Shown here: piece by piece, positions 1 through 40,168 of the stretch
How the letters are laid out: every line of letters starts with the position of its first letter
Numbering within the stretch: position 1 is the first letter of the stretch
NCBI GenBank assembly: GCA_913045195.1
Contig: CAJWQR010000009.1
Location: forward strand, 1 to 40,168
From: an uncultured Legionellales bacterium
GTDB taxonomy: Bacteria > Pseudomonadota > Gammaproteobacteria > Eutrophobiales > Eutrophobiaceae
DNA length: 40,168 nucleotides
Reading direction: 5' to 3'
Position numbers and translations under genes: made by a program
Notes under the pieces: model-generated
Told to the model about the DNA's origin: nothing
Databases searched by the model: none
The model's input: only the letters and a program-made list of their open reading frames with translations

Positions 1-37
1 CTTTCTTTTTAGAGGTATTTTTCTTTTTGGCAGCCAT
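1..37 (-). CDS. 5' end of an unidentified Lys-rich protein (partial)
   Basis: The minus strand shows an ATG at 37-35, preceded by GGAGAG about five bases upstream. It opens a frame reading MAAKKKNTSKKK before the window ends. The good ribosome binding site and position downstream of cysZ make a real gene start likely. The lysine-rich opening would suit a nucleic-acid-binding or histone-like protein, but twelve residues do not identify a family and no function is assigned. Confidence 0.5.
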   Translation of the reverse strand, partial: MAAKKKNTSKKK

Positions 38-116
38 TACTGCTCTCCGATAAATAAAACAGCGGGACTGTATACCAGAAAGCCTCAAAATGGGCAATTG
101 TTAATTAAGTATTTTT

Positions 117-857
117 CTAATGTTCCCGCTTTATAGATCCTATATACATGCTTGTTGCCCCTGCCACAGATACAGGAATAATAATGAAATTTAAAATAGG
201 TATTAACGTTAATAGCATGGCGCCTACACCAAAACCATAAATAAGTTGGCGATTTTCAGCTAGTTTCTCTCGTTGTTTTTCGAATACTATATCGTGATTA
301 CTCATGGGATAATCACAGTATTCAATAGCAATCATCCAGGAGCTAAAAACAAACCAAACCAATGGAGCAATAATATTTATTATTGGGATAAGAAATAAAA
401 GCAAAAGAATAGGTATTCTAATGGAGAAATAGATAAGTTTCCGGAATTCAGATCGCATAGAAACAATTATTAAATTTAGCGATAATTTTTTGTTGTTTGA
501 TTGTAATTGCATTCCAGTTAGCTTCTCTTCGACCGCTTTAGCTAATAATACGTTGAATGGTGCGCTAATTATGTTAGCAAAAATTGAAAAACAAAAGAAA
601 ACAACAATTGATATGCCTATAAAAAAAACTATCCTTATCAGCCATATTAACCACTCAATCCATCTCAATTGCGCCTGAAACGCCGTGATAAAATTCTCTA
701 ATATGTTAAAAGTGTGAAAAATTACTATCGTAAATAAAATAATATTTATCAATAAAGGGATTATTGTGTAAAAACGAATCTTGGGTTTAAAAATTAAAGC
801 AAATCCAGATAAAAAATAACTAAAACCACGTTTGAACTCATTCACGCTATGTTTCAA
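117..857 (-). CDS. cysZ: CysZ/EI24-family membrane protein (sulfate uptake)
   Basis: A 246-residue integral membrane protein of the CysZ (EI24) family, near the 253 residues of E. coli CysZ, which carries sulfate across the inner membrane for cysteine synthesis. The N-terminus ([19 protein letters not shown]) is family-typical. Hydrophobic segments lie at about 28-50, 68-98, 140-175 and 205-230, and the [17 protein letters not shown] stretch at about 95-110 is characteristic. The start is a TTG at 857-855 that overlaps the queF stop in the four bases TTGA, so the two genes are probably translationally coupled. No other sulfate-assimilation genes are visible, so the substrate rests on family membership alone. 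Confidence 0.85.
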
Positions 858-1237
858 AGGGATTTATACTCAGGAGACCACCCCTCCTTAACATGTTCAG
901 CCACAACACTTGTATAGATACCTCCACGGACATTAAAGTTTGCTTTAAGACTCATAAATCGTGGTGAAATAGTGACTACTAAGTCATTAAGAATTTTATT
1001 AGTTACTGCTTCATGAAAAGCCCCGTGATCACGATATGACCAAATATAAAATTTTAGTGATTTGAGTTCAACACAGAGATCGTCAGGGATGTAATTAATC
1101 TTTAATACAGCAAAATCTGGTTGTCCTGTTTTTGGGCATAAACAGCTAAATTCCGGTATTTCAATTTTTATTGTGAAATCACGCTCAGAATATGGGTTTG
1201 GAAATGTCTCTAGAATGTCTATAGTTTGATTTGGCAT
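854..1237 (-). CDS. queF: NADPH-dependent 7-cyano-7-deazaguanine (preQ0) reductase, short type I
   Basis: QueF reduces the nitrile of preQ0 to the amine preQ1 in queuosine tRNA modification. The protein has 127 residues and one T-fold unit, so it is the short YkvM-like form, not the two-domain form of about 280 residues found in E. coli. The active-site motif [10 protein letters not shown] carries the thioimide-forming Cys34 and Asp41. The family motif E-L-K-S-L-K at 57-62 is followed by the aromatic run FYIWSY, and His71/Glu76 follow. The ATG at 1237 is preceded by a duplicated A-rich leader instead of a clear Shine-Dalgarno. It is the first gene of a queF-cysZ pair, divergent from smc. Confidence 0.93.
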
Positions 1238-1240
1238 TTT

Positions 1241-1266
1241 ATTTTTCTCTTTTTATTTTTCTCTTT
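1241..1266. repeat. Tandem repeat in the queF leader
   Basis: ATTTTTCTCTTTTT at 1241-1254 is followed at once by ATTTTTCTCTTT at 1255-1266. On the queF strand this duplicates a purine-rich AAAGAGAAAAAT element just before the start codon. It may give two weak ribosome-binding segments, or may only be slippage in low-complexity sequence. Confidence 0.6.
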
Positions 1267-1287
1267 GTTTTCTGGCGATGGCTCTAT

Positions 1288-1330
1288 ATTATAGCGACCA
1301 AGTGCTGTGCAAAATAAGATTTAAATCTTA
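1288..1330 (-). promoter_or_regulatory. Candidate queF promoter with 16-bp palindrome
   Basis: On the minus strand a perfect TATAAT lies at 1293-1288, about 50 bases before the queF start. The -35 is weak. The region where a -35 box would fall, 1315-1330, is the perfect 16-bp palindrome TAAGATTTAAATCTTA, which could be an operator. About one palindrome this long is expected by chance in 40 kb of such AT-rich DNA, so only the position makes it notable. Confidence 0.35.
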
Positions 1331-1410
1331 ATCAATTATATAGTTAAAAAATTATATAAAAACAATATCTTAAAATAATAAGTTAATCTTATTTATTAAA
1401 TTTTATACGT

Positions 1411-1437
1411 TTGGACAGGGAGCTAGAACTCTAGTAT
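1411..1437 (+). promoter_or_regulatory. Candidate smc promoter, nearly leaderless
   Basis: TTGGAC (1411-1416) and TAGTAT (1432-1437) are separated by 15 bases. Both boxes are imperfect and the spacing is short. If used, transcription would start about 4 to 6 bases before the smc ATG at 1449, leaving no room for a Shine-Dalgarno, and none is visible there. Confidence 0.3.
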
Positions 1438-1448
1438 CGTATCACCTC

Positions 1449-4415
1449 ATGCGTCTATGCAATATAAAACTTTCTGGTTTTAAATCATTTGTAGACCCGA
1501 CCAATCTCATTGCCCCAGGTAGCCTCGTTGGAATCGTTGGTCCAAATGGTTGTGGAAAATCCAATATAATTGATGCCGTTACTTGGGTAATGGGTGAAAG
1601 TTCCGCAAAACATTTAAGAGGCGAGTTACTAACAGATGTTATTTTTAGTGGTTCTGGTACACGTCAGCCAGTTGGGCAAGCTTCTGTTGAATTAGTTTTT
1701 GATAATACTGAAAAAAAATTAGGTGGGCAGTACGCAAGTTACAATGAAATCTCAATAAAACGTCAAATTAATCGTGATGGTGTCTCGGTATACTATTTAA
1801 ATGGCACAAGATGTCGTAGAAAAGATATAACAGCGATATTTCTTGGCACTGGTCTGGGTCCACGCAGCTATGCAATTATTGAGCAAGGCATGATTTCAAG
1901 ACTGATTGAAGCTAAACCAGAAGAGTTAAGGGTTTTTATTGAAGAAGCTGCAGGCATTTCAAAATATCGTGAGCGACGCAGAGAAACAGAAAACAGAATA
2001 AAACATACAAAAGAAAATCTTGATCGACTTAATGATCTTCGTGAAGAACTTGAAAAACAACTAAACCATTTAAATCGTCAGGCAAAAGGAGCCGAACGAT
2101 ATAAAAATTTAAAAAGGGAACACCGCAAACTTAGCTCAGAATTACTTGCATTAAATTGGCGTGATTTAAACAAAGAGGTTAGAAGCCTACAGAAAGACGC
2201 AAACGAAAAAGAAAATGCAGTTGAATTAGTTGTCGCAAAAACACGATCAAAGGAAACGGAAATCGAAGGATTTCGTAATAACTTGAGTGAGGCAAATGAA
2301 CATTTTAGTAAAATGCAATCAAGTTTTTATCAAGTCTCTAGCGATATATCTCAACAAGAGCAAAATTTAAAGTTTGAACGTGAAAAAATTACTACCGCCG
2401 AAGTGGAGCTTGTTAAAGCTCGCGGGACTTATACAGATATAGAAGGCCAGCAAAAATCTGATCAAAAAGAGTATGAAATTCTAGATAAAGAATTAAGGCA
2501 ATTAGAGCCCGAGCTTAATGACTTTAGAAATGACAATAAAAAAGCACACGAACTTTTTGTAACTAAACAAAATGATGTAAAGAAATATCGCGATAAAACA
2601 AGAGAACTGTTGTCCGAGCTTGATATAGTGCGCCATGATTTTCAACGCCTTAATGGTCAGTTAGCTTCACTAGAAATATTGAGAGACTCGGTTGTTGAGG
2701 ATGATCAGGATTTATGTGAATGGCTAAAAGAGAATGATCTGGATAAGAAAATTCGCCTTTCTCAGTCAATTAAAATCGAATCTGAATGGAGATATGCGCT
2801 GGAAACAGTGTTAAATTCACGTCTGCACCATTTTTGTACTGACAATATTAGCGAATATCTGGATAAACTCGAAAATGCACCAGGAAAATTTGGGTTAATA
2901 AATTCAAGTAAAACTGAAAAGTTATCAAAAAAAGAAAATTTTCCACGTCTTTTAGACCAAATAAAAACAAATGTTCGCGCTCCTTTTTTCTTAGAAAATA
3001 TTTTTGTAGCTGATTCACTGAAAGATGCAGCAAAAATGTTAGCAAAGATCAATGACACACAAAGCATTGTAACTAAAAAAGGAATATGGTTAGGTAAAGA
3101 TTGGGTCGTTGTGAATAACATTACGGATGAAAATGAGAGTATATTATTTAGGGAAGAAGAAATAGGTCGTCTCAAAATAGAGATTGATGCAAGTGAAGGA
3201 AATATTAAATTGCTTGAATCCGCTCTAAGTGAAACTGAAGATAGCCTAGAAGAAAGTGAGTCAATTTTAAGCGATCATCAATCTTCGTTAACCGAGCAAC
3301 AAGATAATATTTCCTCGCTCAGAGAAATTCTTGCTTCAAAAAGTTCTCGCCACACTTCATACAAAGAAGTAATTGAAAGAAGTAATATTCAACTAAGTAA
3401 ATTGAAGGAGCAAGTATCGAATTTTGAACAGGGTTTATCGGATACAAAAACTCCAATAAAAAATATTCAAAGCAGAATAGCTAGCTTATTAAAAGATAAA
3501 CTTCGTGCTGAGAATAAACTTAAAGACGCACGTATCAATACTGAGTCATTCGAAATTAAAATACGAGAATCCGAGCAAAATCGACATAAATACGAACAAG
3601 AACTCGAAGGCTTACGTAATAATTTGGAAAAATCTCGTCTAGACGTTAATAGTTGTCAAGTTAAAATAGAAGCTGTAGAGGAACAGTTATTACAAGAAAA
3701 AGAAACCGCAAGCGACTTACTTACATCTATAGATGAAATTGCAAGTAAAGATGATTGGAAAGATCAATTAGAGACTATTGATCGAAAAATTCAACGCTTG
3801 GGACCAATAAATTTGGCTGCAATTGATGAATATAATCAGAATGCTGAACGAAAAACATACCTGGATAGTCAAAACAAAGATTTGACTGATGCTTTAACTA
3901 CACTTGAGAATGCTATTCGTAAGATTGACAAAGAGTCACGTACACGATTTAAAGAAACATTTGATGAGCTAAATAAAAATATAAAAGACATGTTTCCAAA
4001 GTTATTTGGTGGCGGACATGCTTACCTTCAGTTAACAGGCGATGAACTTTTAAATACAGGTGTTTCAATAATGGCGCAACCGCCTGGAAAGAAAAATACA
4101 AATATTCATCTGCTATCGGGCGGTGAAAAAGCTTTAACTGCAGTCGCCCTTGTATTTGCTATATTTAAATTAAATCCAGCGCCATTTTGCATATTAGATG
4201 AAGTTGATGCCCCTCTTGATGACTATAATGTCAGTCGTTTTTGCGAATTGGTTAAATCGATGTCTGATGATATCCAGTTTATTTTTATTACTCATAATAA
4301 AATCACAATGGAGATTGCGAATCAACTTCTTGGTGTAACAATGCATGAAGCAGGCGTATCACGTCTTGTATCTGTTGATGTGGATGAAGCTGTTGAAATG
4401 GCTGAAACAGCATGA
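1449..4415 (+). CDS. smc: Chromosome partition protein SMC (short-armed)
   Basis: SMC is an ATPase that dimerises and, with ScpA and ScpB, loops and organises the nucleoid. The N-terminus MRLCNIKLSGFKSFVDPT is typical. Walker A GPNGCGKS lies at 31-38, the ABC signature LLSGGEKA at about 888-895 and Walker B plus D-loop (CILDEVDAPLDD) at about 914-925. The hinge spans roughly 405-565. Between head and hinge lie charged coiled coils at about 175-400 and 570-765. The length is 988 residues, whereas bacterial SMC is usually 1150-1190, and the loss falls in both arms while heads and hinge look complete. smc-zipA-ligA order is as in Pseudomonas. No Shine-Dalgarno precedes the ATG. Confidence 0.97.
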   Translation: MRLCNIKLSGFKSFVDPTNLIAPGSLVGIVGPNGCGKSNIIDAVTWVMGESSAKHLRGELLTDVIFSGSGTRQPVGQASVELVFDNTEKKLGGQYASYNEISIKRQINRDGVSVYYLNGTRCRRKDITAIFLGTGLGPRSYAIIEQGMISRLIEAKPEELRVFIEEAAGISKYRERRRETENRIKHTKENLDRLNDLREELEKQLNHLNRQAKGAERYKNLKREHRKLSSELLALNWRDLNKEVRSLQKDANEKENAVELVVAKTRSKETEIEGFRNNLSEANEHFSKMQSSFYQVSSDISQQEQNLKFEREKITTAEVELVKARGTYTDIEGQQKSDQKEYEILDKELRQLEPELNDFRNDNKKAHELFVTKQNDVKKYRDKTRELLSELDIVRHDFQRLNGQLASLEILRDSVVEDDQDLCEWLKENDLDKKIRLSQSIKIESEWRYALETVLNSRLHHFCTDNISEYLDKLENAPGKFGLINSSKTEKLSKKENFPRLLDQIKTNVRAPFFLENIFVADSLKDAAKMLAKINDTQSIVTKKGIWLGKDWVVVNNITDENESILFREEEIGRLKIEIDASEGNIKLLESALSETEDSLEESESILSDHQSSLTEQQDNISSLREILASKSSRHTSYKEVIERSNIQLSKLKEQVSNFEQGLSDTKTPIKNIQSRIASLLKDKLRAENKLKDARINTESFEIKIRESEQNRHKYEQELEGLRNNLEKSRLDVNSCQVKIEAVEEQLLQEKETASDLLTSIDEIASKDDWKDQLETIDRKIQRLGPINLAAIDEYNQNAERKTYLDSQNKDLTDALTTLENAIRKIDKESRTRFKETFDELNKNIKDMFPKLFGGGHAYLQLTGDELLNTGVSIMAQPPGKKNTNIHLLSGGEKALTAVALVFAIFKLNPAPFCILDEVDAPLDDYNVSRFCELVKSMSDDIQFIFITHNKITMEIANQLLGVTMHEAGVSRLVSVDVDEAVEMAETA

Positions 4416-4439
4416 TTGTATTAAAATAGATTGTGTAGA

Positions 4440-4468
4440 TTGAAATACTTCTCTATGTACCCTATAAG
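4440..4468 (+). promoter_or_regulatory. Sigma-70-type promoter for zipA-ligA
   Basis: TTGAAA (4440-4445) and TATAAG (4463-4468) are spaced by exactly 17 bases, each five of six matches to consensus. The start point would be near 4475, giving a leader of about 33 bases before zipA. This would let zipA-ligA be expressed separately from smc. Confidence 0.6.
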
Positions 4469-4507
4469 TCAAATTATGTTTTTTTAAATCAAGCGAATTT
4501 GTAAACG

Positions 4508-7362
<2,855 letters not shown>

Positions 7363-7375
7363 TATAATTTTTTTA

Positions 7376-8284
7376 TTATTTTTCCGCAATTACGTTATTA
7401 CGACCAGCATTCTTTGCGTCATATAATAATTTATCAGCACGTTCTATAAACGTAATGGAGTCATCGTCATCATGTAATTTAGCTAACCCAATAGATACAG
7501 AAATTTTTATTTTTACATCATTGCAATTAAATTCATTTTCATCAATATTATTTCTTACACGATTTGCTAATTTTTTTGCGCCATCTAGTATTGAATTCCT
7601 AAGAATAATGCAAAATTCATCACCACCATAACGAAATACCAAATCACTTCGCCGCATAAATTTTGTTAGCTCTTGTCCTAAAAGATTTAAGAGAACGTCA
7701 CCAATATTATGGCCAAAATTATCATTTATTTTTTTAAAATTATCCAGATCTATCATCATTAATAAAAGTTTTTGTTCATATCTATGAGCAAAATCAATTT
7801 CTTGATTAATAATCTTATTGAATAATGTACGATTATTTAATTTTGTTACAGGATCAATGCTCGCGTTTGTTATTGCTTGCCTATAAAGTAGCGCATTATT
7901 TATTGGCTGCACTAAAACCGACATTAGATTTTTAATTTGATTAATTTCCCACTTATTAAATTTTATATTTCTAGCTATGACAAATTTACCAAGGCTATTA
8001 TTATTTATTTTCAGATTAAAAATTAATTTTTCCTTAATTATTTCACCTAAATCTATATTAATATTTTCGACAGAATTTTTATAATTTAAATAATCGTGAG
8101 AAACCATTTTCTTTAGTTCATGGTCAAAAAGTTCTATCAGAATATTTATGTCAAGAGTACTTTGTAGTATATACATAGTACGCAATGATTCTTCAGTTAG
8201 AGATTCTACTTTTTTTATAGGCTTAATGATTATAATAGAATTCTTTCTATTATTGTGATCAGCAGAATTTTTAGTCTTTTTCAT
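7376..8284 (-). CDS. Diguanylate cyclase with N-terminal GAF-like region
   Basis: A soluble protein of 302 residues predicted to make cyclic di-GMP. The C-terminal GGDEF domain starts near residue 137 (DPVTKLNNR). Its active-site motif GGDEF at 220-224 is intact, and an inhibitory product-binding RxxD (Arg211 to Asp214) stands five residues before it, so feedback inhibition is likely. There is no transmembrane segment. Residues about 30-130 resemble a degenerate GAF-type sensor; the ligand is unknown. It lies 25 bases downstream of nadB on the same strand and probably shares its transcript. No Shine-Dalgarno is visible. Enzyme activity is inferred from the motif, and the signalling target is unknown. 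Confidence 0.88.
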   Translation of the reverse strand: MKKTKNSADHNNRKNSIIIIKPIKKVESLTEESLRTMYILQSTLDINILIELFDHELKKMVSHDYLNYKNSVENINIDLGEIIKEKLIFNLKINNNSLGKFVIARNIKFNKWEINQIKNLMSVLVQPINNALLYRQAITNASIDPVTKLNNRTLFNKIINQEIDFAHRYEQKLLLMMIDLDNFKKINDNFGHNIGDVLLNLLGQELTKFMRRSDLVFRYGGDEFCIILRNSILDGAKKLANRVRNNIDENEFNCNDVKIKISVSIGLAKLHDDDDSITFIERADKLLYDAKNAGRNNVIAEK

Positions 8285-8309
8285 AAAATAAAATAATTTT
8301 TTATTTGTT

Positions 8310-9941
8310 TTAGGCTGCGATATGGTTATTTGTTATTTTTTTTGATTCTATTATTGTATCTTTTGGAGTATCAATATTGTTAGTAACAGGAAAATCAGTA
8401 GTGTAGTGTAACCCACGGCTTTCTTTTCTTCTTAATGCGGATTTGATAATTAATTCTGCTACCAAAGCTAAATTTCTTAGCTCAATAAGATCTTTGGTTA
8501 TTCTAAAATTTCCATAATATTCGGTAATTTCAGATTGTAATAATTTTATTCTGTGGTGAGCTCTATGAAGCCGTTTAGTTGTTCTAACAATACCCACATA
8601 ATCCCACATAAATCTTCTGATTTCGTCCCAGTTATGACTTACAACAACTTCTTCATCAGAATTTGTGACGCGACTTTCATCCCATTCAGGAATTCTTTCT
8701 GGCATATCTGATTCAGATAAATTTTGCTGTATGTGTTTGTATGCAGAATGAGCAAAAACAAAACATTCTAACAATGAATTACTTGCCATTCTGTTAGCGC
8801 CATGTAACCCAGAATAACTAACTTCGCCGATAGCATAAAGCCCAGGCATATCTGTTTGACCATTTTTATTAATCAGCACTCCGCCACATGTATAGTGAGC
8901 AGCTGGCACTACAGGTATTGGCTCAGCTGATATATTAATACCTAAATTTAGGCAATGTTTATAAATATTTGGAAAATGCTGTTCAATAAACTCTGTAGAT
9001 TTATTAGATATATCCAAGTAAACACAATCATGTCCCAAACGCTTCATTTCATGGTCAATGGCTTTGGCGACAATATCTCTTGGCGCAAGTTCTTGGCGCT
9101 TATCGTAACGATGCATAAATTCATTACCATTTTTTAGAAGTAACTTTGCTCCTTCTCCTCTCAACGCTTCAGATATTAAAAATGATTTTGCCATAGGATG
9201 ATAAAGACAGGTTGGGTGAAACTGTATGAATTCCATATTTGCTATTCGACAGCCAATACGAGACGCCATTGCAATCCCATCTCCAGTGCAACTATCTGGA
9301 TTGCTTGTATAAAGATAGACTTTACCTGCACCACCAGTCGCTAGTACAACATTACGAGCCCTGAAGACTTTGACTTTCTTCTTTCGACTATCAAGGACAT
9401 AAGCTCCAGTACAACGTCGTCTATTTTTTGATAGCTTATGCGTGGTAATTAAGTCAACAGCTACGTGATGTTCAAATAGCTCTATGTTTTTATGCTTTCG
9501 TACTCTTGATTCTAAAGTAGTTTCTATGGCTTTACCGGTTGCATCAGCAGCATGAATGACTCGTCGGTGACTGTGCCCGCCTTCTTTATGAAGATGAAAG
9601 GGCGATGTTGTTTTAGCAGACTCATTTGAACGAGTAAAATCAACACCCATATCAACTAACCAATCGATACTTTCTTGCGCTCTTTCTACAACAAAACGAA
9701 CAATTTCAGAATTACATAAACCGGCGCCTGTTGTTAAGGTGTCTTGGACGTGCGACTCAATTGAATCATGTTTATCCAGTACCGCTGAAACACCACCTTG
9801 GGCGTAGAGGGTAGCGCCTTCAATTAAGGCATCTTTTGATAAAATGGCAACATTTGATTGATCTGCTAATTTTAGGGCTAGACTTAAACCCGCGGCTCCG
9901 CTACCAATTATTAAAATATCATATTCTAGTTGGTCATGCAT
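8310..9941 (-). CDS. nadB: L-aspartate oxidase
   Basis: NadB oxidises L-aspartate to iminoaspartate, the first step of de novo NAD synthesis, using FAD. The 543-residue protein starts with the dinucleotide-binding motif [13 protein letters not shown] (Gly13, Gly15, Gly18). It keeps the flavin and substrate regions of the succinate dehydrogenase/NadB family: ATGGAGKVY near 210, [18 protein letters not shown], the catalytic-loop Arg in [10 protein letters not shown], and HYTCGGV followed by [26 protein letters not shown]-terminal helical part follows. It is divergent from rpoE, exactly as in Pseudomonas. The ATG at 9941 has only a weak ribosome binding site. Confidence 0.96.
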
Positions 9942-10081
9942 ATGTCTTAAGGTAATATAGTGATTTCTTTATCTAACTCTTTGATTATATAATATTAATA
10001 TGTTCATTATATTTTTCTATAAATTTTTAAAAATATTTTTACTATTTATATGGAAAATACTACCACATGAGGAAGGGCCTA

Positions 10082-10660
10082 ATGCCCGATAATATTACAG
10101 ATAAAGAGATAATAGAGCGCGTAAAAAATGGCGATAAAAAAGCCTACGACCTTCTTGTGCTTAAATATCAGCAACGGGTTATTAATCTTATTTCGAGGTT
10201 TGTCAAAAATCATGCTGATGCGCTTGATGTTTCTCAAGAGACATTTATAAAGGCATACAAAGCTCTGCCAAATTTTCGCGGAGAAAGTGCTTTTTATACT
10301 TGGTTATATCGAATTGCAGTTAATACGGCAAAAAATCATTTAACTGTTCAGTCCCGTAAAATCACAAAAAGTGATTACGATGTTACTGAAATTGAACAAA
10401 TCGAGGGTAATATGACTCTAACCGAGCAGACGACTCCAGAAAATTTATTAATTAAAGATGAATTACAGGATATTGTGCTCAATACTATCGAAAATTTACC
10501 CGAAGATCTAAAATCAGCCATTATGCTTCGGGAAATTGAAGGGTTAAGTTACGAAGAAATAGCAGCCGTAATGGAATGCCCGGTAGGGACAGTCAGATCG
10601 AGAATATTTCGGGCTCGTGAAACAATTGATAATAAAATTAAACCTCTGTTAAAGAATTAA
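10082..10660 (+). CDS. rpoE: ECF sigma factor RpoE/AlgU
   Basis: An extracytoplasmic-stress sigma factor of 192 residues (AlgU has 193). Region 2 includes DLLVLKYQQRV, DVSQETFIKAYKAL and the -10-recognising FRGESAFYTWLYRIAVNTAKNH. Region 4 includes LPEDLKSAIMLREIEGLSYEEIAAVMECPVGTVRSRIFRAR. I place the start at ATG 10082 because GAGGAAGG (10069-10076) sits at ideal spacing; an in-frame ATG at 10067 overlaps that site and is unlikely. It heads rpoE-rseA-rseB-mucD. I did not find a convincing sigma-E-type promoter (GAACTT with TCTGA) upstream, so autoregulation is not shown by the sequence. Confidence 0.96.
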   Translation: MPDNITDKEIIERVKNGDKKAYDLLVLKYQQRVINLISRFVKNHADALDVSQETFIKAYKALPNFRGESAFYTWLYRIAVNTAKNHLTVQSRKITKSDYDVTEIEQIEGNMTLTEQTTPENLLIKDELQDIVLNTIENLPEDLKSAIMLREIEGLSYEEIAAVMECPVGTVRSRIFRARETIDNKIKPLLKN

Positions 10661-10676
10661 GTGAAAGGCAAGTATT

Positions 10677-11252
10677 ATGAAAAAAGATAATAATGAGCAT
10701 CTATCAGCTCTAATTGATGGGGAAGATTGTGATGATAAGGATGTCTTAGAAAAACTTGTTAGTGATGACAGCATGAAGAGCACATGGCAGCGTTATCATT
10801 TAATCGGTGATTGTCTTCGAGGCAACTTACCGGAGAAAATTCATAATAATTATTTAAAAGATTTAAACAAGCTACTGTATAACGAACCTACTTTACTATC
10901 GCCTAAGAGACATAAATTATTTAGTCGCGAACCCCTAATCGGTTTTGCAATAGCTGCCTCAGTAGCTACGCTAGCAGTATTAAATATTCAACATAGAAAT
11001 GATATGCCTTCTCAAGTTACAACAAAATCAGTAGTTATGGATGAGAAAATAATTGATTCTCAATTTGACACTTTTAGTTTTCCTGAGGCACCTATTTCTA
11101 CTGCTGCAGTTCAAGAAGACGCCGAATTTGATTTACTTTCAAAACAACGGTTAAATAATTATTTAATTAATCACAGCAGATCTAGACATAACATTAAGAT
11201 GAATACTATATTGCCTTATGCAAGGATCGTGACAATTGACCCTAAGGAGTAA
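10677..11252 (+). CDS. rseA: Anti-sigma factor RseA/MucA
   Basis: A single-pass inner-membrane anti-sigma factor of 191 residues that should hold RpoE inactive until its periplasmic part is cut under envelope stress. The cytoplasmic N-terminal domain has the family pattern LSALIDGE, then WQRYHLIGDCLRG at about 37-49. One membrane helix lies at about 85-103 (GFAIAASVATLAVL). The periplasmic C-terminus ends in RLNNYLINHS and LPYARIVTI, matching the MucA tail that contacts MucB. An AAAGG ribosome site precedes the ATG. It lies 16 bases after rpoE and 7 bases before the rseB start, so co-expression is expected. Confidence 0.92.
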   Translation: MKKDNNEHLSALIDGEDCDDKDVLEKLVSDDSMKSTWQRYHLIGDCLRGNLPEKIHNNYLKDLNKLLYNEPTLLSPKRHKLFSREPLIGFAIAASVATLAVLNIQHRNDMPSQVTTKSVVMDEKIIDSQFDTFSFPEAPISTAAVQEDAEFDLLSKQRLNNYLINHSRSRHNIKMNTILPYARIVTIDPKE

Positions 11253-11259
11253 TTTTTTT

Positions 11260-12243
11260 TTGAAACGTCTATTCTTATTTTTTTTAATTTCCTATGTGAT
11301 TACAACTATAACATTTGTGCATGCAGAAAATGTTACTCCTAATCCAGAAATTTTAATTGATGAAATGTCCGCAGCAACTAATCAGTTAAATTATGATGGT
11401 ATTTTTATTTATCGGCATAATAAGCAAATCGACACAATGCGCATTATTCATAAAAAGAATCATAACGGTGATGTTTATGAGCGCTTAATTTCATTAACAG
11501 GTAATGCAAGAGAAATTATAAGGGAAAAAGATCAAGTTAAATATTTTTTTCCAGAAAATAAAATAGCTATTGTCGAGAAAAACAGATTAGGGCAGCTAAT
11601 ATCGTCTTATATACCAGATCCAATTCAGTCAATCTCAGAATTTTATAACTTCGATATTGTTGGTGATGGGCGTGTTGCAGGGTTAGACGCATGGATAGTG
11701 AACATTAAACCGACTGATAGGCACCGTTATGGATACCAACTTTGGATTGATAAAAAATCAAAATTATTACTCAAGTCTAAACTTAAAAATTTTCAAGGGG
11801 TAACGCTTGAGTTTATTATGTTTACACAAATACACGTCTTGGAAAATATAGATGATCTTTTATTAAAATCTTCATTTTCTAGTCATAATTTTACCTGGAT
11901 TAATAATATTATAAATACTGCTAATTATGAAAATAATTCAGAGAGAAAATGGTCGGCCTTATGGGTGCCTGGAGGCTTTTCAATGAGTGATCATTCAAAA
12001 GATCCAATGCCAACAAGTAAAATACCCGTAGAACACTTTATTTATACGGACGGTCTAGCAAGTATTTCTATTTTTGTTGAAAAATTAAGCGAACGACATA
12101 AAAAAATAAATTCGGGAGCAACTAATTTTGGCGGTGTTAATACCTATTCTACGCTGAGTGATGGGTATCAAATAACAGCTGTGGGTGAAGTGCCAAAAGC
12201 AACTGTTAAGTTAATAGCCGATTCTGTTCAATCATCTCACTAA
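11260..12243 (+). CDS. rseB: Periplasmic sigma-E regulator RseB/MucB
   Basis: RseB binds the periplasmic part of RseA and protects it from proteolysis, acting as a sensor of misplaced lipids or lipoproteins. I choose TTG 11260 as start: AAGGAG lies about ten bases upstream, and translation from here gives a clean signal peptide (MKRLFLFFLISYVITTITFVHA, cut after HA) and 327 residues. The in-frame TTG at 11236 lies inside rseA. Family features include NYDGIFIYRH near the N-terminus, the YGYQLWIDKKSKLLLKS strand pair in mid-protein, and the C-terminal segment WVPGGFSM ... HFIYTDGLASISIFVE. A separate mucC (rseC) gene, which follows mucB in Pseudomonas, is absent here. Confidence 0.9.
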   Translation: MKRLFLFFLISYVITTITFVHAENVTPNPEILIDEMSAATNQLNYDGIFIYRHNKQIDTMRIIHKKNHNGDVYERLISLTGNAREIIREKDQVKYFFPENKIAIVEKNRLGQLISSYIPDPIQSISEFYNFDIVGDGRVAGLDAWIVNIKPTDRHRYGYQLWIDKKSKLLLKSKLKNFQGVTLEFIMFTQIHVLENIDDLLLKSSFSSHNFTWINNIINTANYENNSERKWSALWVPGGFSMSDHSKDPMPTSKIPVEHFIYTDGLASISIFVEKLSERHKKINSGATNFGGVNTYSTLSDGYQITAVGEVPKATVKLIADSVQSSH

Positions 12244-12274
12244 TTTTTTCAAGTACTTTAAGGGATAAATAATA

Positions 12275-13690
12275 ATGCAGAAAATGGTTTTTAGATATTT
12301 CTTCGTATTCTCTCTTTATATATATTCAAACTTAATATACGGGCAATCCTTACCCGATTTTACTCCGCTTGTTGAAAAAAACTCAGCTGCTGTTGTGAAT
12401 ATTAGTACAACTATAAAAGCTTCTAAGAACCCCATATCGCAAGACTTTAATATGCCTGATATTCCAGAAAATAGCCCATTCTATGATTTTTTTAAGAAAT
12501 ATTTTGGAGATATACCTGAAGGTCATGGGCCATCTCAGGAGCGTTCATCATTAGGATCTGGCTTTATTATATCTAAAGATGGATATGTAATAACAAATCA
12601 TCATGTTGTAAAGAATGCAGATGAAATAATTGTAAGGCTTAATGATAGACGTGAATTTATCGCAAAATTAATTGGTTCAGACGCTAGAAGTGATATAGCT
12701 GTTTTGAAAGTGGAGGGAACGAAATTGCCTTTTTTGAAACTAGGCGATTCATCTAGAGTTAATGTAGGAGAATGGGTGCTGGCTATTGGATCTCCGTTTG
12801 GTTTTGATTATTCAGTTACTGCGGGAATTATTAGTGCTATTGGAAGAAGTCTACCAAATGAGAATTATGTTCCTTTTATACAAACAGATGTAGCGATTAA
12901 TCCAGGAAACTCTGGCGGACCTTTATTTAACCTGAATGGTGAGGTTATTGGTGTTAATTCTCAAATATATAGTCGTACTGGCGGATTCATGGGGCTATCT
13001 TTTGCTGTACCAGTTAATGTCGTTGAAAATGTTTATAGGCAATTAAAAGAGAAAGGACGTGTTTCAAGAGGTTGGTTAGGGGTATTAATTCAAGATGTAA
13101 CACGAGAATTGGCCGAATCTTTTGATATGGACCACCCTCATGGCGCTTTAATTGCAAAAGTTTTGCCAGACGGCCCTGCTGAAAAAGGCGGTATCGAAGT
13201 CGGTGATATTATTGTTAAATTTAATGAGGAAAAAGTTAGTTTTTCTTCAGACCTGCCTCCCTTAGTGGGAAGCACTCCAGTGGGTAGTACTGTGTCTGTT
13301 GATATTATACGGCGTTCAAAACCTAAAAAAATTAAAATTGAAATACTGGAATTACCGACTAATGATGAGGTAATTGCTAAGAATTCAATCGGCAAAGCTG
13401 ACTCTTCTAGCAATCCTCTAAATATAGTTGCCAAAGATTTAACCGAAGGGCAGAAAAAAGAATTAGATATCTATGACCATGGTATTTTGGTTGAACAAAT
13501 TAGGGCTGGTCCAGCACAAAAATCTGGGGTTCGCAGAGGCGATATTATTCTGCTCTTAGATAATATTAAAATAAAAGATCTCGCACATTTTAACGACCTT
13601 GTTAAAAAATTACCTAAAGAACGTTCAATATCAATATTAATTCAGAGACGAGATGGTCCAGTCTTTCTAGCTTTGAAATTAGACGAATAG
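12275..13690 (+). CDS. mucD: DegP/MucD-type periplasmic serine protease
   Basis: A trypsin-like protease/chaperone of the HtrA family with 471 residues. A hydrophobic signal peptide covers about 1-23 (YIYSNLIYG then QS). The catalytic triad is His110 (TNHHVV), Asp140 (SDIAVLKV) and Ser213 (NPGNSGGPL). Two PDZ domains follow at about 270-360 (SRGWLGV ... GDIIVKFN) and 395-470 (GILVEQI ... GDIILLLDN). It is the fourth gene of the sigma-E module, 31 bases after rseB, consistent with degrading misfolded envelope proteins under the same control. AAGGG ten bases before the ATG is the likely ribosome site. The gene symbol is chosen by context; degP would be equally valid. Confidence 0.94.
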   Translation: MQKMVFRYFFVFSLYIYSNLIYGQSLPDFTPLVEKNSAAVVNISTTIKASKNPISQDFNMPDIPENSPFYDFFKKYFGDIPEGHGPSQERSSLGSGFIISKDGYVITNHHVVKNADEIIVRLNDRREFIAKLIGSDARSDIAVLKVEGTKLPFLKLGDSSRVNVGEWVLAIGSPFGFDYSVTAGIISAIGRSLPNENYVPFIQTDVAINPGNSGGPLFNLNGEVIGVNSQIYSRTGGFMGLSFAVPVNVVENVYRQLKEKGRVSRGWLGVLIQDVTRELAESFDMDHPHGALIAKVLPDGPAEKGGIEVGDIIVKFNEEKVSFSSDLPPLVGSTPVGSTVSVDIIRRSKPKKIKIEILELPTNDEVIAKNSIGKADSSSNPLNIVAKDLTEGQKKELDIYDHGILVEQIRAGPAQKSGVRRGDIILLLDNIKIKDLAHFNDLVKKLPKERSISILIQRRDGPVFLALKLDE

Positions 13691-13830
13691 ACTAAATAAT
13701 ATATATTAAACTAGCGTCTAGCATCAGGCTCCATTTATATTGCCATTTTCTTTTTTTTATTTCGTTTATAGCTTGACTGATATCGTATAGAATCGCGCCA
13801 TTTGCATAAATACTTACGGGTACTACTAAG

Positions 13831-15636
13831 ATGTTACCGATGGATCGTATACGAAATTTCTCAATTATTGCTCATATCGATCATGGCAAATCCACGTTAG
13901 CTGATCGTTTCATCCAAATTTGTGGTGCTTTAACAGAAAGGGAAATGGAAGAACAGGTGCTAGATTCAATGGATATTGAGCGAGAACGCGGTATTACCAT
14001 AAAGTCTCAAAGCGTTACCCTTAATTACGAAAAAGAAAATGGCGAAAAATACCAATTAAATATTATTGACACTCCCGGTCATGTTGATTTCAGTTATGAA
14101 GTTTCACGTTCATTAGCGGCTTGTGAAGGCGCATTACTTGTGGTTGATGCTGCTCAGGGTGTTGAAGCACAAAGCGTAGCAAATTGTCATACCGCTATTA
14201 ATAATAATCTAAAAGTATTACCAGTATTAAACAAAATCGATCTTCCCTCCGCAGAGCCAGATCGTGTTTTAGCTGAAATTGAAGAGATCATAGGTATTGA
14301 TGCCAAACAGGTTTTAAAAGTTAGCGCAAAATCAGGCGAGGGTATATCAGAACTATTAGAGCAATTGATTGACTTTATTCCAGCTCCTTCGGGAAACAAA
14401 GACAATCCACTGAAAGCACTAATTATTGATTCTTGGTTTGATAATTATCTTGGCGTTGTATCGCTGGTTAGGATTGTTGATGGCAAACTAAAAATCGGAG
14501 ATAAAATTAGAGTTATGTCGTCATCCAGGGATTTTGTTGTTGATCAATTAGGAGTATTTACACCTAAACGAAATCCAAAAAATTTACTTCTTACCGGTGA
14601 AGTAGGCTATATTGTGGCGGGCATCAAAGATATCGATGGAGCTCCTGTTGGTGACACTTTAACCTTATCTAACGCACCTGCATTTGAACCTTTAGCAGGG
14701 TTTCAGACTATAAAACCACGTGTTTTCTCTGGTCTCTTCCCTGTTGATTCAACTGATTATGAATCATTTAGGGATGCATTATCAAAATTAAAACTAAATG
14801 ATTCAGCATTACAATATGAGCCTGAAACATCGCAAGCACTTGGTTTTGGTTTTCGCTGCGGTTTTCTTGGCATGCTACATATGGAAATTATTCAAGAACG
14901 ATTAGAGAGAGAGTATAACCTTGAATTAATTATAACTTCACCGACAGTTATCTACGAAGTCCTTACATCAGAAAAATCAATTATTAATATAGATAATCCA
15001 GCTAAATTACCGCCTATAAATAAAATTATTGAAATAAGAGAACCCATAATTATTGCTGATATTCTTGTCCCACAGAATTATTTAGGAAACGTTATAACAT
15101 TATGCATTGAAAAACGAGGTGTACAAAAGAAAATGCAATACTTAGGAAAACAAGTTTCTTTATCATTTGAAATGCCAATGAGTGAAGTAGTGTTAGATTT
15201 TTTTGATCGCCTTAAATCAGTTAGTAGAGGTTTCGCATCATTTGATTATACGTTTTTGAGATATGAAGTTGCTGATTTAGTTAAGCTTGAGATTTTAATA
15301 AATAATGAATATGTTGACGCTTTGTCATTTATTGTTCATAAAGATTTTTCACAAAGTAAGGGACGTATTCTCACAGAGAAAATAAAAGAATTTATTCCTC
15401 GCCAAATGTATGATGTTGCTATACAAGCAGCAATTGGCTCGAAAATTCTTTCAAGGCAAACCGTAAAAGCAATGAGAAAAAATGTTACCGCCAAATGTTA
15501 TGGAGGCGACATCACTCGTAAACGTAAATTGTTAGAAAAACAAAAAGAAGGGAAAAAACGAATGAAGCAATTTGGCACTGTTGAAATACCACAGGCCGCT
15601 TTTATGGCAATTTTACATGTAGGTAAAAATAAATGA
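13831..15636 (+). CDS. lepA: Elongation factor 4 (LepA) GTPase
   Basis: LepA is a ribosome-binding GTPase related to EF-G that affects translation initiation and elongation. It has 601 residues (E. coli 599). G1 is AHIDHGKST at 14-22, followed by the ERGITIK switch, DTPGHVDF and NKID. The C-terminal domain unique to LepA contains the [31 protein letters not shown] region and the final KKRMKQFG stretch. ATG 13831 is used; ATG 13840, three codons later, is equally possible because neither has a clear Shine-Dalgarno. A -10-like TATAGAAT at 13786-13793 stands in the 140-bp gap after mucD, with no good -35. The stop overlaps lepB by four bases. Confidence 0.97.
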
Positions 15637-16433
15637 GTTTTGATTTTTCATTATTGTTAGTTGTACTCACTGGAGTTAGCGGATTAATATGGCTAATTGA
15701 CTATTTTATATTAGAACCAAGGCGAAAAGTACACAATAAAAGAACTAATGAGGCTAGAAAGTTAAAACAATCTTTTATTGTTGAGCAAGCCAAATCTTTT
15801 TTTCCGATTTTTTTGATAGTATTAGTTTTAAGATCATTTATTTTTGAACCATTTAGAATTCCATCAGGCTCAATGATGCCTACTCTTTTAATTGGGGATT
15901 TTATACTAGTAAATAAATATGACTATGGTCTTCGTTTGCCAGTAACCCATAATAAATTTATTGAAAATAATTTACCTCAAAGAGGAGATGTAGTTGTATT
16001 TCGTTACCCAGAAAACCCCAAAATCCCCTATATCAAGAGAATTATTGGGTTGCCAGGAGATAAAATTACTTATTACAATAAAACTTTATATATCAATGAT
16101 ATCATAGCTGAACAAAGCACAGGCGGTTCTTATCCTGCATTTGGAGCAGGATTAACAATGCTGGGCTCTTTATTAGTCTCAGAAGATCTTGGTACTATTA
16201 GGCATGAAATCTTAATTGATCCAGATAGAGATTCTTTTGAATTTGTAACAATAGTGCCAGACTCGCATTATTTTGTTCTAGGGGACAATAGAGATAATAG
16301 CAAAGATAGTCGGTACTGGGGATTTGTTCCAGAAGAGAATTTAGTTGGGCGTGCATTTATGATATGGATGAATTGGGACAGCAAAAGTAAATCAGTAGTA
16401 AATTATAAACGTATAGGTAAGAAAATAAAATAA
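15633..16433 (+). CDS. lepB: Signal peptidase I
   Basis: LepB is the inner-membrane protease that removes signal peptides from exported proteins. The 266-residue protein has two N-terminal membrane segments (about 4-25 and 52-70) and the Ser/Lys dyad: Ser80 in [15 protein letters not shown] and Lys135 in [11 protein letters not shown]. The late box [17 protein letters not shown] is complete. It starts with ATG in the four-base overlap ATGA with the lepA stop, so translation is probably coupled. lepA-lepB order is widespread in proteobacteria. Confidence 0.96.
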
Positions 16434-16453
16434 ACAAAACGAGATACATAATT

Positions 16454-16846
16454 ATGAAAAATTTATTAAAACATCAAGAAGGAATGTCATTTCTAGGGAT
16501 CATAATAATACTTGGAATGCTAGGTTGTTTTTTTCTTTTTGGCTTGCGAGCATTTCCTTTATATACTGAACATTTCGCCATTAAACAGGCAATGAAAGGC
16601 GTTGCTGCGCAACCATATAAGTCAAGAAATAGTATTTCAAAAGTTAGAAAATTATTATTAAAAAATTTAGATATAAATTCAGTCTACTCGTTTAATCAAA
16701 AAAATATAAAAAAAGTTACAACACTAAAGAAGAAGAAAGGCAAAAGAATTCTTTATTTTAAGAATACTAAAAGAGAGCACTTATTTGGCGATCTATATCT
16801 GAGCATAGTAACTGACGAATCTATTGAATTGCCCGGGGGAAAATAA
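16454..16846 (+). CDS. DUF4845 family membrane-anchored protein
   Basis: A 130-residue protein with one N-terminal hydrophobic segment at about 12-32 (MSFLGIIIILGMLGCFFLFGLR) that resembles the opening of pilin-like proteins, then a small basic soluble domain. The start, with a short leader ending in KHQEGMSFLGI, and the position between lepB and rnc match the DUF4845 family found there in Pseudomonas and relatives. No biochemical function is known to me. The last codons contain the GGGGGA that appears to serve as ribosome binding site for rnc, and its stop lies two bases before the proposed rnc start, so translation of rnc may depend on it. Confidence 0.8.
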   Translation: MKNLLKHQEGMSFLGIIIILGMLGCFFLFGLRAFPLYTEHFAIKQAMKGVAAQPYKSRNSISKVRKLLLKNLDINSVYSFNQKNIKKVTTLKKKKGKRILYFKNTKREHLFGDLYLSIVTDESIELPGGK

Positions 16847-16851
16847 CAATA
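16835..16851 (+). promoter_or_regulatory. Ribosome binding site and AUA start of rnc
   Basis: GGGGGA at 16835-16840 is followed by eight bases and then ATA AGT AAT. This is an ideal Shine-Dalgarno spacing to codon ATA at 16849. An ATG at that place would give the common opening Met-Ser-Asn. No ATG, GTG or TTG exists in this frame between the upstream stop (TGA 16825-16827) and the conserved RNase III sequence. Confidence 0.65.
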
Positions 16852-17508
16852 AGTAATTTTATTAATTATGCATTTAATAATAAAAATCTATTAGAAATTG
16901 CATTAACACATCGAAGTTTAGGCGGTAACAATAATGAAAGGCTTGAATATCTAGGTGATGCAATTTTAGGTTTTATAATTGCCGAACATATTTACAATAA
17001 ATATTCAAATGCTGCAGAAGGTGATTTAACACGACTTAGAGCGTCGCTTGTAAAAAAAGAAAAACTTGCCGATATAGCACGCGAAATATCACTTGAAGAA
17101 GAAATAAAGCTAGGTTCTGGCGAACTAAAAAGTGGAGGCTGGCGTCGCGACTCAATTCTAGCAAACACACTAGAAGCAATTATTGGTGCTATATATTTAG
17201 ACTCTAATATTGACGTATGTCGTTCTGTCATTCTTGATTTATATGGCAAACATCTTGAAATAATTGATCCAAAAAATATTAAGAAAGATCCTAAATCACA
17301 ACTTCAAGAGTATTTGCAATCTAAAAAAAAACCAACGCCTATATACGAAGTAATTAATGAAAAAGGCTCATCGCATCAGCCAGAGTTTACCATCTCATGT
17401 AAAGTTGATTTATTAGATGAACTAGTAATTGGTACGGGAAGTAGCAAACAAAAAGCAGAACAGCTAGTTGCTGCTAAAATTCTAATGCAACTTGAAAATA
17501 GCAAATAA
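16849..17508 (+). CDS. rnc: Ribonuclease III, with apparent AUA start codon
   Basis: RNase III cuts double-stranded RNA in rRNA and mRNA processing. The frame encodes 219 residues. The catalytic signature NERLEYLGDAIL holds Glu30, Glu33 and Asp37, LGSGELKSGGWRRDSIL follows, and a double-stranded-RNA-binding domain covers about 145-219 (KDPKSQLQEYLQ ... GTGSSKQKAEQLVAAKIL). The first ATG, GTG or TTG in frame is TTG 17314, inside the second domain, so the gene is missed by ordinary start rules. Residue 106 is Asn where E. coli has the metal ligand Asp114; Glu109 (E. coli Glu117) is kept. The order DUF4845-rnc-era is as in Pseudomonas. A real start-codon change, or an assembly error of ATG to ATA, are the alternatives. 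Confidence 0.9.
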   Translation: MSNFINYAFNNKNLLEIALTHRSLGGNNNERLEYLGDAILGFIIAEHIYNKYSNAAEGDLTRLRASLVKKEKLADIAREISLEEEIKLGSGELKSGGWRRDSILANTLEAIIGAIYLDSNIDVCRSVILDLYGKHLEIIDPKNIKKDPKSQLQEYLQSKKKPTPIYEVINEKGSSHQPEFTISCKVDLLDELVIGTGSSKQKAEQLVAAKILMQLENSK

Positions 17509-17527
17509 TTTTCTGTAATTTGATAAC

Positions 17528-18415
17528 ATGAAAGAATTTAGATCGGGGCATGTAAGCATTATTGGTAAGCCAAACGTCGGAAAATCAACACTATTAAATC
17601 AATTAATAGATCAAAAAATTAGTATCGTCAGTAGAAAACCACAAACAACGCGCTGGAATATTAATGGCATAAAAACTAGCAATAATTATCAGATAATCTT
17701 TATTGATACACCAGGTCTTCAAATTAATCCAAAATTCACTCTAAACCGTTACATGAATAAAGAGGTATCAAATTCTTTAATATTTGTAGATATCGTTTTA
17801 TTTGTTGTAGAAGCATTAAATTGGAATGATCTTGACGTAAATGTAGTAAAATTACTAAAAAATACAAAAACAACTAAATTATTTCTAGTCCTTAATAAAA
17901 TTGACAAAATACCTAAAAAAAATCAGCTTTTATCTGATATTAATGCTATATCAAAAGAAATAGAATTTGATGAAATAATTCCGGTATCGGCAATTAAAGA
18001 CACGGGGATTAAAAGACTTGAAGAATTAGTTGCCTCATGTTTGCCTGTCTCACAACCTTTTTATCCCATTGAACAGATTACCGATCGTAGCGAACGATTT
18101 TTTGCTGCGGAATATATACGTGAAAAATTAATTATTCGTTTAAATGATGAAATTCCTTACCAATTATCAGTTACTATTGAGGAATTTAATGATACTGGAA
18201 ATCTAATTCATATAAATGCATGTATTTGGGTTGAAAAACAAGGGCAAAAACCAATTGTAATTGGAAAAAACGGGGAAGTGCTAAAGGAGGTTGGAAGATT
18301 GGCAAGACTTGATCTTGAAAAGTTATACGATAAGAAAGTCAATCTCAAAACATGGGTAAAAGTTAAAAGTAAATGGTCAAATTCTAAAACAGCGTTAAAG
18401 AAATTTGGTTTTTAG
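17528..18415 (+). CDS. era: GTPase Era
   Basis: Era is an essential GTPase that binds the 3' end of 16S rRNA during 30S subunit maturation. It has 295 residues. G1 is GKPNVGKST at 13-21, the effector stretch is RKPQTTRW, G3 is DTPGL and G4 is NKID. The C-terminal KH domain at about 205-290 includes PIVIGKNGEVLKEVGRLAR. Most Era proteins have His, not Trp, after QTTR, a minor difference. It follows rnc after 19 bases, the conserved rnc-era-recO order, and should be co-transcribed with it. Confidence 0.96.
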   Translation: MKEFRSGHVSIIGKPNVGKSTLLNQLIDQKISIVSRKPQTTRWNINGIKTSNNYQIIFIDTPGLQINPKFTLNRYMNKEVSNSLIFVDIVLFVVEALNWNDLDVNVVKLLKNTKTTKLFLVLNKIDKIPKKNQLLSDINAISKEIEFDEIIPVSAIKDTGIKRLEELVASCLPVSQPFYPIEQITDRSERFFAAEYIREKLIIRLNDEIPYQLSVTIEEFNDTGNLIHINACIWVEKQGQKPIVIGKNGEVLKEVGRLARLDLEKLYDKKVNLKTWVKVKSKWSNSKTALKKFGF

Positions 18416-18426
18416 AGCACTACTCC

Positions 18427-19152
18427 GTGAAAATTGATTTAACACCGTGCTATATATTACATCACAGGAATTTTAGTGAGAGCAGTTTGATATTAGATGT
18501 TTTCTCGAGAAATTACGGACGTATTAATCTTATAGTAAAAGGGGCGAAACGAAATAAAAAATATTATGGTATAAATTTTGATCTTTATCAGAAATATAAT
18601 CTCTCTTGGATTAGTAAATCAGAATTGGGCACACTTATCGAAATAGAGATTGCGGTATCAAAAACATCATTCAACCCTAAAAAAGCAATTATTGGTTTTT
18701 ATATTAATGAAATTATACTGAAATTATTACATAAGCATGAGCCACACTCTGAGCTTTTCGATACTTACGAGTTAACATTAAATAAACTTTTTGCAAACAA
18801 AAATGAAAAAATTTTATTGCGTTATTTTGAAAAACAATTATTACAATCACTTGGATATGGTATTTCATTAGATTATGATACGAAGACTGGTTCATTAATA
18901 GATCCTTCAATCGATTATTATTATAAAATAGAATCAGGCCCATCATTAGATTTTATAACTCCAAATGAAGGCATGAAGATTTCTGGTAAAACCTTATTTG
19001 AGCTTAATAATGAAACATTATCAGATAATAAGAATATTAATGAAGCAAAGGATTTGCTTGGTATGATTTTAAGGAAATATATAAATCAGCCATTAGAGAG
19101 TAAAAAACTATATATGTCATATACTCAAATAAAAAATAATTTAACTAATTGA
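18427..19152 (+). CDS. recO: DNA repair protein RecO
   Basis: RecO helps load RecA onto SSB-coated DNA in the RecFOR gap-repair pathway. The protein has 241 residues with an N-terminal OB fold that shows the family pattern YILHHRNFSESSLILDVFSRNYGRINLIVKGAKR at about 9-42, followed by a mostly helical C-terminal part. The start is GTG at 18427, eleven bases after the era stop and without a good ribosome site, so translational coupling is likely. Identification rests on the N-terminal motif and on the era-recO-pdxJ context; the C-terminal half is divergent. Confidence 0.92.
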   Translation: MKIDLTPCYILHHRNFSESSLILDVFSRNYGRINLIVKGAKRNKKYYGINFDLYQKYNLSWISKSELGTLIEIEIAVSKTSFNPKKAIIGFYINEIILKLLHKHEPHSELFDTYELTLNKLFANKNEKILLRYFEKQLLQSLGYGISLDYDTKTGSLIDPSIDYYYKIESGPSLDFITPNEGMKISGKTLFELNNETLSDNKNINEAKDLLGMILRKYINQPLESKKLYMSYTQIKNNLTN

Positions 19153-19164
19153 TAAATAATATTA

Positions 19165-19878
19165 ATGTTACTTGGTGTAAATATTGATCATATAGCAACG
19201 TTGCGCCAAGCAAGAGGAACCTATTACCCCAATTTAACTGATGCCGCCTATATTGCTGAAGAGGCTGGGGCTGATTCTATTACAATTCATTTGCGCGAAG
19301 ATCGTCGTCATATTCAAGAAAGTGATGTTCGTAAATTAAAAGAAACTTTAATAAAGCCAATGAATTTAGAAATGGCTGTAACTAGTGAAATGCTAAGCTT
19401 AGCCGAAGAAATTAAACCCAAGTTTTGCTGTTTCGTGCCTGAGAAGAGAGCAGAATTAACAACTGAAGGCGGTTTAGATGTAGTAGCTCAATTACCGCAA
19501 ATTAAAGAAAGCTGCATAAGACTAGGAAATGCAGGGATAAGAGTTTCATTGTTTATTGATGCAGATGAAAGGCAAATTAGTGCAGCTGCTGAAAGTTTTG
19601 CGTCTTATATTGAAATTCATACAGGACATTATGCTGATGCGAATAATCAAGAAATTATGAAAAGAGAATTAACTGGTATAAAAAAATCAATAAAATATGC
19701 TTCCAGTTTAGGTTTAAAAGTAAATGCTGGTCATGGTTTAAATTATTTAAATGTTCAAAAAATAGCTTCTATTCCTGAAATACAGGAATTAAATATTGGA
19801 CATAGCATTATTTCGCGTGCGGTTTTTTCAGGCTTATCGCAAGCCATAAAAGAAATGAAACATTTGATTGATAATTAA
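19165..19878 (+). CDS. pdxJ: Pyridoxine 5'-phosphate synthase PdxJ
   Basis: PdxJ condenses 1-deoxyxylulose 5-phosphate with 3-amino-2-oxopropyl phosphate, giving pyridoxine 5'-phosphate in the DXP-dependent vitamin B6 pathway. The 237-residue TIM-barrel protein opens [18 protein letters not shown] and contains [39 protein letters not shown] and GHGLNY, all family hallmarks that include the catalytic Glu, His and phosphate-binding residues. It ends the rnc-era-recO-pdxJ run. The start has no visible Shine-Dalgarno. Confidence 0.97.
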
Positions 19879-19934
19879 ATTAATTAATTATAGATCTTTT
19901 TTAAAAAATAATTCATACCTAAATTAAAAGTTAT

Positions 19935-21509
19935 ATGTCAAATCAATACTCTCAAATAATGAATAGACGAACTTTTGCAATTATTTCTCATCCTGACGCA
20001 GGAAAAACAACTGTTACTGAGCAATTACTTTTATTTGGTGGCGCGATACAAATGGCAGGAACAGTTAAAGCTAGAAAATCTTCTCGGCATGCGACATCTG
20101 ATTGGATGAAAATGGAAAAGGAAAGAGGAATTTCAGTAACAAGCTCAGTTATGCAATTTAAATATAATAATAAATTTATTAATCTATTAGACACGCCAGG
20201 ACATGCAGATTTTTCAGAGGACACATATCGAACTTTAACGGCTGTTGATTCTGCGTTAATGGTAATTGATGTTGCCAAGGGGATAGAAGAACGTACATTA
20301 AAATTAATGGATGTATGTCGATTACGCGACACTCCAATTATTACTTTTATTAATAAACTTGATCGTGAAGGCAAAGAACCAATTGATCTACTGGATGAGA
20401 TTGAGACAGAGCTTGCTCTTAAATGCGTACCATTTACATGGCCTATCGGCATGGGATCAAGACTTAATGGTATCTATAATTTAATTGATGATTCAATTCG
20501 AATTTATAATAAAAAAGATAAGTCCAAGCACGTGAATACTATAAAAGGAATAGATAGTAAAGAAGCTAATCAAGTATTAGGAGATAATTATAAATCTGTT
20601 GTCGAAGAAATTAACTTAATAAAAGGGGTTTACGAAGAATTTGATAAGGAAAAATATTTATCAGGATCTTATACGCCTGTATTCTTCGGAACTGCATTAC
20701 ATAATTTTGGAATTGAAGAGTTTCTTAATTTTCTAGCAGAATATGCTCCTTCGCCACAAACTAGAACTACTGAAGAAAGAAAGATTGAGCCTAATGAAGA
20801 GTCTTTAAGTGGTTTTGTATTTAAGATTCAAGCAAATATGGATCCAGCACATCGAGATAGAATCGCATTCCTTAGAATTTGTTCTGGAAAGTATACAAAA
20901 GGAATGAAAATGCATCATGTACGACTAGAGCGCGATATTCAAATATCAAATGCATTGACTTTTATGGCCGGGAGCCGTGAGCAAGCCGAAGAAGCTTGGC
21001 CTGGAGATATTATTGGGTTACATAATCACGGAACAATTCAAGTGGGAGATACATTTACTCAAGGAGAAAAATTAAATTTTTCAGGCATCCCATACTTTGC
21101 GCCTGAATTGTTTAAAAGAGTGCATTTAAAAGACCCGTTAAAATTAAAAGCTTTGCAAAAAGGATTAATACAATTAGGGGAAGAAGGCGCGACACAGGTA
21201 TTCAAACCTCTAGATAGTAATGATTTAATTTTGGGAGCTGTTGGTGTGCTCCAATTTGATGTTGTTTCATGGCGCCTAAAAGAAGAATACAGTGTTGAAT
21301 GCTCATACGATAACATTTCTGTTTCATCAGCACGCTGGATATCATCTGCGGATAGTAAAATATTAGATAATTTTAAAAAGAAGGCAAGCAATAATTTGGC
21401 ATTAGATGGTGGTGGATATTTAACTTATTTGGCACCATCGCTAGTAAATCTTAATTTAGCAATTGAGCGATGGCCAGATATTACTTTTAGCACAACTCGC
21501 GAACATTAG
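19935..21509 (+). CDS. prfC: Peptide chain release factor 3
   Basis: RF3 is a GTPase that removes RF1 or RF2 from the ribosome after peptide release. It has 524 residues (E. coli 529). G1 is SHPDAGKTT, followed by the RF3-typical [28 protein letters not shown], then [16 protein letters not shown], and NKLDREG as G4. Domains II and III follow with [19 protein letters not shown] and [16 protein letters not shown]. It is 56 bases after pdxJ. It converges with rne, and the stop codons of both genes lie within the same four bases (TTAG), so no terminator fits between them. Confidence 0.97.
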
Positions 21510-23695
21510 TTATTATCATTTGTATTTGAATTATTAATAACAGAATTAGTATTTACAGTTTCTAATGTTACCGAATTAGTGTCTCGCTCAGGAATATTAT
21601 TGTCATTAGCTTGATGATTGGCCGCATTATTTATTAAATCTGACTTATCTTCCTTATCATTAATTATTTTTTCTTGAGAATTAAGATTTAAATTATCATT
21701 AATCAATTTATTATTATTATTTTCTGAAATCGTTCTTTTTACTTCAGGTTTTGTATTTTCATTTTTTTCTTTTTGAGTTTTTGGCTTGCCAAAGTTCTTA
21801 TTGCTCAGATTAGCTTTATTTCGATTAGAATCAGTATTTTTCGAATGACTCTGACTCTTTCTATTTTTTGATTGGTTAAATGGCTTTGAATGACGCTGCG
21901 TTCTTTTTTTATTTTGAAATTTCTTTGATTGATAATTTTTACGATATTTATTACCGCGATATCGATTATTTGCGGTACTTCTTTTATTTGTTTTTGTAGA
22001 TCCTCCAAATAAATTTTTGAAAAATCCTACGATTAAGTTTTTTATTTTACTATTATAAGCTAATCCTGGCGCAGGCCTGCTTGGTATAATCTGTTTTACC
22101 ATAGGCTTTTCAATTACATCATTTTTCTTGCTTATGTGAAATTCATTTTCAATATTATTATTTTCTACTCTTTTTAATTGGTAGCTTGATCTTTCTTTAT
22201 TTTTTTCTGGTAAGTCAGATTGCCTTATACGCTCTATTGAGTATTGCGGTGTTACTAAAGACGAATCAGGAATGATGATAATCTGAATACTATGCTGTTC
22301 TTGTATTTCAGAAATTAAAGTACGTTTTTCATTTAATAGAAATGCTGTTGCATCTACTGGAGTATGAACAATAAGTTTTGCGGTCATATCTTTTTTTGCT
22401 TCTTCTTCAATTATTCTTAATATTGAGAGAGATAGTGATTTGACATTTCGAATTGTTCCTTGGCCATCACAACGAGGGCAGGGCGAGTGATTTGAGTCGC
22501 CCAATGACGGTCTTAGTCTTTGACGGGACATTTCGAATAAGCCAAAACGAGAAATCTTTCCTAGCTGTACACGTGCTCTATCGGTATGCAGATATTCTCG
22601 TATAGCATTTTCTACTTTACGTTTATTATTTAAATTCAGCATATCAATAAAATCTATAACAATTAGCCCGCCGATATCTCTAAGTCGAAGTTGCCGTGAG
22701 ATTTCTTCGGCAGCCTCCAAATTAGTATTTAGAGCAGTTTCTTCGATGTCGCTACCTTTAGTTGATCTAGCAGAATTAATATCTATTGAAATCAATGCCT
22801 CTGTATGGTCAATGATAAGCGCTCCTCCAGATGGTAAATGTACTTCCCTTGAAAAAGCTGACTCAATTTGATTTTCTATTTGATATCGCGTAAATAACGG
22901 CTCATTGTCTTTGTAGAATTGTAGTTTATCCAGATTATGAGGCATTACTTGACTCATGAATTCCTGACATCTTTTATGTACATCATTATCATCAATCCAG
23001 ATTTCAGTTATATCTTTCCTGAGATAATCACGTATTGCACGGATAATAACATCGCTTTCCTGATAAATTAGGAAAGATGCAGAACGTTCTTCAGACGCAT
23101 TTACAATGGCAGCCCAAAGCTGTGATAGGTAATCTAAATCCCACTGAAGATCTTCTTTTGATTTGCCAACGCCAGCCGTTCTTATAATTAACCCCATACC
23201 CTCAGGAATTGCTAGTCCACTCATAGCCTCTTTTACTTCTAAACGGTCATCACCCTCTATTTGGCGTGATACACCTCCAACACGAGGATTATTTGGCATT
23301 AAAACAAGATATCTTCCAGCTAGACTTATAAAAGTCGTCAAAGCGGCGCCTTTATTACCACGTTCTTCTTTCTCAATTTGTACGGTTAATTCTTGCCCTT
23401 CTTCGATAACGTCTCTAATGGTCAACCGAGCATTATTTTGATTCTCTTGGTTCTTGGTTTTGAATAATTTGCGGGAAATTTCTTTAAAGGGTAAGAAGCC
23501 ATGACGTTCAGCTCCATAATCCAGAAATGCTGCTTCTAAACTAGGTTCTATCCTTACTACTCTGGCTTTATAAATATTCGATTTTTTTTGTTTGCGCGTG
23601 GTTGACTCAATATCAAGATCATACAGTCTTTGCCCATTTACCAGCGCTACACGCACCTCCTCAGGCTGAGTTGCGTTAATCAGCATGCGTTTCAT
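21506..23695 (-). CDS. rne: Ribonuclease E with compact C-terminal tail
   Basis: RNase E is the main endonuclease of mRNA decay and rRNA/tRNA processing. The 729-residue protein has a full catalytic half: S1 domain at about 38-120, DNase I-like part with metal ligands Asp305 (SIDINSA) and Asp348 (VIDFID), and the zinc link CPRCDGQG near 406-413. The scaffold is short compared with E. coli (1061 residues). Around 548-564 lies [17 protein letters not shown], an amphipathic helix like the E. coli membrane-targeting segment. A very basic Asn/Lys/Arg/Gln-rich tail to about 680 probably binds RNA, then an acidic, Asn-rich end. It is divergent from rluC, as in E. coli, behind a long leader. Confidence 0.95.
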
Positions 23696-24145
23696 TTTCT
23701 TATAATCCTTTTATTTCTATTCTATTTTTTGTTGCAGCAAAAGTATTAGTGACTTTCAGTCAATCAAAAAACTACGCTACTAGAGTAGAAGTATTTATTA
23801 TTTTTATTTACGGCTGTATGCTATTTTTTTTAGATACTGCCATTAGTATTTATTAATTCGTGTTTTAAAAGCGTTTAAAATTAACGTTACCTATTTTTTT
23901 ATTAAAATCGATTCCTAAAGTTTGGAGCCTAAAAATAAGGCCCAACAAAATTCCATAATACTTGCCTTTCAATATTCTTATGATATTGATCGGGATGTTC
24001 TTGTATAATTATATGGTGTGATGCCACATCCATATTGCACCATTTCAGTGCATAAATAATTACGATAATTCAAAATTACCTTAAATCAAATTCGTGTTTA
24101 CTTTCCTAATATAACAATGTTAATTAAATGCAGCAATAAAGATAA
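23696..24145. promoter_or_regulatory. 450-bp divergent region, rne leader and rluC upstream
   Basis: No coding frame is evident here. The region separates rne (minus) from rluC (plus). It holds two small hairpins near the rne start (TGACT TTC AGTCA at 23750-23762 and CTAC TAGA GTAG shortly after), a bulged stem at 23922-23945 (TTGGAGCC with GGCCCAA) and a stronger pair at 24011-24052. On the plus strand TATAAT stands at 24004-24009 without a good -35; the surrounding TATAATTATA reads the same on both strands. E. coli rne has a 361-nt leader used for autoregulation, and a structured rne leader here is the likely parallel. Confidence 0.5.
24011..24052. promoter_or_regulatory. Adjacent hairpin pair in the rne-rluC intergenic region
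   Basis: ATATGGTGTG (24011-24020) pairs with CACA-CCATAT (24025-24035, one bulged T) around a four-base loop, giving ten base pairs. Next to it TGCAC (24036-24040) pairs with GTGCA (24048-24052). CACCAT (24038-24043) could instead pair with ATGGTG (24013-24018), so two exclusive folds are possible. Which strand is transcribed here is not shown; on the rne side the pair would lie near the 5' end of a leader of about 360 bases. Confidence 0.4.
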
Positions 24146-25099
24146 ATGAATATGAACCAGAATGCTCGTAAAAAAAATAATTCAAAACAAGTAGTTATCA
24201 CGGACAATAACGCAGGACAGCGTATTGATAATTTTCTTATTCGTTATTTCGGTAAAATACCAAATTCTCGTATTTATCGAATGTTAAGAAAAGGAGAGGT
24301 AAGGGTTAATAGTGGCCGAATTAAACAAACCTATAAACTTAATGTTGGTGATATAGTCAGAGTTCCTCCTGTATATACTGATGAAAAACAACCGCTTAAA
24401 CTGAATCAAGCAATTCAAACAAAATTATTAAATTCTGTTATTTTTGAGGACGAAGGGTTGCTCGTTATTAATAAACCTTCAGGAATCGTGGTTCACGGAG
24501 GGAGTCAGCAGTTATACGGAGTCATAGAAATATTTAGGGCGATTAGCCCGAAATATGCCTCACTAGAACTTGTTCATCGCTTAGATAAGGATACATCAGG
24601 TTGTTTGATTCTAGCCAAAAATATACCAATATTGAGGCAACTCCAAATGATATTGCAGAGCGAAGAAACTATAAAAACCTACAAAGCATTATTATTCGGT
24701 AAAATGAACCAGAGAAAAATTATAATAAACTGTCCATTAAAAAAAAATACTATTCGTTCTGGCGAACGTATCGTGACAGTTGATAAAAACGGAAAACCAG
24801 CTTTAACTATATTTTTTCGTGAGCACATGTTCGGTAATGCAACATTAGTTAAAATTGAATTGCTTACGGGGAGAACGCATCAAATTCGAGTGCATAGCGC
24901 ATCCATGGGTAATTTTGTTTTAGGAGATAGGAAATATGGAGATAAGATCATCAATCAAAAATTCAGGAAATTGGGACTAAAAAGAATGTTCCTGCATTCA
25001 CAATCATTTGATTTTTTATCCCCTGTAACAAAAAAAAGAATTATAATTGAAGCCCCCATTGAAGATGATTTAGTAAATTTTCTGGAAAAACTAAACTAA
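24146..25099 (+). CDS. rluC: Ribosomal large subunit pseudouridine synthase RluC
   Basis: RluC makes pseudouridines in 23S rRNA (E. coli positions 955, 2504 and 2580). The 317-residue protein has an N-terminal S4 RNA-binding domain (about 24-85: RIDNFLIRYFG, RKGEVRVNSGRIKQTYKLNVGDIVRVP), then the RluA-type catalytic domain with the nucleophile Asp147 in LVHRLDKDTSG, and later LLTGRTHQIRVH and GDRKYG. Position divergent from rne is the same as in E. coli and supports RluC over other RluA-family members. Two Met codons open the frame (24146 and 24152), either possibly used. sppA follows after two bases. Confidence 0.94.
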   Translation: MNMNQNARKKNNSKQVVITDNNAGQRIDNFLIRYFGKIPNSRIYRMLRKGEVRVNSGRIKQTYKLNVGDIVRVPPVYTDEKQPLKLNQAIQTKLLNSVIFEDEGLLVINKPSGIVVHGGSQQLYGVIEIFRAISPKYASLELVHRLDKDTSGCLILAKNIPILRQLQMILQSEETIKTYKALLFGKMNQRKIIINCPLKKNTIRSGERIVTVDKNGKPALTIFFREHMFGNATLVKIELLTGRTHQIRVHSASMGNFVLGDRKYGDKIINQKFRKLGLKRMFLHSQSFDFLSPVTKKRIIIEAPIEDDLVNFLEKLN

Positions 25100-25101
25100 A
25101 A

Positions 25102-26049
25102 ATGACTGATACAAAAGAAAAAAATAATACAGGTAGATTTGAAGATTCACTTGTTAGTGGTCTTGCAAGAGAAGTATTAAAAGAGCAGCGACGAAATAGA
25201 AGGTGGGGGATATTCTTCAAATTAATATTTGCTATGTATATAGCTATTTTTTTTGGAGTATATGCATTCGAAAATTTTAGCCTGAGTAGTTTTGGTGATC
25301 GAAAACATACTGCCTTAATTGAAATTAGTGGGGTAATTTCAGCCGATACTGAGGCAAATGCAGATTTTATTGTGACTGGGCTTAGAAAAGCCTATGAAGA
25401 TAAAAATACAGAAGGCATTATCTTGAGAATTAATAGTCCTGGCGGAAGCCCTGTTCAGGCTGGTTATGTAAACGATGAAATTAAACGATTACGAATAAAA
25501 TATCCAAAAATTCCACTTTATGCAGTAATCACAGATATATGCGCTTCCGGTGGTTATTATATAGCCGTTGCCGCAGATAAAATTTATGCTAATAGAGCTA
25601 GTATTGTTGGTTCAATCGGGGTTGTTATGTCAGGTTTTGGTTTTGTCGATGCAATTGAAAAACTCGGAATAGAGCGTCGTCTTTTGCACTCAGGCGAACA
25701 TAAGGCATTAATGGATCCATTTGAACCGCTTGATTTTTATGAAGAAGCACATATGCAAAAATTATTAGATAAAATACATCAGCAATTTATTTCGGTAGTT
25801 AAAGATGGTCGAGGAGATATTCTTATAAAAGATGAAATGCTTTTCTCAGGGTTGGTTTGGTCAGGAGAGGAGTCTATTAATTTAGGATTAGTTGATGCAT
25901 TAGCAAGTACCAGTGAGGTTGCCCGAGACATTATTGGCGCAGAATATATCGTAAATTATACAAAGAGAGAGAATTATTTTGATCGAGTAGCCAAACAAAT
26001 GAGTACGGTAATATTTCGTAATTTTAATCACACATTCTTATATCAGTAA
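25102..26049 (+). CDS. sppA: Signal peptide peptidase SppA-type (S49 family)
   Basis: A membrane-anchored serine protease of the S49 family that probably degrades cleaved signal peptides. It has 315 residues, so it is a short single-domain form, unlike the double-length E. coli SppA (618). A membrane helix lies at about 36-55. The Ser/Lys dyad is Ser149 (CASGGYYIA) and Lys201 (SGEHKALMDPF). The region ILRINSPGGSPVQAG and SIVGSIGVV are family hallmarks. It lies two bases after rluC and ends two bases from the convergent maf stop. In Pseudomonas a HAD phosphatase gene stands between rluC and this gene; it is missing here. Confidence 0.92.
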   Translation: MTDTKEKNNTGRFEDSLVSGLAREVLKEQRRNRRWGIFFKLIFAMYIAIFFGVYAFENFSLSSFGDRKHTALIEISGVISADTEANADFIVTGLRKAYEDKNTEGIILRINSPGGSPVQAGYVNDEIKRLRIKYPKIPLYAVITDICASGGYYIAVAADKIYANRASIVGSIGVVMSGFGFVDAIEKLGIERRLLHSGEHKALMDPFEPLDFYEEAHMQKLLDKIHQQFISVVKDGRGDILIKDEMLFSGLVWSGEESINLGLVDALASTSEVARDIIGAEYIVNYTKRENYFDRVAKQMSTVIFRNFNHTFLYQ

Positions 26050-26051
26050 GA

Positions 26052-26642
26052 TTAAGGTATATTCACGCCCTGGTTTCTCAGCATTTTACATAATCTGATT
26101 AGTGGCAGTCCTATCAAAGCTGTTGGATCATCGCCATTCATTTTTTTTAATAAACTAATGCCTAGTTTTTCTGACTTGAAACTTCCAGCACAATCGTATG
26201 GTTTTTCTTTAACTAGATAATTCTTAATTTCAGATTCAGATAGATTTCTAAACTCAACATGAAAAGATACTACATCTTCTTCTGTAGTTTTAGTTTCTGT
26301 ATTAATTAAACAAAGACCTGTGTAAAAAGTTAACGACCTATTACTCATAAAGATAAGCTGTTCTTTTGCTTTATTATAATTTCCAGGTTTACCTAGAATT
26401 TTTTTGTCGCATTGAAGCGCCTGATCGGCGGCAATGATTAATGAGTTATCATTTTTTGATACAATGGATTCAGCCTTAGTTTTTGCTAGTCTAAGAACAT
26501 AATCACTAATCAATTCATCCTGAAAATATCTTTCATCAACATCTGGGTTGACTGTTTTGAATGCAATATCTAGGCGTTGAAGAAGCTCTTTTCTGTAGCG
26601 CGATGATGATGCAAGAATGATTTTTTGATCTTTAATATCCAA
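26052..26642 (-). CDS. maf: Maf/YceF-family nucleotide pyrophosphatase
   Basis: Maf proteins hydrolyse non-canonical or methylated nucleoside triphosphates; the YceF subgroup in this gene context acts on m7GTP in E. coli. The protein has up to 196 residues with the N-terminal IILASSSRYRKELL, PDVDE, and the catalytic region IIAADQAL with Asp, followed by LGKPGNYNKAKEQL. The only usual start is TTG 26642, but GGAGA lies just one base before it. An ATT two codons later (26636-26634) would sit at a normal seven-base distance, so the start is uncertain. It is divergent from yceD. Confidence 0.9.
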   Translation of the reverse strand: MDIKDQKIILASSSRYRKELLQRLDIAFKTVNPDVDERYFQDELISDYVLRLAKTKAESIVSKNDNSLIIAADQALQCDKKILGKPGNYNKAKEQLIFMSNRSLTFYTGLCLINTETKTTEEDVVSFHVEFRNLSESEIKNYLVKEKPYDCAGSFKSEKLGISLLKKMNGDDPTALIGLPLIRLCKMLRNQGVNIP

Positions 26643-26732
26643 TCTCCAGATTAAAATAAGCTTCTATTTTGGCTAATTTAAAATAAATATCAAATAAGTC
26701 AGATGTTTAACTTTAATTACTTAATAATATTT

Positions 26733-26761
26733 TTGACAGTTAAGAGGTGTATAGCTAAAAT
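26733..26761 (+). promoter_or_regulatory. Near-consensus sigma-70 promoter of the yceD-rpmF-plsX-fab operon
   Basis: TTGACA (26733-26738, perfect) and TAAAAT (26756-26761, five of six) are separated by exactly 17 bases. Transcription should start near 26768, only about four bases before the yceD ATG at 26772. It is one of the clearest promoters in the window and also shows that frames opening upstream, at 26703, are not the true start. Confidence 0.8.
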
Positions 26762-26771
26762 TCGCGGCCTA

Positions 26772-27281
26772 ATGCAACCTGAGCAACGGCAATCCATTAA
26801 TCCATTGCGTCTGGCTAAAAATAAAGAGCATATCAAGGGCTCTCTTAGTCTTGACTCATTGACTCGCTTAGAAGATATTTTGCTAGATAAGCATGGTCAG
26901 GTGCAATACGATTTGTCTTTTGATTTTGATGCATCTGGAATTTGCTTAATTAAGTCGTACATTGGCGCTGCGGTATTACTTCAATGCCAGCGGTGCTTAA
27001 AGTCGGTAAATATTGAAATCCAAAAAAGCACCGTTCTTGGCGCTTATAAAGACTCAGATGAATTTAAGAAATTAGAGGACAATTATGAGCCTTGTCAGCT
27101 TGACGAAGAATTTATTTTGGTGGAAAAATTAGTTGAGGATGAATTATTATTAGCAATACCGCTGATCCCCCTGCATAACAATAAAAAATGTATTGGGGAG
27201 GATGGGCTAAAAGTTCTTAATGTTAATAATAAAACAAATGCTTTTTCGGCATTAGCGAAACTAAAAGATAGTAAGGTCTAG
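26772..27281 (+). CDS. yceD: YceD (DUF177) family, 23S rRNA accumulation protein
   Basis: A 169-residue protein of the YceD/DUF177 family, needed for normal 23S rRNA levels in E. coli; the exact activity is not settled. It has the family plan: an N-terminal strand-rich part (LRLAKNKEHIKGSLSLDSLTRL), the Cys pair LLQCQRCLKSV at about 72-82, and an acidic middle with the EFILVEKLVEDELLLAIPLIPLH stretch. ATG 26772 is chosen because the promoter just upstream would start transcription within a few bases of it and because the length then matches E. coli (173). There is no Shine-Dalgarno. It is directly upstream of rpmF, the conserved order. Confidence 0.93.
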   Translation: MQPEQRQSINPLRLAKNKEHIKGSLSLDSLTRLEDILLDKHGQVQYDLSFDFDASGICLIKSYIGAAVLLQCQRCLKSVNIEIQKSTVLGAYKDSDEFKKLEDNYEPCQLDEEFILVEKLVEDELLLAIPLIPLHNNKKCIGEDGLKVLNVNNKTNAFSALAKLKDSKV

Positions 27282-27328
27282 CAATAAATTTGATTAAAAT
27301 ACATAATTCAGTAGGAGATAACTAAATC

Positions 27329-27538
27329 ATGGCCGTTCAAAAATCAAAAAAATCATCGTCGAGACGGGGCATGCGTCGCTCTCATGATGCATTGTCACAA
27401 CAGACATTATCTGTTGAATCTGCTTCAGGTGAAGTTCACCTGCGCCACAATATAACACCAGAGGGTTATTATAAGGGCGATAAGATAATTGAAACTAAAC
27501 CAGAACAAGAACCAGAATCAGAAGAAGATTCAGTATAA
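27329..27538 (+). CDS. rpmF: Ribosomal protein L32 with acidic extension
   Basis: L32 is a small protein of the 50S subunit. The first 55 residues match the proteobacterial family ([20 protein letters not shown], then [18 protein letters not shown]). A tail of about 13 residues rich in Glu, Asp and Pro ([13 protein letters not shown]) extends beyond the usual end near residue 57. A strong ribosome site, AGGAGAT, precedes the ATG at 27329. It lies between yceD and plsX, linking ribosome and lipid synthesis in one transcript as in many bacteria. Confidence 0.96.
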
Positions 27539-27593
27539 GCACCCAATTGATTTTTAATAATACTTTCTAGAAGAAACTTTTCTGAGTTGTTGT

Positions 27594-28613
27594 ATGCCAT
27601 TAGATTTGACAATAGCACTTGATGCAATGGGAGGCGATTATGGTCCTCCTGAAATAATACCTGCTGCACTTTTTTCACTTAAAAAACATAAACAACTTAA
27701 TCTTATTTTGGTTGGAAAAGAGGAAATGCTTCGTGAAGAGTTAAAAAAACATAACTCACTTGGCCATGAAAGAATTAGCATTTCACATGCATCTGAAATT
27801 GTGGGCATGGATGAACCACCATCACAAGTATTACGCAGTAAAAAAGAATCTTCTATGAGGATTGCTATTGAATTGGTTCGTGATGGTCATGCAAAGGCCT
27901 GTGTTAGTGCCGGTAATACAGGAGCGCTTATGGCAACCGCAAGATTTATATTAAAAATGTTACCTGGAATGGATCGGCCAGCCATATGCACAACTTTACC
28001 CGGAAAAAAGGGATACACGCACGTACTTGATTTGGGTGCAAATGTTGATTCTAGTTCGGAACAATTATTTCAATTCGCAATTATGGGCGCACAATTAACT
28101 AGCGCAGTTAAAAATAAAGATAATCCAACTATAGCGTTATTAAATATTGGCGAAGAAAATATAAAAGGGAATGACCGCGTTAAACAAGCCGCTACTTTAT
28201 TAGAAGAAAGTCATTTAAATTACGTTGGTTATGTTGAGGGTAACAATCTATTTGCTGGAGATATTGATGTTATTGTCTGTGATGGTTTTGTCGGAAATGT
28301 TGCCATAAAAACAAGTGAAGGCGTTGCAAGTTTTTTACGCCATCACGTCAACAAAGCATTCACGAGTAATATTTATTCACGATTTGCAGCCTTGGTTGCA
28401 ATGCCTGTATTAAAATCTTTAGAATCAAAAATTGATCCAAAACGTTATAATGGGGCGTCTCTGCTTGGCTTACGCGGAATAGTTATTAAAAGCCATGGCG
28501 GAGCAAAAAGAGTTTCTTTTGCAACAGCTATTGATGAAGCGATAATTGAAGTTAAAAATAATATACCCGAAAGAATAAACGAAAAACTTGAACAGTTATT
28601 AATTGATAGGTAA
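27594..28613 (+). CDS. plsX: Phosphate acyltransferase PlsX
   Basis: PlsX turns acyl-ACP and phosphate into acyl-phosphate, the donor for glycerol 3-phosphate acylation by PlsY, so it stands at the entry to phospholipid synthesis. The 339-residue protein opens LTIALDAMGGDYGPPEIIPAAL and contains VSAGNTGALMATARFIL, LDLGANVDSSSEQL, CDGFVGNVAIKTSEG and GLRGIVIKSHGGA, all family signatures. It is 55 bases after rpmF with no clear terminator between and no strong ribosome site. fabH follows after six bases. Confidence 0.97.
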   Translation: MPLDLTIALDAMGGDYGPPEIIPAALFSLKKHKQLNLILVGKEEMLREELKKHNSLGHERISISHASEIVGMDEPPSQVLRSKKESSMRIAIELVRDGHAKACVSAGNTGALMATARFILKMLPGMDRPAICTTLPGKKGYTHVLDLGANVDSSSEQLFQFAIMGAQLTSAVKNKDNPTIALLNIGEENIKGNDRVKQAATLLEESHLNYVGYVEGNNLFAGDIDVIVCDGFVGNVAIKTSEGVASFLRHHVNKAFTSNIYSRFAALVAMPVLKSLESKIDPKRYNGASLLGLRGIVIKSHGGAKRVSFATAIDEAIIEVKNNIPERINEKLEQLLIDR

Positions 28614-28619
28614 AAATAT

Positions 28620-29588
28620 TTGATCTACTCAAAAATTACTGGAACTGGTTCATATCTACCTGAACAAGTATTAACTAATACTGAATTAGAAAAAATAGTA
28701 GACACCACAGATGAATGGATACGTTCTCGAACTGGAATTGAAAAGCGACATGTAGCGCGAGATGACGAAACAACATGTGATCTCGCAGAAAAGGCGTCCA
28801 GAGCTGCAATAGAAATGTCTGGCAAAAAAGAAAATGATATTGACTTAATTATTATTGCAACAACAACACCAGATGTTATTTTCCCCAGCACAGCATGTTT
28901 ATTACAGCAACGATTAAATATCCATGGCTGTCCTGCCTTTGATATACAAGCTGTTTGCACAGGGTTTGTTTATGCATTACACGTTGCTAATTTATTTATA
29001 AAAAATGGTACTACGAAATGTGCGTTGATTGTTGGATCAGAAACTATGACACGTATCGTAGACTGGGAAGATAGAAATACTTGCGTTTTATTTGGGGATG
29101 GTGCCGGGGCTATTATTTTAGAAGAAAGTAAAACACCTGGTATTTTATCAACACATATTCATGCTGATGGAGCATATCAAAAATTATTATCTGTTCCCGG
29201 CGGGATCTCTTCTAATTATAATTTAGTAAAGTCAAACAAAGCATTTATAAAAATGCAGGGCAATGAGGTTTTTAAAGTCGCGGTTAACACATTAGGCGGA
29301 ATTGTTGATGAAACTCTCCAAGCTAACTCTATGAGCAATACAGATATAGATTGGTTAGTGCCTCACCAAGCAAATACAAGAATTATTTCAGCAATGGCAA
29401 AGAAACTTGATATGCCAATTAGTCGCGTTGTAGTAACGGTTGATCAGCATGGTAATACATCAGCAGCATCAATACCTTTAGCACTTGATGTGGCTGTTAA
29501 AGATGGGAGAATTAAAGAAAATGATACTCTATTATTACCTGCATTTGGCGGTGGTTTTACCTGGGGTTCCGCGCTTTTAAAATATTAA
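28620..29588 (+). CDS. fabH: 3-oxoacyl-ACP synthase III FabH
   Basis: FabH starts fatty-acid synthesis by condensing acetyl-CoA with malonyl-ACP. It has 322 residues and the catalytic triad Cys113 (AVCTGF), His249 (PHQANTRI) and Asn279 (GNTSAAS). The opening YSKITGTGSYLPEQVLTN and DEWIRSRTGIEKRH are typical, as is the closing GGGFTWGSALLKY. The start is TTG 28620, with AGG nine bases upstream inside the end of plsX. fabH between plsX and fabD is the E. coli arrangement; in Pseudomonas fabH is not in this cluster. Confidence 0.97.
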   Translation: MIYSKITGTGSYLPEQVLTNTELEKIVDTTDEWIRSRTGIEKRHVARDDETTCDLAEKASRAAIEMSGKKENDIDLIIIATTTPDVIFPSTACLLQQRLNIHGCPAFDIQAVCTGFVYALHVANLFIKNGTTKCALIVGSETMTRIVDWEDRNTCVLFGDGAGAIILEESKTPGILSTHIHADGAYQKLLSVPGGISSNYNLVKSNKAFIKMQGNEVFKVAVNTLGGIVDETLQANSMSNTDIDWLVPHQANTRIISAMAKKLDMPISRVVVTVDQHGNTSAASIPLALDVAVKDGRIKENDTLLLPAFGGGFTWGSALLKY

Positions 29589-29607
29589 TATATAAAAAAT
29601 CATTTAT

Positions 29608-30543
29608 ATGAGTAAGAGATCAAATTTAGCAATTGTTTTTCCAGGGCAAGGATCCCAATCTCTTGGGATGATGGATGATTTGATTGAATTAGATAATGAT
29701 ATAAAAAAAATATTTAATATTGCATCTGAAATTCTGGGATACAATATTTTAGAAATTATATCTTCTGGGCCGAAAGAAGAGCTTAATAAAACAGAAATTA
29801 CTCAACCTGCAGTCCTTTTAACTTCATATGCGACATGGCTGCTATGGAAAAAAAAATCAGATCTAATTCCTGATGTTTTAGCCGGACATAGTCTGGGAGA
29901 ATATACTGCGCTTTTATGTGCCGGAGTTATTAATCTTGAGGATGCGATAAATTTAGTTTCGAAAAGAGGGAAATTTATGCAAAAATCTGTTCCCAGTAAT
30001 ATTGGCGCGATGGCAGCTATTCTTGGTTTAGCCGATGAAGTAATAGAGAAACTTTGTCAGGATGCATCAGGAAATAAAATTGTTTCGGCAGCTAACTATA
30101 ATTCGCCCGAACAAATTGTTATCTCTGGCCATAAAAGTGCTGTTAAACGAGTAATTGATATGGCTAAGGAAGCCGGGGCTAAACGCGCGGTACTTTTACC
30201 TGTTAGTGTGCCATCTCATTGCATATTAATGAAAAATGCTGCATATGAATTCTCTAAATTACTTAATGGAATAACATTTAAAGATGCTGAAATTCCAATA
30301 TTACAAAATGTAGATGCAAAAATAAAAACAAATTCAAATGAAATTAAACCAATTCTGCTTGAACAACTCTATAAACCTGTGCGTTGGGTTGATACTATAA
30401 ATTGTATTCATTCCTTAGGTGTAATAAAAATTATTGAATGTGGGCCGGGAAAGGTATTATGTGGTCTTATAAAACGAATTGAGAATTCATTTAATCTATT
30501 TTCAATTCACGATCAAACTTCACTCGAAAATACTTTAGTTTAA
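29608..30543 (+). CDS. fabD: Malonyl-CoA:ACP transacylase FabD
   Basis: FabD moves malonyl from CoA to ACP for chain elongation. It has 311 residues (E. coli 309). The motifs are FPGQGSQSLGM near the N-terminus, the nucleophile Ser95 in GHSLGEYTAL, and the partner His204 in VPSHCILM. NYNSPEQIVISG in mid-protein and the QLYKPVRWVDTI stretch near the C-terminus complete the pattern. It follows fabH after 19 bases and precedes fabG by seven, in one transcription unit. Confidence 0.97.
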   Translation: MSKRSNLAIVFPGQGSQSLGMMDDLIELDNDIKKIFNIASEILGYNILEIISSGPKEELNKTEITQPAVLLTSYATWLLWKKKSDLIPDVLAGHSLGEYTALLCAGVINLEDAINLVSKRGKFMQKSVPSNIGAMAAILGLADEVIEKLCQDASGNKIVSAANYNSPEQIVISGHKSAVKRVIDMAKEAGAKRAVLLPVSVPSHCILMKNAAYEFSKLLNGITFKDAEIPILQNVDAKIKTNSNEIKPILLEQLYKPVRWVDTINCIHSLGVIKIIECGPGKVLCGLIKRIENSFNLFSIHDQTSLENTLV

Positions 30544-30550
30544 ATATTTT

Positions 30551-31297
30551 ATGCATGATACTTATAAAAATAAAATTGTTTTAGTGACAGGCGCTAGCAG
30601 AGGTATAGGTAAAGCAATTGCTTATAAATTTGCATCTCAAGGCGCCTATGTTCTAGGAACAGCAACAACCGAAAAATCAGCGCAAAAAATTTCAAATAAT
30701 TTTAAAAAAAAGCAATTGTTAGGTTCTGGTTTTGTATTAAATATTGCTAAAAAGTCATCTATTGAACAATTTGAAAAAAATATTAAAGATTTGGATGCAC
30801 CAAATATTCTGATTAACAATGCTGGTATTACACAAGATAATTTACTTTTGCGCATGAAAGACGATGAATGGGAAGACGTGATACATACAAACTTAACGGG
30901 GATGTTTCGTATGACCAAACTTTGCTTGCGAGGAATGATGAAAGCCCGTTTTGGAAGAATTATTAATATTAGTTCAATCGTGGGATTGACAGGAAACCCG
31001 GGGCAAACGAATTATTCGGCAAGTAAAGCTGGGATGATTGGATTTACTCGTTCTTTAGCTAAAGAAGTTGGGTCTAGAGGTATCACAGTAAATGCCGTTG
31101 CCCCTGGGTTTATTAAGACAGATATGACTGATGTGTTGAGCGATGAAGTTCATGAGTCATTATTACAGCATATTTCCCTAAGCCGTCTTGGCGAGCCAGA
31201 CGAAATCGCTTCTGTTGTTGATTTTTTAGCTTCTGATAGAGCTGCCTACATAACGGGTCAGACCATTAGTGTCAACGGAGGAATGTACATGGGATAG
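30551..31297 (+). CDS. fabG: 3-oxoacyl-ACP reductase FabG
   Basis: FabG reduces 3-oxoacyl-ACP with NADPH. It is a classical short-chain dehydrogenase of 248 residues. The nucleotide site is TGASRGIGKA at about 14-23, NNAG follows near 90, the catalytic residues are the Ser of ISSIVG near 142, Tyr155 and Lys159 (YSASKAG), and the C-terminus ends in ITGQTISVNGGMYMG. Its position between fabD and acpP defines the substrate class. It starts with ATG 30551, seven bases after fabD. Confidence 0.97.
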   Translation: MHDTYKNKIVLVTGASRGIGKAIAYKFASQGAYVLGTATTEKSAQKISNNFKKKQLLGSGFVLNIAKKSSIEQFEKNIKDLDAPNILINNAGITQDNLLLRMKDDEWEDVIHTNLTGMFRMTKLCLRGMMKARFGRIINISSIVGLTGNPGQTNYSASKAGMIGFTRSLAKEVGSRGITVNAVAPGFIKTDMTDVLSDEVHESLLQHISLSRLGEPDEIASVVDFLASDRAAYITGQTISVNGGMYMG

Positions 31298-31371
31298 AAC
31301 AATAATTTACATAAGATAATGATAATAAAGTATTGATTAATATACTAATATTAATATTAAAATAATCTAAG

Positions 31372-31399
31372 TTGCAAGAAGATTTGATTTCTCTAAACT
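31372..31399 (+). promoter_or_regulatory. Candidate acpP promoter
   Basis: TTGCAA (31372-31377) and TAAACT (31394-31399) are separated by 16 bases, each four of six matches. Transcription would begin near the palindrome ATTCGCGAAT (31404-31413), leaving a leader of about 40 bases with a strong GGAGG ribosome site before acpP. A separate acpP promoter would suit the high need for acyl carrier protein, but the boxes are only moderate matches. Confidence 0.35.
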
Positions 31400-31446
31400 T
31401 AGCATTCGCGAATCGGCCCTGAGGTCGTAACGGAGGAATTGTCGAC

Positions 31447-31683
31447 ATGAGTAGTGTTGAAGAACGTGTAAAAAAAATCGTCGTAGAACAGCTAGGAGTC
31501 AAGGAAGAAGAGGTCACAAATGAAGCATCATTTGTTGATGATTTAGGTGCAGATTCACTTGATACTGTTGAATTGGTTATGGCGTTAGAGGAGGAATTTA
31601 AAACCGAAATTCCAGATGACGAGGCTGAAAATATTAATACGGTTAATCAGGCTATTGAGTACATAAATGCCCATTTAAAATAA
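31447..31683 (+). CDS. acpP: Acyl carrier protein
   Basis: ACP carries growing fatty acyl chains on a phosphopantetheine arm. The protein has 78 residues, is acidic, and has the attachment site Ser37 in [21 protein letters not shown]. The first residue context ([17 protein letters not shown]) is typical. CGGAGGAATT just before the ATG is the best ribosome site in the window, fitting high expression. A 149-bp gap before it and a terminator after it suggest it can be made as a single-gene transcript in addition to the fab operon. Confidence 0.98.
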
Positions 31684-31713
31684 CGATAAACCCAAAAAAA
31701 AAGACAGAAAAGG

Positions 31714-31747
31714 CCGCGTTATGAACTCTTCAGCACGCGGTTTTTTT
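31714..31747 (+). terminator. Intrinsic terminator after acpP
   Basis: CCGCGT (31714-31719) pairs with ACGCGG (31735-31740) around a 15-base loop and is followed at once by seven T (31741-31747). A run of A precedes the stem. The position between acpP and fabF means that fabF and later genes depend on read-through or an unseen promoter. It is the only clear GC-rich intrinsic terminator I found in the window. Confidence 0.8.
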
Positions 31748-31777
31748 ATTCTTCAATTGTATTAGAGGTCAATCAGC

Positions 31778-33019
31778 GTGAGTAAAAGACGTGTTGTAGT
31801 AACAGGGTTGGGAATGATAACTCCGCTTGGCAATAATGTAAGCGAGACGTGGGAAGGCATCCTGAAGGGCAGAAGTGGAATTGCTTTGCTCGATCATTTT
31901 GATACCACCGATTTCACTGTTCGTATCGGCGGCTCTATTAATAATCTCGCTTTGGATGATTACATCCCAAGAAAAGATCAAAAGAAAATGGACCCTTTTA
32001 TTCGTTATGGTGTTGCCGCTGGAATACAAGCAATTGAGGATTCTGGCTTAGACCTTGATAAAGAAGACAAAAATCGCATAGGTGTTGCCGTTGGTTCTGG
32101 AATAGGAGGGTTATCTGGCATTGAAAAAGGAACTGAGTTGTTTCATTCGGGCGGACCAAAAAGAATATCTCCGTTTTATGTCCCAAGTAATATTATCAAT
32201 ATGATTTCAGGGCATTTATCAATTATGCATGGTTTTACAGGGCCAAACTTTTCAATTGTTACCGCCTGCACAACAGGAACACATAATATTGGTGATGCGG
32301 CGCGATTAATTGAATACGGAGATGCTGACGTAATGGTTGCTGGAGGGGCTGAAATGGCAACATCGAGAACAGGCTTAGCTGGCTTCGCCGCCGCACGAGC
32401 GCTTTCAACAAGAAACGATAAGCCAGAATTAGCTAGTCGTCCCTGGGATAAAGACAGAGATGGTTTTGTTTTAAGTGATGGGGCGGGAGTAATGGTGCTC
32501 GAAGAATATGAATTTGCGAAAAAGCGAGGGGCAAAAATATATGCAGAATTGATCGGTTATGGAATGAGTGCAGACGCCTTTCACATGACGGCTCCATCGA
32601 AAAATGGCCAGGGCGCTGCATATTGCATGCAAAATGCCATGAGAAATGGAAAAATAACCTCTAATGATATTCAATATATCAATGCTCATGGAACATCAAC
32701 GCCAGCTGGAGATATTGCAGAAACAATTGCTATAAAAACTGTGTTTGAGGGCAATGCTAAAAAAATTGCGATAAGTTCAACGAAATCTATGATTGGTCAC
32801 CTGTTAGGTGCCGCAGGGGGTGTGGAAGCCATATTTTCTGTTTTGGCAATACGCGATCAGATAGCACCCCCAACAATCAATCTAGAAAACCAAGACCCAG
32901 AATGTGACCTTGATTATGTGCCGAATGTTGCCAGAGAAATGAAAATCGAAACTACGCTTTCAAATTCATTTGGATTTGGCGGAACTAATGGCTCGCTTAT
33001 TTTCAAAAAAGTAATTTAA
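31778..33019 (+). CDS. fabF: 3-oxoacyl-ACP synthase II FabF
   Basis: FabF elongates acyl-ACP with malonyl-ACP. It has 413 residues, the same as E. coli, with the Cys-His-His triad Cys164 ([11 protein letters not shown]), His304 ([11 protein letters not shown]) and His341 ([13 protein letters not shown]). It opens [18 protein letters not shown] and ends [15 protein letters not shown]. The start is GTG 31778 with AGAGG ten bases upstream. Base composition in the first part is clearly less AT-rich than in the flanking fab genes (29 of 60 G+C at 31801-31860), as may happen in strongly expressed conserved genes. Confidence 0.98.
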
Positions 33020-33046
33020 ATTATTCGATTAGCCATCAAGAAAATC

Positions 33047-33916
33047 ATGGCAATAAAAAACCTAATTAATGGAAAGTCTGTAGATGAGTTAACAGCTCAC
33101 GATCGCGGATTGCATTATGGTGACGGATTATTTGAAACCATTACAGTGGAAAATAAGCAACTACTATGCTGGGACGAGCACTTAAAACGTCTTGAGAGGG
33201 GTTGCGTAAAATTAAATATTGCAGTTCCTGATAAAAATATTTTAAAAAATGAAGTTTCTGCGTTAATTAAAACAAAATCCCGAGGAGTTATAAAAATTAT
33301 AATTAGCCGTGGCGGAGGTGGACGCGGTTATAAGATTTCAGAAAATATTGAGCCAACAAGAATAATTTCATTATATCCATGGTCATCTCAATACGATAAA
33401 AATTCAAGTTCGGGTGTTAAAACGAGAATATGCAGCTATCGTTATGCTAAAAATCCATTTTTAGCTGGGATAAAACATCTAAACCGACTTGAGCAAATTC
33501 TGGCAAGATCTGAATGGAATGATGATTCAATTGCTGAGGGAATTGTCATGGACTCTGAAAATTATATTATCGAAGGTACAATGAGTAATATTTTTTGCAT
33601 TATAGGTAAAACCTTATATACGCCTGACTTATCAGCATGCGGAATTGAAGGAATAGTAAGAGAAAAGATAATTGAGCTAGCAAGTAACTTAAAATTTAAA
33701 GATGATTTAACATCTTTAAATGTTGAAATAAAAAAAATACCACTTGAATTTTTAATGAATGCTGAAGAAATTTTTATGTGTAACAGCATTATTGGTGTAT
33801 GGCCAGTTAATATAATTGATAAAACAAAATTTTCTAATCATAAGAAAACTCAAAACATAATTAAAACCTTACAAGAATACAACTCTATTCCTAAGTTATG
33901 CAAAAATACCAATTAA
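33047..33916 (+). CDS. pabC: 4-amino-4-deoxychorismate lyase PabC
   Basis: PabC is a PLP-dependent fold-type IV enzyme that releases p-aminobenzoate and pyruvate from aminodeoxychorismate for folate synthesis. The 289-residue protein has HDRGLHYGDGLFETI near the N-terminus, the PLP lysine Lys143 in AGIKHLNRLEQILAR, and EGTMSNIFC near 180. The position between fabF and mltG is the normal pabC site. Its last 19 bases overlap mltG in another frame, which suggests coupled translation. Confidence 0.94.
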   Translation: MAIKNLINGKSVDELTAHDRGLHYGDGLFETITVENKQLLCWDEHLKRLERGCVKLNIAVPDKNILKNEVSALIKTKSRGVIKIIISRGGGGRGYKISENIEPTRIISLYPWSSQYDKNSSSGVKTRICSYRYAKNPFLAGIKHLNRLEQILARSEWNDDSIAEGIVMDSENYIIEGTMSNIFCIIGKTLYTPDLSACGIEGIVREKIIELASNLKFKDDLTSLNVEIKKIPLEFLMNAEEIFMCNSIIGVWPVNIIDKTKFSNHKKTQNIIKTLQEYNSIPKLCKNTN

Positions 33917-34902
33917 AATTTATTACATCTGCTTTAATTATCTTTATTGTCTCATCTACTTTTTTTTATCTCGATTATAAAAAATTTATAGAAACACCTT
34001 TAAATATTAAAGTTCCTTTTATTTTTGAAATTGAGCCAGGCATTACTTTTAGAGATTTAAATAAAAAACTTAAATCATATAATGTATTAGATAATCATTA
34101 TTATTTAGAACTTTATGCACGCTACTCTGGTTATGCAAAAAAAATCCAATCTGGCGAATATCGTTTAACGCCGGGACTACGTCCTCCTGACATTATTAAT
34201 ATTTTTATTTCAGGCGATGTTGTTCAGCATTCAATTACTTTACTTGAGGGATGGGATATTAATGAAATGCTAACTGAAATTTCTTCAAATAATACGCTTA
34301 AAAAAAGTCTTAAGAATTACTCTGCTAAAACATTGCTAAGTGCATTGGGTGTAACTGGCGCTCATGCTGAGGGGCTTTTTTTCCCTGATACCTATTATTT
34401 TACCAATGGGACAACTGATGTAGAGTTATTGCGGCGCGCATATCTACGTCGAGAGTCAATCCTGAAGCAGGAATGGGAGCAACGAGATAGCGGACTACCT
34501 TATAAAAACGCTTATGAGGCATTAATTATGGCGTCAATTATTGAAAAGGAAACAGCGCTTGCTACTGAAAGATCACTTATTGCTGGTGTATTTGTACGCC
34601 GACTACAAAAGAAAATGAAATTACAGACCGACCCAACAGTAGTTTACGCAATGGGCGATCAGTACAATGGCAACATCAAGAAGAAAGACCTTAACATTGA
34701 TTCACCTTATAATACCTATCGCTATCATGGGCTACCTCCAAGCCCGATTGCATTAGTAGGGCAAGAGGCAATTTATGCAGCACTACATCCGGAATTAGGT
34801 GAAACTTTATACTTTGTTGCAAAAAAGGATGGTTCACATTATTTTTCAAAAACATTGGATGAGCATAATAGAGCAGTTAAGAAGTATCAATTAAATAAAT
34901 AA
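33898..34902 (+). CDS. mltG: Endolytic murein transglycosylase MltG
   Basis: MltG is an inner-membrane lytic transglycosylase that cuts new glycan strands and so sets their length. It has 334 residues, an N-terminal membrane helix at about 8-25 and a YceG-like domain. The catalytic glutamate is Glu216 in ASIIEKET, and LQTDPTVVYAMG and YNTYRYHGLPPSPIALVG are conserved. The N-terminal LysM-like part is at about 40-110. Its ATG is 19 bases inside the end of pabC; no later in-frame start keeps the membrane anchor. Confidence 0.95.
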   Translation: MQKYQLKFITSALIIFIVSSTFFYLDYKKFIETPLNIKVPFIFEIEPGITFRDLNKKLKSYNVLDNHYYLELYARYSGYAKKIQSGEYRLTPGLRPPDIINIFISGDVVQHSITLLEGWDINEMLTEISSNNTLKKSLKNYSAKTLLSALGVTGAHAEGLFFPDTYYFTNGTTDVELLRRAYLRRESILKQEWEQRDSGLPYKNAYEALIMASIIEKETALATERSLIAGVFVRRLQKKMKLQTDPTVVYAMGDQYNGNIKKKDLNIDSPYNTYRYHGLPPSPIALVGQEAIYAALHPELGETLYFVAKKDGSHYFSKTLDEHNRAVKKYQLNK

Positions 34903-34911
34903 TATTAAAAA

Positions 34912-35535
34912 ATGAAAAAAGGTTTATTTATCACATTAGAAGGTATTGAAGGTGCTGGTAAAAGTACAGCAGTAGATTTTATTGAAGAATTTCTAATGAA
35001 AGAAGGACATGATGTTATTAAAACACGTGAGCCTGGAGGAACAGTAATAGGCGAACAGATTCGAGAAATTCTTCTAAATAATGAAAATCATACGTTAACT
35101 TACGATACTGAACTACTACTAGTTTTTTCTGCAAGAGCACAGCATATTCAAGAAGTAATACTACCTGCATTATCTTCAGGGAAAATTATTCTTTGTGATC
35201 GTTTTACTGATGCTAGTTATGCTTATCAAGGCGGAGGGCGTGATATTGATGCATCTCGCATTAATTTACTTGAGAAATGGGTTCAGGGAGACTTAAGACC
35301 AAATTTAACATTACTTTTTGACCTTGATGCTAGTGTTGGTATGCAGCGGACTAAAAAAAGAAGTGATGCTGATAGGTTTGAACGAGAGGAAATTAATTTT
35401 TTTAAGAAAATAAGAAATACTTACCTGGAAAGAGCAAAAAAAGAACCCCAACGTTTTCGTATAATTAATTCAGCATTATCACTTGAAAGAGTAAAAAAAC
35501 AAATCATAACTATTTTAAAAGATTTTTTATGTTAG
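34912..35535 (+). CDS. tmk: Thymidylate kinase
   Basis: Tmk phosphorylates dTMP to dTDP. It has 207 residues. The P-loop is LEGIEGAGKST (9-19), followed by the TREPGGT substrate motif, CDRFTDASYAYQGGGR with the DR(Y/F) motif, and a LID region around TKKRSDADRFERE. It lies nine bases after mltG and overlaps the holB start by seven bases. This tmk-holB pair supplies dTTP precursors and a clamp-loader subunit and is widespread in bacteria. Confidence 0.97.
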   Translation: MKKGLFITLEGIEGAGKSTAVDFIEEFLMKEGHDVIKTREPGGTVIGEQIREILLNNENHTLTYDTELLLVFSARAQHIQEVILPALSSGKIILCDRFTDASYAYQGGGRDIDASRINLLEKWVQGDLRPNLTLLFDLDASVGMQRTKKRSDADRFEREEINFFKKIRNTYLERAKKEPQRFRIINSALSLERVKKQIITILKDFLC

Positions 35536-36530
35536 ATATCTATCCTTGGCAGCATGAGCAAATGCAAAGATTATCGTCAATGTGTAAACTGAAGCGATTA
35601 CCTCATGCATTGTTATTTTCTGGGCCTGAAGGAATTGGTTTAAAACAATTTGCATTGTCATTTGCAATGAAAATTTTATGCCTATCAAAAGATAATCCAT
35701 CTAATGTTGCTTGCGGGAAATGCAAAAGCTGTGAATTATTTGAAGCAAAATCACATCCTGACCTAAAACTCATTCTGCCAGAAGAAAAACGTAAGACGAT
35801 AGGGATTGATCAAATACGAGAGTTAATTAACTACGTTTCATTCAAATCTTTCTCAGGAGATATCAAAATTGTCATTATAAATCCAGCGGACTCAATGACA
35901 CGAAATGGAGCAAACACATTACTCAAAACACTTGAAGAACCACCAATCCAATCCATGCTTATTTTATTAACAAACCGGCCCTCAGTATTGCCAGTTACTA
36001 TAAAAAGCCGATGCCAGAAAATAAATTTTAAACCAACTTATGATAAAGCAGCGAATGACTGGTTAGGTGTAAATCTTAAAAATCCCCAGTTATCCTCGAG
36101 TTTATTATTACGTTTAGCCGGAGGGGGGCCACTAAGGGCAATTGAATTGATGAATGAAGATTATTTATCATCTCGTCACGCATTACTTGAAGATTTAGAC
36201 ATATTAGATAAACAGAATATTGATCCGGTAAAAATTGTTGCTCGTTGGCAGAATTTAGGGGCTGAAAATACAGTTTCCTGGTTAATGCAGATAATCAATG
36301 ACCTTGTTCGGTTAAAATTATGTTCGGACAAAGCGGCTATAATGAATCACGACTTAAGAGAAAACTTGCAAGCTCTCACAAATACATTAGACTTACTAAA
36401 GTTAATGAGAGGTTATGACTTTATATTATTGAAATATAAAGAATTAAAAGGACCGATGAACTATAACTCATTGAGTATTCTTGAAGAAATCGCGTTGTTT
36501 TGGAAAAACTACGATAATTCAACTACATAA
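35529..36530 (+). CDS. holB: DNA polymerase III delta' subunit
   Basis: Delta' is the rigid, non-ATPase arm of the clamp loader that places the beta clamp on DNA. The 333-residue protein opens YPWQHEQMQRL and HALLFSGPEGIGLKQFA, a Walker A with a changed G-K-S/T end as expected for delta'. A zinc module has Cys residues in ILCLS and CGKCKSCELF. The SRC-type motif KSRCQKI and the KTLEEPP box are present. The C-terminal collar part is less conserved. It is in the normal place between tmk and pilZ. Confidence 0.93.
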   Translation: MLDIYPWQHEQMQRLSSMCKLKRLPHALLFSGPEGIGLKQFALSFAMKILCLSKDNPSNVACGKCKSCELFEAKSHPDLKLILPEEKRKTIGIDQIRELINYVSFKSFSGDIKIVIINPADSMTRNGANTLLKTLEEPPIQSMLILLTNRPSVLPVTIKSRCQKINFKPTYDKAANDWLGVNLKNPQLSSSLLLRLAGGGPLRAIELMNEDYLSSRHALLEDLDILDKQNIDPVKIVARWQNLGAENTVSWLMQIINDLVRLKLCSDKAAIMNHDLRENLQALTNTLDLLKLMRGYDFILLKYKELKGPMNYNSLSILEEIALFWKNYDNSTT

Positions 36531-36564
36531 TAGATTTACTAACAAATAAAGACAAAATAACAAT

Positions 36565-36918
36565 ATGGCAACTGAAAATAATAAAGGCATCCTATCGCTC
36601 AATATTAAAGGGAAAAGCGCGCTTTATGTGTCCTATATGCCCTTTGTGCAAAATGGAGGCTTGTTTATCCCTAACAAAAAATCTAATGATTACACTTTGG
36701 GTGATGATATTTTCGTTTTACTCTCAATTGATGATAGTAAAGATAAAATGCCCATTGCCGGTAAAGTGGCTTGGATTACGCCTAAAGGCGCTCATGGAAA
36801 CAAAACAGAAGGAATTGGGATTCAATTTAACGGGCTTGATAAGGGCGCGACAAAAGCAAAAATCGAAAAAATGTTAGCGGGCGCACTTACATCGGAACGC
36901 GCTTCCCACACACTGTAA
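36565..36918 (+). CDS. pilZ: PilZ domain protein (holB-linked type)
   Basis: A single PilZ-domain protein of 117 residues of the type that follows holB in Pseudomonas (PilZ itself), where it is needed for type IV pilus biogenesis. It has the core GGLFIPNKKSNDYTLGDDIFVLLSI and GKVAWITPKG ... GIGIQF, but lacks the N-terminal RxxxR motif that binds cyclic di-GMP, as in the founding PilZ. Direct nucleotide binding is therefore unlikely. No pilus genes are present in the window, so a role in pili is inference from family and position. Confidence 0.88.
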   Translation: MATENNKGILSLNIKGKSALYVSYMPFVQNGGLFIPNKKSNDYTLGDDIFVLLSIDDSKDKMPIAGKVAWITPKGAHGNKTEGIGIQFNGLDKGATKAKIEKMLAGALTSERASHTL

Positions 36919-36959
36919 ATAAAGAAAACTTACATTAAACTTTTGCAAAACCTTGAATA

Positions 36960-37739
36960 ATGTCTGGTTTAGTTGATTCCCATTGCCATATTCCTTTAAT
37001 CGCTGAGACTATAATTGTTGATGAGATATTAGCGGAAGCAAAAAATAATAATATAATTCATATGTTGTGCGTTGCTGTTGATCTTGAGGGTTCGCCTGAG
37101 ATTATTCAGTTAGCGAAAATCTACGACATGGTATCAGCGTCAGTTGGCGTACACCCTAATACAAAGCCTGAAAAAGTCATTACTGTTGATGACATTACCG
37201 CGCTTGCGAGCGATAAGAGGGTAGTTGCGATTGGGGAGACCGGTCTTGATTACTTTAGGAGTGAGGGCGACCTCGAGTGGCAACGAAATCAGTTCAAAAC
37301 GCATATTGATGCTGCAAAAGAACTAAAAAAACCGCTAATTATTCATTCCCGGGAGGCGAAAACTGACGTAATTAAGATATTAAAAAAAGAGAAAGCACAT
37401 AAAGTAGGCGGTGTAATGCATTGTTTTGTAGATGATTTAGAGACAGCTAAAGCTGCCATAGATTTAGATTTTCTAATCTCGTTCTCAGGAATTGTGACAT
37501 TTAAGAATGCCAAGCCACTACAGGAAGTCGCAAGGCAAATACCCCTTGAAAATATGCTAATAGAGACAGATTCGCCCTATCTTGCGCCAACTCCGCTACG
37601 AGGAAAAACAAATCAACCAGCTTATGTCAGATACGTGGCTGAATTTATCGCTGATCTGAAAGGGGAAAATCTCGAAAATGTCGCATTAAATACCACTAGA
37701 AATTATGAAGATAAATTCAATAAAATAAATACTTTATAG
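36960..37739 (+). CDS. tatD: TatD-family metal-dependent deoxyribonuclease
   Basis: A TIM-barrel hydrolase of 259 residues. The metal site motifs are present: VDSHCHI near the N-terminus, GETGLDYF with its Glu near 93, IHSREA near 128, MHCFVDD near 154 and ETDSPYLAP near 203. TatD proteins act as 3' to 5' exonucleases in DNA repair or turnover. The position after holB-pilZ matches Pseudomonas and supports the YcfH-like subgroup. It is the last gene of the long plus-strand cluster; a 45-base gap without terminator follows. Confidence 0.93.
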   Translation: MSGLVDSHCHIPLIAETIIVDEILAEAKNNNIIHMLCVAVDLEGSPEIIQLAKIYDMVSASVGVHPNTKPEKVITVDDITALASDKRVVAIGETGLDYFRSEGDLEWQRNQFKTHIDAAKELKKPLIIHSREAKTDVIKILKKEKAHKVGGVMHCFVDDLETAKAAIDLDFLISFSGIVTFKNAKPLQEVARQIPLENMLIETDSPYLAPTPLRGKTNQPAYVRYVAEFIADLKGENLENVALNTTRNYEDKFNKINTL

Positions 37740-37784
37740 TTATTATTTAAATAATATTCTAGATGTAAACAGCCAAAAAATTCC

Positions 37785-38657
37785 TTGAAAAATACAACAA
37801 ATCTCAACGCGGTCTACTCATGCCTTGTGGCAGCAACGCTGTGGGGGCTCTACTGGATTCCGCTCAGATATCTCGAAAATGCGGGCATACCTGGTCTATG
37901 GGCGAGTGTTTTAATCTATTCGGTATCGTTTTGCTTCATTTTCCCCAAATTCTTTAAATTTCGTGCTGATTTTTATGCCACAAAGACGCTTTATTTTCTT
38001 CTGGCTATTTTTGCAGGTTGGACAAACCTTGCTTTTGTGCTTGCTCTCCTTGAAGGAGAGGTAGTGAGGGTGATGATTTTGTTTTATCTTTCCCCTGTTT
38101 GGGCAACCCTGCTGGCCTTTTTTATCCTAAATGAGAGCCTTAAAAAGCAAAATATCATAGCATTGGTGCTTGCCATAGCAGGTGTTTTTTTAATCTCATG
38201 GCATCCTGAAATAGAATTTACAAAAAGTTTTGATAGGGCAGACTTCTATGCCGTTACCTCAGGTGTTGCGTTTGCGATAACCAATATCTTGGCCAGAAAA
38301 ATTGGTGGGGTATCTCACTCGGTAAAAATGTGCTCATCATGGTTTGGCGTAATGGTGCTCGCTGGATGTGGAATATTATTAACACAGAATGGCTTTCCTG
38401 TGGTGACTTTGAATGATCTCTTATTAATATTTGTTTTGGGGTTTCCGCTAATGATAATCATGACGTGGACTGCGCTATACGCGGTATGTAATTTACCGAT
38501 CTATTTATCCTCGGTGTTATTTTTATTTGAAATTATTGTTGGTGCAATATCGGCGGTAATGCTTGCCAATGAATTTATAACAATAATTCAGTTTATTGGA
38601 ATAATAATGATATTGGGCGCGGGACTAATAAATACAGTGACAGCAAAAATTAATTAG
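37785..38657 (+). CDS. EamA/DMT-family permease
   Basis: An inner-membrane protein of 290 residues with about ten hydrophobic segments arranged as two EamA repeats (about 10-135 and 150-285), typical of the drug/metabolite transporter superfamily. The end of repeat one has the usual FYLSPVWATLLAFFILNESL. The substrate cannot be told from the sequence. The start is probably TTG 37785, without a visible ribosome site, since no ATG lies in frame near it. It is not part of the conserved holB-tatD block. Its stop overlaps the ppk2 stop in TTAG. Local G+C is higher than in the fab genes. Confidence 0.85.
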   Translation: MKNTTNLNAVYSCLVAATLWGLYWIPLRYLENAGIPGLWASVLIYSVSFCFIFPKFFKFRADFYATKTLYFLLAIFAGWTNLAFVLALLEGEVVRVMILFYLSPVWATLLAFFILNESLKKQNIIALVLAIAGVFLISWHPEIEFTKSFDRADFYAVTSGVAFAITNILARKIGGVSHSVKMCSSWFGVMVLAGCGILLTQNGFPVVTLNDLLLIFVLGFPLMIIMTWTALYAVCNLPIYLSSVLFLFEIIVGAISAVMLANEFITIIQFIGIIMILGAGLINTVTAKIN

Positions 38658-39469
38658 TATTTCTCAGGAACGAAATTTTGGTGATCAAGCGGACTTCTCT
38701 CATAGCCACAATCATCCTGGCGCGGCGGTAGTTCAACCGGTTCTGGCGATAAATCCTGATAACCAATCAAGCCAAGAAGATGGTTAATAACATTCAATCT
38801 CGCTTTTTTCTTGTTATCCCCATTAACAACATACCATGGTGCGTCTTTGATATCGGTATGCTTGAACATTTTATCTTTAGCTTTTGAGTACTCAATCCAT
38901 TTCGATCTGGATTTGAGATCCATTGCGCTCAGTTTCCAGTGTTTTGTAGGATGATGGATACGCCCCTGGAATCGACGCTCTTGTTCCTCATCGCTGACCG
39001 AAAACCAATATTTAATCACAATCATTTTAGAACGAACCAGCATGCGCTCAAAAACTGGACAACTACGAAGAAAATCTTTGTATTCGGACTTTGTGCAAAA
39101 ATCCATTACCCGTTCAACACCAGCGCGGTTATACCAACTTCTATCGAAAAGTACCATTTCACCGCCAGACGGTAGATACTGAATATAGCGTTGAAAATAC
39201 CATTGTGTTTTTTCACGTTCAGTCGGTGCGGGCAGGGCGACCACTTTGCAGATTCTAGGGCTTAATGACTGGGTAATTCTCTTGATGGCACCACCTTTTC
39301 CAGCTGCATCTCTGCCTTCGAAAATTACCAAAACTTTGAGTTTTTTGTGTTTTATCCATTCCTGAAGCTTTACCAGTTCGACTTGTAGTCTCTCCAGCTC
39401 TTTCTCATAGGCCTTTTTTGATAGTTTTTTTGTATCAACTGTAGTTTCTGTATTGATTTCAGGTGACAT
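38654..39469 (-). CDS. ppk2: Polyphosphate kinase 2 family protein
   Basis: PPK2 enzymes transfer phosphate between polyphosphate and nucleotides. The 271-residue single-domain protein has Walker A EGRDAAGKGG (51-60) and the Walker B region DRSWYNRAGVERV from Asp109, then a lid with arginines in RRFQGRIHHPTKHWKLS. The SPEPVELPPRQ end and EYSKAKDKMF suit class I PPK2, which mostly makes NTP from NDP. Whether the preferred substrate is ADP or GDP cannot be seen. The ATG at 39469 is the only good start. Nothing nearby suggests a pathway partner; it converges on the permease. Confidence 0.93.
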   Translation of the reverse strand: MSPEINTETTVDTKKLSKKAYEKELERLQVELVKLQEWIKHKKLKVLVIFEGRDAAGKGGAIKRITQSLSPRICKVVALPAPTEREKTQWYFQRYIQYLPSGGEMVLFDRSWYNRAGVERVMDFCTKSEYKDFLRSCPVFERMLVRSKMIVIKYWFSVSDEEQERRFQGRIHHPTKHWKLSAMDLKSRSKWIEYSKAKDKMFKHTDIKDAPWYVVNGDNKKKARLNVINHLLGLIGYQDLSPEPVELPPRQDDCGYERSPLDHQNFVPEKY

Positions 39470-39665
39470 TATTAAGTATCCATATATTTATTTTTTTTTA
39501 GATAAAACTACCTTATATTTAGGTATAGGTAAATTCTTTATTGCTTACAACTTAATCTTAATAAATTATAATTATTTAAGCTTTTCAAGGATAATGAGTT
39601 TACTATTTTTTTTCGATTTTTGTTTTTTATCGTATCTGATCGTTTTTTTAAAAAAGGTGCTAGCC
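39470..39665. promoter_or_regulatory. Divergent upstream region of ppk2 and the glycine-zipper gene
   Basis: This 196-bp AT-rich stretch has no supported gene. A perfect TATAAT is at 39567-39572 on the plus strand with only a weak -35 (TTACAA, 16 bases before). Long T runs follow near 39606 and 39644. It must hold the promoters for both divergent genes, but I can point only to this one box. Confidence 0.3.
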
Positions 39666-40151
39666 ATGAATAAAAAATTTTTAGTCTTTTGTATGTTAAG
39701 TTTATTTTCATTCAGCCAATTTAGTTACGCCGAATGCACTCCAAAAGAAGGTGATAATATATTTGGCACATTAGTTGGTGCTGCCCTGGGCGGACTAGTT
39801 GGCTCACAAATTGGTGGCGGCACTGGCAATAAGATTGCTATAGGCGCAGGAGTGCTAGCGGGCGGTTACTTTGGTAATAAGGTTAGTAAATCCTTGAACT
39901 GTGCTGATCAGGAAAAACACTACTCAACAACACAAAGTGCGCTAGAGTCACAAAAGAGCGGTGAAACATCAACATGGATTAATCCTGATACCGGTCATAA
40001 AGGCGAAGTCACTCCTACACGTACCTATCAGTCCACTAAAGGCATTCCATGTCGCGAATTTACACAAACCATTTATGTTGAGGGCGAGCATGAAAAAGTT
40101 GAGGGTAAAGCATGCCGTACCCCTGATGGTAACTGGGAGGTGGTTACTTAA
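39666..40151 (+). CDS. Secreted glycine-zipper protein, 17-kDa surface antigen type
   Basis: A 161-residue exported protein. The start ATG 39666 has AAGGTG about seven bases before it and gives a clean signal peptide (about 1-22, ending SYA, then ECTP). A glycine-zipper membrane segment covers about 34-72 (GTLVGAALGGLVGSQIGGG and AIGAGVLAGGYFGN). The C-terminal part, with CREFTQTIYVEGEHEKVEGKACR and a final DGNWEVV, resembles the C-terminal domain of Rickettsia-type 17-kDa antigens. It lacks a lipobox, so it is probably not a lipoprotein, although homologues often are. Four cysteines remain after cleavage and could form disulfides. An outer-membrane or periplasmic place is inferred. Confidence 0.83.
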   Translation: MNKKFLVFCMLSLFSFSQFSYAECTPKEGDNIFGTLVGAALGGLVGSQIGGGTGNKIAIGAGVLAGGYFGNKVSKSLNCADQEKHYSTTQSALESQKSGETSTWINPDTGHKGEVTPTRTYQSTKGIPCREFTQTIYVEGEHEKVEGKACRTPDGNWEVVT

Positions 40152-40168
40152 AATTAAATATCATTGCG

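Follow-up and report, generated by a model that had tools for sequence, protein, structure and literature searches.

Burmann et al. (2017; PMC5344682) have described the lengths that the coiled-coil arms of Smc can take. They report that the arms of natural prokaryotic Smc proteins have modes at 238, 341 and 515 aa, and that engineered Bacillus subtilis arms are functional in three ranges separated by gaps, at 253-267, 330-373 and 407-435 aa. The same study gives a Fourier period of 91 aa for arm length, and 47 nm per 344 aa for the B. subtilis arm. The idea that arms function only at lengths spaced by one superhelical period is based on engineered B. subtilis Smc and on the overall distribution of natural lengths.

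We analyzed a stretch of 40,168 nucleotides (the window) from the draft genome of an uncultured Legionellales bacterium of the family Eutrophobiaceae. Positions 1449-4415 of its forward strand form one open frame of 988 codons for amino acids with no internal stops. The encoded protein passes the profile of the bacterial Smc equivalog (TIGR02168, 972.7 bits; cut-off 567.35), exceeds the cut-off of PF02463, and is the only full Smc match in the 1.39-Mb draft. The split heads carry Walker A at residue 31, LSGGE at residue 889 and Walker B at residue 914. The N-terminal ATPase head comprises residues 1-170 (1449-1958, with Walker A at 1539-1562) and is recognised by the head HMM and its motif; it shares 91-95% of its residues with the four closest long-armed relatives. 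It is followed by the N-terminal coiled-coil strand (residues 171-409, 1959-2675), the hinge dimerisation domain (residues 410-570, 2676-3158), the C-terminal coiled-coil strand (residues 571-779, 3159-3785) and the C-terminal coil neck with the remaining part of the ATPase head (residues 780-988, 3786-4412; LSGGE at 4113-4127, Walker B at 4188-4220), the last being assigned by the head HMM and motifs. The hinge scores 24.8 bits with PF06470 (cut-off 22.5) and 195 bits with an HMM of the family hinge. The open frame, TIGR02168, PF06470 and the motifs thus bear out the first-pass annotation, which had described a short SMC of 988 residues with intact heads and hinge.

The smc gene is preceded by the divergent genes queF and cysZ and followed on the same strand by zipA (4508-5347; PF04354 79.9 bits, TIGR02205 92.9 bits, below its cut-off) and ligA (5344-7362; NF005932 893 bits), and the order smc-zipA-ligA is common to the relatives. 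Assignment to Rad50/SbcC, which carries a zinc-hook CXXC instead of a hinge, was rejected, as an Smc hinge is present and the Rad50 models score far below cut-off. Given the strong match to TIGR02168, the protein is unlikely to be a MukB or MksB. It shares with the Smc of the B. subtilis-type Smc-ScpAB complex its heads, its hinge and the antiparallel layout of its arm, and its genus likewise has ScpA and ScpB genes in four members and has ParB; it differs in an arm that is about 90 residues per strand shorter than in its own family.

The family Smc is 1168-1173 aa long, against 988 in the window. Alignment with 30 other full-length Smc proteins of the class reveals two notable gaps: 89 residues are missing after residue 370 (junction 370/371, at 2558/2559) and 91 after residue 629 (junction 629/630, at 3335/3336). 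In a separate alignment, made with the nearest relatives, the junctions fall at 369/370 and 631/632, again with sizes of 89 and 91 in 10 of 10 near rows, two of which (JAURNY and G402) are one contig counted twice. Across 26 long-armed alignment rows the N-terminal block measures 89 aa in 25 and 88 aa in one (G031), and the C-terminal block 91 aa in 25 and 98 aa in one (G030); within the family itself, all 17 long Smc rows give 89 and 91. The strands from head to hinge, delimited by HMM anchors, have 239 and 209 residues, where those of the closest long-armed relatives have 328 and 300. Earlier estimates of about 225 and 195 residues were therefore right in kind and slightly low. That both arm strands had been shortened together was also correct, each by a single block of matched size; the alignment shows both strands to be short and the hinge not to be the source of the missing residues. 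One junction is 39 residues and the other 59 residues away from its hinge anchor, a difference that leaves room for inexact pairing of the two lost blocks. The N-terminal head is 91-95% identical and the C-terminal head 86-89% identical to those of the four nearest long relatives; the figure is 42-53% for the hinge and 36-62% for the strand segments that flank the gaps.

The heptad register is continuous across both junctions, as the first reading of the sequence had proposed. In the genus, the phase at period 3.5 in flanks of 42 residues is 1.27 versus 1.22 across one junction and 2.28 versus 2.22 across the other, a difference of 0.05 residue per arm strand in these windows. The difference ranges from -0.03 to 0.34 residue when three hydrophobicity scales are each applied with four window sizes, and the bootstrap 5-95% limits are no wider than about -0.46 to 0.66. 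The long relatives, 17 in number, show a phase jump of ~1.6-1.7 residues inside the N-terminal block, between about residues 415 and 435 (G008 numbering), and no jump across the C-terminal block. In an AF2 model of a long relative the helix is interrupted at 431-433, in a weak model with a mean pLDDT of 60.0. The mean for the window Smc is 58.3, and the heads are poorly modelled in both, presumably because few sequences were aligned (seven for the window Smc and six for the long relative), so only helix breaks were taken from the models, and these lend weak support. The N-terminal strand has lost 89 rather than 91 residues because its block held the phase break. Ninety-one residues, or 13 exact heptads, are gone from the unbroken strand and 89 from the broken one, and both strands end in register. 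The suggestion that paired heptad segments had been removed with register kept is accordingly supported, with the refinement that the N-terminal block, which included the phase break, is not a whole number of heptads. That unequal losses leave both strands in register is the strongest sign that they were accommodated or selected together.

The genus is represented by six genomes, and four of these encode a full-length short Smc of 988-990 aa. Another, G004, yields 786 residues of Smc and a separate C-terminal piece on a different contig, and in G005 (87% complete) no Smc match was found. The two gaps of the window protein recur in G001, G002 and G003 at 79-96% identity, and in the 786 residues of G004. 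The presence of identical gaps in three further genomes of the genus, and the absence of stops, speak against a frameshift-type assembly loss. The other genera of the family contribute 47 genomes: 41 with an uninterrupted frame of at least 1170 aa, six with a broken frame (G009, G012, G017, G403, G404 and G414) and none with an intermediate one. In one of these long-armed relatives the gene occupies two frames of 397 and 748 aa on one contig (G414:C4:42445-45950), which is either a broken frame or an assembly error. The survey of arm length in relatives thus finds all four full-length proteins of the genus short and the other genera of the family long or broken. The head tree unites the four short Smc proteins in a clade (100/99) within a group of eight that includes the long-armed G008, G011, G023 and JAURNY (100/98), and this group itself lies inside the long-armed family. 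The nesting of the short clade among long-armed relatives indicates that the arm loss is derived in the genus.

A second short-armed Smc with a hinge, of 1000 aa, was found in another gammaproteobacterial family (G027). It lacks 82 residues in the N-terminal strand and 87 in the C-terminal strand according to the alignment, or ~85 and 83 according to the anchors. The loss affects nearby places in each strand; however, the protein is only 31% identical to that of the window, and the exact borders differ. Its placement in the head tree is uncertain, with a long branch, and it is the sole genome of its family in the sample. The two losses are most probably independent, since the window genus is nested among long-armed Smc proteins.

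The whole Smc of B. subtilis is 1186 aa long. Scaling by total length with this value and the B. subtilis arm of 344 aa (PMC5344682) gives arms of ~245 aa for the window Smc, ~335 aa for its relatives and 251 aa for G027; these values are calibrated on total length and not on the B. subtilis hinge, because a phmmer search of the hinge region against the PDB returned nothing useful. An arm of ~245 aa is close to the natural mode of 238 aa and just below the engineered window of 253-267 aa. The arm of the genus has thus shifted by one period, from near the 341-aa mode to near the 238-aa mode. The published mode also means that the short Smc is of a known kind. Naturally short arms are thus not unprecedented, and the finding is a clean natural experiment of this known kind. 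The window Smc is close to the natural 238-aa mode in arm length, and it resembles the engineered Mini-Smc proteins (arms of 253-267 aa) in keeping the hinge with a short hinge-proximal stretch. Unlike these, it has an ancestral length known from sister genera, and its loss is asymmetric by 2 aa because the break of the N-terminal strand went too. What is new here is that the step can be followed from one sister genus to another, each strand preserving register and period; our searches of the open-access literature, which covered listings and the openings of abstracts, showed no report of such a transition in arm length between genera.

Comparison with G002 gives dN of 0.020 and dS of 0.223 over smc. 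The resulting dN/dS of ~0.09 indicates that the gene is under purifying selection. ScpA and ScpB are both encoded in four of the six genomes of the genus; they were not found in the draft that contains the window (90.9% complete) or in G003 (98%). ParB is encoded in five of the six, including the window's own. Pairs of parS-like sites spaced by exactly 624 bp from start to start occur in three sister genomes (G001:C10:80454-81093, G003:C11:12282-12921 and G004:C2:31553-32192) and in two long-armed relatives (G008:C29:82438-83077 and G023:C5:122755-123394). G005 has one parS-like site with one mismatch, and the window's own draft has only two sites with two mismatches, no more than the reversed-pattern control. 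The possibility that loss of the ParB-parS system freed arm length finds no support, in view of the ParB genes in the genus, the window's own genome included, and the parS-like pairs in three sisters.

We consider it likely that the window encodes the ordinary Smc-ScpAB motor of its genus, from which matched blocks of 89 and 91 residues, about one superhelical turn, were lost in an ancestor with the register kept. The protein would act as the motor of an Smc-ScpAB condensin that ParB loads at parS. Each strand of the antiparallel arm would have lost one block ~40-60 residues from the hinge in the common ancestor of the genus. As the loss corresponds to about one turn of the coiled-coil superhelix, the hinge is expected to face the heads at an unchanged rotational angle on an arm about a quarter shorter (335 to ~245 aa, or roughly 46 to 33 nm). 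The two deletions may have occurred together or in quick succession, with superhelical phase as the selected trait, and the complex is presumably a working one.

The same shortening might have come about by drift under genome streamlining, with the arm a spacer for which any length is fine and the ~90 aa per strand a coincidence. The genome is indeed small, at 1.39 Mb (other family genomes span 1.3-5.0 Mb and mostly exceed 2 Mb), and other short or hinge-less Smc proteins occur in genomes of 0.9-1.5 Mb. However, drift of this kind fits poorly with matched block sizes, a preserved register, the lack of intermediates and the similar loss of 82-87 aa per strand in G027. In addition, the RecN of the same genome, also a coiled-coil ATPase, has kept its full length (554 aa, covering 551 of 553 profile positions), which indicates that coiled coils have not shrunk wholesale, and some genomes of 1.0-1.4 Mb retain a full-length profile match, such as G337 (one match, E 0) and G137 (a frame of 1180 aa). 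Given a normal RecN and the full-length Smc of some other small genomes, we reject streamlining alone as the full explanation and regard coincidental drift as unlikely. Since other short-armed Smc proteins exist, as in G027, the gene might have been gained or patched by recombination from another lineage rather than shortened in place. Yet head identity to the four nearest family members is 86-95%, the strands flanking the gaps remain alignable at 36-62%, and the gene order is that of the family; on head identity and synteny we reject this origin, to which we assign very little probability. An assembly or binning artefact has the least chance of all: although the genomes of the genus are all drafts, the same gaps are repeated in four of them (79-96% identity), which practically rules out assembly error, and they lie inside long contigs in G001 and G003, in a gene without stops and under purifying selection. 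Matched, in-register shortening in place is thus the reading we prefer.

A search of 369 genomes of the class with TIGR02168, for which the best-scoring matches were listed, recovered a match in 362, of which 324 exceed the cut-off. We followed up 33 genomes: 30 from the survey, mostly with weaker or split matches, together with G001, G003 and other members of the genus and family sets. Among these, a hinge combined with short arms was found only in the window genus and G027; the counts of short forms are lower bounds, because the follow-up left about 25 survey genomes with intermediate scores aside. Eight proteins from five families (G165, G277 and G372; G199; G305; G055; G063 and G309) have good heads and no recognisable hinge, with a best hinge HMM score of 0.6 bits, in genomes of 0.9-1.3 Mb. 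Their segment between the heads has no glycine- and aromatic-rich stretch: the richest 100 aa contain 5-11 such residues, compared with 14-26 in 12 hinge-bearing Smc proteins. The reading as hinge-less is based more on length and composition than on the absence of an HMM match, as PF06470 likewise fails on G181 (1157 aa) and our own hinge HMM on G319 (1153 aa). Of the 25 genomes in the order of G165, 22 have an Smc match, and every full-length protein extracted from this order is devoid of a recognisable hinge; the 18 extracted proteins are 926-944 aa long and share a conserved tip of two helices, assigned by eye from the alignment. The hinge-less set (loci L070-L077, in the order of the eight genomes above, and L104-L118) spans 730-944 aa, and ligA adjoins smc at four of the five loci examined for it (L098, L100, L101 and L102; not L099). 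These forms come from outside the window and agree with the trend seen in it. In the one-contig, 1.0-Mb genome G196, smc is split over two frames (L081, G196:C1:453174-456645), and no Smc match was found in G303 (0.9 Mb) of the same small-genome genus; these observations hint at loss of Smc altogether. In the engineering study, B. subtilis Smc whose hinge had been exchanged for a Rad50 zinc hook supports normal growth (PMC5344682), so that replacement of the hinge is mechanically possible; the same searches of open-access listings and abstract openings showed no report of a natural Smc without a hinge.

Between sister genera of one family, both strands of the Smc arm have thus changed by a step of ~90 residues in register, and something similar has happened in a second family. 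The matched natural pairs, with arms of 245 and 335 aa on near-identical heads, lend themselves to tests of whether step size, loop-extrusion speed or the size of a passable obstacle depends on arm length. We tentatively propose, as an idea that is somewhat less than even in its chances, that condensin arms evolve in quanta, each amounting to one superhelical turn and affecting both strands at once, and that several lineages of Gammaproteobacteria with small genomes have replaced the hinge by a small helical tip. If this is true, both the full-size arm and the classical hinge would be dispensable in nature.

Follow-up and report, generated by a model that had tools for sequence, protein, structure and literature searches.

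A conserved AUA codon as the probable start of the RNase III gene in a clade of gammaproteobacterial genomes

The stretch of DNA analyzed here (the window, 40,168 nucleotides) is contig C9 of a 1.39-Mb draft genome (G000) of an uncultured Legionellales bacterium, with a GC content of 36% in the 360 kb sampled. Around rnc, the genes run in the order lepA, lepB, DUF4845 gene, rnc, era, recO, and pdxJ. The features around the start of rnc are as follows.

13831-15636, lepA (gene-order survey)
15633-16433, lepB (gene-order survey)
16454-16846, + strand, DUF4845 gene, upstream of rnc (PF16137, 52.7 bits)
16825-16827, + strand, in-frame TGA closing the rnc frame upstream (sequence, translation)
16835-16840, + strand, Shine-Dalgarno-like GGGGGA, 8 nt from the ATA at 16849 (read directly)
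16843-16845, + strand, second in-frame ATA, 2 nt past GGGGGA, unconserved in most relatives (sequence, relatives)
16849-16851, + strand, proposed AUA initiation codon of rnc (aligned codon in 19 clade genomes)
16849-17508, + strand, rnc, RNase III, 219 residues plus stop (TIGR02191; Pfam Ribonucleas_3_3, dsrm)
17314-17316, + strand, TTG, first canonical codon of the rnc frame, 162 codons in and beyond the catalytic signature (stop-to-stop scan)
17528-18415, + strand, era, downstream of rnc, with a conserved ATG start (control; relatives)

The product of rnc scored 231.2 bits against TIGR02191 (cut-off, 166.25) over model positions 5 to 218 of 219 and matched Pfam Ribonucleas_3_3 and dsrm; it is a genuine RNase III. 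The sequence-only reading had described this frame as open from the TGA at 16825 and lacking ATG, GTG, and TTG up to the TTG at 17314. Sequence, translation, and a stop-to-stop scan of the frame (16828-17508) agree on this, and every coordinate given earlier for the rnc region was correct. The GGGGGA reported eight bases ahead of the ATA was likewise read in the sequence, where the codons ATA AGT AAT occupy 16849-16857.

Relatives were searched at the whole-genome level, and their rnc 5' ends were read. Genera g1, g4, g7, and g8 comprise 19 genomes with an rnc gene. These form one clade (SH-aLRT, 99), and their RNase III proteins are 58 to 81% identical to that of the window; most or all of the sequences are draft assemblies, many of them from uncultured organisms. 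The codon aligned with 16849-16851 was ATA in 16 genomes, ATC in one (G025), and GTA in two (G065 and G066), and none of the 19 carried ATG, GTG, or TTG. It lies 17 codons ahead of the ALTHRS motif in most clade genomes and 18 to 19 codons ahead in four. As judged by eye, a purine-rich, Shine-Dalgarno-like stretch precedes it at similar spacing in all 19. Initiation at the ATA at 16849, as proposed earlier, is the best reading of these data.

A G-to-A sequencing error or polymorphism at 16851 had been named as a possible cause of the missing start, and a single such change in this draft assembly would suffice. The relatives rule this explanation out: the same codon recurs in 15 further genomes that were assembled separately, and the comparison at 16849-16851 that had been suggested as a refutation of the AUA start found no aligned ATG. 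The recurrence of ATA at this position in 16 of the 19 genomes indicates a kept feature rather than a sequencing error.

The frame holds two further near-cognate codons, ATT at 16828 and ATA at 16843. Both are in frame, and infC uses ATT and ATC starts in these genomes, but initiation at either codon is unlikely. Neither is conserved, and several relatives have an in-frame stop downstream of these positions; moreover, the ATA at 16843 has the wrong spacing to GGGGGA, and no such stretch stands ahead of the ATT. Conservation thus favors 16849. The frame opens only one codon before the ATA in G069 and four codons before it in G001, and the ATC of G025 immediately follows an in-frame stop, which excludes starts further upstream in these three genomes. 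Position -17/-18 is the sole one available as a start in all clade genomes. In G003, an in-frame GTG three codons upstream of the aligned codon could serve as the start. The start codon is uncertain in G065 and G066, because GTA at the site is followed by ATC. Most other genera of the family (g5, g6, g9, g11, g13, and g14) have GTG or ATG at -24, indicating that the clade RNase III is about seven residues shorter at its N terminus.

At the conserved fourfold columns of the 19 rnc genes, pairwise identity of the third base was 0.34 and the commonest base never exceeded 13 of 19, indicating that silent positions have been randomized. In the column of the start codon, A occupied the third position in 18 genomes and G in none. 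Elsewhere in the clade rnc genes ATA makes up 35% of Ile codons, with at most 12 ATA in any other conserved Ile column. The binomial figure for the start codon (2e-5) is only indicative, as it ignores the shared ancestry of the genomes, and in 13 of them the overlapping stop codon leaves the third base only partly free (A or G).

In these 13 genomes, the DUF4845 stop overlaps the rnc start as A-UAA, A-UAG, or G-UAA, suggesting translational coupling; in the window, the stop (TAA, 16844-16846) ends 2 nt ahead of the AUA. The overlap looks like the A-UGA arrangement common in coupled genes, except that A stands in place of G, and we infer coupled initiation at a weak codon of rnc. The main rival to a regulatory purpose is that the AUA is real but a passenger, produced when an A-UGA overlap became A-UAA through one G-to-A change. 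Its persistence would then reflect the preference of an AT-rich genome for TAA stops, together with a start made adequate by coupling. This origin is possible, though doubtful. Besides the overlap in the 13 clade genomes, TGA overlaps of this kind in genus g11 (ATGA) and in G013 of genus g9 (GTGA) speak for it. However, the six clade genomes without the overlap still have ATA (five) or ATC (one), and ATGA, an equally legal stop where TAA overlaps, is found in no genome.

As the two genes overlap or abut, ribosomes could also continue from DUF4845 into RNase III through frameshifting or stop readthrough. This is highly improbable: the two genes share a frame in G025 and stand in other frames in the remaining relatives, which would call for different recoding events, and all have an in-frame stop a few codons ahead of the AUA as well as the Shine-Dalgarno-like stretch.

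The order rnc-era-recO is common to the window and the E. coli operon. E. coli rnc starts with ATG and has a leader that is cut by RNase III, whereas rnc of the window abuts the DUF4845 gene and has no leader. The mention of leader cleavage in the sequence-only reading found no support here, because rnc lacks a leader of its own, with the DUF4845 gene reaching up to or into its start, and no consensus hairpin surrounds that start. RNAalifold predicted no conserved pairs among 14 relatives in the stretch from -80 to +45, the only one folded, which does not fit E. coli-type autoregulation through a leader hairpin.

The lack of canonical starts was also surveyed in other genes. In 360 kb of the window's genome, 321 gene-like open reading frames reached 110 codons or more. 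Only three family-matched genes among them had no canonical codon near the N terminus, namely, rnc and the following two.

glmM, locus L200, 295-1653 on contig C8 of G000, - strand, no N-terminal ATG, GTG, or TTG (start survey)
ysxC/engB, locus L208, 16650-17276 on contig C17 of G000, - strand, no canonical start (start survey)

In readable clade members, glmM has ATT (ATC in G011) about seven codons ahead of YFGTDG, and 13 of them have no canonical codon at all; an ATT/ATC start of glmM was also seen in G010 (g6) and G035 (g11). For ysxC, GGAGAATTTGTC-ATC and similar AUH starts were found in G000, G002, G005, G001, G012, G033, and G073. In several clade members, GGAG or a similar stretch precedes the AUH codon, although in five g4 genomes an ATG stands two codons ahead of it. 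Together with rnc, these genes may represent a small group of housekeeping genes that start with AUH.

Their presence in much of the clade would also fit a relaxed start fidelity of the whole lineage, with AUA, AUU, and AUC serving as starts throughout the genome. This is very unlikely. A genome-wide test in G000 and G072 gave no Shine-Dalgarno excess at AUH codons lying in frame upstream of the first canonical start (4.0% versus 3.9% at other codons). The control genes keep canonical starts: era has ATG 12 to 13 codons ahead of its G1 motif GxPNVGKS in all 18 clade genomes checked, and pcnB in each clade genome read starts at codon -52, with GTG in G025 and ATG in the others. An altered initiator tRNA or IF3 was rejected as a cause, as both look normal in the window's genome; the anticodon stem retains its GGG/CCC pairs, and IF3 is present and intact. 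The initiator tRNA of G002 (L308) has AGG/CCT in place of GGG/CCC. The start of infC in the window's genus is ATC or ATT, as expected for this gene.

Across Gammaproteobacteria, 79 of 80 rnc loci picked from the GTDB collection had a canonical codon at least 20 codons ahead of the catalytic signature. The exception, L133, is a member of the clade (public genome Thiotrichaceae bacterium UBA973) with the same 5' sequence as G065. A high-GC relative, G020, was dropped as a control for missing starts, as its frames were mostly chance extensions. Candidates without a canonical rnc start also occur outside the clade: ATA right after TGA behind GGGGGAGGTG in G007 (L009), ATT or similar in G021 and G029 (L018 and L016), and ATC in G047 (L210), whose congener G074 has TTG. 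The rnc 5' ends and proteins of G021 and G029 are identical, and one of the two copies may therefore be contamination. With these candidates included, parsimony requires at least four changes on the tree.

In the RNase III of family f1, Asn (ILANT/ILANA) replaces the metal-binding Asp at the position of E. coli Asp114 in nearly all genomes; Asp is kept there in 52 of 58 readable other gammaproteobacterial loci. The replacement was rejected as a trait of the clade, being family-wide.

As judged from the sequences compared, then, the 19 genomes combine the lack of a canonical rnc start with a conserved codon, a purine-rich stretch, and, in 13 of them, the stop overlap. Very probably, the AUA at 16849-16851 is the start of rnc, guided by the Shine-Dalgarno-like stretch and DUF4845, and dates far back in the clade, where selection against AUG has preserved it. 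Ribosomes would finish DUF4845 two bases upstream and then start rnc at the AUA, with GGGGGA guiding initiation and coupling to DUF4845 presumably helping. The initiator tRNA would read AUA as formyl-methionine. The AUA would be old in g1, g4, g7, and g8, where selection would have acted against AUG. Its putative role, holding RNase III synthesis low and perhaps sensitive to IF3, is plausible.

To our knowledge, very few bacterial genes keep a start other than AUG, GUG, or UUG. The open-access literature searched contained no report of an AUA or other non-canonical rnc start. Like infC, the clade rnc has an AUH codon in place of ATG, GTG, or TTG, conserved across species (AUH in 17 of 19 genomes, GUA in 2), with a purine-rich Shine-Dalgarno stretch at the usual spacing (GGGGGA, 8 nt; in relatives by eye). 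However, infC regulates itself through IF3, and no comparable direct loop links RNase III to the choice of its start codon. In Staphylococcus aureus, ribosome profiling revealed AUA starts in infC, ccpN, and citZ; those of ccpN and citZ gave about 10 to 30% of AUG output in reporters, and the ccpN start is also conserved in Bacillus subtilis (PMC13009471). The clade rnc shares the AUA with ccpN and citZ, but these are Firmicutes genes with extended Shine-Dalgarno pairing, whereas the start of rnc overlaps or abuts an upstream stop. E. coli pcnB, which starts with AUU (Binns and Masters 2002, as cited in PMC13009471), likewise encodes an RNA-processing enzyme, and its weak start keeps synthesis low, as the AUA may for rnc. 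In the clade, unlike in E. coli, pcnB has an ordinary ATG (or GTG), and the weak start is on rnc instead. The clade rnc most likely belongs with infC, pcnB, and ccpN, a small class of genes in which weak starts are conserved.

It is conceivable, though improbable, that the clade has moved rnc, glmM, and ysxC, together with infC, under AUH starts as a small regulon. The output of this regulon would then track the activity of IF3 and hence the status of the ribosomes. In these genomes, gene finders that accept only canonical starts would shorten rnc, glmM, and ysxC or miss them altogether. A conserved AUA on rnc would add a central RNA-processing enzyme to the genes with weak starts, and the 19 genomes provide a natural set for testing why such starts persist.
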